This document shows, in pieces, positions 1 through 64,000 of a stretch of 64,000 nt of DNA. This stretch comes from Bacilli bacterium. GTDB lineage: Bacteria; Bacillota_I; Bacilli_A; RF39; UBA660. The stretch covers positions 147,082 through 211,081 of the forward strand of contig JAFUBO010000005.1 in the NCBI GenBank assembly GCA_017460175.1, written 5' to 3'. A program made the translations under genes and the position numbers. The first letter of the stretch is position 1, and every line of letters begins with the position of its first letter. Under the pieces are notes generated by a model. The model was not told the DNA's origin, made no database searches, and was given only the letters and a program-made list of their open reading frames with translations.

Positions 1-1
1 T

Positions 2-118
2 AAGGTTCGAGATCTCAGTAAATTTCATGGGGATGGATGGAAGCTTATAAGTGAAGATGATGTTATTCATAAAGATAATCCATTTAGTGAATTATTAAAA
101 GATTTTGATAAGGAGTGA
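2..118 (+). CDS. YceD/DUF177 family protein, C-terminal fragment
   Basis: Reading frame open from base 2 to a TGA at 116-118; the 5' part lies outside the window. The visible 38 residues end in [14 protein letters not shown], the sort of acidic NPF-containing tail seen in DUF177 (YceD) proteins. In most bacteria yceD lies directly upstream of rpmF (large-subunit protein L32), exactly as here, and this synteny carries most of the call. YceD is linked to 23S rRNA accumulation in some bacteria. The rpmF ribosome binding site is inside the last codons of this gene, so the two are probably cotranscribed. Confidence 0.7.
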
Positions 119-122
119 GAAT

Positions 123-329
123 ATGTTAAGATTAGACATTCAAATGTTTGCTGTTCCTTTTCGTAAAGTTTCAAAAACTAGAAAAAGAATGAGAAGAAGT
201 CATAATGCTATGGAATTACCTGGTATGACTAAATGTCCAAAATGTGGGGAAATTATTAAACCTCATAGAATATGCCCAAAATGTGGTAGTTATAAAGGAA
301 AAGTAGAAGTTGTAAAAGAAGGAGAATAA
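123..329 (+). CDS. rpmF: 50S ribosomal protein L32 with an unusual N-terminal extension
   Basis: 68 residues. The body [15 protein letters not shown] and the zinc-ribbon cysteines CPKCG...CPKCG identify L32. The start at 123 is chosen because AAGGAGTGA lies 6 bases upstream (110-118); the in-frame TTG at 105 has no such site. Canonical L32 begins (M)AVP directly before the basic segment. Here nine extra residues, MLRLDIQMF, precede AVP. They closely resemble the cleaved leader of L27 in this same window (KLDIQLFA), so the protein is probably trimmed by the Prp protease encoded at 7537-7839. An internal ATG at 144 would give MFAVP but lacks a ribosome binding site. Confidence 0.95.
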
Positions 330-341
330 TCTTCTTTTTTT
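315..341 (+). terminator. Intrinsic terminator of rpmF
   Basis: Stem AAAGAAG (315-321) pairs with CTTCTTT (331-337), followed by a T tract. The 5' arm is inside the last rpmF codons. Confidence 0.75.
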
Positions 342-360
342 ATTTACAAATATTTACAAA
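341..360. repeat. Exact 10-bp tandem duplication
   Basis: TATTTACAAA occurs twice head to tail between the rpmF terminator and the prepilin promoter. No function is assigned; it may be a chance product of AT-rich sequence. Confidence 0.6.
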
Positions 361-386
361 TATAGAGAAAAACTTGTTATTTTTAT

Positions 387-415
387 TTGATAACTTAATC
401 TCATCCGCTTATAAT
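387..415 (+). promoter_or_regulatory. SigA-type promoter for the prepilin gene
   Basis: TTGATA (387-392), 17-base spacer, TATAAT (410-415). The start codon follows at 435 after AGGTGAT, leaving a leader of only about 15 bases. Confidence 0.75.
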
Positions 416-434
416 AAAATTATAAACAGGTGAT

Positions 435-1208
435 ATGATGAAAAAGAATAATAAAAAAGGATTTACTTTAGTAGAATTATTATGTGTTATTGTAATACTA
501 GGTTTATTAATAACAGGTTCTGTTCTAGCTATTACAAAAATGATTGAACATTCTAAGAAAAAAAGTATAGAAGTACAAGAAAAACTTGTAGTAAAAGCTT
601 GTCAAAGTTATGTTCAAGATCATAGAGAAAAAGCTCCTAAAGTAGTTGGAGAAAGTAAAAATATTACTTTGAGAGAATTAAAGGAATATAAGTATTTAAC
701 TGAAGATATTTATAATCCTAATAAAGAATCATGTATGGAAAATTCTTATGTCCTTGTTACTAGACAAGAGAATAAAGAATTAAAGTTTTTACCATATTTA
801 TATTGTGGTAATGATTCAAATGAGACAGGAATGATAGTACCTGAGCCAACTGTTAAAGTGTTATTTATTGATGATAATAATGAGAATACTAATAATTCAA
901 TATTTAATAATCTAGATGCTAGTAGAATCTATATAGAACTTACAGGTGGAAGTACAAAAAATGGAAATTTAATTTCACTTGATAAATATAATTTGTCTAT
1001 TTCTATGCGTACAAAAAAAGATAAAGAATTAAAAGAATACTATAATTCGGGACCAATTTATGTTAGTACAAAAGATACTGTAACTATAGATGATAAAATT
1101 ACTAAATATGTTAATGCATATGATGCTACTAGTATAAATATAACAGTAACTGCTAAAAATGTTTTTGGTGGTGTTAAAGAAACTACAAGTATTGCTCAAA
1201 TAAACTAA
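435..1208 (+). CDS. Type IV prepilin-like protein
   Basis: 257 residues. A short basic leader (MMKKNNKKG) is followed by FTLVELLCVIVILGLL, the class III signal peptide of type IV prepilins/pseudopilins. The predicted cleavage is after Gly9, Phe10 becomes the methylated N-terminus, and Glu14 is the conserved +5 glutamate. The rest is a hydrophilic pilin head with few family landmarks. Substrate of prepilin peptidase (22378-23157) and assembled with the PilC-type platform protein (20997-22364) encoded about 20 kb away. It stands alone with its own promoter and terminator. The exact role (pilus, competence pseudopilus) cannot be fixed from sequence. Confidence 0.9.
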   Translation: MMKKNNKKGFTLVELLCVIVILGLLITGSVLAITKMIEHSKKKSIEVQEKLVVKACQSYVQDHREKAPKVVGESKNITLRELKEYKYLTEDIYNPNKESCMENSYVLVTRQENKELKFLPYLYCGNDSNETGMIVPEPTVKVLFIDDNNENTNNSIFNNLDASRIYIELTGGSTKNGNLISLDKYNLSISMRTKKDKELKEYYNSGPIYVSTKDTVTIDDKITKYVNAYDATSINITVTAKNVFGGVKETTSIAQIN

Positions 1209-1215
1209 ACTAGTA

Positions 1216-1246
1216 GAAACTAATATTTAATTAGTTTCTTTTTTTT
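1216..1246 (+). terminator. Intrinsic terminator after prepilin gene
   Basis: Stem GAAACTAAT (1216-1224) / ATTAGTTTC (1230-1238) with an eight-T tract. The T tract runs directly into the extended -10 of the next gene. Confidence 0.9.
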
Positions 1247-1254
1247 GATATAAT
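1246..1254 (+). promoter_or_regulatory. Extended -10 promoter for addB
   Basis: TGATATAAT (TGn plus TATAAT) immediately downstream of the terminator. No recognisable -35. Start codon at 1271 gives a very short leader. Confidence 0.6.
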
Positions 1255-1270
1255 AATTTTGGTGAAGTAT

Positions 1271-3568
1271 ATGAATGAAAAGATGAAAATAATTATTTGC
1301 CCTAATGAAGAAAAGATGAAAATACTTTTGTCTTTTCATGATGATATAAATATATATCCTATTAAATTTATGACTAAAAATGAGTATATATCTAATTATT
1401 ATTTTTCATATAATGATGAAACTATTTACTATTTAATGAAAAAATATAATTTAAATATAGATGTATGTAAAGTATATTTAAATAATTTATATGTAATAGA
1501 TATAAATAAAGAGTATAAATCTTCAAAATTAAATTTTTTAAATGATATAAAAAAAGAACTTATTAATAATAATTTATTAAATTTTAATAATGGTTTTAAA
1601 AATTACTTAAAAGATAAGGATATAGAAATAAAAAATTACTATGATTTAGATTTATATGAAGAAGAAGCTTTAAATTATAAATGTAGTTTTAATAGTAATC
1701 CTATTAATTGTCCAGTATATGAATTTAATACTATGGAGGAAGAAGTTAGTTTTGTCTGTAGTGAGATAGTCAAATTATTAAATGATGGAGTAGATATTAA
1801 TAAGATTAGTTTATGTAATGTAAAAGATGACTATTATTACACAATAAAGAGAATTTTTTCTTACTATAATATTCCTATTAATATTCCGTTTAAACATAGT
1901 ATTTATTCTACTAAAGTAGTAAAAGATTATTTAGAAACTGGAATTGTTGATTTAGATGATATTAATAAATATCATATTAATAAGAAATTGATTAATAATA
2001 TTAGAGATATTAGTGATCCAATAAATAAGAAATTGGTTATTAATAATTTAAAAAATACTTATATTAATAATGTTATCTATACTAATGCAGTTAATATTAA
2101 AAGTTTAAAAAATGAAGAGTTTTTAGATGATGAATATATATTTGTATTAGGATTTAATCAAGATATATTACCTAAAAATTATAAAGATATAGAATATATT
2201 AGTGATGAAGAAAAAAATGAAGTATTAATGTACTCTACACAATATTTAAATAAGAGAGAAAAAGATATTACTATTTATTTATTATCTAAAATTAAGAATT
2301 TATATTTATCATATAAATTAACTAGTCCATTTGAATCTTATTATAGATCTAGTTTAATAGATGAGTTAAATTTAAAAGTAATTAAAGATTATAAAGTAAG
2401 TTATAAATATTCTAATTTTTATAATAAATTACTATTAGCAAATATGCTAGATAGGTATAATTTATATGGAGAAAAAAATGAAGATTTAGATAAACTTTAT
2501 GGTACTTATAATATTCCTTATAATACATATGATAATAAATTTACTGGTATTAATAATGATACTTATTTGACTAATTTAAGTTATCCTTTAAAAATATCAT
2601 ATACTACTTTAAACAGTTATAATGAATGTGCTTTTAAATATTATTTGAAGTATGTATTAAAATTAGAAGAATATGAAGATAAATTTCCAACTTTTATAGG
2701 TAATTTATACCACAAAATATTATCTTTGTATAAAACAAGTAATTTTGATTTTGAACTTGAATTTAATAATTATTTAAAAAAACGTGAATTAAATTTAAAA
2801 GAGAAACTGCTGTTAGTTAGAATTAAAAAAGATTTAATTAAATTTATAGAAGTATTAAAAGAAGAGGAAAATTATACAACTTATAAAGATGAGTTATATG
2901 AAAAAAAAGTAGAAATTGATTTAAATAAAAAAGTTTCTGTTAAGTTTATGGGGTATATTGATAAGATTATGTATTATAAAAATATAGAGGATACATATTT
3001 TTCTATAGTTGATTATAAAACAGGTGATATAGATACTCATATAGAAGCTATGAAGTATGGTTTACATATGCAACTTCCAGTTTATTTATATTTAATTCAT
3101 TATGGTAGATGTTTTACTAATCCAATATTTACAGGAATATATTATCAAAATATTTTATTTAATTATCCTACTTGGAGTGAATCGTTAGAAAAAGATTTAA
3201 GAGATAGGTATTTATTAAAAGGTTATAGTACTGATGATATTAATGTATTAGAAAAATTTGATACTACATTTGAATCAAGTAAATTGATTAAATCTATGAA
3301 ATATAGTGAAGATAAAGGCTTTGATAGATATACTAAGATTATTAATAATGATACTATGTATAATTTAATTAAATTTACTAAAAATGAAATAGATACAAAA
3401 ACAGATAAAATACTTGAAGGTGATTTTTCTATTAATCCTAAGGTATATGATAAAAAAAATATCTCATGTATGTATTGTGGCTTTAAGGATATATGTTTTA
3501 TGAAAAGTAAAGATATTAAGTACTTAGATAAAGTTACTAATTTAGATTTTCTTGGAGGTGAAGAATAA
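1271..3568 (+). CDS. addB: AddB-like exonuclease subunit of AddAB (reduced, RexB-like)
   Basis: 765 residues from ATG 1271, chosen because GGTGAAG sits just upstream. A PD-(D/E)XK nuclease domain fills the C-terminal third: the FSIVDYKTGDID motif is followed by HMQLPVYLYLI. Four cysteines typical of the AddB 4Fe-4S nuclease are present: one in SYNECAFKYY and three in CMYCGFKDIC near the C-terminus. No Walker A (GxGKT) is visible at the N-terminus, where Bacillus AddB has one, and the protein is much shorter than the usual ~1,150 residues. It would pair with AddA, whose ATG overlaps this stop, to process double-strand breaks for RecA loading. Confidence 0.88.
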   Translation: MNEKMKIIICPNEEKMKILLSFHDDINIYPIKFMTKNEYISNYYFSYNDETIYYLMKKYNLNIDVCKVYLNNLYVIDINKEYKSSKLNFLNDIKKELINNNLLNFNNGFKNYLKDKDIEIKNYYDLDLYEEEALNYKCSFNSNPINCPVYEFNTMEEEVSFVCSEIVKLLNDGVDINKISLCNVKDDYYYTIKRIFSYYNIPINIPFKHSIYSTKVVKDYLETGIVDLDDINKYHINKKLINNIRDISDPINKKLVINNLKNTYINNVIYTNAVNIKSLKNEEFLDDEYIFVLGFNQDILPKNYKDIEYISDEEKNEVLMYSTQYLNKREKDITIYLLSKIKNLYLSYKLTSPFESYYRSSLIDELNLKVIKDYKVSYKYSNFYNKLLLANMLDRYNLYGEKNEDLDKLYGTYNIPYNTYDNKFTGINNDTYLTNLSYPLKISYTTLNSYNECAFKYYLKYVLKLEEYEDKFPTFIGNLYHKILSLYKTSNFDFELEFNNYLKKRELNLKEKLLLVRIKKDLIKFIEVLKEEENYTTYKDELYEKKVEIDLNKKVSVKFMGYIDKIMYYKNIEDTYFSIVDYKTGDIDTHIEAMKYGLHMQLPVYLYLIHYGRCFTNPIFTGIYYQNILFNYPTWSESLEKDLRDRYLLKGYSTDDINVLEKFDTTFESSKLIKSMKYSEDKGFDRYTKIINNDTMYNLIKFTKNEIDTKTDKILEGDFSINPKVYDKKNISCMYCGFKDICFMKSKDIKYLDKVTNLDFLGGEE

Positions 3569-6500
3569 TGGCATGGACAGAAGATCAATTAAAAGCAATT
3601 AACCTTGAAGGAAAAAATGTAATAGTATCAGCTGGTGCAGGTAGTGGTAAAACTGCTGTATTAACTGAAAGAGTAAAAAGAAAATTATTAGATGGTATTC
3701 ATATTAATAATTTATTAGTACTTACATTTACTAATGCGGCCGCAAAGGAAATGAAAGATAGAATTAGAAAAGCTATTCTTGCTACAGCTAGTTTAAAAGA
3801 TGAAATTAATTTAATTGATGGAGCATATATAACGACATTTGATTCATTTTCGCTTTCTGTAGTTAAAAAATATCATACTAAACTAAATATTACTAATAAA
3901 ATTAAAGTTAGTGATCAATTGTTAATTGATATGAAAACTAAAGAAATTTTAGATAATATATTTGATGAATACTATTTAACTCCAACTGTTGAATTTACTA
4001 GATTAGTTAATGATTTTTGTTTAAAAGGCGATGATGAATTAAAAAAATATATATTAAATCTATATAATAAAATATCTTTAAAATATGATAAAAAATCTTA
4101 TTTAGAAAATTATTTTAATAATTTAGATATAGATAAATATGTATCTGATTATATTAATTTTATTAAAAATAGGCAAAGTATATTAATAGATTTAATGAGA
4201 AATCTTCCTAATTATTTTGAAAATGATTATATTATAAAAGTTGAAGATTGCCTTAATAAATTAATTAGTGCAGTTACTTATGAGGAAATAAAAAATTCGT
4301 TTGATTATAGTAGAACTCCTAGTGTACCTAATGGTAGTAGTGATGAAGCAAAAAAATTAAAGGCTAGTATATTTGAAATAGCAAATGAAATAAAAAAATT
4401 ATGTATTTATAGTAATGAAGATGAAATAAAAGAAGAACTTCTTTCTACAAAAAATAATACTTTGGTTATAATAAATATTTTATTGGAATTAGATAAAAGA
4501 TTAGAAGAATATAAATATAGAGAAGAAGTATTTAATTTTATTGATATTGCGAGAATGGCTATTAGAGTTGTAATGGAGAATGATGATGTAAGAGATGAAA
4601 TAAGAGAAACTTTTCAAGAAATATTAGTAGATGAATATCAAGATACATCTGATTTACAAGAATTATTTATTAATTTGATTTCTAAAAATAATGTTTATAT
4701 GGTAGGTGATATAAAACAATCAATTTATAGATTTAGAAATGCTAATCCATACATATTTAAAAACAAATATGATTTGTATAGTAATACTAATGAAGGAGAA
4801 AAAATTGATTTAGTTAAGAATTTTAGATCTCGTAACGAAGTATTAGAGGGGATAAATTTATTATTTGATTTGTTTATGGATGATACTTTTGGAGGAGCAA
4901 ATTATAGAAAAAGTCATAGATTAGTTTTTGGTAATAATAGATATACTGAATTAGATACAATAGATAATTATGATTTAGAAATATATTCGTATGATGATAA
5001 TAATTTAAATGGATTATCTAAAGCTGAAGAAGAAGCTTTTATAATTGGTAATGACATTAAACAAAAGATAGCTAATTCTTATAAAATATTTGATAAAGAA
5101 GAGAATAGAATAAGAAATTGTAGGTATAGTGATTTTGTAATACTACTTGATAGAAGTAAAGATTTTGATTTATATAAAAAAATATTTGAATATTTACAAT
5201 TACCTTTAGATATAGTTAAAGAAGAAACTTTAACTAAAGATCAAGATATTTCTATAATTAGAAATCTATTAAGATTATTAATTTGTATTAAAGAAGATAG
5301 ATTAGATAATGAATTTATTTATAGTTATATATCTATTTGTAGAAGTTTCTTATATAAATTAAGTGATGAAGAAATATATGAAATATATGTAAGTAATAAT
5401 TATAAAAATACAGAATTATATAACAAGTGTTTAAAATTAATACCAGTCATGGATGTTACTAGTTTAAGTGGTTATTTAAGATATGTTTTAGATGAATTTA
5501 ATTATGAAGAAAAACTATTATCTGTAAATAATATTAAGAATTATACTACTCGTTGTGAATACTTGTATAATTTAGCATTTAGTATGGAAGAAGTTGGAAA
5601 TACTATATATGACTTTGTAGGCTATTTAAATGAAATATTTGATAATGAATATGATTTAAAATTTAATACTAATAGTAGTAATTCTGATAGTATTCGTATT
5701 ATGACTATTCATAAATCTAAGGGATTGGAATTTCCTATATGTTATTTTGCAGGTTTTTATGCTAAATTTAGTCTATCTGAATTAAATGATAAAATTGTTT
5801 ATGATAATGATTATGGAATAGTACTTCCTAAAGTAAATGAATATTATAAAGATACTATATTAAAGACATTGATTAAGAAAAATACAAGACGAGAAGAAAT
5901 TAGTGAAAGAATACGATTATTATATGTGGCTTTGACTAGAGCTAGAGAAAAAATGATAATAGTAATACCAAAAATAGATGAGGAAGATGAAATACTTGAT
6001 ATAGTACCAAGCTATCAAAGAGAGAAGTATAATTCATTTTTATCTATTATTAAAAGTATTTATTCTAATCTATTAAGCTATGTAACAGAGGTTAATGTTA
6101 TTGGTAGTAGAGATTATCAAAATACTATTAATAGTCTTCCTAAAATAGAATATATAGATGAGAATATTATTGTAAACGAGGTTAATATTAAGACAGATAT
6201 ACTTGAAGAGGTACATTATTCTAAAGAAAAATTGCATTTAATTAGTGAAGATGAAAAAAAATTAATGGATTTTGGTACTAAAGTTCATGAAGTATTGGAG
6301 TTAATTGATTTTAATAATTATAATTTGGATTTATATGATATAGATAATTCTATTAAAAGTAAGATTGATAGTTTTATAAATAGTGATTTTATGATGGATA
6401 AATTGAATTTAAAAATGTATAAAGAATATGAATTTTTATATAATGAAGATAATACTTTATCTCATGGAATAATTGATTTATTATTAGAAGATAAAGATAA

Positions 6501-6654
6501 AATGATTATTGTTGATTATAAATTAAAAAATATAGATGATTTGGCTTATGATAAACAATTAAATGGATATAGAAAGTTTATTGAAAATAAAACTAATAAG
6601 AAAACAGAATGTTATTTATATTCAATTCTTGATGAGAGGATTAGACAAGTATGA
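3568..6654 (+). CDS. addA: ATP-dependent helicase/nuclease subunit A (AddA)
   Basis: 1,028 residues, shorter than the ~1,230 of Bacillus AddA. UvrD-type superfamily 1 motifs in order: Q motif WTEDQLKAIN at the N-terminus, Walker A AGAGSGKTAV, Walker B VDEYQDTSDLQ, motif IV region NFRSRNEV, motif V IMTIHKSKGLEFP and motif VI LLYVALTRAREK. A C-terminal RecB-type nuclease follows, with DFGTKVHEVLEL, HGIIDLLLED and the catalytic IVDYKLKN. It translocates 3'-5' and cuts one strand in the AddAB complex that handles double-strand breaks. The start overlaps the addB stop (TAATG), indicating translational coupling. Confidence 0.96.
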   Translation: MAWTEDQLKAINLEGKNVIVSAGAGSGKTAVLTERVKRKLLDGIHINNLLVLTFTNAAAKEMKDRIRKAILATASLKDEINLIDGAYITTFDSFSLSVVKKYHTKLNITNKIKVSDQLLIDMKTKEILDNIFDEYYLTPTVEFTRLVNDFCLKGDDELKKYILNLYNKISLKYDKKSYLENYFNNLDIDKYVSDYINFIKNRQSILIDLMRNLPNYFENDYIIKVEDCLNKLISAVTYEEIKNSFDYSRTPSVPNGSSDEAKKLKASIFEIANEIKKLCIYSNEDEIKEELLSTKNNTLVIINILLELDKRLEEYKYREEVFNFIDIARMAIRVVMENDDVRDEIRETFQEILVDEYQDTSDLQELFINLISKNNVYMVGDIKQSIYRFRNANPYIFKNKYDLYSNTNEGEKIDLVKNFRSRNEVLEGINLLFDLFMDDTFGGANYRKSHRLVFGNNRYTELDTIDNYDLEIYSYDDNNLNGLSKAEEEAFIIGNDIKQKIANSYKIFDKEENRIRNCRYSDFVILLDRSKDFDLYKKIFEYLQLPLDIVKEETLTKDQDISIIRNLLRLLICIKEDRLDNEFIYSYISICRSFLYKLSDEEIYEIYVSNNYKNTELYNKCLKLIPVMDVTSLSGYLRYVLDEFNYEEKLLSVNNIKNYTTRCEYLYNLAFSMEEVGNTIYDFVGYLNEIFDNEYDLKFNTNSSNSDSIRIMTIHKSKGLEFPICYFAGFYAKFSLSELNDKIVYDNDYGIVLPKVNEYYKDTILKTLIKKNTRREEISERIRLLYVALTRAREKMIIVIPKIDEEDEILDIVPSYQREKYNSFLSIIKSIYSNLLSYVTEVNVIGSRDYQNTINSLPKIEYIDENIIVNEVNIKTDILEEVHYSKEKLHLISEDEKKLMDFGTKVHEVLELIDFNNYNLDLYDIDNSIKSKIDSFINSDFMMDKLNLKMYKEYEFLYNEDNTLSHGIIDLLLEDKDKMIIVDYKLKNIDDLAYDKQLNGYRKFIENKTNKKTECYLYSILDERIRQV

Positions 6655-7091
6655 TGAGAATATGTTTTGTTTGTTTAGGTAATATTTGTAGGAGTCCTAT
6701 GGCAGAATTTATTATGAAAGATAAGATAAGTAAATTAGGAAGAGATAAAGATTTTTATATTGAATCACGTGCTACTTCATTTGAAGAAGATGGTAATGAT
6801 ATGTATCCTTTAGCGAAGAAAGTATTAGATGAAAAAGGAATTCCTTATACTAGACATTACGCTAAAAGATTAGAGAAAGCGGATTATAATAAGTTTGATT
6901 TATTTATTTGCATGGAAGAAGCTAATGTTAGAAATATTAAGTATATTTTTGATGATCCTTATGGAAAAGTTATTAAACTATTAGATAGAGATATTAGTGA
7001 TCCTTGGTATACGGGTGATTTTATAAAAACATATAATGATTTAGACTATGGTATCGACTTATTTTTAAAGAAAAATATGTATAAATATTAG
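6651..7091 (+). CDS. Low molecular weight protein-tyrosine phosphatase
   Basis: 146 residues. The N-terminal CLGNICRSPMAEF contains the CX5R(S/T) phosphate loop, and DISDPWYTGDF near the C-terminus supplies the general-acid DP motif. The fold length matches the family. It overlaps the last codons of addA (ATGATGA), so it is the third gene of the addBA operon. Substrate unknown; partners are often tyrosine kinases of capsule synthesis or stress arginine phosphorylation (YwlE type). The visible sequence does not let me choose between tyrosine and arginine phosphatase. Confidence 0.92.
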   Translation: MMRICFVCLGNICRSPMAEFIMKDKISKLGRDKDFYIESRATSFEEDGNDMYPLAKKVLDEKGIPYTRHYAKRLEKADYNKFDLFICMEEANVRNIKYIFDDPYGKVIKLLDRDISDPWYTGDFIKTYNDLDYGIDLFLKKNMYKY

Positions 7092-7101
7092 ATTATAATT
7101 G

Positions 7102-7130
7102 TTGACATATAGTACTTAAAATGTTATAAT
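7102..7130 (+). promoter_or_regulatory. Strong SigA promoter of the rplU operon
   Basis: Consensus TTGACA (7102-7107), 17-base spacer, consensus TATAAT (7125-7130). It is one of the closest matches to consensus in the window, as expected for ribosomal protein genes. Confidence 0.92.
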
Positions 7131-7135
7131 CTATG

Positions 7136-7221
7136 TGTTTGACGCCTCATGCTCAAACCGCATTGAGAAGGTAAAAACACATTATGTGTACCTTAAGAGC
7201 GAGTCTTAAGTTTAAAAAAAG
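7136..7221 (+). ncRNA. Structured 5' leader of rplU (L21 leader candidate)
   Basis: About 85 transcribed bases precede the rplU ribosome binding site, far longer than other leaders here. An arm GTGTTT (near 7135-7140) can pair with AAACAC before 7181. A competing hairpin AAGGT...CACA/TGTG...ACCTT can form between about 7169 and 7195, and CTTAAG...CTTAAG further downstream can also pair. The GC content is locally higher than in neighbouring spacers. L21 leaders (autoregulatory binding sites for L21) are known upstream of rplU in Firmicutes. Assignment to that family is from position and structure, not from a covariance search. Confidence 0.65.
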
Positions 7222-7231
7222 GAGGTATTTT

Positions 7232-7534
7232 ATGAACGCTGTTGTTAAAGTTGGTGGAAAGCAATACTATGTTACAGAAGGTTCTGAAATTTTTGTAGAA
7301 AAATTAAATTGTGAAGCTGGAGACGTAGTTACTTTCGATCAAGTATTAATGCTTGATGAAAAGATCGGAAATCCTTACCTTACAAACGTTACTGTTCAAG
7401 GTGAAGTATTAAAGAATGGTAAAGCAAAGAAGATTAAAATCTTTAAATATAAGAGTAAAGATAGATCTAACCGTGTAACTCAAGGTCATAGACAACCATA
7501 TACTAAAATTAAAATTACTAAAATTAATGGATAA
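7232..7534 (+). CDS. rplU: 50S ribosomal protein L21
   Basis: 100 residues, MNAVVKVGGKQYYVTEGSE through KSKDRSNRVTQGHRQPYTKIKI, the standard L21 fold with the C-terminal basic GHRQPYT signature. Start at 7232 preceded by AAAAGGAGG; the longer frame from 7184 would be in the structured leader and is rejected. First gene of rplU-prp-rpmA. L21 binds 23S rRNA in the 50S subunit next to L20. Confidence 0.98.
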   Translation: MNAVVKVGGKQYYVTEGSEIFVEKLNCEAGDVVTFDQVLMLDEKIGNPYLTNVTVQGEVLKNGKAKKIKIFKYKSKDRSNRVTQGHRQPYTKIKITKING

Positions 7535-7536
7535 TT

Positions 7537-7839
7537 ATGATTAAAGTAGAAGTTGTTGAAGAGAATAATTTATATAAAAAAATTTCCATATTAGGTCATG
7601 CAATGTATGATGATTATGGTAAAGATATAGTATGTAGTGCAGTAAGTAGTATAGTTACTACTACAATAAATGGTTGTATTGCACTAGATGAAGGTAGTCT
7701 AAACTATGAAGTTAATGGTAAGGGATTATTTATTACTACTATAAGTAATGATAAAATAATTCAAACATTAATTAATAATATGGTTAGTCTTTTAAAAGAG
7801 TTGGAAGAAAAGTATCCAACAAATATTAAAGTTATGTAA
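7537..7839 (+). CDS. prp: Ribosomal-processing cysteine protease Prp
   Basis: 100 residues. The catalytic pair is visible: His in [11 protein letters not shown] and Cys in DIVCSAVSS, the hallmark of the Prp (YsxB/DUF464) family. In Firmicutes Prp removes the N-terminal leader of L27 just after its ...FFA-type site. It lies between rplU and rpmA as in other Firmicutes. It starts two bases after the rplU stop and has no ribosome binding site of its own, so its translation must depend on coupling to rplU and should be lower than that of its ribosomal neighbours. A second substrate, L32 (123-329), is proposed in the findings. Confidence 0.95.
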
Positions 7840-7850
7840 GGAGGAGAATT

Positions 7851-8141
7851 ATGAAATTTTTAAAATTAGATATTCAATTATTTGCTCATCATAAAGGGCA
7901 AGGATCAACATCTAATGGTCGTGATTCTGCAGGACGTAGACTTGGAGCTAAAGCAGCTGATGGAGAATTTGTAACAGCTGGTTCAATTATATATCGTCAA
8001 AGAGGTACTAAGGTATTCCCTGGTACTAATACAAGACGTGGAAATGATGATTCTATTTACACTACAGTAGATGGAATAGTTAAGTTTGAACGTTTAGGAA
8101 GAGACAAAAAACAAGCTAGTGTATATCCAGTAGCAGAATAA
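7851..8141 (+). CDS. rpmA: 50S ribosomal protein L27, precursor with Prp leader
   Basis: 96 residues. The leader [12 protein letters not shown] precedes the mature start [20 protein letters not shown]. In Firmicutes this leader must be removed by Prp so the L27 N-terminus can reach the peptidyl transferase centre. Preceded by a strong AAGGAGGAG site. Third gene of the operon, followed by an intrinsic terminator. Confidence 0.98.
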
Positions 8142-8151
8142 TAAATTTATG

Positions 8152-8173
8152 AGAGCCATTGGGCTCTTTTTTG
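8152..8173 (+). terminator. Intrinsic terminator of rplU-prp-rpmA
   Basis: AGAGCC (8152-8157), four-base loop, GGCTCT (8162-8167), T tract. Confidence 0.9.
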
Positions 8174-8180
8174 ATATAAT
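8172..8180 (+). promoter_or_regulatory. Extended -10 promoter for obg
   Basis: TGATATAAT at the end of the T tract. The -35 position falls inside the terminator stem and has no TTGACA. Start codon only 17 bases downstream. Confidence 0.6.
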
Positions 8181-8197
8181 TATATTGGAGGTAATGT

Positions 8198-9469
8198 ATG
8201 TTTGTAGATGAAGTTGAAATAAAAGTAGAAGCGGGAAAAGGTGGAGATGGCTGTACTGCTTTTCGTCGTGAAAAATATGTTGAAATGGGTGGTCCATATG
8301 GAGGTAACGGTGGACATGGTGGAGATATTATTTTTAAAGTTGATGAAGGACTTTCTACATTACTAGATTTAAGATATCAAAAAATATTAAAGGCATCTAA
8401 TGGTGAGAATGGAAGAGGAAAAAATCAGCATGGTAAGGGTGCAGAACCTTTAATAGTTAAAGTTCCACTTGGAACAGTTGTAACTGATTTGGATACAGGT
8501 TTTATAATTGCTGATTTATCACATAAAAATCAAGAAGAGATAATTGCTAAAGGAGGTCGCGGTGGTAGAGGAAATACTGCCTTTAAAACTCAGACTAATA
8601 CAGCACCAGATTATTCTGAAAATGGAGAAGAAGGGGAACATAAAACTTTAAAAGTGGAAGTTAAGATGTTAGCTGATGTTGGACTTGTTGGATTACCTAG
8701 CGTAGGTAAAAGTACAATTATTTCTTGTGTTTCCAAATCAAAACCAAAAATAGCAGCATACCACTTTACTACTTTAAATCCTAATTTAGGAGTAGTTAGA
8801 AGTAGTGATGGTAAGAGTTTTGTTATGGCTGATTTACCTGGATTAATAGAAGGAGCAAGTAATGGTGAAGGACTTGGAGATAAATTTTTAAGACATATCG
8901 AAAGAACTAGAGTTATCGCTCATGTTATTGATATGGCTGGAACAGAAGGAAGAAATCCTTATGATGATTTTATATTAATTAATAAAGAATTAGAAGCGTT
9001 TAATGAAAAATTAATGAAAAAACCAATGATTATTATTGCTAATAAAATGGATATTGATGGTGCTAAAGAAAATTTAGAAAAATTTAAAAAGAAAGTAGAC
9101 TTAGAAGTTTTTGAAGTGAGTGCTGCTACTAATCAAGGATTGCAAAAGGTGGTAGACTATCTTGCTGAATTACTTGAAAAAATACCTGAAAATCCATTAT
9201 ATGATGAAAGCCAAATAGAAAGTCATATACTATATAAATTCAAAAAGGAAGAACCTTTCACTATTACAAGAGAAGATGATATTTGGGTCATTAGTGGAAA
9301 AGAAGTAGAAAAAATATTTAAGATGACTAAGTTCACAAGTGAAGAAGCTATATATAGATTTGCTAAAAAATTAAGAAGAATGGGTATTGATCAAAGATTG
9401 CAAGAATTAGGTGCAAAAGAAGGAGATCAAGTAAGAATATTAGATTTTTACTTTGACTATAAAGATTAA
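8198..9469 (+). CDS. obg: GTPase Obg
   Basis: 423 residues. A Gly-rich N-terminal Obg fold (GKGGDGCTAFRREKYV, GGPYGGNGGHGGD) covers about 1-158. It is followed by a G domain with GLPSVGKST (G1), DLPGLIEGAS (G3) and NKMD (G4), then a C-terminal OCT domain characteristic of Gram-positive Obg. Essential GTPase in 50S assembly and stress signalling; location after rpmA is conserved in bacteria. Strong GGAGG site before the ATG. Confidence 0.98.
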   Translation: MFVDEVEIKVEAGKGGDGCTAFRREKYVEMGGPYGGNGGHGGDIIFKVDEGLSTLLDLRYQKILKASNGENGRGKNQHGKGAEPLIVKVPLGTVVTDLDTGFIIADLSHKNQEEIIAKGGRGGRGNTAFKTQTNTAPDYSENGEEGEHKTLKVEVKMLADVGLVGLPSVGKSTIISCVSKSKPKIAAYHFTTLNPNLGVVRSSDGKSFVMADLPGLIEGASNGEGLGDKFLRHIERTRVIAHVIDMAGTEGRNPYDDFILINKELEAFNEKLMKKPMIIIANKMDIDGAKENLEKFKKKVDLEVFEVSAATNQGLQKVVDYLAELLEKIPENPLYDESQIESHILYKFKKEEPFTITREDDIWVISGKEVEKIFKMTKFTSEEAIYRFAKKLRRMGIDQRLQELGAKEGDQVRILDFYFDYKD

Positions 9470-10155
9470 TGATAACTATTTCAACATTTAATATTCAGAA
9501 TGATATCAACTCTTATAATAATAAGAAGACTGATATTATTCTTTCCTATTTAAAGGAGAATAAAATAGATATATTAGGTTTACAGGAAGTGTATAAGCCT
9601 TTAGATAAAGATTTAAGCAATAAATTAGTAAATTATACTATTACAGGAAAGTATAGATATTTACTTAATTTAATTTTTTATAAAGTTAATGAAAAGACAC
9701 CTATAATTACAAGATATCCAGTTATATCAACACATACATACCATTTACCTTCTTTATTTTCATTAAATAGAATTGTTACTAAGACTGTAGTGAAAATAGA
9801 TGAAAAAATGGTATCTATATATAATACACATATAGATTTTATGTATGATATATTAAAACAAAAACAATTAAAAAAAATACTTGATATTATTACAAACGAT
9901 AGTAATCCTATTATTTTGATGGGAGATTTTAATTTAAAAAATAATAATCCAATTTTTAATAAATTTGTAAATGAATTGGATAATTTAAATATAAGACATT
10001 TAGATATATTGGAAAAAACATTTAAAAAATCAAAATATCATAGAGCAATTGATCATATATTTGTTTCAAAAGAGATTAAATTAGTTTCTAAAAAATTAGT
10101 AACAGATATTCCGATAAGTGATCATTACCCAATAATAATAAAAGTGAGATTTTGA
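9469..10155 (+). CDS. Endonuclease/exonuclease/phosphatase family protein
   Basis: 228 residues. EEP-fold signatures are visible in order: STFNIQN (Asn), LGLQEVY (metal-binding Glu), NTHIDF (His), LMGDFNL (Asp/Asn pair), IDHIFVS and the terminal SDHYPIII (catalytic Asp-His). These cover a complete active site for a Mg-dependent phosphodiesterase such as an AP endonuclease, sphingomyelinase or inositol phosphatase. I cannot choose among substrates. No signal peptide is visible. The ATG overlaps the obg stop (TAATG) and has no ribosome binding site, so it is coupled to obg. Confidence 0.85.
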   Translation: MITISTFNIQNDINSYNNKKTDIILSYLKENKIDILGLQEVYKPLDKDLSNKLVNYTITGKYRYLLNLIFYKVNEKTPIITRYPVISTHTYHLPSLFSLNRIVTKTVVKIDEKMVSIYNTHIDFMYDILKQKQLKKILDIITNDSNPIILMGDFNLKNNNPIFNKFVNELDNLNIRHLDILEKTFKKSKYHRAIDHIFVSKEIKLVSKKLVTDIPISDHYPIIIKVRF

Positions 10156-10164
10156 TTTAATTTC

Positions 10165-10193
10165 TTTACAATTTTATTTATTTATCTTATAAT
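10165..10193 (+). promoter_or_regulatory. Promoter of the 10.2-12.8 kb gene pair
   Basis: TTTACA (10165-10170), 17-base spacer, TATAAT (10188-10193). Start codon at 10217 after AAAGGAGA. Confidence 0.75.
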
Positions 10194-10216
10194 TTCTTAA
10201 AGGAGACGCGAACAAG

Positions 10217-10900
10217 ATGATATCGTATGAAGATGCAAAAGTAATATTTGGATATTTGGTCAAATATCGAGATATATTTAATTCGAACGAGATAAATGCA
10301 ATATTATCATATTTAACTAATTCTGATTATGAAGTGTTTATGCCGGATATTATGAGAGAATTATGTGATGAATTAAAAATTATACCTGATAATAAGAGCT
10401 TGTATAAAGCATTTATGATGCTTGTAGATAGTGTATTCGATATAAAAAACAAAAGAATAATTGAAGTTGGAGGAGGAATAATTCCAACTTTAGGAAAAAG
10501 AATTTCAAATTATCAAGATTCAGGAAATATAAAGGTTTATGATCCTAGATTAAGTATTTATGAAAAATCAACAGAAAAAATAGTGCTTTTTAGAGAAAAA
10601 TTTACTATAAATACGGATGTAGAAGATGCTGATTTATTAATTGGGTTAATGCCTTGTGAAGCTGCTAATGTTATTGTAAAAAGTGCAGTAAATAATAGAA
10701 AAGACTTTATGTTAGCTTTGTGTGAGGGTGGTTCTCATGGGGATGACTTTGATGGTTATGCAGATGAAGAAAAATGGAGAGCAACTTTGATTAGTTATGC
10801 TCAAGAAAAAATAGAAGAGAATGGTTTGGGAAAAATAAAGATTAAATACTTGAAGGAGTATGGTGATCCATATCCTATTATTTATAACGAAAGAGGGTAA
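10217..10900 (+). CDS. Hypothetical protein with a Rossmann/methyltransferase-like motif
   Basis: 227 residues, family not recognised. The N-terminal 75 residues are helical-looking. IIEVGGGIIPTLGKRI at about 92-107 resembles motif I of Rossmann-fold methyltransferases (E-x-G-x-G). Later segments DADLLIGLMPCEAAN and FMLALCEGG look like beta-strand/turn elements of the same fold. No signal peptide or membrane segment. Probably soluble and cotranscribed with the TPR gene 9 bases downstream. Methyltransferase activity is only a possibility, since later catalytic motifs are not identifiable. Confidence 0.6.
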   Translation: MISYEDAKVIFGYLVKYRDIFNSNEINAILSYLTNSDYEVFMPDIMRELCDELKIIPDNKSLYKAFMMLVDSVFDIKNKRIIEVGGGIIPTLGKRISNYQDSGNIKVYDPRLSIYEKSTEKIVLFREKFTINTDVEDADLLIGLMPCEAANVIVKSAVNNRKDFMLALCEGGSHGDDFDGYADEEKWRATLISYAQEKIEENGLGKIKIKYLKEYGDPYPIIYNERG

Positions 10901-10909
10901 GTTGAATAT

Positions 10910-12799
10910 ATGAATTTAGAAAAGTTATTCTATTATATAAAAGTTCATGGCAAAGTAACAGATAATATTATTAAAAATTTCGGAGTAAGTGATGAATATT
11001 TAGAATATTTATTAGATCAAAAAATATTAAAAAAGGATAATACAGATTATATATTAGATGATATTAATCAAGTATTTATGCTTGGAAGAGAAGAATTGGC
11101 GGAAGAAAGATTTCGTACTGCTAATACAATTTTTGATTGTTGTTATAGTGTTGAACCTGATAACTTTCTAGTAAATTATCAATTGTTTTATAAAAGTTTA
11201 ATTAAGAAAGTTCCTAAAGATATTTTTAAACATTTTGATATTGTATATAATCATTTAAAAGATTCAATTAGAAAAAATGATGTTACTTATTATTTGTTTT
11301 TATTAGGTCATTTATATGAATTACCTGATAGGTATAAGGCTATTTATAATAATATTTCATTAGATGATATATTATTAGAAGAAACTGATGGATTTTCAAT
11401 TTTTGAAAATACACTTAGAAAAAATATTTATAATAATTCATATTCTAAAGTTGATTTAATTTTTAATGAAAGATTTGATAATCCAGAAGAAAATACTTTT
11501 GAGGATGATTTGGAAAAAGAATTGTTATTAAAAATATTTATAAAAAATAGAAATCTTAATAAGATGATATATAGATATATTAATGATGATAAATTTATAG
11601 AATTAAAAAAATTACTTGATAAAGAGAATGAAAAAAAATTTTTAACAAATTCAAATATATATATACTAAAATTAGTAAATCAATACAATATAATAGAAAC
11701 TACTAATAAGATTCCTGATGTTATAGATGGTAGTGAAGATATTTATAGTGCTGTAGATAATAATGATTATGATAAAGCTCTTAATTATGCTATACAACAC
11801 AAGAAAGAACATGAATATCAAAAAGATACAGCAATTTATTTAATGCTTCAAAAAATTATTAGATTAATAAGCGTAACTAAAAATAAAAATAGTATTGATG
11901 AGAAATATCAAGTATTATTAGATGCTGTAGTTGAGATGAGAAAAAAACCTTCTAGAGTATTTTTATCAGATGAAGATAAAAAGTTTTTAGAAGATAAAAT
12001 AAATGAATTATATAATGGTAGAAGTGTTTATATTTTAGAACCTATGGATAAAACAAAAAGAGATTTAATTCATGATTTTATATCTAAGCATGATGATATA
12101 GTTTCATTTAATATAGGAACTGAACCTGAAAGACGTGTTGTGTTGCGCTATAAACCACATATTTCAGAATATGTTAATATTTGGGAAACAGTTGCTGAGG
12201 CTAAAAAATGTTATGTTAAAGGTGACTATATTGAAGCTGCTAAAAAATATGAATTATTATTAAAATTAGGAACACCAAGAGATGTAACTTATGCTGCATA
12301 TGGATTGACTTTATTAAAATTAAAACGTAATGAAGAGGCAATAGATTGTTTAAGAATAGCTACTATCCTTAGTAAGGAAAAAGATGGTAAATTAGATTAT
12401 ACTGATTTAATTAAAAAAGCTGAAAATTCTAATTATGATTACACACAAAAAATAAATATGCATGTTTTTGATTTTAAAGAAAAAAATGATGGAGTTTATT
12501 CTAGTATTGTTAATGATGTTATTGGTTTGATGGAACAAGGAGATTTATCTATTAATGAAGCATGTACTAAATTAAATTTATCTCTTGAAGATATAAATTA
12601 TATAAAATTATTATATGCTAGAGATTGCTATTATTTAGGTAAAATAGTAGAGGGAGATTTATATTTTAAACAAGTTGAGAAAAGTAAAAATAAAAATAAA
12701 AAAGTAAAAGATTTATATAAAGATATATTGTTGTCTAAAAAGTATTATAGTTCTAGATTAGATGCAGAACATTCTCAATTGGTAATTAAAAAGAAATAG
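10910..12799 (+). CDS. Large TPR-like repeat protein, hypothetical
   Basis: 629 residues, strongly alpha-helical and charged. An N-terminal winged-helix-like stretch (FYYIKVHGKVTDNIIKNFGVSDEYLEYLLDQ region) may bind DNA or protein. TPR-like helices include FRTANTIFDCCYSVEPDNFL and, near 440-490, AKKCYVKGDYIEAAKKYELL followed by AAYGLTLLKLKRNEEAIDCL. It ends in a basic tail. No catalytic motif is seen. Sandwiched between the Rossmann-like gene and the HPt-receiver gene, it could be a scaffold in a signalling module, but that is inference from context only. Confidence 0.6.
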   Translation: MNLEKLFYYIKVHGKVTDNIIKNFGVSDEYLEYLLDQKILKKDNTDYILDDINQVFMLGREELAEERFRTANTIFDCCYSVEPDNFLVNYQLFYKSLIKKVPKDIFKHFDIVYNHLKDSIRKNDVTYYLFLLGHLYELPDRYKAIYNNISLDDILLEETDGFSIFENTLRKNIYNNSYSKVDLIFNERFDNPEENTFEDDLEKELLLKIFIKNRNLNKMIYRYINDDKFIELKKLLDKENEKKFLTNSNIYILKLVNQYNIIETTNKIPDVIDGSEDIYSAVDNNDYDKALNYAIQHKKEHEYQKDTAIYLMLQKIIRLISVTKNKNSIDEKYQVLLDAVVEMRKKPSRVFLSDEDKKFLEDKINELYNGRSVYILEPMDKTKRDLIHDFISKHDDIVSFNIGTEPERRVVLRYKPHISEYVNIWETVAEAKKCYVKGDYIEAAKKYELLLKLGTPRDVTYAAYGLTLLKLKRNEEAIDCLRIATILSKEKDGKLDYTDLIKKAENSNYDYTQKINMHVFDFKEKNDGVYSSIVNDVIGLMEQGDLSINEACTKLNLSLEDINYIKLLYARDCYYLGKIVEGDLYFKQVEKSKNKNKKVKDLYKDILLSKKYYSSRLDAEHSQLVIKKK

Positions 12800-12803
12800 T
12801 TTA

Positions 12804-12843
12804 AAAGAAAATATATAAAAAAACTAGTATTTTCTTTTTTTTT
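12804..12843 (+). terminator. Intrinsic terminator after TPR gene
   Basis: AAAGAAAATA (12804-12813) pairs with TATTTTCTTT (12828-12837), followed by T tract. TATAAT at 12848-12853 then serves the next gene. Confidence 0.75.
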
Positions 12844-12878
12844 ATTATATAATTTTATTAGAGTAGAGAAGGTGTGTT

Positions 12879-13691
12879 ATGAGAGATATTAAATTTTTGG
12901 AAGAAAATGGAGTAGATATCAAGAAAAGTTTAGAATTGTTTGGAGATATTAATACATATAATGAAACAATTGGGGAATTCTTAGTTGGAGCTCATAATAA
13001 GATAAACGAATTAATTAAGTATATGAATAATAGTGATCTTTCAAATTATGCAATCTATGTACATTCTTTAAAAAGTGATGCTAAATACTTTGGTTTTACT
13101 AAACTTGCAGATATGGCTTACGAACATGAAATGAAAAGTAAAGCTGGGGATTTATATTATATAACAAGTCATATTAATGATTTAATTAAAGAGACAAATA
13201 ATGCTATCATATTAATTCAAGATTATATGAAAGGTAATGATGGTGATAGTTCTAAAGAATTAAATAAATTAAATGAAGATAAACAAGGTGAAATTTATAA
13301 TAGTAAGACGATTCTTGTTGTAGATGATTCTAATATTATTAGAAATTTTGTTAAAAGAATTTTTAGTGATAAATATAATGTGGGAACTGCATGTGATGGG
13401 GAAGAAGCTATTAATATTATAAAAGCAAATAAAGATAATGGTTTTATTGAAGCAGTATTGTTAGATTTAAATATGCCTAAAGTAGATGGCTTTGCAGTAC
13501 TTGATTATATGAAAGAAAATAATTTATTACAAAAAATACCTGTTTCAATTATATCTGGAGATTCTTCAAAAGAAACAATTGATAAAGCATTTACATATCA
13601 AATAGTTGATATGTTAGAAAAGCCTTTTAATGATCAATCAATTAAAATGGTAATAGAAAAAACGTTGTTTTTTAAAGAAATGAATAAATAA
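12879..13691 (+). CDS. HPt-receiver two-component protein without kinase or output domain
   Basis: 270 residues. An N-terminal histidine phosphotransfer domain carries the phospho-acceptor His62 in VHSLKSDAKYFGF. A short linker leads to a receiver domain with the acidic pair Asp149-Asp150 (LVVDDSN), phospho-acceptor Asp196 (LLDLNMP), Ser226 in the switch position and Lys248 (LEKPF). All catalytic residues for phosphorelay are present. There is no DNA-binding output and no histidine kinase in the window. HPt before receiver in one chain is unusual. It could relay phosphate between a remote kinase and a regulator, or act by protein interaction with the neighbouring gene products. Confidence 0.85.
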   Translation: MRDIKFLEENGVDIKKSLELFGDINTYNETIGEFLVGAHNKINELIKYMNNSDLSNYAIYVHSLKSDAKYFGFTKLADMAYEHEMKSKAGDLYYITSHINDLIKETNNAIILIQDYMKGNDGDSSKELNKLNEDKQGEIYNSKTILVVDDSNIIRNFVKRIFSDKYNVGTACDGEEAINIIKANKDNGFIEAVLLDLNMPKVDGFAVLDYMKENNLLQKIPVSIISGDSSKETIDKAFTYQIVDMLEKPFNDQSIKMVIEKTLFFKEMNK

Positions 13692-13716
13692 AAAGAAGAA
13701 TTAATTCTTCTTTTTT
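13691..13716. terminator. Bidirectional intrinsic terminator
   Basis: Perfect palindrome AAAAGAAGAATT/AATTCTTCTTTT (13691-13714) flanked by A and T runs, separating the convergent HPt-receiver gene and the minus-strand DUF192-like gene, whose stop lies inside it. Confidence 0.85.
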
Positions 13717-14030
13717 GTTGGGATTAATTGATTTTTATTTTCTAAATATTTTATAGTGTTAACTGGTAAATAATATACATAATATGCTTTAAACATAAAT
13801 TTCTTTTTTTCAGAATTTACATTATCAAATAAAGCAATAATATTATTATTTTTATCTGTTACACAAATATCAACTTTTTGACAAAAGAAATAAGTACTAA
13901 TTAATTTAGTTTTTGGTATTCTTATGCCATAGTCTATTTTTTCTAATACAAATTTTAATGATTTAAATCTATCTTTAAATTTTATACAATCTTTTATTTT
14001 TATTGTTTTATTATTTACTTTTATATACAT
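13701..14030 (-). CDS. DUF192-like small protein
   Basis: 109 residues. The order FKDRFKSLKF...DYGIRIPK...STYFFCQKVDICVTDKNNNI...KAYYVYYLP matches the DUF192 (UPF0127) layout of a short beta-rich domain with a conserved ID(I/V)xxxDxxxxI core and a terminal (Y)VLELP-like strand. Function of the family is unknown. No signal peptide is visible, although many homologues are exported. Convergent to the HPt-receiver gene and divergent from yebC. Confidence 0.65.
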   Translation of the reverse strand: MYIKVNNKTIKIKDCIKFKDRFKSLKFVLEKIDYGIRIPKTKLISTYFFCQKVDICVTDKNNNIIALFDNVNSEKKKFMFKAYYVYYLPVNTIKYLENKNQLIPTKKKN

Positions 14031-14123
14031 ATAATCACCAATTTAATTATACTATATTTTTTAAAAAACTTTATAATTTTTTATTTATATGTTATTATAT
14101 TGTTTGGAAAGAGGAGGTATATT

Positions 14124-14846
14124 ATGAGTGGACATTCAAAATGGGCAACAATTCATAGAAAAAAAGGATTACTTGATCAAGCTCGTGGTAAAGTATTTCA
14201 AAAATTAGCTAAAGAAATTATGGTAGCAGCTAAAGGAGGAAGTCCTGATCCAGCACAAAATGCTGCATTAAGACTTGCGGTTGATAAAGCAAAGGCTCAA
14301 AATATGCCTAAGGATAACATTCAAAAAGCAATAGAAAAAGCAACTGGTGGTACTGATGGAGCTAATTATGAAAATGTAAGATATGAGGGATACGGACCAA
14401 ATGGTGTAGCTTTCATGGTTGATTGTTTAACAGATAATCGAAATCGTACAGCTTCAATGGTTAGAAGTAGTTTTACTAAAGCAGGAGGAAATTTAGGTAC
14501 TGATGGTTCAGTTAGTTATATGTTTGAAAGAAAAGGAAGTATTGTAATACCTAGTGAGTACGATGAAGATGAAATGATGATGACTGCATTAGATGCAGGT
14601 GCAGATGATTTTGAAAGAGTTGAAGATACTTATGTTATTTCTACTGATCAAAGTAATTTTACTAGTGTACGTGATGCATTAGAATCTAGTGGAGTAAAAG
14701 AATTTTTAGAATGTGAATTGACTTATGTTCCTAATATGGAAGTTAGTTTATCAGGAGAAGCAGTAGAAAAAGTTATGAAATTAGTTGATACATTGGAAGA
14801 TTTAGATGATGTGCAAGATGTATATTATAATTTAAAAGAAGATTAA
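14124..14846 (+). CDS. yebC: YebC/PmpR family transcriptional regulator (TACO1-like)
   Basis: 240 residues beginning SGHSKWATIHRKKGLLDQARGK, the diagnostic YebC start, followed by KAIEKATGG, YEGYGPNGVA and TDNRNRTASMVR. Complete length for the family. The start at 14124 is set by GAGGAGG. Family members act as regulators and, in recent work, as translation factors easing polyproline stalling. Monocistronic, with a terminator overlapping its last codons. Confidence 0.96.
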   Translation: MSGHSKWATIHRKKGLLDQARGKVFQKLAKEIMVAAKGGSPDPAQNAALRLAVDKAKAQNMPKDNIQKAIEKATGGTDGANYENVRYEGYGPNGVAFMVDCLTDNRNRTASMVRSSFTKAGGNLGTDGSVSYMFERKGSIVIPSEYDEDEMMMTALDAGADDFERVEDTYVISTDQSNFTSVRDALESSGVKEFLECELTYVPNMEVSLSGEAVEKVMKLVDTLEDLDDVQDVYYNLKED

Positions 14847-14860
14847 TTCTTCTTTTTTTT
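14834..14860 (+). terminator. Intrinsic terminator of yebC
   Basis: AAAAGAAGA / TCTTCTTTT stem (14834-14842 and 14848-14856) with continuing T tract. Confidence 0.8.
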
Positions 14861-14895
14861 ATGTAATTTATGCTAAAATAGTATTAGGTGATAAT

Positions 14896-16731
14896 ATGAG
14901 TAGAGCTATTAAAGCTCCATGGAGAAAGTTTTATGGAGATGAAAAAGGACATTTGGAATATCCTGATTTTTCAGCTTATAAGTTGATTGAATATACTGCT
15001 AGTAAACATTTAAATAATTATAGTTACAATTATTATGGTAACAAGAAGACTTATCATGAGTTTTTAAAGCAAATAGATGAAGTAGCTAGAAGTTTAAAAG
15101 CGATTGGAGTTAAATATAAGGATGTAGTCAGTATTTGTATGCCTAATACTCCTGAGGGAATAATATCATTTTATGCATGTAATAAGATTGGTGCTATTGC
15201 TTCTATGATTCATCCTTTAAGTGCAGAAAATGAAATTAAACATTATCTGAATATTAGTAAGAGTTCTTTCTTAATTACTATTGATTTTACTGTCCCAAAG
15301 GTAGATAAAATAATTAAAAATACTAAAGTAAAAAAAGTTATTACTGTAGGTGTAGGAGAATCTATGCCTAAAATTATGAAATCAGTGTATGCTGCTACTA
15401 ATGTTACTAAAACATTAAATAAGTTAAATCCAATTATATATTTATCTGATGATTATAATAAAATTAATAATTTAAAAATGAGTTGGGGTAGTTTTTTAAA
15501 ACTTGGTCGTGATTATACTGGTGAAATTGATGATGGTTTTAAAGGTAAAGATATAGCTGCTATATTATATAGTGGTGGTACTACTGGTACTCCTAAAGGT
15601 GTTAAACTTACTAATTTAAATCTTAATGCATCTGCTATGCAAAATTTTGAACATGTTGCTTGCCTTCGTGAAAAAGATAAAGTACTTGCTATTATGCCGA
15701 TATTTCATGGTTTTGGATTATCTGTTTGCATTCATTGTGTTCAATATTTTGGAGGTACTAGTATATTACTTCCGCAATTTAATGCGAAAAGTTTTGATAA
15801 AGTAGTTAAAAAGTATCAACCTAATGTATTAGTAGGTGTACCTACATTATTTGAGGCAATTACTAATAATAAAGGATTTAGACATATGAAGTTATCTTAT
15901 TTAACTTGTGTAATCTCTGGTGGAGATTCTTTATCAATAGAATTAAAAAAGAAATTTGATGAATGGCTAAAAAAACATCATTCACCAACTACTATAAGAG
16001 AGGGTTATGGTTTAACTGAGTGTTGTGCTGCAAGTTGTTTTACACCACTTAATTACTATCGACCTGGTAGTATTGGAATACCATATCCAGATACATATTA
16101 TAAGATAGTAGAAGAAGGTAGTGAAAAAGAAGTTCCGTATGGAACTGATGGAGAAATTGTAATTACTGGTCCAACCGTAATGGCAGGTTATATTAATAAT
16201 AGAAAAGAAACCAAACAAACGTTAAAAAAACATAGAGATGGCCGTATTTGGTTACATACTGGTGACTCTGGTATGATGGATAAAGATGGTTTTGTATATT
16301 TTAAAGGTAGATTAAAGAGAATGATTATAACTTCTGGTTATTGTGTTTATCCAGGTATGATTGAAAATGTTATTGATTCACATCCTAGTGTTAAGATGAG
16401 TTGTGTTATTGGAATACCTCATCCATATAAAGTTACAGTTGCAAAAGCATTTATTGTTTTAAAAAATAATAATAAAGAAAATCAAGAAGTATTAGCTTCT
16501 ATAAAAAAATTAGTAGAAAAGAATTTGGCTAGGTTTTCTTGGCCTTATGAATATGAATTTAGAAATGAACTTCCTAAAACTTTAGTAGGTAAAGTTGCTT
16601 ATAATGTTTTAATGCAAGAAGAGAGTATGAAGAATAAAAAATTTAATAATACAGATGGCTTATTAGAGCAGGTAGATGATGAAGCTGGTAGTGAAGAGTT
16701 AATTGATAAATTGAAAGTAGATAAAAAATAA
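14896..16731 (+). CDS. AMP-forming acyl-CoA synthetase (long-chain fatty acid ligase type)
   Basis: 611 residues. ANL superfamily motifs in order: phosphate-binding loop LYSGGTTGTPKGVKLT at about 225-240, PIFHGFGLSVCIHC, REGYGLTECCAASC (motif with the adenine-contacting YGxTE), LHTGDSGMMDKDGF and KRMIITSGYCVYPGMIEN. The catalytic C-terminal Lys lies in ELPKTLVGKVAYNVL. It activates a carboxylic acid, probably a medium/long-chain fatty acid, with ATP and CoA or a carrier protein. The chain ends in a charged ~35-residue tail beyond the usual end. It sits between yebC and ruvA. The substrate is not determinable from sequence. Confidence 0.92.
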   Translation: MSRAIKAPWRKFYGDEKGHLEYPDFSAYKLIEYTASKHLNNYSYNYYGNKKTYHEFLKQIDEVARSLKAIGVKYKDVVSICMPNTPEGIISFYACNKIGAIASMIHPLSAENEIKHYLNISKSSFLITIDFTVPKVDKIIKNTKVKKVITVGVGESMPKIMKSVYAATNVTKTLNKLNPIIYLSDDYNKINNLKMSWGSFLKLGRDYTGEIDDGFKGKDIAAILYSGGTTGTPKGVKLTNLNLNASAMQNFEHVACLREKDKVLAIMPIFHGFGLSVCIHCVQYFGGTSILLPQFNAKSFDKVVKKYQPNVLVGVPTLFEAITNNKGFRHMKLSYLTCVISGGDSLSIELKKKFDEWLKKHHSPTTIREGYGLTECCAASCFTPLNYYRPGSIGIPYPDTYYKIVEEGSEKEVPYGTDGEIVITGPTVMAGYINNRKETKQTLKKHRDGRIWLHTGDSGMMDKDGFVYFKGRLKRMIITSGYCVYPGMIENVIDSHPSVKMSCVIGIPHPYKVTVAKAFIVLKNNNKENQEVLASIKKLVEKNLARFSWPYEYEFRNELPKTLVGKVAYNVLMQEESMKNKKFNNTDGLLEQVDDEAGSEELIDKLKVDKK

Positions 16732-16756
16732 TATATAATTATTTAGGAGTGATATT

Positions 16757-17320
16757 ATGTATGATTATATAAATGGTATTATTACTGATATCAAAAATAA
16801 TGCTATAGTGGTAGAAAATAATGATATTGGTTATTTAGTATATGTGTCTAATCCATATTCTTTTGAATTAGATAATAAATATAAAGTATATATCTATCAA
16901 CAAATTACGGAGGATAGTAATAATTTGTATGGATTTAAAACACTAGAAGAAAAGGAATTGTTTTTAAAACTAATTAGTGTTAAAGGATTGGGTTGTAAGA
17001 TGGCACTTCCTATTTTAGCAGTTGGGTCTATTGAAGGAATAATGGATGCTATTGAACGTGAAAATATTTTATATTTAAAGAAATTCCCTAAGATTGGTGA
17101 TAAGCTTGCTAAACAAATAATTTTGGATCTTAAAGGTAAATTAGGTTATACTGCTAATGGTTTGGTAGATAATAATTTAGAAATTCAAAATGAACTTCGA
17201 GAAGTATTATTAGGTTTAGGTTACAAAGATAAAGAAATAAAACCAGTATTAGTTAGAGTAGACAATAGTTTAACTATTGAAGAACAAGTAAAAGAAGCAT
17301 TAAAATTATTGTTAAAATAA
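16757..17320 (+). CDS. ruvA: Holliday junction branch migration protein RuvA
   Basis: 187 residues. N-terminal OB fold (MYDYINGIITDIKNNAIVVE...GYLVYVS), central helix-hairpin-helix pairs (LISVKGLGCKMALPIL and FPKIGDKLAKQIILDLKGK) and a C-terminal domain III (NELREVLLGLGYKDKEI) that contacts RuvB. Complete. Upstream of ruvB by 19 bases with its own AGGAGTGAT site. Confidence 0.97.
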   Translation: MYDYINGIITDIKNNAIVVENNDIGYLVYVSNPYSFELDNKYKVYIYQQITEDSNNLYGFKTLEEKELFLKLISVKGLGCKMALPILAVGSIEGIMDAIERENILYLKKFPKIGDKLAKQIILDLKGKLGYTANGLVDNNLEIQNELREVLLGLGYKDKEIKPVLVRVDNSLTIEEQVKEALKLLLK

Positions 17321-17339
17321 TATATAAAGGAGGAATAAT

Positions 17340-18374
17340 ATGAGTGATGAGAGTATTATTAGAAATTATGAAATAGAAGAAGATGATGTGTTAGATAATA
17401 CCATTAGACCTGAATCTATTGATGAATATATTGGACAAAAAGAAGTAAAAGAAAACATTAGAGTTTTTATTAAAGCAGCAAAAATGAGAAATGAACCTCT
17501 TGATCATGTCTTATTGTATGGTCCTCCAGGTTTAGGAAAAACTACATTAGCTTTTATTATTGCTCATGAGTTGGGAACTAATATTAAAACAGCTAGTGGC
17601 CCTAGTATTGAAAAAAGTGGTGATTTAGCTGCAATTTTATCTTCACTTGAACCAGGTGATGTATTGTTTATTGATGAGATACATAGAATGCCTAAATATA
17701 TTGAAGAAATATTATATCCAGCTATGGAAGATTTTTCATTAGATATAATAGTTGGTAGTGAAGGAAACAGCCGTAATATTAAGATAGATTTACCACCATT
17801 TACACTTGTTGGTGCTACAACTCGTGCAGGTGATTTATCATCTCCTTTACGAGATAGATTTGGAATTATTAATAAGTTAGAGTTTTATACAATAGATGAA
17901 TTAACTGAAATAATAAAAAGAACTTCAAGAGTTCTTAATATGCCAATAAATGATGAGGCAGCAGTTGAACTTGCTAAGAGAAGTAGAGGAACTCCTAGAA
18001 TTGCTAATAGATTATTTAAAAGAGTTCGTGATTTTGCAATGGTAGATGGTAGTGACTGTGTTACATTAGAAATAACTGATAAAGCATTAAATAGATTAAA
18101 GGTAGATAAAAATGGACTTGATAATACTGATAGGGAGTTGCTTTTAGCAATTATTAATAAATTTAATGGAGGGCCAGTAGGAATTGATGCAATTAGTTCA
18201 TCTATTGGTGAAGAAGTGACTACTATAGAAGATGTTTATGAACCTTATTTATTGCAAATGGGATTATTAAAAAGAACTTCTCGTGGACGTGTTGTTACTG
18301 AAAAAGCTTATGATGTATTAGGAATACCTAAGAAAATAAATAAAAATACACAAACAAGTCTCGACTTGGAATAG
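17340..18374 (+). CDS. ruvB: Holliday junction ATP-dependent helicase RuvB
   Basis: 344 residues. [19 protein letters not shown] start region, Walker [13 protein letters not shown], Walker [10 protein letters not shown], sensor 1 [20 protein letters not shown] with the Arg finger, and the C-terminal winged helix ([19 protein letters not shown]). The AAA+ motor drives branch migration with RuvA. A hairpin terminator separates it from queA. No ruvC is nearby, as usual in Firmicutes. Confidence 0.98.
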
Positions 18375-18392
18375 ATTTTGTTGTATACTATA

Positions 18393-18416
18393 AGCACTGT
18401 TTAGAAGTGCTTTTTT
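18393..18416 (+). terminator. Intrinsic terminator after ruvB
   Basis: AGCACT (18393-18398) / AGTGCT (18406-18411) with T6. It lies between ruvB and queA, so the conserved ruvAB-queA-tgt order is split into two transcripts or attenuated. Confidence 0.85.
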
Positions 18417-18435
18417 ATTGAAAGAAGGGGATAAA

Positions 18436-20591
<2,156 letters not shown>

Positions 20592-20592
20592 A

Positions 20593-20618
20593 GTATTATA
20601 TACTCTTTTTTTATATGT
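20593..20618 (+). terminator. Intrinsic terminator of queA-tgt
   Basis: GAGTAT-TAT-ATACTC hairpin followed by T7, at the convergent junction with the minus-strand YqfQ-like gene. Confidence 0.85.
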
Positions 20619-20883
20619 AAAAAATAGGACTGTTATTATTTTTTATAATCTTTTTTTCTTGTAGATTATTATTAATTGTTGTTGTAGGTGTATTCATAAT
20701 ATTGGCTATTTTAAACATTGTTTTTGCATTATTAATAATTGGTTTAACTTGATAAACTACAGGTATTGCTTGATTAATAACACCTAGAGTTTTTTGAGTC
20801 CCATCGAGTAATGCTCCCCACTTAATATTTTTTAAAAGACTTAATGTTTTCCCAATCATACTGGGATTTTGATATGGATACAT
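20611..20883 (-). CDS. YqfQ-like small protein
   Basis: 90 residues. The core WGALLDGTQKTLGVINQAIP and YQVKPIINNAKTMFKIANIM resembles the YqfQ/VrrA family of Bacilli, short proteins of unknown function with a conserved QKTLxxxNQxxPxxxQ motif. A moderately hydrophobic stretch may be membrane-associated. The tail is Asn/Lys-rich. Divergent from pilC, with a CACCTC (reverse of GAGGTG) ribosome site just upstream. Confidence 0.65.
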   Translation of the reverse strand: MYPYQNPSMIGKTLSLLKNIKWGALLDGTQKTLGVINQAIPVVYQVKPIINNAKTMFKIANIMNTPTTTINNNLQEKKIIKNNNSPIFYI

Positions 20884-20996
20884 AATTCACCTCTATTCTA
20901 ATATATGTAAATTTACTAAAATGTTTAAATAAGTATTTAAAAAAATGTAATGATATGTTAAAATACTTTTATAGTAGGGTAAAAGGAGGGTACAAT

Positions 20997-22364
20997 ATGC
21001 AAAATAATCAAGTTGAAGTGCTAAATGAGCAAAGTACTAATGGTGTTGCAAATATTAACAATCAACCAAATACTAATAATGTTGTATCAGCCCCTGTACA
21101 AAATGGTGTTAATCTGGGAACAAATATAGGATTAGATAAAAAGGGTAGAGCACAAAGACCTATTAAGGGTTATAGATATGTAATTATTAACGGAGTAGGA
21201 AAGAAAGAAAAGGGTACTTTTGATGCAGAAAGTGCTGATGATGTACGCAGTTTTTTAACATCATTAGATTATCAGGTTTTAGAAGTAAAAGAGCGTAATA
21301 AACTTGATGTAGATATTGGTGGAGGAAAATTCACAGCTGCTGATTTGTCTTTTTCACTTACACAATTATCTACTTATTTAAAAGCAGGTATACCTCTTGC
21401 TGATTCTGTTAGAATTCTTGCTAAACAATCTAAAAAGGCAGCTACTAAGAAAAGTTTTTTTGAATTAGTTTATCAATTATTAAAAGGAGAAAGCTTGTCA
21501 GAAGCTATGGAGTTGCAAGATAAGGTTTATCCTAAGTTATTAATAAATATGGTAAAAACTGCGGAAATGACAGGTGATTTACCATCTATACTTGATGATA
21601 TGGCAGAATATTACACATCTATGGATCAAACTCGTAAACAGATGAAATCAGCAATGACTTATCCACTTGTTGTATTATTTATTGCGATTGGTGTATTAAT
21701 ATTTATGCTTACATATTTGGTACCTCAGTTTAGTGCAATGTTTGAGGCTAATGGAGCAAAATTACCTGCTCTTACATTGGCGGTAATGGCAGTAAGTAAT
21801 TTTATTAAAGCTCATTGGATAATTATTTTGCTTGTACTTGCAGTTGTAATATTCGGTCTTTATGAATTATATATTCATGTTCAAAAATTTAGACAAACAG
21901 TGCAATTAGTTTTAATGCACTTACCGGTATTTAAGGATATTATAATATATAATGAAGTTGCTAATTTTACAAAAACATTTGCTTCGCTTTTAAATCATGG
22001 AGTTTTTATTACTGATAGTATGGAAATATTATCTAAAATAACAAATAATGAAATATATAAAAGAATTATTAATAATACATTAGAAAATTTAGGTAGAGGT
22101 GATTCTATTTCTTCAGCATTTAAAGGAGAATGGGCTATACCTGTTGTTGCTTATGAAATGATTGTTACTGGAGAAACTACAGGACAACTTGGTCAAATGA
22201 TGGAAAAGGTAGCAGCACATTTTCAAATGCTTCATAAGAATATAATAGAACAGATGAAGAGTTTAATTGAGCCAATACTAATTTGCCTTTTAGCAGTAGT
22301 TGTAGGTGTTATTTTATTATCAATTATTCAACCAATGTTCTCAATTTATAATCAAATTAAATAG
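20997..22364 (+). CDS. pilC: Type IV pilus assembly platform protein PilC/GspF
   Basis: 455 residues from ATG 20997 (AAAAGGAGGG). An Asn-rich disordered N-terminus of about 45 residues is followed by two type II secretion F domains. Landmarks are LSFSLTQLSTYLKAGIPLADSVRIL, MTYPLVVLFIAIGVLIFMLTYLVPQF (membrane segment) and the second-repeat KTFASLLNHGVFITDSMEIL, ending in the membrane segment ILICLLAVVVGVILLSIIQPMF. Inner-membrane platform for pilin polymerisation. Followed 13 bases later by the prepilin peptidase; the assembly ATPase is not in the window. Confidence 0.95.
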   Translation: MQNNQVEVLNEQSTNGVANINNQPNTNNVVSAPVQNGVNLGTNIGLDKKGRAQRPIKGYRYVIINGVGKKEKGTFDAESADDVRSFLTSLDYQVLEVKERNKLDVDIGGGKFTAADLSFSLTQLSTYLKAGIPLADSVRILAKQSKKAATKKSFFELVYQLLKGESLSEAMELQDKVYPKLLINMVKTAEMTGDLPSILDDMAEYYTSMDQTRKQMKSAMTYPLVVLFIAIGVLIFMLTYLVPQFSAMFEANGAKLPALTLAVMAVSNFIKAHWIIILLVLAVVIFGLYELYIHVQKFRQTVQLVLMHLPVFKDIIIYNEVANFTKTFASLLNHGVFITDSMEILSKITNNEIYKRIINNTLENLGRGDSISSAFKGEWAIPVVAYEMIVTGETTGQLGQMMEKVAAHFQMLHKNIIEQMKSLIEPILICLLAVVVGVILLSIIQPMFSIYNQIK

Positions 22365-22377
22365 GAGGTAATTTTAT

Positions 22378-23157
22378 ATGAATATTTTATATTTAATTAT
22401 CTTTTTTCTTATTGGTTTATGTATGGGATCATTTTATACAGTTGTTGGGTTAAGACTTCCTAAGCATGAAGATTTTATAGCAAATAGAAGTTATTGTGAT
22501 CATTGTCATCATGAATTATCATTTTTTGATATGATTCCGATATTTTCTTATATATTTTTAAGAGGTAAATGTAGATATTGTAATAAAAAAATAGATAATA
22601 TATCTACTTTTATGGAAGTTTTTACAGGAATATTATTTGCACTTAGTTATTATGCCTTTGGTTTTTCTTATCAATTATATATTGCATTAGGAATAGTTTC
22701 AATGTTAGTAATTATTTCTGTTTCTGATATATCATATTATATTATTCCTGATGAAGTTTTAATATTCTTTACTGGTTATTTCTTAATTATATATACTCTT
22801 AATATTGGAGTAATTAATACATTTGTAAATATATTATCTGGTGTTATAATGTTTGCGATTATGTATACTATTATGTTATTAGGTAATTTTATATTTAAAA
22901 AGGAATCACTTGGTGGAGGAGATATAAAATTAATGTTTGTAATAGGACTTGTATTAACTCCTTTATTAGGTCTTTTTGTAATTTTTATTGGTAGTTTAAT
23001 TGCTTTACCAATATCACTTATAATACTTTGTAAACAAAAAAAGAAAATAATTCCTTTTGGTCCATTTTTATTGATAGCTTTTGCATTCATTTATTTTACT
23101 AAAATTGATTCAAAAACTATATTAGATATGATGAAATCATTAATGATTATGTTTTAA
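22378..23157 (+). CDS. pilD: Prepilin peptidase (type IV, PilD/ComC family)
   Basis: 259 residues with several membrane helices. GSFYTVVGLRLP starts the N-terminal methylase-type domain; the zinc motif CDHCHHEL...CRYCNKKI (two CxxC pairs) is intact. The two catalytic aspartates are in SVSDISYYIIPDE and GGGDIKLMFVIG. It cleaves prepilins such as 435-1208 after the leader Gly. Operon with pilC. Confidence 0.96.
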   Translation: MNILYLIIFFLIGLCMGSFYTVVGLRLPKHEDFIANRSYCDHCHHELSFFDMIPIFSYIFLRGKCRYCNKKIDNISTFMEVFTGILFALSYYAFGFSYQLYIALGIVSMLVIISVSDISYYIIPDEVLIFFTGYFLIIYTLNIGVINTFVNILSGVIMFAIMYTIMLLGNFIFKKESLGGGDIKLMFVIGLVLTPLLGLFVIFIGSLIALPISLIILCKQKKKIIPFGPFLLIAFAFIYFTKIDSKTILDMMKSLMIMF

Positions 23158-23177
23158 ATTCCGTTTAGGAATTTTTT
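23156..23177 (+). terminator. Intrinsic terminator of pilC-pilD
   Basis: AAATTCC, loop GTTTA, GGAATTT followed by T4-5. Confidence 0.85.
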
Positions 23178-23228
23178 TGTTTTATATATTTTAAATTTAT
23201 GTTATATTACTAATAGGTGGTGATAAGA

Positions 23229-24536
23229 ATGATTAATATCAATGTTTTACCTGCGGATACATATACAGTAATAAATAAAACAATTATTAATGAAGAAGAT
23301 AAAAGACTTATCACTATGTTATATCAACCTATAATAGGATATACTGCAGTTAGTTTATATTATACTTTACTTGATGATTTAGAAAAATCTGATATTATGA
23401 GTGATGAATTGACTCATTATCATTTGATGGTTTCAATGCAACTTAAATTAGATGATATATTAGTTGCGAGAGAAAAATTGGAAGCTATTGGGCTTATAAA
23501 AACATACGTAAAAAAAGATAATATAAATCAATATGTTTATTTATTATATTCACCTATAAGTGCTAATGATTTTTTTAATCATCCAATACTTAATGTAGTT
23601 TTATATAATAATTTAGGTAAAAAGGAATATGAAAAAGTAAAAGATTATTTTAAAGTACCTAAAGTAAGTTTAAAAGATTATGAAGATATAACTGCTTCTT
23701 TTAATGATGTTTTTTCTTCTGTTAGGGGAACAATAGAAAATACAGATAATATTATTTCTAAAAATTCTAATAGTGTTAATGTTTTTAATAAAATAGATAT
23801 TAGTTTGATTATGTCAAGTATTCCTAAAAACCAAGTTAATGAAAAATGTTTTACAGATGATGTTGTAGAATTAATTAATAATTTAAGTTATATTTATAAT
23901 TTGGATACATTAGATATGCAAGGTTTAATTCGTAATTCAATTAATGAAAAAGGATTAATTGATAAAAACTTATTAAGAAAGAATTGTAGAAATTATTATC
24001 AATTTGATAATTATGGTAATCTTCCTACATTAATTTATAATAAACAACCTGAATATTTAAAAAAACCTCAAGGTGATAATTCTAAGTGGGCTAAAGTAGT
24101 TTATACTTTTGAAAATATTACTCCTTATCAATTATTAAAAGCTAAATATAAAGGTGCTGAACCTACTAGTAGAGATATGAAATTAGTTGAAAGTTTACTA
24201 GTAGATCAAAAACTTGCTCCTGGAGTTGTTAATGTTCTTATTAGTTATATTTTAAAAGTTAATAATGAAAAATTAAATAAGAGTTATGTGGAAACAATTG
24301 CTGGTCAATGGAAAAGACTTAATATTGAAACAGTAGAAGATGCAATGAGATATACAGAAAAGGAACATAAAAAATTAAATAAACTGGTTAAAGATAATAG
24401 TAGTAATCGTAAAGTAGTTACTAATAATAAAAAAGAAGAACAATTACCAGCTTGGTTTAATAAGGAACAAGAAATAATTAAAACTACTAAGGAAGATATA
24501 GAAGAGATAGATAATTTTTTAAAAGAATTAGTTTAA
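23229..24536 (+). CDS. dnaB: Replication initiation/membrane attachment protein (Bacillus DnaB type)
   Basis: 435 residues from ATG 23229 (GGTGGTGAT). The N-terminal winged helix (LITMLYQPIIGYTAVSLYYTL...ARELEAIGLIKTY-like segment) and YSPISANDFFNHPIL resemble Firmicutes DnaB, which loads the replicative helicase with DnaD and DnaI. A C-terminal DnaD-like helical domain spans about 290-400, with YILKVNNEKLNKSYVETIA and WKRLNIETVEDAM as landmarks. In Bacillus dnaI follows directly; here the next gene is a pyrophosphatase, so the loader ATPase is elsewhere or absent. Confidence 0.85.
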   Translation: MININVLPADTYTVINKTIINEEDKRLITMLYQPIIGYTAVSLYYTLLDDLEKSDIMSDELTHYHLMVSMQLKLDDILVAREKLEAIGLIKTYVKKDNINQYVYLLYSPISANDFFNHPILNVVLYNNLGKKEYEKVKDYFKVPKVSLKDYEDITASFNDVFSSVRGTIENTDNIISKNSNSVNVFNKIDISLIMSSIPKNQVNEKCFTDDVVELINNLSYIYNLDTLDMQGLIRNSINEKGLIDKNLLRKNCRNYYQFDNYGNLPTLIYNKQPEYLKKPQGDNSKWAKVVYTFENITPYQLLKAKYKGAEPTSRDMKLVESLLVDQKLAPGVVNVLISYILKVNNEKLNKSYVETIAGQWKRLNIETVEDAMRYTEKEHKKLNKLVKDNSSNRKVVTNNKKEEQLPAWFNKEQEIIKTTKEDIEEIDNFLKELV

Positions 24537-24542
24537 TTGATT

Positions 24543-24569
24543 AAAAAAGAAGTAATGCTTCTTTTTTTT
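24543..24569 (+). terminator. Intrinsic terminator of dnaB
   Basis: AAAAAAGAAG (24543-24552) / CTTCTTTTTT (24558-24567). Confidence 0.85.
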
Positions 24570-24578
24570 ATTTTATTG

Positions 24579-24587
24579 TGATATAAT
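24579..24587 (+). promoter_or_regulatory. Extended -10 promoter for the pyrophosphatase gene
   Basis: TGATATAAT shortly after the dnaB terminator T tract; same arrangement as at 1246 and 8172. Confidence 0.55.
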
Positions 24588-24612
24588 TTTAGGTAGAAAG
24601 AGTGTGAAGGGT

Positions 24613-26229
24613 ATGAATAAAACTTTAATATTTGGACATAAGAAACCAGATACAGATGCTGTTATGTCTGCAATTGGACTTTCTTATTTAAAAAACAGTT
24701 TAGGTTTTAATACTGAGGCTAGAGTATTGGGTGATTTAAATAAGGAAACTAAGTATGCTTTAAATTATTTTGGTTTACAAATACCTAAATATTTGAACGA
24801 TGTTAAATTACAGTTAAAAGATGTTAACTATCATAAAGGTTTTTATATAAAAGATACTGATAGTATATATGATGGATATCAAGCAATGCTTAAGGAAGGA
24901 TTGACTGGATTACCTGTAGTAAAGGAAAATGGTTCTTTTGAAGGACTTATTACTTTAAAAGATTTATCTCATGTAATGATTAATGAAAATGTTGAGAATT
25001 TAGATACTTCATATGATAATTTATTAAAAGTACTTGAGGCAGAGGAAATAGTTAGATGTAGTGATGAAATAAATGGTAAATTATTAGTAGCTGCTTATAG
25101 AAGTAGTACATTTATGTCTAATGTATCTTTGGACTCTAATGATATTTTAATAGTTGGTGATAGACATAGTGTTATCGAATATGCTGTTACATCAGGTGTT
25201 AAATTAATAATACTTACTAATCAATCATATATAAAGGATGAACATATAGAAATAGCTAAAAATAATGGAGTTAATATTATCCGAACAGGTTATGATACAT
25301 ATAGAGCTTCTAAAATGGTATCTCTTACTAATTATATTAAGACTATGTTACGTGCATATAATCCAGCTAAATTCTTAGAAACAGATTTTGTTTCTGATGT
25401 TTTAGATATTAATAATAAATTAAAACATACTAATTATCCAGTAGTAGATAAAAATAATAAATGTTTAGGTTTACTTAGAATAACTGATTTATCAGAAAGT
25501 AATCCTAAAAAAGTTATATTAGTGGATCATAATGAAAAATTACAAAGCGTAGATGGACTTGATGAGGCAGAAATATTAGAAATAATAGATCATCATAATT
25601 TAGGAAGTATTACTACTGCTAATCCTATTAATTTTAGAAATATGTCAGTTGGTTCTACTTCTACAATAGTTTATAGTTTATTTAAAGAAAAGAATATAGA
25701 GATACCTAAACAAATAGCAGGTGCATTAATTTCTGGAGTGCTTTCAGATACTCTTATTTTAAAGAGTCCAACTGCTACAGATAAAGATAGGGAAGCAGTT
25801 TTAGATTTGGCTAATATTTTATCTATTAATTACGAGGAATATGGGATGAATCTATTAAAAGCTGGTACTTCGTTAAAGGGTATGAGTAAAGAAGATGTTT
25901 TATATAATGACTATAAATTATATTCAGTTAATGATAAAAATTTTGCGATAGGGCAATTTTTTACAATGGATTTTGAAGAAATAGAAAAAGAAATAGATGA
26001 ATATGTAAAGGTATTAGATCGTGTTAGTGAAGCTAATAATTATTCTTTAGTAGCATTATATGTAACTGATATTATTAAGAATGGTAGTTATGTAATATAT
26101 AATACTAAAGGCAAAAATATTATGGATGTAGCATATCAAAATGATGTTAATGAAGGATTTTTTATATCTGGATGCGTATCACGTAAAAAACATGTTGTAC
26201 CTCAAATAATGAGTATACTTGAAAATTAG
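24613..26229 (+). CDS. ppaC: Manganese-dependent inorganic pyrophosphatase with CBS and DRTGG domains
   Basis: 538 residues from ATG 24613; the GTG nine bases upstream is too close to the AGAAAGAG site. Family II DHH catalytic motifs: GHKKPDTDAV at the N-terminus, LVDHNE and EIIDHHNLG, plus GSTSTIVYSL. Inserted between them are a first CBS unit (about 70-125), a DRTGG domain (ILIVGDRHSVIEYA region) and a second CBS unit, making the nucleotide-regulated CBS-PPase type. A C-terminal DHHA2 region follows. It hydrolyses PPi, probably controlled by AMP/ADP/diadenosine polyphosphates as in characterised clostridial enzymes. Confidence 0.95.
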   Translation: MNKTLIFGHKKPDTDAVMSAIGLSYLKNSLGFNTEARVLGDLNKETKYALNYFGLQIPKYLNDVKLQLKDVNYHKGFYIKDTDSIYDGYQAMLKEGLTGLPVVKENGSFEGLITLKDLSHVMINENVENLDTSYDNLLKVLEAEEIVRCSDEINGKLLVAAYRSSTFMSNVSLDSNDILIVGDRHSVIEYAVTSGVKLIILTNQSYIKDEHIEIAKNNGVNIIRTGYDTYRASKMVSLTNYIKTMLRAYNPAKFLETDFVSDVLDINNKLKHTNYPVVDKNNKCLGLLRITDLSESNPKKVILVDHNEKLQSVDGLDEAEILEIIDHHNLGSITTANPINFRNMSVGSTSTIVYSLFKEKNIEIPKQIAGALISGVLSDTLILKSPTATDKDREAVLDLANILSINYEEYGMNLLKAGTSLKGMSKEDVLYNDYKLYSVNDKNFAIGQFFTMDFEEIEKEIDEYVKVLDRVSEANNYSLVALYVTDIIKNGSYVIYNTKGKNIMDVAYQNDVNEGFFISGCVSRKKHVVPQIMSILEN

Positions 26230-26237
26230 GAGGATGT

Positions 26238-26756
26238 ATGGAAAAAATAGTTGGAATATTTATTTCAATGTTTGGAGGATTAAAAAGTTTACCTTTTGGT
26301 AAAGAATTAATTGTATTTATTATTTCGTTAATGCCAATTCTTGAATTAAGGGGAGGTTTACTTGCAGCATCTTTTCTTAATTTAGATCCAATAAAAAGTT
26401 ATATAATTTGTATAATTGGTAATATAATACCAGTTCCTTTTATATTATGGTTTATTAATTCAATATTAAAATCTATGAGAAATAGTAAATATAAAAAAAT
26501 AAAAGGTATTGCTAAATGGTTAGATAAAAAAGTAGATAAGCATAAAGGACAAATAGAAAAGTTTGGTTTTTGGGGATTAGTTTTATTTGTTGGTATTCCA
26601 CTACCTGGTACAGGTGCTTGGACAGGATGTTTGATTGCATCAGTATTAGAAATGGATAGAAAAAAATCTTTTATAGCGACTATGATTGGAATACTTATGG
26701 CTAGTATTATAATGATGCTTATATCATTTGGTCTTTTAAAATTTATAATAGGATAA
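26238..26756 (+). CDS. Small multi-drug export family membrane protein
   Basis: 172 residues with about four membrane segments. FIISLMPILELRGGLLAA and FWGLVLFVGIPLPGTGAWTG are the signatures of the Sm_multidrug_ex (PF06695) family. Despite the name the transported substrate is unproven. Nine bases after ppaC with a GGAGG site, so cotranscribed. Ends in a terminator hairpin. Confidence 0.85.
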   Translation: MEKIVGIFISMFGGLKSLPFGKELIVFIISLMPILELRGGLLAASFLNLDPIKSYIICIIGNIIPVPFILWFINSILKSMRNSKYKKIKGIAKWLDKKVDKHKGQIEKFGFWGLVLFVGIPLPGTGAWTGCLIASVLEMDRKKSFIATMIGILMASIIMMLISFGLLKFIIG

Positions 26757-26769
26757 TTTATCCTGTTTT
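26750..26769 (+). terminator. Intrinsic terminator
   Basis: AGGATAA-T-TTATCCT stem overlapping the stop codon, then GTTTTT. Confidence 0.75.
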
Positions 26770-26822
26770 TCTTTTATAATAATATTATTTATATTATAAT
26801 AATAATATATAGTGGTGATGAT

Positions 26823-27530
26823 ATGTATAAATTTATGTTTTTATTTTTACAATTTTTCTTTTATTCAGTATTAGGATTTATTATTGAAATTATATCATGT
26901 ACTCTTGTTACTAAGAAAATTACTTTTAGTAGGGGATATTTATTAGGACCATATATTCCAATATTTGGTTTTGGTGCTATTATAATGGTTAATTTTTTAG
27001 ATAAATATAAAGACGATTTATTAATATTATTTATTCTTAGTATGATTGTATGCTGTTTAGTGGAATACTTTACAAGTTTATTATTGGAAAAGATATTTAA
27101 ATTAAGATGGTGGGATTATTCACATGAAAGTTTTAATGTAAATGGTAGAATATGTTTAAAAAATGGTGTTTTATTTGGATTAGGTGGTCTTGTTATTACT
27201 AAATATTTTAATCCATTATTATTAATGTTTTTAAATGCTTTTAGTATGAAAACAATTATAATAGTTGGTAGTATATTATTTGGAATTATTATTTTGGATA
27301 CTATTATTTCTACATTTACTATTTCTAAATTAAAAATAAATACAAAAAAATATTTGAATAAAGATGCAACAAGTGTAGTTAAATTACAAGTTGCACAATC
27401 TTTAGATAAATATAGTATTTTTTATAAAAGAATTTTTCATGCATTCCCACATATTAAATTAAATACTAATATAGTAAAATTAAGAGAATTTATGGATGAA
27501 TTTAGAAAAAATAATATTAAAAATAAATAG
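26823..27530 (+). CDS. PF06541-type putative ABC-transporter permease
   Basis: 235 residues, about five membrane helices. FFFYSVLGFIIEIISCTLV, RGYLLGPYIPIFGFGA, LLEKIFKLRWWDYS and NVNGRICLKNGVLFGLGGL are the recurring blocks of the PF06541 family. No ATPase partner is adjacent. Ends in a short basic cytoplasmic tail. Upstream AGTGGTGAT ribosome site. Confidence 0.85.
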   Translation: MYKFMFLFLQFFFYSVLGFIIEIISCTLVTKKITFSRGYLLGPYIPIFGFGAIIMVNFLDKYKDDLLILFILSMIVCCLVEYFTSLLLEKIFKLRWWDYSHESFNVNGRICLKNGVLFGLGGLVITKYFNPLLLMFLNAFSMKTIIIVGSILFGIIILDTIISTFTISKLKINTKKYLNKDATSVVKLQVAQSLDKYSIFYKRIFHAFPHIKLNTNIVKLREFMDEFRKNNIKNK

Positions 27531-27539
27531 GAGGGTATT

Positions 27540-28916
27540 ATGTATAAATATAAAAAAGATTTAGATAAAAATATATTTAGAGGGTATGATATTAGAGGAG
27601 TATATCCTACTAATTTAGATGAAGATACTTTCTATACTTTTGGCTTAGGATTTGGTAGTCATATTCAAAGAATTGGTAAAAAAATTTGTGTAGTAGGTCA
27701 TGATAATAGATTATCATCAGATAGTTTATATAATGCTTTAATTGAGGGTATTAAAAGTACAGGATGTGATATTGTTTCGTTGGGTTTATGTACTACACCA
27801 ATGTATTATTATGCATGTATTAAGTTAGGAATTCCTAGTGGTGTAATGGTTACGGCATCTCATAATCCAAAAGATGAGAATGGACTTAAATTTGCTTTTG
27901 ATGAAAGTGGTAATTGCAAAGGTCAAGAAATACAGGATTTTTATAATGAATTATTAGTTGCTGATTTTTTAAGTGGTGAAGGTAATATAAAAGAATATAA
28001 TATAGAACCAGAGTATATTGATTTATATAAAACTAATTTACATTTTGGAGATAGAAAATTAAAAGTAATTTTAGATCCAGCAAATGGAGCTACTTCAAAT
28101 TTTTGTCGTAAAATATATTCATTGTATCCAATGGATTTAATTATTATAAATGAAGAAAGTGATGGTACTTTTCCAAATCATCACCCTGATCCATGTATTG
28201 AATCTAATTTAGAACAATTAAAAGCTAAAGTAATAGAAACTAAAGCTGATATAGGTATATCTTTTGATGGTGATGGTGATAGATTAGGTATTATCTCTAA
28301 TACTGGAAGATTTATTCCTTCAGATATTTTTATGATTATCTATATTAGAGATATGATTAATAAGGTTTCTAATAAAAGTTTTTTATATGATATTAAGTGT
28401 TCTAAAAGTTTAAGTGATGAAATTGATAAATTAGGTGGTAATGGAATTTGTTATCGTACTGGTAACTCTTATATGAAGGCTAAGGTTAATGATGATAAAT
28501 TACCATTTGGTGGTGAACTTTCTGGTCATATTTATTTTAATGATAGATGGCCTGGATTTGATAGTGGAATGTATGCGGGACTTAGAATGTTGGAAATATT
28601 ATCTAATACAAGTAAAACAGTTGAAGAATTATTAGAAAATATTAATAAGTATTATTCAGATGAAGAAGAAAAATATCCATCTAGTGATGATAAGAAATTT
28701 AAAGTGGTTGAAAAAATTAAGGAATATGTTATATCTAAAGGCTATGACTATATAGATATAGATGGTATTAGAGTTAGTTTTCCTGATGGTTGGGCATTAG
28801 TTCGTGCTTCTAATACAGGACCTAATATTACTGCTAGATTTGAAGCTACTTCAGAAGAAAGATTAAAAGAAATACAAGATGAATTTAGAGGTGTTATAAA
28901 TGAAGAAAACAAATAA
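27540..28916 (+). CDS. Phosphomannomutase/phosphoglucomutase
   Basis: 458 residues. Alpha-D-phosphohexomutase landmarks: FRGYDIRGVYP, catalytic serine loop VTASHNPKDENG, metal loop SFDGDGDRLGI, sugar-recognition GGELSGHIYF and phosphate-binding RASNTGPNITARFEA. It interconverts hexose 1- and 6-phosphates, feeding nucleotide sugar synthesis for cell surface glycans. Its last codons overlap the next gene by 17 bases. Confidence 0.95.
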   Translation: MYKYKKDLDKNIFRGYDIRGVYPTNLDEDTFYTFGLGFGSHIQRIGKKICVVGHDNRLSSDSLYNALIEGIKSTGCDIVSLGLCTTPMYYYACIKLGIPSGVMVTASHNPKDENGLKFAFDESGNCKGQEIQDFYNELLVADFLSGEGNIKEYNIEPEYIDLYKTNLHFGDRKLKVILDPANGATSNFCRKIYSLYPMDLIIINEESDGTFPNHHPDPCIESNLEQLKAKVIETKADIGISFDGDGDRLGIISNTGRFIPSDIFMIIYIRDMINKVSNKSFLYDIKCSKSLSDEIDKLGGNGICYRTGNSYMKAKVNDDKLPFGGELSGHIYFNDRWPGFDSGMYAGLRMLEILSNTSKTVEELLENINKYYSDEEEKYPSSDDKKFKVVEKIKEYVISKGYDYIDIDGIRVSFPDGWALVRASNTGPNITARFEATSEERLKEIQDEFRGVINEENK

Positions 28917-29595
28917 AAAAACTTATGTTTATAAAATGAATTTAATTCCAGCTAATGTATTAAGTATAGCAATACTTATATTATGTTCGGTTTTAGCAAT
29001 CTTTTTTGGAATTAATATATTCCAATTTAATAATTGGTTTTTAGTATTTTTACTTATGATTTTATATTTAATGTTACATGAATTAATACATGGAGTTGGT
29101 TATTTTTTAGGAGGTACTAAACGTAAGTATATTACTTATGGAATAGAACTTGAAAAGGGTATATTTTATGCTATGGCATATAGTAAATTAACTAAAAAAA
29201 ATATACTTATTTCTCTACAAATGCCTTTCATGGTTATAGGTGTAATTACGTTTATAATTGGAATTATATTTAATATTCCTATCTTAGTATTTTTATCTAT
29301 AGTAAATATAAGTGGTGCTTCTATGGATTTGGCTATGTTTATATATTTTTTAAGATTACCTAAGGACTTTACTTATAGTGAGAGTGGTAATCCAGATGAA
29401 TTTGTAATTATATCAGGTGAAGATTTAACTAAAAAGAAAAGTATATTTTTAAAGCAAGTTGAAGTTAGAGATTATAATGAAAAAGATTTTGAATTTAATA
29501 ATCTTAAAAAAATTAAGATTACTAAGATTTCTATAATTATATTAATATTATTTTTATTATTGGGTTTAATTACTACAATACTAAGTAAAGTGTAA
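28900..29595 (+). CDS. DUF3267 putative zinc metallopeptidase, membrane protein
   Basis: 231 residues, four to five membrane segments. LMLHELIHGVGYFLGGT contains HExxH, as in DUF3267 (putative zincin peptidase). A second conserved block is NISGASMDLAMFIYFLRLP. The soluble segment SGEDLTKKKSIFLKQVEVRDY precedes a terminal membrane helix. Substrate unknown. Starts inside the phosphohexomutase gene with AGAGGTG, so translation is coupled. Confidence 0.8.
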   Translation: MKKTNKKTYVYKMNLIPANVLSIAILILCSVLAIFFGINIFQFNNWFLVFLLMILYLMLHELIHGVGYFLGGTKRKYITYGIELEKGIFYAMAYSKLTKKNILISLQMPFMVIGVITFIIGIIFNIPILVFLSIVNISGASMDLAMFIYFLRLPKDFTYSESGNPDEFVIISGEDLTKKKSIFLKQVEVRDYNEKDFEFNNLKKIKITKISIIILILFLLLGLITTILSKV

Positions 29596-29597
29596 AG

Positions 29598-29632
29598 TTA
29601 TTGTTTCTTTATAGAAATAATTCTTTTTTTTT
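29598..29632 (+). terminator. Intrinsic terminator
   Basis: TTATTGTTTCT pairs imperfectly with AGAAATAA (one bulge), followed by a nine-T tract that ends in TGATATATT, a likely extended -10 of helD. Confidence 0.65.
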
Positions 29633-29663
29633 GATATATTTATATAGATTGTAGGGTGAAGTT

Positions 29664-31697
29664 ATGCCAATTAGTGATATAGAATTAAAAAAAGAAAAAA
29701 AGATACTTGATAAGGTTAATATTCTTCTTAATGAAACATTTGATAATTTAGCTAAGGATGTAAAAATAGGAGAAGAAGATTTAATAGAATTTAAAAAAAT
29801 GGTATGGGCAGATGCGAATAGTTTTGATTCTGGAGAAATAACACAAGTTAAAGCTACTACGGAGTTAGAAGCAGATAAATTTTTTCGTAAACAAGATTAT
29901 TTAAAAAGACTAAAAATGATTAAAACTAAACCATATTTTGCTTCTATAGTATTTAAAGATGGAAAAGATAATTCAATTTATAATATTTATATGTCTTTAA
30001 CATATTTAAAGGATAAGGATTCTAATAATATTTTATATGATTGGAGAAGCCCTATATGTAGTTTATTTTATGATTATGAAACAGGTCCATGTAGTTATAC
30101 TGCTCCTGGTGGGGTTTACAGTGGTGAATTAAAAAGAAAAAGGCAGTATAAAATAGAGAATAATAAATTATTAGGTGTATTTGATAATTCTTTAAATATT
30201 GATGATGAAGTACTACAAGATGTTTTATCACGTGAATCAGATGAAAAAATGAAGCAAGTAGTTAATACTATTCAACAAGAACAGAATCAAGTAATAAGAA
30301 ATTTAGATGATAATAATTTAATTGTTCAAGGTATTGCGGGATCTGGTAAAACTACAGTGGCACTTCATAGGATAGCTTTTTTACTTTATCGTTTAGATAA
30401 CTTGAATAGTAATAATATTTTGATATTTTCACCTAATAATATATTTACTGATTATATTTCAGAAGTATTGCCATCATTAGGAGAAGCTAATACTTTACAA
30501 ACTACTTTTGCAGATTATTTAGAAAATTTTATTACTGAATATAAGGGCGTAGAAGATTTTTCTGATTTTATTTCTAGATATTATTCTTATAGTGAAACAT
30601 TTCCAGAATTAGTTGAGTATAAGCAAAGTGATAAAATTATAGATGATTTAGATGCTTTTATAGATAATTTTATTGATGGTTGTTGTTTTACAGATTCATT
30701 TAATGAATCTGATAAGTATTACATTATTAAAGATGATTTAAATTATATGTTACATGATAGATATGATAGATTACCTTTATTTGAAAGAATGGAAGAAATT
30801 GCAGATAAATTGAGTTCTAATAATTATAAGGGTAGTTCAAAAAAGAAAGCAACTTATTTAAAATTAATGTATGAAAATTGTAATTTTAAACATGATTTGA
30901 AAGAAATATTAAAAGAGTTTTATTTATCAGAGTTTTGTAGGTTTAAATTAGAAGATAAAGATATTAATAAGTTTTTAGATAAAGATATTATTAATTATGA
31001 GGATGCTTTAGTATTTGCTTATTTAAAAGGTAGATTAGAGGGGTTTATTTATGATGGTGTTATTCGTCAAGTAGTAATTGATGAAGCACAAGATTATAAT
31101 AGATTACAATATATTATTATCAATGAAATATTTAAAAAAGCAGATTTTACTATATTAGGTGATATTAATCAAAATATTAATCCATATTATCATTATGATT
31201 CATTAGAAGAGCTTAGTGATTTATTTAAGGGTGATACTAAATATTTAGAATTATTAAAGACATATAGATCATCTCCTGAAATAATTAATTATACTAATAA
31301 GATACTAAATCTTAATCATGTTAATGCGATAAGAAAGACTAATAATAAACCAGTTGTTGTCAGAAAAGATATTTTAGATATAAAAAATAGTATTGTTAAT
31401 GATATTAAAGAATTGATGAATAAATATAAAAGTTGTGCTGTCATTACTAAAGATATGAAAGAAGCAAATAATTTATATGAATTAATAAAAGATGAAGTAG
31501 ATATTTCATTAGTAGATCATAATACTAAGAGTTTTAATAAGAAATTAGTAATACTTCCAGCTTATGTTTCTAAAGGATTAGAATTTGATAGTGTAATTGT
31601 TTATAATAATAGAAATAATTCATATAAATTAAATGAGAGAAATTTACTTTATGTTGCATGTACTAGAAGTCAACATGAATTATATATTTATAATTAA
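29664..31697 (+). CDS. helD: HelD-like RNA polymerase-recycling helicase
   Basis: 677 residues. The N-terminal coiled-coil region (LKKEKKILDKVNILLNETFD) and the ILYDWRSPICSLFYDY block are typical of HelD. Walker A GIAGSGKTTVALHR, Walker B VVIDEAQDY, LLKTYRSSPEI and VSKGLEFDSVIV/LLYVACTRSQHEL are superfamily 1 motifs. HelD removes stalled RNA polymerase from DNA rather than unwinding duplexes. Monocistronic. Confidence 0.92.
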   Translation: MPISDIELKKEKKILDKVNILLNETFDNLAKDVKIGEEDLIEFKKMVWADANSFDSGEITQVKATTELEADKFFRKQDYLKRLKMIKTKPYFASIVFKDGKDNSIYNIYMSLTYLKDKDSNNILYDWRSPICSLFYDYETGPCSYTAPGGVYSGELKRKRQYKIENNKLLGVFDNSLNIDDEVLQDVLSRESDEKMKQVVNTIQQEQNQVIRNLDDNNLIVQGIAGSGKTTVALHRIAFLLYRLDNLNSNNILIFSPNNIFTDYISEVLPSLGEANTLQTTFADYLENFITEYKGVEDFSDFISRYYSYSETFPELVEYKQSDKIIDDLDAFIDNFIDGCCFTDSFNESDKYYIIKDDLNYMLHDRYDRLPLFERMEEIADKLSSNNYKGSSKKKATYLKLMYENCNFKHDLKEILKEFYLSEFCRFKLEDKDINKFLDKDIINYEDALVFAYLKGRLEGFIYDGVIRQVVIDEAQDYNRLQYIIINEIFKKADFTILGDINQNINPYYHYDSLEELSDLFKGDTKYLELLKTYRSSPEIINYTNKILNLNHVNAIRKTNNKPVVVRKDILDIKNSIVNDIKELMNKYKSCAVITKDMKEANNLYELIKDEVDISLVDHNTKSFNKKLVILPAYVSKGLEFDSVIVYNNRNNSYKLNERNLLYVACTRSQHELYIYN

Positions 31698-31761
31698 TTA
31701 AAAATTTACTTGTTTCTTTTGTATATCTATGTTAGTATATTTTTTACTAAATGGAGGATTT

Positions 31762-32331
31762 ATGGTAAAAGCAGAGGAAAGAGTTAATAATTTTATTAAT
31801 GAAATTAAAGATGTAATTGGGGAAGATAAAACTAATATAATAAAAGAAAGTTATGAGTTAATTAAATCTAACGTTTGTGAAGATTTATACATGGATATTG
31901 TCTCAGTAGGAGTTACTTTTGCTTTAGGTGGTGGAGAAGTAACTATGGATAATATAATTAGGGAAGTAAATGAAGCATTAGGTATAAAGGAAAATAATCC
32001 TGAACTAGTATCTTTAAGATCTTTAAATGATAAAGATGCTATTGGAATTGATGAAGTTAGAAAGAATGCGATAGGACAAATAGTTGAAAGATTAAAAACT
32101 TCTAGAGATTTAAAGAATGCAATATTTTTAGATATCTTAAATGGTGAAAATATTTCGTTAGTTGCTAAAAAATATAGATTAACTCAAGAACAAATAAGAA
32201 ATATATATGAGGAAAGATTAGGTTTTATTGAAAGTATAATGGTAGTTGACCATAATATCTTAATTAAAGATATTGAATCTAGAGAACCTATTAAATCTAA
32301 TATTAAAATAGTTACAGATTCTAAAAAGTAA
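31762..32331 (+). CDS. Hypothetical protein with a helix-turn-helix-like segment
   Basis: 189 residues from ATG 31762 (TGGAGG upstream); the frame's earlier ATG at 31729 lacks a site. Mostly helical. ISLVAKKYRLTQEQIRNIYEERL at about 142-164 looks like a sigma region 4-type or generic HTH. No close family is recognised. Its 3' end overlaps the convergent flippase gene by 11 bases. Confidence 0.6.
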   Translation: MVKAEERVNNFINEIKDVIGEDKTNIIKESYELIKSNVCEDLYMDIVSVGVTFALGGGEVTMDNIIREVNEALGIKENNPELVSLRSLNDKDAIGIDEVRKNAIGQIVERLKTSRDLKNAIFLDILNGENISLVAKKYRLTQEQIRNIYEERLGFIESIMVVDHNILIKDIESREPIKSNIKIVTDSKK

Positions 32332-33610
32332 GATGTTTTCTTACTTTTTTTATTTGATAAAAAGTTGTCACTATTATATTCATAGCAATGGCAATGATAA
32401 GAGAATATAAACCTATTTTTAAAGTAGAAAATATAATTAAAGATAATGTTCTTACAATAGTACCTAGAAGAGTAGAAATCATATTATCTTGACTTTTCCC
32501 TATAGCATCTAAAATACTAGATAAAGGTGATTGAATATATTGAAGTAAACATATAGGAGCGAGTATTCTAGTGTAAGTAATACCTTCATTAGTATGATAA
32601 ATTGTATTTAGAAAAAAATTTGGATTAATTATTAATATTATTGTTACAGGTAGTCCTATAAGTAATGATAATGCTATTGCTAATTTAACTTTTCTTTTAA
32701 TGGTTTTAATATTTTTATTTACATAATCATTTGATATCACTGGAAGTAGTGCTTGAGAGATGGCTAATGTAAAAAATGAAGGTAAAAGAATTAATGGAAT
32801 AACAAATCCAGAAATAATACCATATTCTTTAGTAATAAAATCTAATGAATAATTATTTAATAAAAAAGTTGTTAGAATGATTGGTTCGAAGAAGAATCCT
32901 ATACTTCCTATTAATTTACTTGCAGTATTAGGTATACTTATTTTTAAACTATCTTTTATATATATTTTATTTGGTTTGAGATCTTTTTTTGTTATTTTAA
33001 TATTTTTAGGTAAGAATAAAAGTAAAATTAGAGTAGATGCTATTTCACTAATAATATTTATTAAAATTAGAAAACATACTACGTATTTTAATCCCAATGG
33101 TTTAAATATAGGAATTAGAGTGATAATTATTATTAATCTTACTAAGTCTTCTACAATATTTGAAATAACATGTGGAAGCATTTTTTCTTTTCCAAAAAAG
33201 TAACTTCTACATACAGCAGATATTGTAGTAAAAGGTATTACTAAAGCCATTGATAAGATACTTATATATGTATCTTTATTATGTAATAATTTTATACTAA
33301 TTATTGGTGATAATAACACTATTAATATAATTAATAATATATTTATTAATATTAGTAATGGGAGTAGTGAAAAAATTAGTTTTTTATTATTTCTTTTATT
33401 TTCAGATATTAATTTAGATAAAGCAAGAGGTATACCAAATTGACTAAGACTAATTAAAAGCATAAAAGTAGGTAGTATAAGCATATATGTGCCTAAACCT
33501 TCACTGCCTATTTCACGAGCCATAATTATTTTAATAATCATACCTAATATTTTAGTAAGTATTCCTCCAATTAACAAAATTATAGTCGATTTAATAAATT
33601 TTTCTTTCAT
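32321..33610 (-). CDS. Polysaccharide/lipid flippase of the SpoVB (MOP) family
   Basis: 429 residues from the ATG ending at 33608. About 12 hydrophobic segments. STIILLIGGILTKILGMIIKIIMAREIG and EGLGTYMLILPTFMLLISLSQFGIPLALSKLI match the N-terminus of SpoVB/YtgP-type MOP exporters, implicated in lipid II or polysaccharide export. SpoVB itself is a sporulation (cortex) protein, and several other sporulation genes occur in this window, but vegetative YtgP-like function is equally possible. No Shine-Dalgarno motif precedes either this ATG or the TTG 39 bases upstream. Confidence 0.85.
   Translation of the reverse strand: MKEKFIKSTIILLIGGILTKILGMIIKIIMAREIGSEGLGTYMLILPTFMLLISLSQFGIPLALSKLISENKRNNKKLIFSLLPLLILINILLIILIVLLSPIISIKLLHNKDTYISILSMALVIPFTTISAVCRSYFFGKEKMLPHVISNIVEDLVRLIIIITLIPIFKPLGLKYVVCFLILINIISEIASTLILLLFLPKNIKITKKDLKPNKIYIKDSLKISIPNTASKLIGSIGFFFEPIILTTFLLNNYSLDFITKEYGIISGFVIPLILLPSFFTLAISQALLPVISNDYVNKNIKTIKRKVKLAIALSLLIGLPVTIILIINPNFFLNTIYHTNEGITYTRILAPICLLQYIQSPLSSILDAIGKSQDNMISTLLGTIVRTLSLIIFSTLKIGLYSLIIAIAMNIIVTTFYQIKKVRKHLTF
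32323..32350. terminator. Bidirectional intrinsic terminator
   Basis: AAAAAGTAAG (32323-32332) / CTTACTTTTTT (32340-32350) at the overlapping 3' ends of two convergent genes. Confidence 0.85.
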
Positions 33611-33629
33611 ATTAAATTTTATGAAAAAA

Positions 33630-33638
33630 AGTATATCA
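33630..33638 (-). promoter_or_regulatory. Extended -10 promoter of the flippase gene
   Basis: On the minus strand TGATATACT (TGn plus TATACT). Transcription would start around 33623, only about 13 bases before the ATG, leaving a leader without a ribosome binding site. Confidence 0.45.
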
Positions 33639-33677
33639 ATATTATTCAAAATATGATATCATGATTTTGGTAATAGG

Positions 33678-33695
33678 ATTGTCGATAATTGTCGA
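33678..33695. repeat. Two ATTGTCGA octamers at 10-bp spacing
   Basis: ATTGTCGA at 33678-33685 and 33688-33695, in the intergenic region between divergent genes. One helical turn apart, and relatively CG-rich for this DNA. Candidate binding site of a transcription regulator. Confidence 0.4.
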
Positions 33696-33805
33696 CTCGA
33701 ACATATATAAGAATTTGTAAAAATGATTGTAAATAGTAAAATAAAATAATTGTTTAGTAAACTCAAAATGATTAGTTATGATAAACTAGAATAGAGGTGG
33801 ACAAA

Positions 33806-34702
33806 ATGGAGTTAGTTGAATTTTTAACATCAAAGGAAATTATTGTTGTCTATATCGTTGCAGCAGTAGCATGTCTTTTATGTTTTATAATTTATTTAGT
33901 TGAGAAAAATAATGATAGAGCAAGAAAAAAACACAATACAAGGGAATTAAACAAGTTAGTTGAACAAATAAAAGAAAAGACTGAAGTAGAAGAAAATAAG
34001 GAAGTTTATCAAGAACCTCTTATTGAGACAGTTGTTGAAGAAAATGTAAATTCTTTAGATAATGTAGAAGAAGTTTCTGATGATTTATATAATACAATTC
34101 AATATGCGACAATAGAACCAAATATTGAACAAGCTAAAGAAGAATTACATAAAATTACAGAAGAATTAAAGGCTCAGGAAGAAATAAAAGAGGAAGTATT
34201 AGAAAATAGCAAATTAACTAGTTATGAAGAAGAACAAGAGTCAACTGCGATAATTAGTTTAGAAGAATTAGTTAAGAAAAGTAAAGAATTATATGAGGCA
34301 AATGAATTAACTCAATATTCTGATGAAGGTAATGAACCAATTAGTATATCTGAACTTGAAGAAAGAACTGGTAAAGAAGTTAGTAATATAACTGATACAT
34401 TTATTATTGAAAATGTAGTTCCTAAAGAAGAATTAATTGAAGATGGTGAACCTGTTATTCTTGAGACTAACAAAGTTGTATTAGATGATTTTAATACTAT
34501 TAAAGTAGAAAAAGATAATGAAAATAAAGTATTTAAAAATAGTCCTTTTATATCTCCAATTTATGGAATTGAAAAACAAGAAGTATCTTCAAATGATTTA
34601 GAACTTGAAAATACTGCTGACTATGATAAGTTGGATCAAGAAATTAAGAAAACTAATGAATTCTTAATGACATTAAGGGAATTACAACAGAAATTAGATT
34701 AA
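33806..34702 (+). CDS. Membrane-anchored acidic, low-complexity protein
   Basis: 298 residues from ATG 33806 (AGAGGTGG). One N-terminal membrane helix, about residues 10-32 (IIVVYIVAAVACLLCFIIYLV), then a cytoplasmic basic stretch (NNDRARKKHN) and a long Glu-rich, probably coiled or disordered region. A hydrophobic motif FKNSPFISPIYGIEK near 250 stands out from the acidic background and could be a docking motif; a short coiled coil ends the chain. The topology is reminiscent of membrane-tethered division proteins, but no homology is claimed. Confidence 0.65.
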   Translation: MELVEFLTSKEIIVVYIVAAVACLLCFIIYLVEKNNDRARKKHNTRELNKLVEQIKEKTEVEENKEVYQEPLIETVVEENVNSLDNVEEVSDDLYNTIQYATIEPNIEQAKEELHKITEELKAQEEIKEEVLENSKLTSYEEEQESTAIISLEELVKKSKELYEANELTQYSDEGNEPISISELEERTGKEVSNITDTFIIENVVPKEELIEDGEPVILETNKVVLDDFNTIKVEKDNENKVFKNSPFISPIYGIEKQEVSSNDLELENTADYDKLDQEIKKTNEFLMTLRELQQKLD

Positions 34703-34723
34703 GTGACTTAGTCACTTTTTTTG
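34701..34723 (+). terminator. Intrinsic terminator
   Basis: AAGTGAC-TTA-GTCACTT (34701-34717) followed by T5-7. Confidence 0.9.
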
Positions 34724-34744
34724 TTTGTATTTAGATTTTATTTA

Positions 34745-34753
34745 TGATATAAT
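34745..34753 (+). promoter_or_regulatory. Extended -10 promoter of mtaB
   Basis: TGATATAAT, 26 bases upstream of the mtaB start codon; AAAGAGGTG follows. Confidence 0.55.
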
Positions 34754-34778
34754 TTATACGCATAAAAGAGGTGTTCTG

Positions 34779-36050
34779 ATGAGAAGTGTAGGTGTACTTA
34801 CTTTAGGTTGTAAAGTTAATACTTATGAATCTGAATATATAATAAATGAATTAAAAAAAGCGGGCTATGAGATTAAAGATTTTGAAGATATATGTGATAT
34901 ATATATAATTAATACTTGTACTGTTACCAATAATAGTGATAGTAAATCTCGTAAAATGATTAGACAGGCTATAAGACGTAATCCTAATGCTTGTGTAGTG
35001 GCAATGGGTTGTTTTATTGCGGCTAATCCTGATATACAAATAGATGGACTGGATATAATTATTGGTAATAAAGATAAAAGTAAGATAGTAAGTATATTAG
35101 ATGAATATTTTAATAATAAAGAAATAATGAAATTAGAATATACAGGTAGATTAAAAGATTTTGAAGATATGTATATAAATAGTTTTCCTGGAAGAACAAG
35201 GGCTTTTGTTAAAATACAAGATGGTTGTGATAATTTCTGTACTTATTGTATTATTCCTTTTGTAAGGGGAAAATGTAGAAGTAAAGATGAGTCTAAAGTA
35301 ATTGAAGAAATTACTGATTTAGTAAATAATGGATATAAAGAGGTAGTTCTTACAGGAATTCATACAGGTAGTTATGGTGTTGATTTGGATACTACTTTTG
35401 CTGATTTATTGGAAAAACTTGTTAAAATAAAAGGACTTGAAAGATTAAGAATATCATCAATAGAAGTTACTGAATTAAATGAGGAAGTTTTAAATGTACT
35501 TAAAAATAGTAAAGTTTTAGTAGATCATTTGCATATACCTATACAAGCTGGTTCTAATGAGATTTTGAAAGCAATGAATAGAAAATATGATTTAGATTAT
35601 TTCTTTGATAAAATTAATGAAATTAGATCTATCAGACCCAATATATCTATTAGTACAGATGTTATTGTAGGTTTTCCTGGAGAAACAGAAGAATTATTTT
35701 TAAAAACAATTGATACATGTAGAAAAATAGAGTTTTCTAAATTACATGTATTTCCATATAGTGAAAGACGTGGTACTGCATCTAGTCGAATGAGTGCAAA
35801 AATAGATGAACATGAAAAAAAGGAAAGATCTAGAAGACTTATTGAAATATCTCATGAATTAGAAATTAATTATATGAATAAATTTATCGGAAAAGATGTT
35901 GAAGTTTTAATAGAAGAATATAAAGATGGATATAGTTATGGTCATACAGGAAACTTTTTATATGTTAAAATAAAAGGAGAAAAAGCTCATAATGAGATAG
36001 TTAATGTGGTTATTAAAGATATAGAATATCCATATGCAATAGGAGAATAA
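34779..36050 (+). CDS. mtaB: tRNA (N6-threonylcarbamoyladenosine-C2)-methylthiotransferase MtaB
   Basis: 423 residues from ATG 34779. Radical-SAM methylthiotransferase: N-terminal cysteines in TLGCKVNTYES, INTCTVTNNSD and AMGCFI (first 4Fe-4S), the radical SAM triad CDNFCTYCIIPFVRG, and a C-terminal TRAM domain. TLGCKVNTYE separates MtaB from MiaB. It makes ms2t6A37 in tRNAs reading ANN codons. Next gene recD2 starts one base after its stop. Confidence 0.95.
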   Translation: MRSVGVLTLGCKVNTYESEYIINELKKAGYEIKDFEDICDIYIINTCTVTNNSDSKSRKMIRQAIRRNPNACVVAMGCFIAANPDIQIDGLDIIIGNKDKSKIVSILDEYFNNKEIMKLEYTGRLKDFEDMYINSFPGRTRAFVKIQDGCDNFCTYCIIPFVRGKCRSKDESKVIEEITDLVNNGYKEVVLTGIHTGSYGVDLDTTFADLLEKLVKIKGLERLRISSIEVTELNEEVLNVLKNSKVLVDHLHIPIQAGSNEILKAMNRKYDLDYFFDKINEIRSIRPNISISTDVIVGFPGETEELFLKTIDTCRKIEFSKLHVFPYSERRGTASSRMSAKIDEHEKKERSRRLIEISHELEINYMNKFIGKDVEVLIEEYKDGYSYGHTGNFLYVKIKGEKAHNEIVNVVIKDIEYPYAIGE

Positions 36051-36051
36051 T

Positions 36052-38238
36052 ATGTATATAAAAGGAAATTATTCTAAAAGTATTTATGAAAATAGTACCG
36101 GTTATGTTATCGGTATTTTTAAAGTTAGTGATACAGATAGTGAAATTTTATCTGATTATATAGGTAAATCTATTACTTTTACTGGTTATTTTCATGAATT
36201 GAATAATATAGATACGTATATATTTTATGGTGAATTAGTAAATCATGAAAAATATGGAGAACAGTTTAGAGTAGATAGTTATGAAAGAATAAAACCCGAA
36301 GAAAAAGATTCTATATATGAATTTCTAACTAGTGGACTATTTAAAGGTATAGGAGATAAGAAAGCTAAAGCTATTGTTGATGCTTTAGGACGTGATACTT
36401 TAAAAATTATTTTAGAAAATCCTGATAATTTGATATTAATACCTAAGATAACGCAAAAAGATGTTAATATACTTCATTCTAAATTAAAAGAATATGAATC
36501 TAGTTATGAAGTAATTATGTATTTATCTGATTTAGGATTTAATACAAAAGATTCTATGATTGTATATAACTATTATAAAAATAAGACAAAAGATGTGATT
36601 AATAGTAATATATATCAGTTAATAGATGATATTAGTGATATTAATTTTAAAAAGATAGATCAAATAGCTTTAAATTCATTTGTAGAAAAAGATTCTTCTA
36701 TTAGAATAAAAGCTGCGATTATTTATATTATGAATGAGATTAGTAATACATATGGTCATTCTTATTACAAATATAATGAGTTATTAATGTTGTTACCTAA
36801 GGTGTTAGGATGTAATATTATTGAAGATAGTTTTGTATATGCTTTAAATGAATTAGAAAAAGATTTAAAAATTATAGTTAAAGAAGATAAGTATTATTTG
36901 ATGGATATGTATGAAGCAGAAACTTTAATTGTAAAAAGATTTAGGATGTTAAATAGTAAAGAGAATAAATCTTATAAAAAAATTAATAATAGTATTGATG
37001 ATTTAGAAAAATTTTTTAATATTAAATATAATCCTAATCAGAAAACTGCTATTAAAGAGAGTATTTTAAAAGATTTTTTAATAATAACTGGTGGTCCAGG
37101 TACTGGTAAAACTACTATTATTAAAGGAATATTAGAATTATATAGATTAATTAATAAATTATCATATGAAAAATTAAGTGAAAAAGTTGTACTTTTAGCA
37201 CCTACTGGTAGAGCTGCAAAAAGAATGAGTGAGGCTACTTTTTTTCCTGCTAGTACTATTCATAGATTCTTAAAATGGCAAAAGGAACAAAATAAGTTTC
37301 AAATAAATGAATATAATAAAAGTAAAGTAGAATTTGTAATAATAGATGAAGCAAGTATGATAGATACTTATTTAATGTCTAATTTATTAAAAGGAATTTC
37401 TGCTAATTGTAAAATTGTAATTGTTGGAGATGATCATCAATTGCCTTCAGTTGGACCTGGTGATGTATTACATGATTTAATTGAATCTAATATGTTAAAT
37501 GTAGTTAAATTAGAAGAGGCATATAGACAAGATGATGGGTCTAATATAATTAGTTTAGCTTATGATATTAGGAGAAAAATTATTGATGAAAGTCTATTTA
37601 ATGTAAAAGATGATCTTACTTTTATCAAATGTCTAGATAGTGAGGTTATTTCTAACATAATGGATATTTCTAATACTTATAAAGATCTAGATTATCATGA
37701 ATTTCAAATATTAGCTCCTATGTATAAGGGATTAAATGGAATAGATATTATTAATAATAAGGTTCAAAGCTTATATAATCCTAAAAGTAGTAATAAAAAA
37801 GAATATAGAGTAGGTGAAGTAGTATTTAGAGAAGGTGATAAAGTAATTCAACTTACTAATATGCCTGATGATAATGTATATAATGGAGATATTGGTATTA
37901 TCAGTAGAGTAGAAACATCTAAAAAGAAAGAAATATATATAGATTTTGATGGTAACGTTGTCAAATATACACCTTCTAATTTTAATAATTTTAGACTTGC
38001 ATACTCTATTAGTATTCATAAATCACAAGGTAGTGAATTTGATGTGGTAGTGATTCCTATAATAAAAGGTTATAGTAAAATGTTATATCAAAAACTTATT
38101 TATACTGCGGTAACAAGAACTAAAAAGAAATTATTTTTAATAGGAGATATAAATGCGCTTAAATATGCAGCTTCAAATGATTTAGATGATAATAGAAGAA
38201 CAACTATTAAAGATTATTTAATTAATGGTATAAATTAG
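36052..38238 (+). CDS. recD2: RecD2-type ATP-dependent DNA helicase
   Basis: 728 residues. N-terminal RecD2 domain with helix-hairpin-helix elements (GLFKGIGDKKAKAIVDALG), then Walker A ITGGPGTGKTTII, LLAPTGRAAKRMSEAT, Walker B FVIIDEASMIDT, GDDHQLPSVGPGDVLHD and EAYRQDDGSNI. SH3-like and motif VI segments follow, with LAYSISIHKSQGSEFDVVVI and YTAVTRTKKKLFLIGD near the end. 5'-3' superfamily 1B helicase in replication-fork repair and mismatch-repair modulation. Coupled to mtaB. Confidence 0.95.
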   Translation: MYIKGNYSKSIYENSTGYVIGIFKVSDTDSEILSDYIGKSITFTGYFHELNNIDTYIFYGELVNHEKYGEQFRVDSYERIKPEEKDSIYEFLTSGLFKGIGDKKAKAIVDALGRDTLKIILENPDNLILIPKITQKDVNILHSKLKEYESSYEVIMYLSDLGFNTKDSMIVYNYYKNKTKDVINSNIYQLIDDISDINFKKIDQIALNSFVEKDSSIRIKAAIIYIMNEISNTYGHSYYKYNELLMLLPKVLGCNIIEDSFVYALNELEKDLKIIVKEDKYYLMDMYEAETLIVKRFRMLNSKENKSYKKINNSIDDLEKFFNIKYNPNQKTAIKESILKDFLIITGGPGTGKTTIIKGILELYRLINKLSYEKLSEKVVLLAPTGRAAKRMSEATFFPASTIHRFLKWQKEQNKFQINEYNKSKVEFVIIDEASMIDTYLMSNLLKGISANCKIVIVGDDHQLPSVGPGDVLHDLIESNMLNVVKLEEAYRQDDGSNIISLAYDIRRKIIDESLFNVKDDLTFIKCLDSEVISNIMDISNTYKDLDYHEFQILAPMYKGLNGIDIINNKVQSLYNPKSSNKKEYRVGEVVFREGDKVIQLTNMPDDNVYNGDIGIISRVETSKKKEIYIDFDGNVVKYTPSNFNNFRLAYSISIHKSQGSEFDVVVIPIIKGYSKMLYQKLIYTAVTRTKKKLFLIGDINALKYAASNDLDDNRRTTIKDYLINGIN

Positions 38239-38273
38239 TAGTTTTTATTCATAATAACATTAGAGGTGATATT

Positions 38274-38426
38274 ATGAAAAAAACTGTTTCTATGGCATTG
38301 ATAGGAGGTATGGCAGTCGCAGGAATTATATATTTTATGAAAAATCCTGGGAAGTTTAAACTTATAAAAGATATGGAAGTAGATGCCATGAATAAAATGA
38401 ATCAACTTATGGATGATAATAAATAA
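38274..38426 (+). CDS. 50-residue membrane microprotein
   Basis: ATG 38274 preceded by GAGGTGAT at a good distance. Starts MKKTVSMALIGGMAVAGIIY: one Gly/Ala-rich membrane helix of about 18 residues, then a soluble basic-to-acidic tail FMKNPGKFKLIKDMEVDAMN with Met-rich amphipathic helix character. Stop at 38424 followed by a terminator. No family recognised; it resembles the layout of short YtxH-like single-pass proteins only superficially. Confidence 0.7.
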   Translation: MKKTVSMALIGGMAVAGIIYFMKNPGKFKLIKDMEVDAMNKMNQLMDDNK

Positions 38427-38447
38427 AGGGTCAATGACTCTTTTTTT
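38427..38447 (+). terminator. Intrinsic terminator after microprotein
   Basis: AGGGTC-AAT-GACTCT hairpin (one G-T pair) followed by T7. Confidence 0.8.
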
Positions 38448-38498
38448 ATTGATTAAAATTTGTTTTAAGAGTATAATGTACTTGTTTGGAGGTAGTAT

Positions 38499-39254
38499 AT
38501 GATTACTATTAAAAGTGAACGTGAAATTGAATTGATGAGACATGCTGGTATGTTGGTGTCAAAAATGCATCAGTTTATTAAACCTTATATTAAACCTGGT
38601 ATTAGTACTTTAGAGTTAGATAGATTGTGTGAGGAATTTATTAGAAGTAATGATGCAATTCCTACAGAAAAGGGTTATGAAGGATATCCTGCTAGTATTT
38701 GTGCTAGTATTAATGATGTTGTAGTACATGGAATACCTCATGAGAAAGATGTGCTTAAATCTGGAGATATTATTACTATTGATGTAGTTATTGGTTATAA
38801 AGGATATCAAGGAGATGCAGCTTGGACATATGCAGTAGGTGAAGTTGATGATAATAAAAAATATTTAATGGAACATACTGAGAAAGCATTATATGAAGGA
38901 ATTAGTATGGTTAAACCTGGAAATAGAATAGGTGATATTAGTGCTGCTGTACAAAAATATGCAGAGAAACACAATTTAGGTGTAGTTAGAGAACTTTGTG
39001 GACATGGTATTGGCAAAGAAATGCATGAAGATCCTGAGGTACCTAATTTTGGTATAGAAAATACTGGTCCTAAATTAAAACCAGGTATGGTAATATGTAT
39101 AGAGCCTATGTTAACTTTTGGAAAAAGAGATATTTATTTACTTGAGGATGAATGGACTGTAGTTACACAAGATGGTAGTGATGCAGCTCATTATGAACAT
39201 ACTGTACTTGTTACTGAAAATGGTTATGAAATTTTAACTCCTAGACTTGATTAA
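38499..39254 (+). CDS. map: Type I methionine aminopeptidase
   Basis: 251 residues. Metal ligands are all visible: Asp in TIDVVIGYKG, Asp in YQGDAAWTYAVG, His in LCGHGIGKEMHEDP, Glu in MVICIEPMLTFG and Glu in HYEHTVLVT. Also the substrate-site His of VVHGIPHE. Removes initiator Met. Strong TGGAGG site; terminator downstream. Confidence 0.97.
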   Translation: MITIKSEREIELMRHAGMLVSKMHQFIKPYIKPGISTLELDRLCEEFIRSNDAIPTEKGYEGYPASICASINDVVVHGIPHEKDVLKSGDIITIDVVIGYKGYQGDAAWTYAVGEVDDNKKYLMEHTEKALYEGISMVKPGNRIGDISAAVQKYAEKHNLGVVRELCGHGIGKEMHEDPEVPNFGIENTGPKLKPGMVICIEPMLTFGKRDIYLLEDEWTVVTQDGSDAAHYEHTVLVTENGYEILTPRLD

Positions 39255-39285
39255 CGTAAAATAGTATTTATTTTACGTTTTTTTA
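39254..39285 (+). terminator. Intrinsic terminator of map
   Basis: ACGTAAAATA (39254-39263) / TATTTTACGT (39269-39278) and T7. Confidence 0.88.
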
Positions 39286-39329
39286 TTTAATTATTTTGTT
39301 TTTGTTGTAAACTAATAGTAGGTGATAAG

Positions 39330-40775
39330 ATGAAAAAAAGTGTATTATTTTTAATAAATGGATTAGGTATAGAAAAGCAAGGTAGTTATAGTATTTCAAT
39401 TGATCAATGTATGCCTAATTTAGCTAAAACTAAAGAAACATCTTTTTTCACAACTGCAGTGATTGATTCAGTAGAATATCATACTGCTTATGAAAAGTTT
39501 TTTTTAGGGGATACATATAAGAAAGAAATGAATTATATAAAAGAAAATATTATTAATGATAATATTGTTAATAATCCAACATATCAAAGTATCAAAAATT
39601 TTTTATCATCAAAAGATAAAAAACTTCATGTTTTTTTAGAAGCTACTAATGATTTTATTGTTGAAGAAGTTAATGATTTAGTAAATAAATTAAATTTGGA
39701 TAAAGATCAAAAAGTGTATTTACATTTGTTACTTACACAACAATCAGTTACTGAATACAAAAAATTAATTGAGCTAGTTAATTATATTAAATATCATTTA
39801 GATACACGTATTACAGTTGGATTTATATTTGGAAAAGAAACATTATCTAATGAACTTAATAAAGAAGAAGTTGATATATTTAAAAAGATGTTTTTTTACT
39901 GTTCTTGTGAAAGATGGACTGAGACAGATAAAAAATTATTATCGTTAAAAGAAAGTAATATTAGGCCTTGTGTAGCACCTGGTTTTTGTGCAGTTAATGG
40001 ATGTAATATAGTAAATGGTGATGTAATATTATTTTTTAATACTAAAAAAAGTAATTATGATAAGTATATACAAATAATTTATAATAATGCTTCAGAAGTA
40101 TTTAAAACAGAACAGTTTAATATTCCTTTATATTCAATAATAAATTTAGATACAAAATATAATGTATTAAGTTTTTCTAATAATATTGTTTATGATAATA
40201 GTTTAGATAAATTACTTGAAAAGACTGATTTAAAAGTATTATTTATTACTAAAAATGAAAATATTAATTATGTTAATTTTTTGGCTAATGGGCTTAATTA
40301 TGTAAGTAATCCGAGAATACAATTTATGAATTTAGATGATAATTATTTATCTAATAACAATAATATTATTAATATTATTGATAATACAGATTATAACTTA
40401 ATAGTATTTGACTATCATATGGATGTTTCTAAAACAGTAAATGATTTAAAAGAACAGTTAGAGAAAATTGATGTTGTTTTAGGAAATGTTGCTAATACAT
40501 GTGTTAATAAACATTCATTATTTATAACATCTTTATATGGATTAAAGAAAGATTTACCACTTGCTCCGTATAATAGTGAAATAGTTACAATTGACTATGA
40601 AATGCAAATACCAATATTCTTCTTTGATTATTCATTCCCAAGAAGTAAATATCGCTTAGTTCCAGGAGAAACAAACGATATTTTAAGCACAGCTATTAGA
40701 TGTGTATGTGATAATAAAGAATTAACTACTTTAGTGAGAACTAAAGGATTACTCACAAGTTTATTATTCAAATAA
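39330..40775 (+). CDS. Alkaline-phosphatase-superfamily protein resembling cofactor-independent phosphoglycerate mutase, probably degenerate
   Basis: 481 residues. The layout recalls iPGM: an N-terminal strand SVLFLINGLGIEKQG where iPGM has LxxLDGxG, an inserted middle domain (KVYLHLLLTQQSV, then GFIFGKE), and a C-terminal half (LIVFDYHMDVSKTVNDL, LFITSLYGLKKDLPLAPYNSE). In real iPGM the metal ligands are in DGWG, DxxGH and TADHGN. Here the first Asp is Asn, and the ADHG block reads SLYG, so catalysis by the usual mechanism is unlikely. Function unknown; may be a binding or regulatory derivative. Monocistronic. Confidence 0.6.
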   Translation: MKKSVLFLINGLGIEKQGSYSISIDQCMPNLAKTKETSFFTTAVIDSVEYHTAYEKFFLGDTYKKEMNYIKENIINDNIVNNPTYQSIKNFLSSKDKKLHVFLEATNDFIVEEVNDLVNKLNLDKDQKVYLHLLLTQQSVTEYKKLIELVNYIKYHLDTRITVGFIFGKETLSNELNKEEVDIFKKMFFYCSCERWTETDKKLLSLKESNIRPCVAPGFCAVNGCNIVNGDVILFFNTKKSNYDKYIQIIYNNASEVFKTEQFNIPLYSIINLDTKYNVLSFSNNIVYDNSLDKLLEKTDLKVLFITKNENINYVNFLANGLNYVSNPRIQFMNLDDNYLSNNNNIINIIDNTDYNLIVFDYHMDVSKTVNDLKEQLEKIDVVLGNVANTCVNKHSLFITSLYGLKKDLPLAPYNSEIVTIDYEMQIPIFFFDYSFPRSKYRLVPGETNDILSTAIRCVCDNKELTTLVRTKGLLTSLLFK

Positions 40776-40801
40776 AAATAGGATTTAAAATCCTATTTTT
40801 T
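40774..40801. terminator. Bidirectional intrinsic terminator
   Basis: AAAAATAGGATTT / AAATCCTATTTTT palindrome between the convergent iPGM-like gene and tetR; it includes the tetR stop. Confidence 0.85.
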
Positions 40802-41386
40802 TAATTCTAAATAATCAAGTTCTGGAATTAATTTATCCAATTCATCTAACATAACTTCTTCTGATATATTATTAGGATTCATAATAGAAGATGCTAATAA
40901 TGTAATAACTCCACTAACATAAAATAAAGCAATATTTTCATTAGAAATATTAGAATGATTAATACAATGTTCATTTAATTCCTCACATACAGAATTATAT
41001 GCAGCTTCAAACATCATATCATGAGCTACCGAATTGTAGTTCTTTTTTATTATAGAAAGAATAGAGTAAGTATTAACTATTTTAGATAAATATAGGAATA
41101 ATTCCTTAACTATAATCATAAAATATTCTTTAATACTATCTACTTGAGTATTCTTATACTTACTTAAATGAATAATAAGTTCATTTTTTAAATCATTCAT
41201 AAATGAATTTAATAATTCATACTTATCATTAAAATGATCATAAAAAGTAGATCTATTAATTAAAGATACTCTACATATATCAATAACTTTAATATCTTCA
41301 AATGATTTTTCTTCCATTAATTCTATTAAAGCTTTATATAAATTAGCCTTTGTCTTACGTACACGTAAATCTTCATTTTTATTCAT
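40793..41386 (-). CDS. TetR-family transcriptional regulator
   Basis: 197 residues. N-terminal TetR DNA-binding domain: TKANLYKALIELMEEKSFEDIKVIDICR, with recognition helix INRSTFYDHFNDKYELL. The C-terminal ligand domain is of the DhaS-like type (TetR_C_33-like, YSILSIIKKN region). Divergent from the MMPL pump gene, so most likely its repressor. Three related inverted repeats lie in the shared 176-base intergenic region. Confidence 0.92.
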   Translation of the reverse strand: MNKNEDLRVRKTKANLYKALIELMEEKSFEDIKVIDICRVSLINRSTFYDHFNDKYELLNSFMNDLKNELIIHLSKYKNTQVDSIKEYFMIIVKELFLYLSKIVNTYSILSIIKKNYNSVAHDMMFEAAYNSVCEELNEHCINHSNISNENIALFYVSGVITLLASSIMNPNNISEEVMLDELDKLIPELDYLELKK

Positions 41387-41411
41387 AGTTTTTCACCAAT
41401 AAAAATTATAG

Positions 41412-41496
41412 TTGTTTTTCCAACAAAAGTAAAGATAAACCACAAATGTTGTTTAAATAACAAACAAAATAAATAAAAATGTAGTTTAATAAACAT
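41412..41496. promoter_or_regulatory. Three candidate TetR operators between tetR and mmpL
   Basis: TTGTT-N5-AACAA at 41412-41426 and again at 41449-41463, plus a related TAGTT-N5-AACAT at 41482-41496 embedded in AAATGTAGTTTAATAAACAT. Sites two and three also share the flank AAATGT. Spacings are 37 and 33 bases, about three helical turns. Identical half-sites in a divergent regulator/pump region are typical of autorepressing TetR proteins. Confidence 0.55.
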
Positions 41497-41562
41497 TTTT
41501 TTAAAAATGTAACTTCATATTTTTACTCATTTGCATAATAATTACAAAGGAGGAGGAAATAT

Positions 41563-43626
41563 ATGAAGAAATTTGCAGATTTTATTACAAAACGACATAT
41601 TTTAATTTTAATTATCGGTTTAGCTTTATTAGTACCTGCAATTATTGGTTATATTAATACGAGAATTAATTATGATATTTTAGTATATTTACCAGATAAT
41701 ATAGATACTATTAAAGGTGAAAAGATATTAACAGATGATTTTGGAATTGGTAGTTATGCTTTTGTAATGACAGATATGAAAGATAATTATAAAGTTTTAA
41801 AATTAGAAGAAAAAATAAAAAAAATTAATGGAGTTAATAAAGTATTTAGTATAGCTGATGTACTTGATACAACTATTCCTAAAGATATGTTACCAAATGA
41901 AATAAAAGATAAATTATATGATAAAGATACAAGTATAATAATGGTAACATTTAATGGCTCAACTTCAGAAGATGAAACGATTGAAGCAGTAAGAAATTTA
42001 AGAAAAACAGTAGGTAATGCTAATAGTGTTAGTAGTATGACATCTATGGTAGTAGATACAATGGACTTGTCTAATCAAGAAATACTAATCTATGTAGTAA
42101 TAGCAGTAGCATTATGTTTATTAGTTCTTACTATAACAACAGACTCATATATAATACCATTTTTATTATTAGGTAATATTGGTATTGCTATTATTTATAA
42201 CATGGGAACAAATATTTTCTTAGGAGAAATATCATATATAACAAAAGCAATTGCAGCGGTATTACAATTAGGAGTTACAACAGACTTTTCAATATTTTTG
42301 TATCATAAATATATACAAGCAAAAGAAAAATCAAAAAATAATACTGCAGCTATGAGTGATGCAATACAAGAAACATTTAAATCAGTAATAGGATCAAGCC
42401 TAACTACATTTGTTGGATTCTTAGCACTTTGTACAATGGATTTAACATTAGGAAAAGATATTGGTCTTGTAATGGCTAAAGGTGTATTAATGGGACTTAT
42501 TTGTGTTTTAACTATTTTCCCTGCACTTCTATTAGTATTCGATAAAGTAATAGAAAAAACAACTCATAAAGTATTATTGCCAGAATTTAAAGGAATACAA
42601 AAATTCTCAAGTAAATATTATAAATATATATTTGTAGTATTTTTAATACTTTTAATTCCAGCGTATATTGGTAATAAAAACTGTATGGTTTATTATAAAC
42701 TGGATGAATCACTTCCAAGTAACTTAGCATTCCATGTTGCTGATACTAATCTAGCTAAAAAATTTAATATAACATCTCCTGAAATAGTAATATTAAGAAA
42801 AGAAGTTAATCGAAACAAAGTACAACAATTAACTGAGAAACTTGAAAAGGTTAAAGGCATTAACTTAGTACTTGCACCTAATACATTAGTAAGTGATGAA
42901 TTTTCTAGTTTATTACCTAAAGAATTAAATGAATTACTAGATAATCCTAAATATCAATTAATTATTATGAATTCAAAATATGAAATAGCATCAGATAAAT
43001 TAAATAATCAAGTAAAAGAAGTAGAAAAAATTGTTAAAGAATATGATAAAAAAGGTATAGTTGCTGGAGAAGGGGCTTTAATGAAAGATTTAGTAACTAT
43101 ATCAGATCATGATTTCAAAATGGTTAATTATACATCAATTATAGTTATATTTATAGTAATGCTTTTAGTTCTACAATCAATTGGATTACCAGTAGTACTA
43201 ATATTTGCAATAGAATTTGGTATTTTTGTAAATATGGCAATATCATACTACACCGGAGTAAAACTTCCATTTATCGCAAGTATAGTAGTAGGAACTATCC
43301 AGTTAGGAGCAACAATTGATTATGCAATTTTAATGTCTACTACATATTTAGAAGAAAGACATAAGAAAAAGAAAGAAAAACAAAAAGCAATAGAAGATAC
43401 ATTAAAAGTAACTGTACCATCTATTATAACTTCAGCACTATGTTTCTTTGCAGCTACAATAGGAGTAAGTATTTATACAAAAATAGATATGATTGGTTCA
43501 ATTTGTACATTACTTGCCAGAGGTGCTATTATTTCAATGTTAGTAGTTATAATAATTCTTCCATCTCTATTATTAATATTTGATGGATTTATCTTAAAAA
43601 CAACTAAATTTAAGGAGGGTAAATAA
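41563..43626 (+). CDS. MMPL/RND-family membrane transporter
   Basis: 687 residues with about 12 membrane helices in two repeats. Each repeat has one helix, a large extracytoplasmic domain, then five helices. The RND/MMPL motif GVTTDFSIFLYHKY in repeat one and GATIDYAILMSTTYLEERHKKK in repeat two carry the helix-4 acidic residues expected for proton coupling. Exports lipids or hydrophobic compounds in related bacteria. Strong AAAGGAGGAGG site; two bases before the heptad-repeat gene, so cotranscribed under TetR control. Confidence 0.93.
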   Translation: MKKFADFITKRHILILIIGLALLVPAIIGYINTRINYDILVYLPDNIDTIKGEKILTDDFGIGSYAFVMTDMKDNYKVLKLEEKIKKINGVNKVFSIADVLDTTIPKDMLPNEIKDKLYDKDTSIIMVTFNGSTSEDETIEAVRNLRKTVGNANSVSSMTSMVVDTMDLSNQEILIYVVIAVALCLLVLTITTDSYIIPFLLLGNIGIAIIYNMGTNIFLGEISYITKAIAAVLQLGVTTDFSIFLYHKYIQAKEKSKNNTAAMSDAIQETFKSVIGSSLTTFVGFLALCTMDLTLGKDIGLVMAKGVLMGLICVLTIFPALLLVFDKVIEKTTHKVLLPEFKGIQKFSSKYYKYIFVVFLILLIPAYIGNKNCMVYYKLDESLPSNLAFHVADTNLAKKFNITSPEIVILRKEVNRNKVQQLTEKLEKVKGINLVLAPNTLVSDEFSSLLPKELNELLDNPKYQLIIMNSKYEIASDKLNNQVKEVEKIVKEYDKKGIVAGEGALMKDLVTISDHDFKMVNYTSIIVIFIVMLLVLQSIGLPVVLIFAIEFGIFVNMAISYYTGVKLPFIASIVVGTIQLGATIDYAILMSTTYLEERHKKKKEKQKAIEDTLKVTVPSIITSALCFFAATIGVSIYTKIDMIGSICTLLARGAIISMLVVIIILPSLLLIFDGFILKTTKFKEGK

Positions 43627-43627
43627 A

Positions 43628-45304
43628 ATGAAATTAAATAAGAAAATAAGTTTAATCGCATTAGTATTAATATTATCTAATCCATTAAATACTTTTGCAT
43701 TAACTAAAACAGAAACAGTATACACAACACTAAAAAATACTGGTGAAGTAGAAAAAACAGATATAAATGTATCTCTAAGTAAATTAACTGAAGGAGAAGT
43801 AATTGATTATACTAATTTAGATAATATTAAAAATATTAATGGTGAAGAAACTTTCTCAAGAGATACTAATAAAATCACATGGAAATCTACTGGTAAAGAT
43901 ATTTATTATAAAGGAAAATTAAATAGTGAATTACCAATTAAAGTAACTGCAAAATATTATCTAAATAATGAAGAAAAACCTTTAACTGAAATTATTGGTA
44001 AAAAAGGAAATATAAAAGAAGTATTTAAATTTAAAAATGATAGTTACGATTATAATAGTGGTATGTATACACCATTTGTAGTAAGTACTATTAGTATGAT
44101 AAATACAAAAAATAATTCAAATGTAGAAGTAAGCACAGGTAAAGTTATTAATACAGGTAATAAATCTATAGTAACTGCAATATCTGCACCAGGTTTATAT
44201 GAAAGTACTAATATTTATGAATTAAGAAATATGGATGAAGTAACTATTTCATATGATACAGATAAATTTAGTATGAATGATATATATTTTGTAATTACAC
44301 CTAAATTATTAGATGAAGTAGATATTTCTAATTTAGATAAAATAAGTACTGTTACTAATTCATTAAATACACTACAAGATGGAGTAAATAAATTAGAGTC
44401 AGGATCTAATACTTTATATGAAGGTAATAATAGTTTAAATGAAGGATTAAAGTCTTTAAACGAAGGATTAGAAAAAGCATTAAATGGTTCAGATGAATTA
44501 TATAAAGGATTAAGTCAAGTAGAAGAAGGTAGTAGTAAAATAAATTCTCTAACTACTTTAGTAGATGAATTATATAAAACATATAAAGAAAATGAAGCAC
44601 TTTTAAATAATATTAAAGAAGGTATAACAGAAGAACAATTAACAGAAGGAATTAATACTGCAACAGAGGAAAAAACATCACTAGAAAATAAATTAAATGA
44701 AGTAAATACTGCTATTACTATGTTAGAACAAATACCACAAGAAGTAATTACAGAAGAACAAAAAGTAACACTTGAAACTTTAAAAGGTCAAAAAATCCAA
44801 ATAGAAAATGGTATATCTGAATATGCCAAAGGTATTAGTGAAGCAGAAGCTAACTTAAAAATGCTTCCAACAGCTTCAATTAAACTAACAACATCTAATG
44901 AAGTAATATCAAAAGTACTTTGTGGTGTATTAGGAGTTAGTGATATCAATGCAGTAAATGATGAAGTAATTAATACATTTAAAATACAAATAACTACTCT
45001 AACTACAGGTATTTCTAAATTATGTGAAGGAAGTAAAGAATTAAATACTGGTTTAAATGAGTTATATGAAGGATCTAATAAATTAGTAGAAGGTTCTACT
45101 AAGTTAAGTGAAGGTAATAAAGAACTATTAGAAGGTATTACTAAACTAAATAATGAAGGAATTAAAAAACTAAGTAATTATGGTAGTAAAATAAATAATT
45201 ATTCTTATAATATAAAAACATTAATAAACTTAAGTAAAAACTACAAAGGATTTACAAGTAGTAATGCAGATAAAACAATCTTTATATATAAATTATCAAA
45301 ATAA
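43628..45304 (+). CDS. Exported protein with X-X-X-Leu-X-X-Gly heptad repeats
   Basis: 558 residues. Signal peptide about 1-24 (KKISLIALVLILSNPLNTFA), a beta-rich N-terminal domain to about 230, then heptads of the form xxxLxxG (LQDGVNKLESGSNTLYEGNN) over 246-302. A helical hairpin follows, then a second repeat block at about 458-507 (ITTLTTGISKLCEGSKELN onward). Such repeats accompany YhgE/MMPL exporters and probably form long coiled rods on the outer face of the membrane. No C-terminal membrane anchor or LPXTG is visible. Partner of the pump encoded just upstream. Confidence 0.88.
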   Translation: MKLNKKISLIALVLILSNPLNTFALTKTETVYTTLKNTGEVEKTDINVSLSKLTEGEVIDYTNLDNIKNINGEETFSRDTNKITWKSTGKDIYYKGKLNSELPIKVTAKYYLNNEEKPLTEIIGKKGNIKEVFKFKNDSYDYNSGMYTPFVVSTISMINTKNNSNVEVSTGKVINTGNKSIVTAISAPGLYESTNIYELRNMDEVTISYDTDKFSMNDIYFVITPKLLDEVDISNLDKISTVTNSLNTLQDGVNKLESGSNTLYEGNNSLNEGLKSLNEGLEKALNGSDELYKGLSQVEEGSSKINSLTTLVDELYKTYKENEALLNNIKEGITEEQLTEGINTATEEKTSLENKLNEVNTAITMLEQIPQEVITEEQKVTLETLKGQKIQIENGISEYAKGISEAEANLKMLPTASIKLTTSNEVISKVLCGVLGVSDINAVNDEVINTFKIQITTLTTGISKLCEGSKELNTGLNELYEGSNKLVEGSTKLSEGNKELLEGITKLNNEGIKKLSNYGSKINNYSYNIKTLINLSKNYKGFTSSNADKTIFIYKLSK

Positions 45305-45328
45305 AAGGGTAACCTTTTATTTTTTTTT
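45303..45328 (+). terminator. Intrinsic terminator of the mmpL operon
   Basis: AAAAGG-GTAA-CCTTTT (45303-45318) followed by a T-rich tract. Confidence 0.8.
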
Positions 45329-45343
45329 GTTAACCAATAAAGG

Positions 45344-45372
45344 TTGACATAAAAAATATACTGTGATATGAT
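45344..45372 (+). promoter_or_regulatory. Strong promoter upstream of the 25-residue peptide gene
   Basis: TTGACA (45344-45349), 17-base spacer, TATGAT (45367-45372). Confidence 0.85.
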
Positions 45373-45402
45373 TAAAACGAATTTGAGGAAAGGAGTGAGA
45401 AT

Positions 45403-45480
45403 ATGATCAAATTTGAAAAATTGAAAAGTATTTTTAGTAGTGGCTATAATGAGGATTTATTATATTCTCATGATTTTTAA
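45403..45480 (+). CDS. 25-residue peptide, leader or cargo of the following ABC exporter
   Basis: ATG 45403 preceded by an excellent AAAGGAGTGAG site and a near-consensus promoter. Reads MIKFEKLKSIFSSGYNEDLL then YSHDF and stop at 45478. It begins with a short basic amphipathic stretch and ends acidic/aromatic. A hairpin terminator follows 13 bases after the stop, before the ABC gene. Could be a regulatory leader peptide controlling readthrough, an exported signal peptide, or a small cytoplasmic protein. No family recognised. Confidence 0.6.
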   Translation: MIKFEKLKSIFSSGYNEDLLYSHDF

Positions 45481-45492
45481 CGTATTAAAAAT

Positions 45493-45512
45493 AGTCACTT
45501 ATGTGACTTTTT
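45493..45512 (+). terminator. Terminator/attenuator between peptide and ABC gene
   Basis: AGTCAC-TTAT-GTGACT (45493-45508) then T-rich TTTTTATTTT. No separate strong promoter is seen before the ABC gene at 45537, so some readthrough is likely. Confidence 0.75.
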
Positions 45513-45536
45513 ATTTTAAATAAAGAGGTGAATAAT

Positions 45537-47273
45537 ATGAAAAAAATGAAAAATTTTAAAATATTATTCCGATACTTAAAAGATGAAAAGGTAAAATTAT
45601 TCTTATATATTTTACTAGTTGTACTTAGTTATTTACCTTCTTTATTAGGAGTATACTATTGGGGTTTGGCTGTTGAAAAATTAGTATTAAATGATTTTAA
45701 TAGTTTTGTATTCTATCTTATTGTAATGTCTGTAGTAAATATACTATTTTATTCAATATTACAAATACCTAGAGATAGTTTATATAACTATTTAGAAATC
45801 AAATTTACTAAGAACGTTAGTAAAGATTTATATAGTAAGATAGACTCTTTACCTGTAAGAAGCTTTGAAGAAATCGGAGTAGGAGAATTTATTAATAGAT
45901 TATATACTGATCCTGATAGAATAATGCAATTACTACAAAAAATGATTAGATTAATATGTAAATCTATTATACTTGTAGTAGTTTTAGTAATAGCATTTTC
46001 TACATCATATATATTAGGATTTGAAATATTAATATTTGGATTTATAATGGGATTTATTTCAGCAAAATTTTTCCCTAAAATTAAAAAGACTCATGAAAGT
46101 ATAAAGAAAGAGTCTGATAATTATGTTAAAGTCGCTACGGAAAATATTACTGGTATAAGAGAAATAAAATCTCTTGGTATTAAAGAAAATATTCGAAAGA
46201 ACTTATTTGGTATATTAGATAATATGTTTAAACATACTAAAGATATTAAAAAATATGAAGTTACTTATTTTAGTTTAAATAATTTAAGTTATTTCATTTT
46301 ACAATTTGTTATTTTAGTAACTGCTGCATATTTTGTAGTTCAAGGTAAAATATCTTATTCTTTATTTATAGTACTTGAATCTTATATTTGGAGAATAGAT
46401 GATGTTGTAGAAAGTATTAGTGATTTTGGAGTTAATTATAATAAAGTTACTGTATCTTTAAAGAGAATTGGTGAAATTATTAATAATGAGCTTTATAAAG
46501 ATGAATCATTTGGTAATAAAGAATTAATTAATACTAAAGGTGTAATAGAATTTAAAAATGTTAAATTTAAATATAGTAAAGATGAAGATTATACATTAAA
46601 AGGACTTAGTATGATAATACCTCCTCATAAAAAGATTGCTATAGTAGGTCGTAGTGGTAATGGTAAGAGTACAATATTTAATTTATTATTAAGATATTTT
46701 GATTCTACACATGGTTCTATTAATATAGATGGTATTAATATTAAGGATTTAAGTGAAAAATCTTTAAGAGATAATATATCTATCATTAGACAATCACCAT
46801 TTTTATTTAATTTAAGTATATTAGATAATTTTAAATTGGTTAAAGATGATGTAACTTTTGAAGAAATAAGAGAAGTATGTAAAAGAGCATATATTGATGA
46901 TTATATACTTAGTTTACCAAAAGGATATGAAACAATAATAGGTGAAGGTGGTATAAATCTATCTGGTGGACAAAAACAAAGATTAGCTATTGCTAGAACT
47001 TTATTATTAAATACAAAGATAATTTTATTTGATGAAGCAACTAGTGCATTAGATAATGAAAGTCAAGAATATATTAAAAGAACTATTGATGATTTAGTAA
47101 AAGATCATACAGTAGTAATTGTGGCACATAGATTAAGTACTATTGTTGATGCTGATCAAATTAATATTATAGATAAAGGTATACTTTCAGGTAGTGGTAC
47201 TCATCAAGAATTATTAAATAATAATAAGATTTATCAAAGTTTATATAATAATGAATCCTCAAATTCAGAATAA
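45537..47273 (+). CDS. ABC transporter, fused permease and ATPase (exporter type)
   Basis: 578 residues from ATG 45537 (AAAGAGGTG). Six membrane helices in the first ~300 residues, with the cytoplasmic coupling segment VATENITGIREIKSLGIKEN. Nucleotide-binding domain: Walker A IVGRSGNGKSTIF, Q-loop ISIIRQSPFLF, signature LSGGQKQRLAIART, Walker B ILFDEATSALD and switch His VAHRLSTI. Type IV exporter half-transporter, likely a homodimer. Substrate unknown; possibly the adjacent 25-residue peptide. Confidence 0.94.
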   Translation: MKKMKNFKILFRYLKDEKVKLFLYILLVVLSYLPSLLGVYYWGLAVEKLVLNDFNSFVFYLIVMSVVNILFYSILQIPRDSLYNYLEIKFTKNVSKDLYSKIDSLPVRSFEEIGVGEFINRLYTDPDRIMQLLQKMIRLICKSIILVVVLVIAFSTSYILGFEILIFGFIMGFISAKFFPKIKKTHESIKKESDNYVKVATENITGIREIKSLGIKENIRKNLFGILDNMFKHTKDIKKYEVTYFSLNNLSYFILQFVILVTAAYFVVQGKISYSLFIVLESYIWRIDDVVESISDFGVNYNKVTVSLKRIGEIINNELYKDESFGNKELINTKGVIEFKNVKFKYSKDEDYTLKGLSMIIPPHKKIAIVGRSGNGKSTIFNLLLRYFDSTHGSINIDGINIKDLSEKSLRDNISIIRQSPFLFNLSILDNFKLVKDDVTFEEIREVCKRAYIDDYILSLPKGYETIIGEGGINLSGGQKQRLAIARTLLLNTKIILFDEATSALDNESQEYIKRTIDDLVKDHTVVIVAHRLSTIVDADQINIIDKGILSGSGTHQELLNNNKIYQSLYNNESSNSE

Positions 47274-47296
47274 AAGGAGAAAATCTCCTTTTTTAT
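47274..47296 (+). terminator. Intrinsic terminator
   Basis: AAGGAGA-AAA-TCTCCTT (47274-47290) and T6. Confidence 0.9.
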
Positions 47297-47308
47297 TTTC
47301 TTCTTTTT

Positions 47309-47317
47309 TGTTATAAT
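47309..47317 (+). promoter_or_regulatory. Extended -10 promoter for small membrane protein gene
   Basis: TGTTATAAT, 23 bases upstream of the ATG at 47341. Confidence 0.5.
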
Positions 47318-47340
47318 TAATATGATAAAGAGGGATTAAT

Positions 47341-47613
47341 ATGATAAGAGATTTAATGAAATTAATAATTAAAATTATTTTATTTATCTTTTTAATTTGT
47401 TTTGTAACTATGGGTATTGATTTATATAGAATTAAGAATAATAATTTGCCTGTTTTTTGTAGTTATGAATATAATTCTAAGAATAATATACAAACTTTTA
47501 GAGGAATTATATATACAGCATCTAGAAAAGTATATGCTAGTCCTAATGAAAGTTTAAGTGATTCTAGTAATATTAAATTTAAAATTATTATGTTCAACGT
47601 TAAAATTAAATAG
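47341..47613 (+). CDS. Small single-pass membrane protein, hypothetical
   Basis: 90 residues. An N-terminal membrane helix (LIIKIILFIFLICFVTMGI) is followed by a likely extracytoplasmic domain of about 60 residues with one Cys (LPVFCSYEYNS). No lipobox in the right place and no family recognised. It has its own extended -10 promoter, AAGAGGG ribosome site and terminator. Placed between two ABC exporter genes. Confidence 0.65.
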   Translation: MIRDLMKLIIKIILFIFLICFVTMGIDLYRIKNNNLPVFCSYEYNSKNNIQTFRGIIYTASRKVYASPNESLSDSSNIKFKIIMFNVKIK

Positions 47614-47637
47614 AATAATAATAAGTGTAAATGAATA

Positions 47638-47660
47638 AAAGTAAGTATATTACTTTTTAT
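47638..47660 (+). terminator. Intrinsic terminator
   Basis: AAAGTAA-GTATA-TTACTTT (47638-47656) with T-rich tail. Confidence 0.75.
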
Positions 47661-47700
47661 TTTTTTATGATAAAATATATATTGGTATAAGGAGGGCAAC

Positions 47701-50241
47701 ATGTTAGAAATAAAAAATATTACAAAAACATATAAAACGGAAGGTTTTACTCAAAAAGCATTAAATAAAGTTAGTATTAATTTTAGAAGATGTGAATTTA
47801 CTTCTATCTTAGGACCATCTGGTTCAGGAAAAACTACTTTATTAAATATAATTGGTGGATTAGATCACTATGATTCAGGAGATTTAATAATTAATGGTAC
47901 TAGTACTAAAAAATATAATGATAGAGATTGGGATACATATAGAAATCATAGAGTGGGTTTTGTGTTTCAAAGTTATAACTTAATAACTCATCAAACAGTA
48001 TTATCTAATGTTGAACTTGCGCTTACTTTGTCTGGAGTAGATAAGAAAGAGAGAACACGTCGTGCTAAACAAGCTCTTACAAAAGTAGGATTAAAAGATC
48101 ATATGAAGAAACGTCCAAGTCAATTATCAGGTGGACAAATGCAAAGAGTGGCAATAGCACGTGCTTTAGTAAATGATCCTGAAATAGTTTTGGCAGATGA
48201 GCCAACAGGAGCACTTGATACTAATACATCACGACAAGTAATGGAATTATTAAAAGAGATAGCTAAAGATAGATTAGTTATTATGGTTACACATAATCCT
48301 GATCTTGCAGAAGAGTATTCTACAAGAATAGTTAGATTACAAGATGGTGAGGTAATTAATGATACTAATCCATATAATGATGAAGAAGAGAAACAAGATT
48401 TAAAGAAGGATAAGAAAACTTCAATGAACTTTAAAACTGCATTTTCTCTATCTTTAAATAATTTAATGACTAAAAAAGGAAGAACTATTCTAACAGCATG
48501 TGCAGGAAGTATTGGTATTATTGGTATAGCTTTAATACTTAGTTTAGCCCATGGCATTAATAAATTTATTGATAGAACAGAAGAAGAAACACTTAGTTCT
48601 TATCCATTACAAATAGAAAAAGCATCAATTAATTATGGAGAAGTAATACAAGCTTTGGCTGGTAATATGAAAACAGAAAAACACAAAGATGATAAAATTT
48701 ATTCTTATAATATAATGGGAAGTATGTTTGAATCATTCTCAGCTTCTGCTAGAATTCAAGATATGTCTAAATTTAAAGAATACATAGAATCCAATAAAGA
48801 AATAAAGAAATATACAACAAGTATTCAATATGGATATAATACAACATTAACACTATATAAACCAGGTGATGAAGTATTAAGAGTTAATCCAACTACAGTA
48901 CTTGATTCTATTGGTATGGGAACAGGTGGTATTTCCAATGTATATAGTGGAATGATGAGAGATAATGATGTATTCTATGAAATGATTGATAATGATAAAT
49001 TAATCAAAAAACAATATGATTTAGTAGCTGGTAAATATCCTAAAAATTATAATGAAGTAATGTTATTAGTAGATGAAAATAATCAAGTACCAGACTATAC
49101 TTTATATAGTTTAGGAATTTTATCACAAGACACATTAAAAGAACAATTTAATAATATGATTAGTGGTAAAGAAGTCAAATTTGAAAAAGTATCATATAAA
49201 CCAGAAGATATAATTGGATTAAAATATAAATTAGTAATTAATCCAGATTTCTATGAAAAAGTAAATGGTGTATGGATTAATAAATCAGATGATACTGATT
49301 ATATGAAAAATGTAATTAATAATTCAGAAGAAATAGAAATAGTAGGTATTGTTAAACAAAATAGTGAAGCAGTAGCTGGTAATACTAAAGTAGGTTCTGT
49401 ATTATATAAAACAAGTTTAATGCATCATTTAGTTGAAAAAGTAAATGAAAGAGAAATAGTTAAAGAACAATTGTCTAATAAAGAAATAAATGTATTTACT
49501 GGTAATGAGTTTAGAGAAAATACTAAATTTGATATGAATAATCTATCTTATGAACAGATGATTGCTATGCAAAATATGAGTGAATCTGAACTTACAGAGT
49601 ATATCAAAGCATATTCTGAAAATGCTACAGCTACATATGAAGATAATTTATTAAAATTAGGTGTTTCAGAAATTGATAATCCTGATAAAATTAATATTTA
49701 TCCAAAAGATTTTAATTCTAAAGAAAAAATTACTAAAATTATTGATGAATATAATAAAGGCAAAAAAGAATCTGAAAAAATTGAATATAATGATATAGTT
49801 GGTATAATGATGAGTAGTGTTCAAACTATAGTTAATGTAATTAGTACAGTATTAATTGCTTTTGTAGCAATAAGTTTAGTAGTATCAAGCATTATGATAG
49901 CTATAATTACTTATATCTCTGTAATTGAACGAACTAAAGAAATTGGTATCTTACGTGCAGTAGGTGCTTCTAAGAAAGATATTTCACGTGTATTTAATGC
50001 CGAAACATTAATTGAAGGTTTAGCTGCTGGAGTACTTGGTATCATAGTTACAATACTTTTCAATATTCCAATAAATATCATTGTTAAAGCAATAGTTAAT
50101 ATTAGTGGTATTGCATCACTTCCTATTTCAGGAGCAATTATATTAATTATAATTAGTGTATTATTAACGATGATTGCGGGATTTATTCCAGCTAAAATAG
50201 CTTCACGTAAGGATCCTGTTGAGGCTTTAAGAAGTGAATAG
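47701..50241 (+). CDS. MacB-like ABC transporter, ATPase fused to FtsX-type permease
   Basis: 846 residues. N-terminal ATPase (1 to about 230): Walker A GPSGSGKTTLLN, FVFQSYNLITH, signature LSGGQMQRVAIARAL, Walker B LADEPTGALDT and MVTHNPDLAEEY. A linker leads to a MacB/FtsX permease: first membrane helix GSIGIIGIALILSLAHGI, a large extracytoplasmic region of about 400 residues, then three helices ending SRKDPVEALRSE, the classic FtsX C-terminus. The fusion suggests a mechanotransmission exporter of peptides or lipoproteins. AAGGAGGG site. Confidence 0.94.
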   Translation: MLEIKNITKTYKTEGFTQKALNKVSINFRRCEFTSILGPSGSGKTTLLNIIGGLDHYDSGDLIINGTSTKKYNDRDWDTYRNHRVGFVFQSYNLITHQTVLSNVELALTLSGVDKKERTRRAKQALTKVGLKDHMKKRPSQLSGGQMQRVAIARALVNDPEIVLADEPTGALDTNTSRQVMELLKEIAKDRLVIMVTHNPDLAEEYSTRIVRLQDGEVINDTNPYNDEEEKQDLKKDKKTSMNFKTAFSLSLNNLMTKKGRTILTACAGSIGIIGIALILSLAHGINKFIDRTEEETLSSYPLQIEKASINYGEVIQALAGNMKTEKHKDDKIYSYNIMGSMFESFSASARIQDMSKFKEYIESNKEIKKYTTSIQYGYNTTLTLYKPGDEVLRVNPTTVLDSIGMGTGGISNVYSGMMRDNDVFYEMIDNDKLIKKQYDLVAGKYPKNYNEVMLLVDENNQVPDYTLYSLGILSQDTLKEQFNNMISGKEVKFEKVSYKPEDIIGLKYKLVINPDFYEKVNGVWINKSDDTDYMKNVINNSEEIEIVGIVKQNSEAVAGNTKVGSVLYKTSLMHHLVEKVNEREIVKEQLSNKEINVFTGNEFRENTKFDMNNLSYEQMIAMQNMSESELTEYIKAYSENATATYEDNLLKLGVSEIDNPDKINIYPKDFNSKEKITKIIDEYNKGKKESEKIEYNDIVGIMMSSVQTIVNVISTVLIAFVAISLVVSSIMIAIITYISVIERTKEIGILRAVGASKKDISRVFNAETLIEGLAAGVLGIIVTILFNIPINIIVKAIVNISGIASLPISGAIILIIISVLLTMIAGFIPAKIASRKDPVEALRSE

Positions 50242-50776
50242 ATGTCATTGGGTAGCCCTAGATAATCCTAATTATGTATCTTATCATGATAAAGAATGGT
50301 GTGTTCCAAATTATGATGATAAATACTTATTTGAAATGCTTCTTCTTGAATCTTTTCAAGCAGGATTATCTTGGGAATGTATTTTAAATAAAAGAGATAA
50401 TTTTAGAAAAGCATTTGATAATTTTGATTATAGAAAAATAGCTAATTACGATGATATAAAAATAAAAAAATTATTAACTGATGAAGGTATAATTCGAAAT
50501 AAATTAAAAATTAAAAGTGCTATTAATAATAGTAAGATATTTATAAAAATACAGAAAGAATATAAAAGTTTTTCTAATTATATATGGCACTTTACTAATG
50601 GAAAAATAATAGATCATAAAGGAGAAATAATTACTTCTAATGATCTATCAGATAAAATTAGTAATGATTTAAAAAAGAAGGGTATGACTTTTGTAGGTAC
50701 TACAATAATTTATTCATACCTACAAGCAATAGGTGTAGTTAATGATCACGATTTAGACTGTGATTTTAGAAAGTAA
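50234..50776 (+). CDS. tag: DNA-3-methyladenine glycosylase I
   Basis: 180 residues from a GTG start that overlaps the ABC gene by 8 bases; no in-frame ATG fits, and the N-terminal MNRCHWVALDNP matches the Tag start. The zinc-binding residues are visible: Cys4, the His in YHDKEW, and NDHDLDC at the C-terminus. ESFQAGLSWECILNKRDNFR is the conserved substrate pocket. Removes 3-methyladenine from alkylated DNA. Coupled to the ABC gene. Confidence 0.95.
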   Translation: MNRCHWVALDNPNYVSYHDKEWCVPNYDDKYLFEMLLLESFQAGLSWECILNKRDNFRKAFDNFDYRKIANYDDIKIKKLLTDEGIIRNKLKIKSAINNSKIFIKIQKEYKSFSNYIWHFTNGKIIDHKGEIITSNDLSDKISNDLKKKGMTFVGTTIIYSYLQAIGVVNDHDLDCDFRK

Positions 50777-50792
50777 GATTTCTTACTTTTTT
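50771..50792 (+). terminator. Intrinsic terminator of tag
   Basis: AAGTAAG-ATTT-CTTACTT (50771-50788) overlapping the stop codon, then T4-7. Confidence 0.85.
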
Positions 50793-50805
50793 TAGAAAGA
50801 GTGAT

Positions 50806-52569
50806 ATGATGTTAAAAATATTTAAAAATTTAGAAAAGAAAGATTTATTGATTGTATTATTAGTAGCAATTTTAGTTGTATTTTCAGTATTCTTAGATCT
50901 TAGAATGCCTGAATATATGAGTGAAATTACAAGACTTGTACAAACAGAAAATTCTGCTATGAAAGATATATTAACTGCTGGTGGATTTATGCTATTATGT
51001 GCAGTAAGTAGTTTAATTTGTACTATTATTGTAGGATACTTTACTTCACTTTTATCAGCCCGTTTTTCAAAAACTATTAGAAAAAAAATATTTGAAAAAG
51101 TAGAATCATTTGGTATTGCTGAGATAAAAAAATTTCAAACAGCAAGTTTAATTACTCGTACAACAAATGATGTTTCACAAATAGAGATGTTATTAGCTAT
51201 GGGATTACAATTATTAATAAAAGCTCCTGTAATGGCAGTATGGGCATTATTAAAAATATTAGGTAAGAGTAGTGAACTTAGTTTGGTAACAGCAGTAGGA
51301 GTTATAATAGTTGTTACTGTAAACTTAATTATTATTAGTATAGTATCTCCAAGATTTCAAAAAATTCAAAAGTTAACTGATAAATTAAATGGTGTAACAA
51401 GAGAAAGTCTTACAGGTATACGTGTAATTCATGCATTTAATGCTGAAAAGTTTTCTGAAAATAGATTTAATGATGTTAACAGTGATTTAACAGAAATTCA
51501 TTTAAGAGTAACAAAAACATTTGCATGGATGGATCCAGTAATGAATTTTGTAATGCATTTTCAACATTTAGGAATATATGTTGTTGGAGCATATCTAATA
51601 ATACATTCTACATTAATTGATAAAATTAATATTTTTAGTAATGTTGTAGTATTTTCAAGTTATGGGATGCAAGTAATAATTTCATTTTTAATGCTTACAT
51701 TTATCTTTATGGTATTACCTCGTGCAATGGTATCTATAAAGCGTATTAATGAAGTGTTAGATAGTGATATTTCTATTATTTCAGGTAGTTTTAAGGGTAG
51801 TACTATAGAAAAAGGAACTGTGGAATTTAAAAATGTTAGTTTCAAGTATCCTGATGCAGATGAATATTTACTAAAAAATATTTCATTTAAAGCCAATACT
51901 GGAGAAACAGTTGCATTTATTGGAAGTACTGGTTCAGGTAAATCTACTTTGATTAATTTAGTACCAAGATTTTATGATGCTACTGAAGGAGAAATTTTTG
52001 TAGATGGTGTTAATGTTAAAGAATATGATATTCATGAACTGAATAACAGAATAGGTTACATTTCTCAAAAAGCCGTAATGTTTACTGGTACGGTAGAAGA
52101 TAATGTTGCATACGGTGATAATGGAAAAGTTAAACCTAATCTTGAAAAAGTAAAAAATGCAATTAAAATAGCACAAGGAACTGATTTCGTTGAAAAGATG
52201 GAAAATAAATATTCTTCTCATATAGCCCGTGGTGGTACTAATATATCAGGTGGTCAAAAACAAAGATTATCTATTGCAAGGGCTATAGCTAGGGATCCTG
52301 AAATATATATATTTGATGATTCATTTAGTGCATTAGATTATCAAACTGATTTTAAACTACGACAAGAATTAAAGAAGAATATGAAAAATGCTACAAGTTT
52401 AATTGTTGCTCAAAGAATTGGTACTATAATGAATGCCGATAAAATAATAGTTCTAGATAAAGGTGAATGTGTAGGAATAGGTAGTCATAAAGAATTATTA
52501 AAAAGTTGTAAGGTATATAAGGAAATTGCCTTATCACAATTAAGTGAGGAGGAGTTAAAAAATGCCTAG
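50806..52569 (+). CDS. ABC exporter half-transporter, subunit 1
   Basis: 587 residues (second ATG at 50809 is equally possible). Six membrane helices, with LTGIRVIHAFNAEKF as the coupling segment. ATPase motifs: FIGSTGSGKSTLIN, YISQKAVMFTGTV, signature ISGGQKQRLSIARAI, Walker B YIFDDSFSALD. The residue after Walker B Asp is Asp (FDDSFS) in place of the catalytic Glu, so this may be the non-hydrolysing site of a heterodimer with the next gene. The switch His is Gln (VAQRIGTI). Multidrug-type exporters of this paired kind (BmrCD/LmrCD) share these features. Confidence 0.93.
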   Translation: MMLKIFKNLEKKDLLIVLLVAILVVFSVFLDLRMPEYMSEITRLVQTENSAMKDILTAGGFMLLCAVSSLICTIIVGYFTSLLSARFSKTIRKKIFEKVESFGIAEIKKFQTASLITRTTNDVSQIEMLLAMGLQLLIKAPVMAVWALLKILGKSSELSLVTAVGVIIVVTVNLIIISIVSPRFQKIQKLTDKLNGVTRESLTGIRVIHAFNAEKFSENRFNDVNSDLTEIHLRVTKTFAWMDPVMNFVMHFQHLGIYVVGAYLIIHSTLIDKINIFSNVVVFSSYGMQVIISFLMLTFIFMVLPRAMVSIKRINEVLDSDISIISGSFKGSTIEKGTVEFKNVSFKYPDADEYLLKNISFKANTGETVAFIGSTGSGKSTLINLVPRFYDATEGEIFVDGVNVKEYDIHELNNRIGYISQKAVMFTGTVEDNVAYGDNGKVKPNLEKVKNAIKIAQGTDFVEKMENKYSSHIARGGTNISGGQKQRLSIARAIARDPEIYIFDDSFSALDYQTDFKLRQELKKNMKNATSLIVAQRIGTIMNADKIIVLDKGECVGIGSHKELLKSCKVYKEIALSQLSEEELKNA

Positions 52570-54553
52570 ACATATTGGAAAAGAAGAAAAAGCAAAAGAC
52601 TTAAAAGGAACACTTTTAAGGATATTTAAAAGTTTAAATACATGGAAATATGTATTAGTCCTATCTTGTGTTTTGGCTTTATTAGGGGCAGTACTTTCAA
52701 CAATTGCTCCAAATAGATTAGCTAAGGTAACCGATGTTATTAGTGATAGTATTAAACCTAATACTAAAAATATTGAAATATTAAATAAAAAAATACAAAC
52801 AAATTTAATAAATAAAAAAATAGAATCTATTTATATAGATAATATTGAGATAACTCCTGCTGATCAAACTAAGTATTTGAATGTAGTTAGAAAAATGGAT
52901 AAAAATACTTCTAAAGAAGTCTATATTAAGATATTTAAAGAATGTCCTCGTTCAGTTCAAGAAATAATAAATACTAAATTAGATGAAGAGGCTTTAAAGG
53001 AAAGAAGTATAGTACTAGGAGTAATATATTTTGTTCAAGCTTTATTTTCATATATCGTAGGTTTATTAATGGCTTATGTTGGAATTGGTTATTCTAAAAA
53101 ACTTAGAAAAAATATTTCTACTAAAATTAATAAATTGCCACTTAAATATTTTGATACTCATGAAATAGGTGATGTATTGTCTCGTGTTACAAATGATGTA
53201 GATACTATTGGAATTAATATGAGTAATAATATAACTAGTTTTGTTACTAATATTACATTGTTTATTGGTTCAGTAGTTATGATGTTTGTAACTAATTGGA
53301 TTATGGCTCTTACTGCTATATTTGCATCTATATTTGGATTTATGTTTACTTTTATAATATTAAAAAAATCTCAAAAATACTTTACTGCTAGACAAAAAGA
53401 ATTAGGTAATTTGAATGGACATATTGAAGAAATATATTCAGGACATAACGTTGTAAAAGTATATAACGGAGAAAAAGATGCGCTTATAGAGTTTGATAAA
53501 ATAAATGATAAATTGTATGATGCAAATAGAAAAAGTCAATTTTTATCTGGTATTATGCAACCACTTATGAACTTTATAGGTAATTTTGGTTATGTAGCAG
53601 TATGTGTTGTAGGTGCATTACTTGTAATGAATAATTATATTACTTTTGGTGTAATAGTTGCATTTATGATTTATGTAAGGTTGTTTACAAATCCGTTATC
53701 ACGTCTTGCTCAAGCAGCAACATCAATGCAATCAATTGCGGCAGCAGCAGAGCGTGTATATGAATTTATGGATGAAGAAGAGTTACCTGATGAAAAGAAT
53801 ATAAAAACTAAATTACCAAAAAGAATAAAAGGAAATATTGAATTTAAAAATGTTAAATTTGGATATAATCCAGATAAAATAATTATTAAAGATTTTAGTG
53901 CTAAAGTAAATGATGGAGAAAAAATAGCTATAGTAGGACCAACAGGAGCTGGTAAAACTACTATGGTTAATCTATTAATGAAGTTTTATGAAATAAATGA
54001 TGGAGATATTTTGATTGATGGTATTTCAATTAAAAATATAAAGCGAGAAGATTTACATAATTTATTTGTAATGGTTTTACAAGATACCTGGTTGTTTGAA
54101 GGAAGTATTAAAGATAATTTAAAATTTAATAATAAAAATATTTCTACTAATTTACTATGGGATATATGTAGAAAAATAGGAATAGATCATTTTATTAAAA
54201 CTCTTCCTAATACAATGGATTCTGATGTTACTGATAATGAAGCAATATCATCTGGTCAAAAACAATTGTTAACTATTGCTCGTGGTATGGTAAAAGATGC
54301 ACCATTCTTAATACTCGATGAAGCTACTTCTAATGTAGATACTCGTACTGAAGAATTAGTTCAAGAGGCGATGGATAAATTAATGGAAAATAAAACTAGT
54401 TTTATTATAGCTCATAGATTAAGTACTATTAAAAATGCTGATTTAATTCTTGTTATGAATGAAGGTAACATTGTAGAACATGGTACTCATGAAGAACTGT
54501 TAAATAAAAATGGTTTTTATGCTAATCTATATAATTCTCAATTTCAAAAGTAA
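52562..54553 (+). CDS. ABC exporter half-transporter, subunit 2
   Basis: 663 residues. Overlaps subunit 1 by 8 bases and has GAGGAG upstream. Between the first and second membrane helices lies an extra ~90-residue charged extracytoplasmic segment (VISDSIKPNTKNIEILNKKI onward), as in several Firmicutes heterodimeric exporters. ATPase motifs: IVGPTGAGKTTMVN, MVLQDTWLFEGS, ISSGQKQLLTIARGM (second Gly of LSGGQ replaced), Walker B LILDEATSNVD with the catalytic Glu, and switch IAHRLSTI. Provides the hydrolysing Walker B/Glu half of the pair. Confidence 0.93.
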   Translation: MPRHIGKEEKAKDLKGTLLRIFKSLNTWKYVLVLSCVLALLGAVLSTIAPNRLAKVTDVISDSIKPNTKNIEILNKKIQTNLINKKIESIYIDNIEITPADQTKYLNVVRKMDKNTSKEVYIKIFKECPRSVQEIINTKLDEEALKERSIVLGVIYFVQALFSYIVGLLMAYVGIGYSKKLRKNISTKINKLPLKYFDTHEIGDVLSRVTNDVDTIGINMSNNITSFVTNITLFIGSVVMMFVTNWIMALTAIFASIFGFMFTFIILKKSQKYFTARQKELGNLNGHIEEIYSGHNVVKVYNGEKDALIEFDKINDKLYDANRKSQFLSGIMQPLMNFIGNFGYVAVCVVGALLVMNNYITFGVIVAFMIYVRLFTNPLSRLAQAATSMQSIAAAAERVYEFMDEEELPDEKNIKTKLPKRIKGNIEFKNVKFGYNPDKIIIKDFSAKVNDGEKIAIVGPTGAGKTTMVNLLMKFYEINDGDILIDGISIKNIKREDLHNLFVMVLQDTWLFEGSIKDNLKFNNKNISTNLLWDICRKIGIDHFIKTLPNTMDSDVTDNEAISSGQKQLLTIARGMVKDAPFLILDEATSNVDTRTEELVQEAMDKLMENKTSFIIAHRLSTIKNADLILVMNEGNIVEHGTHEELLNKNGFYANLYNSQFQK

Positions 54554-54560
54554 TTGGTTG

Positions 54561-54569
54561 TGATATAAT
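54561..54569 (+). promoter_or_regulatory. Extended -10 promoter for the TM2 gene
   Basis: TGATATAAT directly after the ABC gene; start codon at 54588 after AAGGAGG. Confidence 0.55.
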
Positions 54570-54587
54570 AAGTTAAGGAGGAAGATT

Positions 54588-54950
54588 ATGTCTAAAATTA
54601 AATATTGTCCAGAATGTGGTAGAAAATTTGAAGATAATGATGTTTTTTGTTCAACTTGTGGTTATAAAGTTAATAATGATACTACTTCACAAAAGAGTAG
54701 TAATACTAATGATTCTAAATCGAGAATAGGTGCAGGACTTTTAGGTTTATTTTTAGGATATTTAGGAATACATAATTTTTATTTAGGATATACTAGTAAG
54801 GCAGTTGCACAAATACTATTAACTACAATAGGTTGGATTTTTTGTGGAGTTGGTCCTGCTGTTGCGGCTATATGGGGTTTCATTGAAGGTATAATGATAC
54901 TTGCTGGTAGTATTAAAGAAGATGCAAACGGAGTAGAATTAAGAGATTAG
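54588..54950 (+). CDS. TM2-domain membrane protein with zinc ribbon
   Basis: 120 residues. N-terminal zinc ribbon CPECGRKF...FCSTCGYKV (CxxC-CxxC), Ser/Thr/Asn linker, then TM2 domain: SRIGAGLLGLFLGYLGIHNFYLGYTSKAVAQ with a DRF-like turn replaced by HNFY, and a second helix ending WGFIEGIMIL. TM2 proteins are widespread and mostly of unknown function. Confidence 0.88.
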   Translation: MSKIKYCPECGRKFEDNDVFCSTCGYKVNNDTTSQKSSNTNDSKSRIGAGLLGLFLGYLGIHNFYLGYTSKAVAQILLTTIGWIFCGVGPAVAAIWGFIEGIMILAGSIKEDANGVELRD

Positions 54951-54952
54951 TG

Positions 54953-54980
54953 TTGTAAAAATATTATAATATGATATAAT
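54953..54980 (+). promoter_or_regulatory. Promoter of a very short transcript upstream of mutS
   Basis: TTGTAA (54953-54958), 16-base spacer, TATAAT (54975-54980) with extended TG at 54972. Confidence 0.6.
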
Positions 54981-54986
54981 TAGATA

Positions 54987-55035
54987 CATGAGGAGATACT
55001 TTAATAGGTTAAAATTAAGTGTGTCTTCTTTTTTT
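54987..55035 (+). ncRNA. Candidate short self-terminating RNA or attenuator hairpin
   Basis: Directly after the promoter, the arm AGGAGATACTTTAAT (54991-55005) can pair with ATTAAGTGTGTCTTCT (about 55014-55029), followed by T9. The predicted transcript is almost entirely one hairpin of about 45 bases. It could be an sRNA, or simply the terminator of the TM2 gene with a fortuitous promoter. No coding frame inside. Confidence 0.45.
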
Positions 55036-55199
55036 TGTTGATTAATAAAGTTGTTTTTTGATAGGAAATAGTTATTTACTTTTTAATAATTTATTTAATG
55101 AAAAAGAAAAAATCAAATGAAAATTACATTAAAATAATAAAATTCGACATTTTACATAAAATAAAACAAATGATAAAACATTATGCATGGAGGGGTTTT

Positions 55200-55319
55200 A
55201 TGTATATAATTCTTTTGATTTTATTATTATTTTTATTACTTTTTTTATGGTGTTCATTAAAAGTAGCACATGATTGTGATGAATTAATTGAAAATATTGA
55301 AAATATTAGTAATTTATAA
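55200..55319 (+). CDS. 39-residue single-membrane-helix microprotein
   Basis: ATG 55200 follows GGAGGGG at the right distance. The same frame is open from 55098, but that ATG has no ribosome binding site. Reads MYIILLILLLFLLLFLWCSL then a short acidic tail ending NIENISNL. One Leu-rich membrane helix, cytoplasmic or extracytoplasmic tail of about 18 residues. No family recognised. Lies 33 bases before mutS. Confidence 0.5.
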   Translation: MYIILLILLLFLLLFLWCSLKVAHDCDELIENIENISNL

Positions 55320-55352
55320 AAATTTCTTGTATAATAAATATTGGTGAGAAGT

Positions 55353-57905
55353 ATGAAGAGAAGTGAAGTTGATAGAAGTAAATTGTCTCCTATGATGCAA
55401 CAATATATGGAGATAAAAGACAAGTATGAAGACTGTATCATATTTTTTCGTTTAGGTGATTTTTATGAAATGTTTTTTGATGATGCAATATTAACTTCAA
55501 GAATACTAGAGCTTACTTTAACGGGTAAACAAGCAGGACTTGATGAGAGAGTTCCAATGTGTGGGATACCACATCATGCTTATGCATCTTATGTTGATGA
55601 ACTTATTGATAAAGGTTATAAGGTAGCTATTTGTGAGCAATTGGAAGATCCTAAAGAAGTAAAAGGAATGGTCAAGAGAGATGTTATTCAAGTAGTTACT
55701 AAAGGAACTAGAATTGATGCAAATATTGATTCTAAGAGTAATAATTATATCGCAAATATATATAATTTTAATTATTGTTTTGGAATCAGTTATGCAGATG
55801 TTTCTACTGGAGATATTTATGCTACACTTGTTGAAGGCGAAAGTGATAAATTATTAAAAGAGATTGCTAAGTTAGGTTTTCGTGAGGTAATAGTTAATAA
55901 TACTATAGATCGAGAAATAGTTGATAAATTAAGAACTAATTTAGAATGTTTAGTAACAATTGAAAAAGAAGAATTAGAAGACGATGATTATAGTTATATT
56001 TATAAAGATATAGAAGATGTACGAATAGTAAAAACGTTAAAGCATTTACTTTATTATATAATTGAAACTAAAAAGGGTGATATGCATCATTTACAACCTT
56101 GTAGTGTATATAAATCTTCTATGTATTTAGAATTTGATTCTAATACTAAAAAGAATTTAGAATTAGTTGAAACTATAAGAAATAGAGAAAGACAATATAG
56201 TTTACTTTGGTTACTTGATAAATGTAAGACTGCTATGGGTAGCCGATATTTAAAAAATAGTATATTAAATCCATTAACTGATAAAAAATCTATCGAAAAA
56301 AGATATGATATGGTATCACTTTTATCGACTGAATTTATTTTAAGAGATGATTTAATTAAAGCATTAAACAATATTTATGATTTAGAAAGATTAGTTGGAA
56401 GAATTACATATGGTAATTTAAATGCAAAAGATTTATTGCAGTTAAAAACTTCTTTGAAAGAATTGCCTATTATTAGTAATATATTAAAGGAATTGAATTT
56501 TTCTAAGAAAATAAATACTTTTGATGAAGTGTATAGTTTACTTGAAAAATCTATTGCAGAGGATGCACCTTTTACATTACATGAAGGTCATTTAATAAAA
56601 GAAGGATATAATACTGAATTAGATGAATTAAAAAAGATTAGTAGTGGGTCTAAAGATTTTATTTTAGAATTAGAACAAACTGAAAAAGAAAAGACTGGTA
56701 TTAAGAATTTAAAAGTTGGTTTTAATAAAGTATTTGGTTATTATATTGAGGTTAGTAAGGGACAATGTAATTTAGTTAAAGATGAGTTTGGTTATGAAAG
56801 AAGACAAACTCTAAGTAATTGTGAAAGATTTACTACTCCTTTACTAAAAGAAAAAGAAAATATAATATTAGGTGCAGAAGAAAAAATTATTTCTTTAGAA
56901 TATAAATTATTTATGGATATTCGAGAAGTAATTAAAAGATATGTAAGTGATTTACAAAAAACTGCTAAAATAATTAGTGAAATTGATATGTTACAATCTT
57001 TTTCTATAGTTAGTGATTTATATAAATTTACTAGACCAAAATTAGTAAATGATAATACTATTAAATTAATAGGATGCCGACATCCAGTTGTTGAACAAGT
57101 TATGAAGGATAAATATATACCTAACGACGTGGTAATGGATAAGGCAACTAGTATTTTACTTATTACTGGTCCTAATATGGCTGGTAAGTCTACTTATATG
57201 AGACAAACTGCAATCACTGTTATAATGGCTCAAATGGGTTGTTTTGTACCTTGTGAAGAAGCTATACTTCCAATTTTTGATAAAATTTTTACAAGAATTG
57301 GAGCTAGTGATGACTTAGTTAGTGGTGAATCTACATTTATGGTAGAAATGAAAGAAGCAAATTTTGCTATAAGTGATGCTACAGAAAATAGTTTAATTTT
57401 ATTTGATGAATTAGGTCGTGGTACTGCTACATATGATGGTATAGCTTTAGCACAAGCAATATTGGAATATATTCATGATAAAATTAAAGCAAAGACAATG
57501 TTTTCTACACATTATCATGAATTAACTACTTTAGAAAAAGATTTAAAACATTTAAAAAATGTCCATGTGTCTGCAATAGAAGAAAATGGAAAAGTTACTT
57601 TTCTTCATAAAGTAAAACCTGGTGCAGTAGATAAAAGTTATGGTATTCATGTAGCTAGTCTTGCTAAATTACCTAGTAGCTTAATAGAAAGAGCTACTGA
57701 TATATTAAATATATATGAAAAGAAAAGCATAAAGAAAGAAGTTTTTACTCAAACTAGTTTATTTGAATTAGAAGAAGATGAATTAACTAATAAGCCAAAT
57801 GAAATAGAAGAAAAAATAAAAAGTATTAATCCACTTGAAATGACTCCTATGGAGGCATTAAATTATTTATATGATTTAAAAAAAGATATAAAAGATAAAA
57901 AGTGA
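55353..57905 (+). CDS. mutS: DNA mismatch repair protein MutS
   Basis: 850 residues from ATG 55353 (GGTGAGAAG). Mismatch-binding motif RLGDFYEMFFDDA (Phe-x-Glu) near residue 35, connector and clamp domains, then Walker A TGPNMAGKSTYMRQ, SGESTFMVEM, Walker B LILFDELGRGTATYDG and FSTHYHELT. QTSLFELEEDE near the C-terminus is a probable beta-clamp-binding motif. MutL is not adjacent; nusB follows. Complete MutS1-type protein. Confidence 0.98.
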   Translation: MKRSEVDRSKLSPMMQQYMEIKDKYEDCIIFFRLGDFYEMFFDDAILTSRILELTLTGKQAGLDERVPMCGIPHHAYASYVDELIDKGYKVAICEQLEDPKEVKGMVKRDVIQVVTKGTRIDANIDSKSNNYIANIYNFNYCFGISYADVSTGDIYATLVEGESDKLLKEIAKLGFREVIVNNTIDREIVDKLRTNLECLVTIEKEELEDDDYSYIYKDIEDVRIVKTLKHLLYYIIETKKGDMHHLQPCSVYKSSMYLEFDSNTKKNLELVETIRNRERQYSLLWLLDKCKTAMGSRYLKNSILNPLTDKKSIEKRYDMVSLLSTEFILRDDLIKALNNIYDLERLVGRITYGNLNAKDLLQLKTSLKELPIISNILKELNFSKKINTFDEVYSLLEKSIAEDAPFTLHEGHLIKEGYNTELDELKKISSGSKDFILELEQTEKEKTGIKNLKVGFNKVFGYYIEVSKGQCNLVKDEFGYERRQTLSNCERFTTPLLKEKENIILGAEEKIISLEYKLFMDIREVIKRYVSDLQKTAKIISEIDMLQSFSIVSDLYKFTRPKLVNDNTIKLIGCRHPVVEQVMKDKYIPNDVVMDKATSILLITGPNMAGKSTYMRQTAITVIMAQMGCFVPCEEAILPIFDKIFTRIGASDDLVSGESTFMVEMKEANFAISDATENSLILFDELGRGTATYDGIALAQAILEYIHDKIKAKTMFSTHYHELTTLEKDLKHLKNVHVSAIEENGKVTFLHKVKPGAVDKSYGIHVASLAKLPSSLIERATDILNIYEKKSIKKEVFTQTSLFELEEDELTNKPNEIEEKIKSINPLEMTPMEALNYLYDLKKDIKDKK

Positions 57906-57930
57906 CATTAAATATTTATTATGATAAAAT
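57902..57930 (+). promoter_or_regulatory. Promoter for nusB inside the mutS end
   Basis: GTGACA (57902-57907), 17-base spacer, TAAAAT (57925-57930) with extended TG (TGATAAAAT). The -35 overlaps the mutS stop. Confidence 0.6.
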
Positions 57931-57946
57931 GTTTGTAGGTGATAAA

Positions 57947-58348
57947 ATGAAGAATAGAAGTGAGTTAAGAGAAGTTATAATGAAAGTACTTTATCAAATT
58001 AATATGTTTGATGAAGCTAAAATTGAATATGAAACAAACGACTTAATAAAAGAACAATTAGAAGTTGAGAATAGTTTTGTAAACGATTCAATAAATGGAA
58101 TTATTAAAAATAAGAAAGAAATATATGAATTAGCAAATAAGTATTTGAAAGATTGGTCTATTGATAGATTAAATAAAGTTGATCAAGCAATTCTTGCTTT
58201 AGGTATTTATGAGTTAATGTATACTGATACTCCATCCGTTGTTTCAATTAATGAAGCAATTGAATTATCTAAAAAATATAGTGATGAAGCTGTTACTAAG
58301 ATGATTAATGGGGTACTTGATAGAATTTATCATGAAGAAGAGAAATAG
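57947..58348 (+). CDS. nusB: Transcription antitermination protein NusB
   Basis: 133 residues from ATG 57947 (AGGTGATAAA). N-terminal RSELREVIMKVLYQINM, C-terminal VDQAILALGIYELMYTDTPS and SINEAIELSKKYSDE...NGVLDRI are family signatures. It binds boxA RNA with S10 in rRNA antitermination. The gene before xseA is commonly nusB or folD. A hairpin overlaps its 3' end. Confidence 0.96.
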   Translation: MKNRSELREVIMKVLYQINMFDEAKIEYETNDLIKEQLEVENSFVNDSINGIIKNKKEIYELANKYLKDWSIDRLNKVDQAILALGIYELMYTDTPSVVSINEAIELSKKYSDEAVTKMINGVLDRIYHEEEK

Positions 58349-58365
58349 TTATATTTCTCCTTTTT
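58340..58365 (+). terminator. Intrinsic terminator of nusB
   Basis: GAGAAATA (58340-58347) / TATTTCTC (58352-58359) with short T5; possibly leaky, since xseA starts 17 bases later. Confidence 0.7.
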
Positions 58366-58381
58366 ATAAGAAGGTGATAAT

Positions 58382-59635
58382 TTGAATGATAAATATATTA
58401 CAGTTACACAATTAACTAGATATATCAAATATAAAATAGATAATGATGTAAATTTGAATGAAGTGTTTTTAAAAGGTGAAATAAGTAATTTTAAAGCACA
58501 TAGTAGAGGACATTTTTATTTTACTTTAAAAGATGAAAACAGCAGAATTAATGCTATTATGTTTGCATCTCAAACTAAAAATATAAAATTTACGCCAGAA
58601 GATGGTATGAAAGTGTTAGTAACTGGTAAAATTAGTGTTTTTGAAGCTAATGGAGCATATCAAATATATGTTAATGATATGTTAGAAGATGGTGTAGGTA
58701 ATTTATATATTGCTTTTGAACAATTAAAGAAAAAACTTGAAGATGAAGGTTTATTTAAAGATATTTATAAGAAACCTATTCCAAAGATACCTACTAAAGT
58801 AGGAGTAGTTACTGCACCTACGGGGGCTGCTATTAAGGATATTATATCTACTATTAAAAGAAGATGGCCATTGACTGAAATATATTTATTTCCAGCACTT
58901 GTTCAAGGAGAAGATGCAAAGGAAGATATTGTTAGACAAATTAGAAAAGCAGATTCTTATGGATTAGATACGTTAATAGTTGGACGTGGTGGAGGAAGTA
59001 TTGAAGATTTATGGGCCTTTAATGAAGAAATAGTTGCACGTGCTATATTTGAATGCAATACACCGGTAATAAGTGCTGTAGGTCATGAAATTGATTTTAC
59101 AATTGCAGATTTTGTGGCAGATCTTAGAGCTCCAACTCCTACAGGAGCAGCTGAAATGGCAGTTCCACAAATAAGTGACATTTCAAATTTATTAAAACAA
59201 ATTAATATAAGATTAGAAAATACTATTTTAAATAAAGTAAAAAATAATAGAAGAAAATTGGAAGATATTAAAAATAGTAATATATTTAAAAATCCAATAA
59301 TGATTTATCAAGCTAAGGAAATGATATTTGATAGTTTAATAGAAAAATTAAAATTTAATATTATTAATTTAAAGAATGTAAAGGAAAAAGATTTAATAAG
59401 ATTAAAAAATTCATATATTTTAAGAAAACCATATCAAATACTTGATAAGAAAAGTAATAAATACTTACAATTAATATCTAAATTAGAAACACTTAGTCCA
59501 TTACTTACTTTAAAAAGAGGTTACACAATTACTAAAAAGAATAATAAAGTAATTAGTAGTTCTAAGAAATTAAAAAAAGGTGATCATTTAGATATTGAAT
59601 TTAGTGATGGTATTATCAATACTGAAGTAATTTAG
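58382..59635 (+). CDS. xseA: Exodeoxyribonuclease VII large subunit
   Basis: 417 residues. TTG start at 58382 set by AAGGTGAT upstream; the nearby ATG is out of frame. OB fold with VTQLTRYIKYKIDNDVNLNEVFLKGEIS and HSRGHFYFTLKD, catalytic core RRWPLTEIYLFPALVQGEDA, LIVGRGGGSIEDLWAFNEE and SAVGHEIDFTIADFVAD, then the long helical C-terminal region and a terminal beta segment LKRGYTI. Degrades single-stranded DNA with XseB, encoded 11 bases downstream. Confidence 0.97.
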   Translation: MNDKYITVTQLTRYIKYKIDNDVNLNEVFLKGEISNFKAHSRGHFYFTLKDENSRINAIMFASQTKNIKFTPEDGMKVLVTGKISVFEANGAYQIYVNDMLEDGVGNLYIAFEQLKKKLEDEGLFKDIYKKPIPKIPTKVGVVTAPTGAAIKDIISTIKRRWPLTEIYLFPALVQGEDAKEDIVRQIRKADSYGLDTLIVGRGGGSIEDLWAFNEEIVARAIFECNTPVISAVGHEIDFTIADFVADLRAPTPTGAAEMAVPQISDISNLLKQINIRLENTILNKVKNNRRKLEDIKNSNIFKNPIMIYQAKEMIFDSLIEKLKFNIINLKNVKEKDLIRLKNSYILRKPYQILDKKSNKYLQLISKLETLSPLLTLKRGYTITKKNNKVISSSKKLKKGDHLDIEFSDGIINTEVI

Positions 59636-59646
59636 GAGGAATTAAA

Positions 59647-59874
59647 ATGGCAGATAAAAAAGAATTAAGTTTTGAAGAAAGTTTAGAAAAATTAGAAGAA
59701 ATTGTTAAAAGATTGGAAGTAGGGGATGTATTATTAGATGATGCAATTGATGAGTTTAATAATGCGATGAAACTTGCTAAAGTATGTGATGAAAAATTAA
59801 AGAAAGCTGAAGATGCTATTACGAAACTTGTAAAAGATAATGGAGAGGTAGTAGATTTTCAAATAGAAGAGTAG
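59647..59874 (+). CDS. xseB: Exodeoxyribonuclease VII small subunit
   Basis: 75 residues. LSFEESLEKLEEIVKRLEVG and LDDAIDEFNNAMKLAKVCDEKL form the two-helix hairpin typical of XseB. Good TAGGAGG site; last gene of nusB-xseA-xseB. In many Firmicutes ispA follows, but here it does not. Confidence 0.97.
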   Translation: MADKKELSFEESLEKLEEIVKRLEVGDVLLDDAIDEFNNAMKLAKVCDEKLKKAEDAITKLVKDNGEVVDFQIEE

Positions 59875-59888
59875 CAATACTCTTTTTA
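59869..59888 (+). terminator. Intrinsic terminator of xseB
   Basis: GAGTA-GCAA-TACTC (59869-59882) and T5. Confidence 0.7.
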
Positions 59889-59936
59889 TTTGCATATTTT
59901 GTAGAAAATTGGAGAATATATATATGAGGTGTAATT

Positions 59937-60911
59937 ATGAAAAAAATAAAATTATTATTAATTACTCTTATATGTCTATTTCCAATAAACATATATGCTT
60001 ATTCTGATAAAGTTATATTAGGTGGAGAAACTATTGGTATAGAAGTTTATTCAAAAGGAGTTTATGTAGTTGGTTTCTATGATGTTAATGGGAAAAGTAT
60101 AGGTAGTGATGCAGGTTTTAAAATAGGTGATATTATTACTAAAATTAATAATAAAAAGATAAATGATATACATGGATTGAATGATATGTTGAATGAATCT
60201 TCTATGTATACTTTTACGGTTATTAGAGATAATAGAGAATTAATTATTCCAATTAAATTAGAACTTGTTTCTGGAACTTTAAAAACAGGATTGTATGTTA
60301 AAGATAAAATTAATGGAATTGGAACACTTTCTTATATAGATCCTAATACTTTAGTATTTGGTTCACTTGGTCATGAAATACTTGAAAGTAAAAGTTATTC
60401 AAAATTTGAAATAAGTGATGGTAGTATCTATGATGCTTCTGTCTCTTCTATAGATAAGAGTTATAATGGTAATGCTGGTAGTAAAAATGCTATAATTGAT
60501 AAAAGTAGTGATATAGGAAATATTAAATCTAATGTGATAGAGGGTATTTTCGGAAAATATAATAATTCTATTGATAACAGAGAATTAATTGATGTAGGAA
60601 AAATTAATGAAATAAAAAAAGGTAAGGCTATTATAAAAACAGTTGTTTCAAATAATAAAGTGGAATCTTTTGATATTAATATAATAAATATAGATGAAAG
60701 TAGTGATACTAAAAATATATTGTTTGAAGTAGTTGATACAGATTTACTTAATAAAACAGGTGGTATTGTTCAAGGTATGAGTGGTTCTCCTATTATTCAG
60801 AATAATAAGATTATAGGTGTAGTTAATTATGTAATAGTTGATTCCACTAAACGAGGGTATGGGATATTTATTACAAAAATGTTAGAAGAAGGAGATAAGA
60901 TTATTTCTTAA
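59937..60911 (+). CDS. spoIVB: SpoIVB-family serine peptidase (S55) with PDZ domain
   Basis: 324 residues. N-terminal signal/anchor (KIKLLLITLICLFPINIYA), PDZ domain (AGFKIGDIITKINNKKINDI), then the S55 domain: GIGTLSYIDPNTLVFGSLGHEI carries the catalytic His and TGGIVQGMSGSPIIQNN the Ser. An Asp 15 residues before the Ser (DTDLLNKTGGI) fits the third catalytic position. In Bacillus SpoIVB from the forespore triggers pro-sigmaK processing; there it is followed by spo0A, which is absent here. Shorter than the ~425-residue Bacillus protein. Confidence 0.9.
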   Translation: MKKIKLLLITLICLFPINIYAYSDKVILGGETIGIEVYSKGVYVVGFYDVNGKSIGSDAGFKIGDIITKINNKKINDIHGLNDMLNESSMYTFTVIRDNRELIIPIKLELVSGTLKTGLYVKDKINGIGTLSYIDPNTLVFGSLGHEILESKSYSKFEISDGSIYDASVSSIDKSYNGNAGSKNAIIDKSSDIGNIKSNVIEGIFGKYNNSIDNRELIDVGKINEIKKGKAIIKTVVSNNKVESFDINIINIDESSDTKNILFEVVDTDLLNKTGGIVQGMSGSPIIQNNKIIGVVNYVIVDSTKRGYGIFITKMLEEGDKIIS

Positions 60912-60974
60912 CTCTTTTTTATTGTATTTATTTTTATTTATGATAAAATTATATTAGAGAATAGGAGAGGTAGT

Positions 60975-61295
60975 ATGTATATAGATTTAATAGTTTTAAT
61001 AATTTTAATAATTTTGGTTTTAATGTTTTTTAAGAGATTTTCATCATTTGTATTTTTAATGGCAATTGTTGATATTTCATTAAGAATATTGACTTTCATT
61101 AAGAATAACATAGGGCTTAGGGATTTAAGTAATTTAATTGGTAAATATTTACCAGAGAGTATGTTTGGTATAATTAATAGATATACTGAGAATGGATCTA
61201 TGTTTAATATAGTATTAAAATGGTCTTTTGTAGTTATAATGATCTTTTTCTTAATATATATAATTAAAATATTTATTAAAAAGAAAAAAATATAA
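60975..61295 (+). CDS. Small two-helix membrane protein, hypothetical
   Basis: 106 residues. An N-terminal membrane helix pair (YIDLIVLIILIILVLMFF and FVFLMAIVDISLRIL), a short soluble loop (LRDLSNLIGKYLPESMFGII) and a terminal helix (WSFVVIMIFFLIYIIKIFI) ending in Lys-rich KKKKI. No family recognised. AGGAGAGG site, and an extended -10 TGATAAAAT at 60941. Sits between spoIVB and spoIIGA, so a sporulation-related membrane role is possible by context. Confidence 0.65.
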   Translation: MYIDLIVLIILIILVLMFFKRFSSFVFLMAIVDISLRILTFIKNNIGLRDLSNLIGKYLPESMFGIINRYTENGSMFNIVLKWSFVVIMIFFLIYIIKIFIKKKKI

Positions 61296-61319
61296 AACGA
61301 CAATTAAGTCGTTTTTTTT
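61295..61319 (+). terminator. Intrinsic terminator
   Basis: AAACGAC-AATTAA-GTCGTTT (61295-61314) and T4-8. Confidence 0.85.
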
Positions 61320-61344
61320 ATTTTATAATTATTTTGGTGATTAG

Positions 61345-62061
61345 ATGAATATATATTTAGAAGAAGTATTTATTCTTAATTTTTTATTAGATTTTATGAT
61401 ACTTTATGGTACTAAAAGAATTTTAAAAAGAAATAATAAATTAATTAGAATAATAATAGGTAGTATATTAGGAAGTTTTACTACTTTTTTATTATTAATT
61501 AGTATTAGTAATTTATTATTACTTATTCTTAAATTATTAATTAGTGTCTTTTTAATAATAATTTCTTTTGGTATGAAAGATATTATTAGAAATACTTTAT
61601 ATTTTTATTTAATAAGTATAATTTTAGGAGGAAGTTTCTATTTGTTTGATATAAGTAATAACAGTATTATTTTAATTGGTGGTAGTTTTATAGTTATTAG
61701 TATTATTATTAAGGAGTTTTTAAATTATAAAGAGGTATTTACAAATAAATATTTAGTTACAATTATTTATAAAAAGAAGAAATATAATTTAGAAGGCTTT
61801 ATTGATACTGGTAATAGGCTTAGAGATTCTATTAGTAAAAAAGATGTAATACTTGTTAATTTAGATATTAAAAGTAATGAAATTTTATACGTACCATATA
61901 AAGCATTAAATACAAGTGGTATTATTCCTTGTATTAGACCTGATAAAGTTATTATTAATAATAAGGAGTTTAATGATGTTTTAGTTGGATTATCAAGGGA
62001 TAAATTTATTTTAGATTATAATTGTATATTACCTAATAGATTAAAGGAGGAATTATGTTAA
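61345..62061 (+). CDS. spoIIGA: Sporulation sigma-E factor-processing peptidase SpoIIGA
   Basis: 238 residues. About five N-terminal membrane helices (MNIYLEEVFILNFLLDFMIL start as in Bacillus SpoIIGA), then a cytoplasmic aspartic-protease-like domain with EGFIDTGNRLRDS, whose DTG is the catalytic aspartate motif. VPYKALNTSGIIPCIRP and ILDYNCILPNRL are further matching blocks. It cleaves pro-sigmaE in the mother cell. Overlaps sigE by 7 bases with AAAGGAGG inside, as in sporulating Firmicutes. Shorter than the ~309 residues of Bacillus. Confidence 0.93.
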   Translation: MNIYLEEVFILNFLLDFMILYGTKRILKRNNKLIRIIIGSILGSFTTFLLLISISNLLLLILKLLISVFLIIISFGMKDIIRNTLYFYLISIILGGSFYLFDISNNSIILIGGSFIVISIIIKEFLNYKEVFTNKYLVTIIYKKKKYNLEGFIDTGNRLRDSISKKDVILVNLDIKSNEILYVPYKALNTSGIIPCIRPDKVIINNKEFNDVLVGLSRDKFILDYNCILPNRLKEELC

Positions 62062-62744
62062 AAATAGTTAAGTTTATTAAAAAAATATTTTATAAAATTA
62101 CAAGTTGTTTTTATGTGGGAGCAACTGATATATTGCCTGAGCCTTTAAGTAAAGAAAAAGAAGATTATTATGTTGATTTAAAAGAAAAGGGTGATAGTGT
62201 TGCTAAAGATAAATTGATTGAACATAATTTAAGATTAGTGGTATTTTTATCTAAAAAATATGAAAATACAGGTGTTGATTTGGAAGATTTGGTAAGTATT
62301 GGTTCGATTGGTTTAATAAAGGCCATTAATACATTTTCAAGAGATAAAAATATTAAGTTAGCTACATATGCATCTCGTTGTATTGATAATGAAATATTAA
62401 TGTATCTTAGAAAAAATAAGAAAATACGTAGTGAAGTAAGTATAGATCAAGCTCTTTCTTTAGATGGTGATGGAAATGAATTGCATTTAGAAGATATTAT
62501 TGGTACCCCTAAAGATGAAATTACTAAAAATATTGAAACTAAAGATGATAAGGAATTAATGATTAATGAAATATTAGCATTAAAACCCAGAGATAGAGAA
62601 ATAATGATACTTAGATATGGATTACTTGGACATGATGAATATACTCAAAAAGAAGTTGCTGAAAAACTTGGAATTTCTCAAAGTTATATTTCTAGAATAG
62701 AAAAGAAAGTTATTAAAAGATTAAAAATACTCATAAACACATAA
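62055..62744 (+). CDS. sigE: RNA polymerase sigma-E factor (mother cell, pro-form)
   Basis: 229 residues. A basic amphipathic pro-sequence (LKIVKFIKKIFYKITSCFYV) is followed by GATDILPEPLSKEKE, matching the region around the SpoIIGA cleavage site. Region 2: EHNLRLVVFLSKKYENTGVD, LVSIGSIGLIKAINTF, ATYASRCIDNEILMYLR. Region 4: LKPRDREIMILRYGL and EVAEKLGISQSYISRIEKKV. The linker RSEVSIDQALSLDGDGNELH is characteristic of SigE/SigK. Cotranscribed with spoIIGA. All functional regions appear intact. Confidence 0.95.
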   Translation: MLKIVKFIKKIFYKITSCFYVGATDILPEPLSKEKEDYYVDLKEKGDSVAKDKLIEHNLRLVVFLSKKYENTGVDLEDLVSIGSIGLIKAINTFSRDKNIKLATYASRCIDNEILMYLRKNKKIRSEVSIDQALSLDGDGNELHLEDIIGTPKDEITKNIETKDDKELMINEILALKPRDREIMILRYGLLGHDEYTQKEVAEKLGISQSYISRIEKKVIKRLKILINT

Positions 62745-62772
62745 AAAGATTCTTTTTTAAGAATCTTTTTTT
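62743..62772. terminator. Bidirectional intrinsic terminator
   Basis: AAAAAGATTCTT (62743-62754) / AAGAATCTTTTT (62759-62770) between convergent sigE and the YigZ-family gene. Confidence 0.88.
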
Positions 62773-63329
62773 ATTAATATATTTTCTAGTATTTCATATT
62801 CTATTGGTAAATTCTTAATATTTTCTTTAGAAATAGTTGCGATATAAATTATTTTATTATTAAATTGTTTTTCTAATATATTTTTTTCATTTAAAATATA
62901 GTTTATTTGTTTTTCTAGATTATAATCAAATTCTATTCTAATTTTATAACCTTCTTCTAAGTATATATAATCAGCTTTTTTTAATGCTTCTGTTACTGAT
63001 TTAGTATAAGCTCTAATAAGACCACCAGCTCCTAATTTAATGCCTCCAAAATATCTTATAGTAATACATAATATATTATTTAGATTTTCTTTTTCTAAAA
63101 CATTTAACATTGGTTTTCCAGCAGTATTAGTTGGTTCATTATCATCACTGACTTTTTTTATATTGTTATAAATATATGCATATGTATGATGCGTTGCTTT
63201 TGGATGGATTTTTTTAATATTATTTAAATAATCATTTACATTTGAATTATCTATTTTATAAAGGTATGTAATAAACTTTGAATTTTTAATTATAATTTCA
63301 TTTTCAATATTATTTTTTATAGTTTTCAT
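62757..63329 (-). CDS. YigZ/IMPACT family protein
   Basis: 190 residues. NSKFITYLYKI, HPKATHHTYAYIY, the family core DNEPTNTAGKPMLNVL and ITIRYFGGIKLGAGGLIRAYTKSVTEAL identify the UPF0029/IMPACT N-terminal domain; the remaining ~70 residues form the second small domain (YigZ-C). Function uncertain, linked to translation/ribosome regulation in IMPACT homologues. Divergent from the transporter gene. Confidence 0.93.
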   Translation of the reverse strand: MKTIKNNIENEIIIKNSKFITYLYKIDNSNVNDYLNNIKKIHPKATHHTYAYIYNNIKKVSDDNEPTNTAGKPMLNVLEKENLNNILCITIRYFGGIKLGAGGLIRAYTKSVTEALKKADYIYLEEGYKIRIEFDYNLEKQINYILNEKNILEKQFNNKIIYIATISKENIKNLPIEYEILENILIKKDS

Positions 63330-63392
63330 TTAACCACCTATATTTATTATACATTATAAATAATAGAAAATATATTTAAATATTTAAATACG

Positions 63393-63401
63393 TGTTATAA
63401 T
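63393..63401 (+). promoter_or_regulatory. Extended -10 promoter for the AI-2E-family gene
   Basis: TGTTATAAT followed by AGGAGGG and the ATG at 63421. Confidence 0.55.
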
Positions 63402-63420
63402 ATGTATAGGAGGGATTCAT

Positions 63421-64000
63421 ATGTTTAAAAAAATGAAAGATAAAGAAGTAGATATTACTAGTTTAAATCATATCTTAAAAACAAGTAAACGATTAATAAA
63501 TATTCTTTATTTTATGGCGATTGTTTGTTTAGTTTTACTTGGTACTTATTTATTGAAAGAATGGAATATTTTTAAATATATAGGGGAATTTATTATAGTT
63601 ATTTCTCCAATATTTATTGGGTTTATAATTGCTTGGTTTTTTGATCCGTTTGTTACTTGGATGAATAAAAAGAAAATTCCAAGACTAATAGGTTGTATAT
63701 TAGTATATTTGATGATATTAGGTATTATATTTTTAATTATATATTTATTTGTACCTGCTTTAATTTCTCAAGTTAAAGATTTTGTTAATGCTGCACCTAA
63801 TATATTTAATGAAATTACTGAATTTATTATAAGTTTAGTAAAGAAATTTGATCTTAATAGTATGATAAATATAAAAGTTTTAAAGAAAAATATTACTGAT
63901 ACTATTGCAGAATTTGGATTAAGTATTGGCTCTGATATGCCTAAATATTTATTTAGTTTTGGTAAAAGTATAATTAGTGGAGGACTTAATTTTATATTAG
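63421..64000 (+). CDS. AI-2E/PerM-family transporter, N-terminal part (runs off the window)
   Basis: 193 codons are visible, with no stop before the window edge. A short soluble N-terminus (FKKMKDKEVDITSLNHIL) is followed by paired helices LINILYFMAIVCLVLLGTYL and FIIVISPIFIGFIIAWFFDP, then FVTWMNKKKIPRLIGCILVY and ILGIIFLIIYLFVPALISQV. The order and the FxxPxVxWLxxKxIPR motif match the AI-2E transporter (PF01594) family of membrane exporters/permeases. Substrate unknown. Confidence 0.85.
   Translation, partial: MFKKMKDKEVDITSLNHILKTSKRLINILYFMAIVCLVLLGTYLLKEWNIFKYIGEFIIVISPIFIGFIIAWFFDPFVTWMNKKKIPRLIGCILVYLMILGIIFLIIYLFVPALISQVKDFVNAAPNIFNEITEFIISLVKKFDLNSMINIKVLKKNITDTIAEFGLSIGSDMPKYLFSFGKSIISGGLNFIL

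What the first reader, a model, noticed from the sequence alone, without database searches (positions are those of the whole stretch)
45344..45536. 25-residue peptide gene with strong promoter and attenuator ahead of an ABC exporter
Near-consensus promoter, excellent ribosome site, a 25-codon frame, then a hairpin terminator and the exporter gene. Two models fit: a translation-sensing leader peptide controlling readthrough, or a secreted peptide whose exporter is next door. The frame is too short for standard annotation.
Basis: partly seen in the sequence, partly recalled or inferred. Interest (0 to 1): 0.6.

Follow-up and report, generated by a model that had tools for sequence, protein, structure and literature searches.

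The report
Ribosome-sensing attenuator before an ABC exporter
The tiny gene is almost certainly not a secreted peptide but a sensor: the RNA ahead of an ABC exporter gene is built so that the exporter is probably switched on only when a ribosome gets stuck at the start of the small reading frame, a known style of antibiotic-inducible control found here in a conserved, apparently undescribed form in uncultured gut bacteria.

Summary
In detail: an 11/12 promoter with TG before the -10, a strong ribosome site, a 25-codon frame (45403-45480), an intrinsic terminator (45493-45508) and an ABC exporter (45537-47273). I read 34 related leaders, nearly all ahead of related exporters, in uncultured gut Bacilli. 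The peptide is not conserved: the TTCTC motif near its end falls in all three reading frames, and a 1-nt indel shifts the frame between loci whose exporters are 86-90% identical. The open frame is kept (25/25; 0/25 in either other frame). Base pairing is conserved: the leader's ribosome site (A) pairs with the end of the frame (C), and an element inside the frame (B) pairs with the terminator's 5' arm (T1). Both helices show compensatory changes beyond shuffled and slid controls. An RBS-like copy (D) can pair with C inside the B:T1 antiterminator. Best model: a ribosome held near the start codon blocks A:C, B:T1 forms and the exporter is transcribed; otherwise A:C forms and transcription terminates. 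This works like Bacillus vmlR and bmrBCD attenuation. Cargo is rejected; drug sensing is inferred, not shown. New variant of a known kind.

The parts
45344..45372 (+). promoter, -35 TTGACA (45344-45349) and -10 TATGAT (45367-45372) with TG; predicted start of RNA near 45379
   Evidence: 11/12 matches, 17-nt spacer; same promoter position in the relatives
45379..45389 (+). conserved 5' end of the leader RNA, GAATTTGAGGA
   Evidence: near-invariant in 20 leaders; role not explained
45395..45407 (+). element A: end of the SD, spacer and start codon; pairs with C (RBS:anti-RBS, anti-antiterminator)
   Evidence: folds; covariation of A:C in 21 leaders
45403..45480 (+). 25-codon leader frame MIKFEKLKSIFSSGYNEDLLYSHDF, stop TAA 45478-45480
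   Evidence: frame open in 25/25 leaders, 0/25 in the other frames
45439..45447 (+). element B, AGTGGCTAT: antiterminator 5' arm inside the frame
   Evidence: pairs with 45491-45499; covariation
45449..45456 (+). element D, ATGAGGAT: RBS-like sequence that can pair with C as a local hairpin inside B:T1
   Evidence: support weaker than for A:C and B:T1
45459..45471 (+). element C, anti-RBS (ATTATATTCTCAT) at the end of the frame; pairs with A (OFF) or with D (ON)
45491..45499 (+). element T1, ATAGTCACT: terminator 5' arm and partner of B
45493..45518 (+). intrinsic terminator: stem 45493-45508 and T-rich tail
45537..47273 (+). ABC half-exporter (ABC_membrane + ABC_tran), 578 aa from ATG 45537

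Best explanation
The region is a ribosome-mediated transcription attenuator. OFF: RNA around the leader's own ribosome site and start codon (A) pairs with the end of the leader frame (C); B is trapped in the loop, the terminator forms and the exporter is not transcribed. ON: a ribosome that has loaded but is held at or near the start codon covers A; C pairs with its neighbour D, B pairs with T1, the terminator's 5' arm, and RNA polymerase reads through into the exporter. A ribosome that moves normally passes over B, D and C and leaves, which resets the switch. The peptide has no role of its own. The likely trigger is a drug or peptide that arrests ribosomes during or just after initiation. Shown by comparison: the kept frame, both long-range helices, the linkage to the exporter. 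Inferred: order of events, trigger, drug-export function.
For: Frame kept in 25/25 leaders, no other frame open. A:C: 91.9% of cells paired, 6 of 10 pairs with changes on both sides, 0/500 shuffles on all five measures, slid controls at 40-62%. B:T1: 90.1% paired, 8 of 9 pairs with changes on both sides, 29 such cells, 0/500 shuffles for paired cells and score; own T1 -12.1 against -7.5 kcal/mol for T1 of other leaders, 0/20000 permutations (first 19 leaders). Free full-length folds give A:C plus terminator in nearly all leaders; with a ribosome footprint at the AUG, transcripts ending at T1 give B:T1 at mean probability 0.91 and D:C at 0.81. The same logic is proven for vmlR (PMC9226507) and, for an ABC exporter, bmrB (PMC4191407). 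In one relative the same leader class precedes a cassette with a double APH-domain protein.
Against: No expression or drug data. No arrest motif is conserved in the peptides. For the window's own sequence a T1-ended transcript favours B:T1 (0.88) even without a ribosome, so the default OFF state depends on timing or on the full terminator. With a ribosome at the AUG, full-length folds still favour the terminator in many leaders, so the antiterminator must act kinetically. A:C is weak in L011, L083 and L065, B:T1 imperfect in L045. The exporter's substrate is unknown.
Confidence: 0.72

Rival explanations
1. The peptide is cargo: a secreted signal or bacteriocin exported by the neighbouring ABC transporter.
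For: Short frame with an excellent ribosome site directly ahead of an exporter.
Against: Peptides unrelated among relatives; frame shift between close relatives; TTCTC in three frames; no peptidase domain in the exporter; the covarying helices need no product.
Confidence: 0.03
2. Same attenuator, but it senses general slow translation, amino-acid shortage or low ribosome supply rather than initiation-arresting drugs.
For: No conserved arrest motif; peptides are simply AT-rich; vmlR too responds to compromised translation.
Against: No repeated codon for one amino acid in the peptides; the helix that must be opened contains the ribosome site itself, which fits arrest at the start codon; the controlled gene is an exporter, in one lineage an APH cassette.
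Confidence: 0.2
3. The leader is a ligand or protein-binding RNA (riboswitch-like); the frame is incidental.
For: The 5' block GAATTTGAG is more conserved than an SD needs.
Against: The frame is kept in all 25 leaders tested and no other frame is; SD and AUG are among the best-conserved columns; no compact conserved pocket; no Rfam match.
Confidence: 0.05

Closest known systems
vmlR leader of Bacillus subtilis (uORF MIN, anti-antiterminator SL-1), PMC9226507
   Same: Anti-antiterminator holding a uORF start region, antiterminator with a hairpin at its apex, terminator; opened by ribosomes arrested at initiation; uORF sequence may vary
   Different: vmlR uORF has 3 codons and its SD lies in a single-stranded region before SL-1; here a 24-33 codon frame whose end is the anti-RBS; the target is an exporter, not an ABC-F factor
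bmrB leader of the bmrBCD operon, Bacillus subtilis, PMC4191407
   Same: Translated leader frame with terminator, antiterminator and anti-antiterminator ahead of ABC multidrug exporter genes, induced by ribosome-targeting drugs
   Different: 53-residue leader with the three structures at nt 60-162 of the frame, so not involving its ribosome site; heterodimeric exporter; sequence homology of the leaders not tested
tlrB (yxjB) leader of Bacillus subtilis, PMC6851288
   Same: Leader peptide with attenuation; [quoted passage not shown]
   Different: Tylosin-specific RYR arrest motif near the end of a 9-residue peptide; target is an rRNA methylase; stalled ribosome blocks the terminator directly
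patAB terminator of Streptococcus pneumoniae, PMC4319486
   Same: Intrinsic terminator ahead of an ABC efflux pump holds expression down
   Different: The abstract describes the terminator only; no leader frame or RBS helix is described there

Membership tests
Ribosome-mediated transcription attenuators (trp/bmrB/vmlR kind) | Translated leader frame ahead of the gene | tested here: met
   Frame open 25/25 against 0/25 in other frames, SD and AUG conserved; translation itself not measured
Ribosome-mediated transcription attenuators (trp/bmrB/vmlR kind) | Intrinsic terminator between leader frame and gene | tested here: met
   in the window; found in 32 of 34 leaders, absent in L080 and L087; the one found for L047 is a different hairpin
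Ribosome-mediated transcription attenuators (trp/bmrB/vmlR kind) | Mutually exclusive antiterminator overlapping the terminator, reachable by ribosome position | tested here: met
   B:T1 covariation and permutation tests; footprint folds
Ribosome-mediated transcription attenuators (trp/bmrB/vmlR kind) | Readthrough changes with translation state | not testable with these tools
   Needs a reporter or RNA-seq
vmlR-type initiation-arrest attenuators | Anti-antiterminator that a ribosome at the uORF start codon opens; uORF sequence free to vary | tested here: met
   A:C contains SD and AUG and covaries; peptides not conserved. Homology to vmlR is not claimed
vmlR-type initiation-arrest attenuators | Induction by lincosamides and pleuromutilins | not testable with these tools
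   No drug data
Known Rfam RNA families | Covariance-model match above the gathering score | tested here: not met
   best matches far below threshold
Peptide cargo/bacteriocin gene with dedicated exporter | Conserved peptide sequence; peptidase-containing exporter or maturation genes | tested here: not met

The most novel reading that the evidence does not exclude
A distinct attenuator class of uncultured gut Bacilli in which the leader's own ribosome site is the sensor strand: the end of the frame is an anti-RBS that swaps between the real RBS (OFF) and a built-in RBS mimic (ON). It would report ribosomes arrested at initiation whatever the peptide sequence, and controls an ABC exporter and, in one lineage, an APH-type cassette.
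Probability: 0.45. Interest if true: 0.62.

Novelty: new variant of a known kind. Interest (0 to 1): 0.52.

Why it matters
If right, a family of uncultured gut and rumen bacteria carries an inducible exporter whose switch needs only a loaded, arrested ribosome, and the RNA alone would tell which of their genes answer translation inhibitors. The exchange of an anti-RBS between the true ribosome site and a mimic is a compact design not described in the papers read here. It gives a handle on exporters of unknown substrate and a possible reporter for initiation-arresting compounds.

Tried and rejected
Rfam search of the leader: no family. Pfam on the peptide: nothing. Three covariance-model searches failed on the server. 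Own-genome DNA hits outside the locus look unrelated to the leader. Three of 22 pattern-scan hits (L050, L054, L058) are ordinary genes; L097 is a false model hit beside coding sequence. Pairing of the conserved 5' end GAATTTGA with AAATTC in codons 3-10 is suggestive but weak, and the sequences are not independent. Orthologous exporters L067, L070-L075, L078, L079, L082, L084, L086 and L088-L090 show no such leader, so it is not universal. Secreted cargo was rejected on frame shifts and lack of conservation.

Full report
What is there. The window lies in a 0.99 Mb genome; the named records holding the same leader are uncultured gut and rumen MAGs labelled Bacilli, Bacillales, Erysipelotrichaceae or Firmicutes. 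Between a heptad-repeat protein (43628-45304) and an ABC half-exporter lie a promoter (45344-45372), a conserved 5' block, a 25-codon frame (45403-45480) and an intrinsic terminator (45493-45508). The exporter has ABC_membrane and ABC_tran domains only and resembles P-glycoprotein, Sav1866 and MsbA at a general level, so its substrate is open.

Relatives. Exporter orthologs were searched in 39 genomes of the genus and in 98 genomes of the family, 97 genera (28 genomes positive at E<=1e-120). A leader pattern was scanned through the genome-contig collection. Covariance models R1 and R2 were run on family and order samples. I collected 34 leaders. In the family sample 11 of the 28 ortholog loci carry a clear leader and two a doubtful one (L065, L077); the rest have none. 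In the window's own genome the element occurs once.

Peptide or leader. Each of 25 leaders tested keeps an open frame of 24-33 codons from the conserved AUG; the other two frames are closed in all 25. The peptides are unrelated outside close relatives. The conserved TTCTC near the end is read as Y-S-H, F-S-L or I-L-T, in all three phases. L007 and L008/L009, with exporters 90% and 86% identical to the query's, differ by a 1-nt indel between B and C that shifts the peptide's C-terminal part. Selection therefore acts on translation and on the RNA, not on the peptide.

Three helices. (i) A:C pairs the SD/start region with the end of the frame. On alignment A3, 91.9% of cells are paired, 6 of 10 pairs show changes on both sides, 0/500 shuffles reach any of the five measures, and slid controls stay at 40-62%. 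Examples: GTGAGAAT:ATTCTCAC, GTGAGAAC:GTTCTCAC, GTGGAAAA:TTTTCCAC, GTGTTA:TAACAC. (ii) B:T1 pairs codons around 12-18 with the terminator's 5' arm. On A4 90.1% of cells are paired and 8 of 9 pairs have changes on both sides (rows placed in register by hand, so cells paired leans upward). Swapping T1 between leaders weakens the mean duplex from -12.1 to -7.5 kcal/mol, 0/20000 permutations as good. (iii) D:C is a local hairpin from an RBS-like sequence just after B, nested inside B:T1; its statistical support is weaker.

How it works. A:C plus terminator, and B:T1 plus D:C, exclude each other. Full-length free folds give the first in nearly all leaders. Ending the transcript just after T1 and masking a ribosome footprint at the AUG gives the second (mean B:T1 0.91, D:C 0.81). 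A footprint at the stop codon blocks B:T1 only where T1 lies close to the stop. For the window's own sequence the T1-ended transcript favours B:T1 even without a ribosome (0.88), so timing matters. Inference: a ribosome arrested on the first codons turns the exporter on; normal flow or no ribosome leaves it off. A translation inhibitor is the likeliest cause of such arrest.

Precedents. vmlR uses an anti-antiterminator opened by ribosomes arrested at initiation of a uORF whose sequence may vary (PMC9226507). bmrB controls an ABC exporter by ribosome-mediated attenuation (PMC4191407). In tlrB a hairpin also represses further leader translation (PMC6851288). The present element works like these but puts its own ribosome site into the switching helix and carries an RBS mimic; no Rfam family matches. 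Hence a new variant of a known kind; common descent with those leaders was not tested.

Extras. L047 keeps the leader where its relative L048 has leader plus exporter between the same neighbours; the exporter is gone and the hairpin has lost its T-tract. In G067 the same leader class (A:C; B:T1) precedes a P-loop kinase, a methyltransferase-like protein, a double APH-domain protein and an AAA_33 kinase. This fits drug response but proves nothing about function.

Limits. The sequences are related, so shuffle counts are not probabilities. There are no expression data. Several leaders fit poorly (L011, L045, L064, L065, L083).

Noticed in passing
window 45329-45349: Inverted repeat GTTAAC-N8-GTTGACA overlapping the -35 box; only two exact copies of GTYAAC-N5-10-GTTGACA in the whole genome, here and at a ribosomal-protein-like gene promoter on C1. 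It recurs at many relatives' leaders and may be an upstream terminator overlapping the promoter.
   Followed up: partly
L047:3807-3975: Orphan leader: the exporter is missing between the leader and the gpmA-like neighbour, while L048 keeps it in the same setting; the L047 hairpin has lost its T-tract.
   Followed up: partly
L080, L087 and L077, upstream of the exporter: Leaders with the RBS:anti-RBS pairing but no intrinsic terminator found (L080, L087), or with the leader frame overlapping the exporter start (L077): possibly translational versions of the switch.
   Followed up: no
L099:3890-7550: Same leader class ahead of a P-loop kinase, methyltransferase-like protein, double APH-domain protein and AAA_33 kinase, a possible drug-modification cassette.
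   Followed up: partly
window 45379-45387: The 5' end GAATTTGAG is nearly invariant although it is outside the A:C helix; weak pairing with AAATTC in early codons is the only lead.
   Followed up: partly
window 40793-45304: TetR-family regulator divergent from an MMPL transporter and a heptad-repeat (TIGR03057) protein directly upstream of the attenuator.
   Followed up: no
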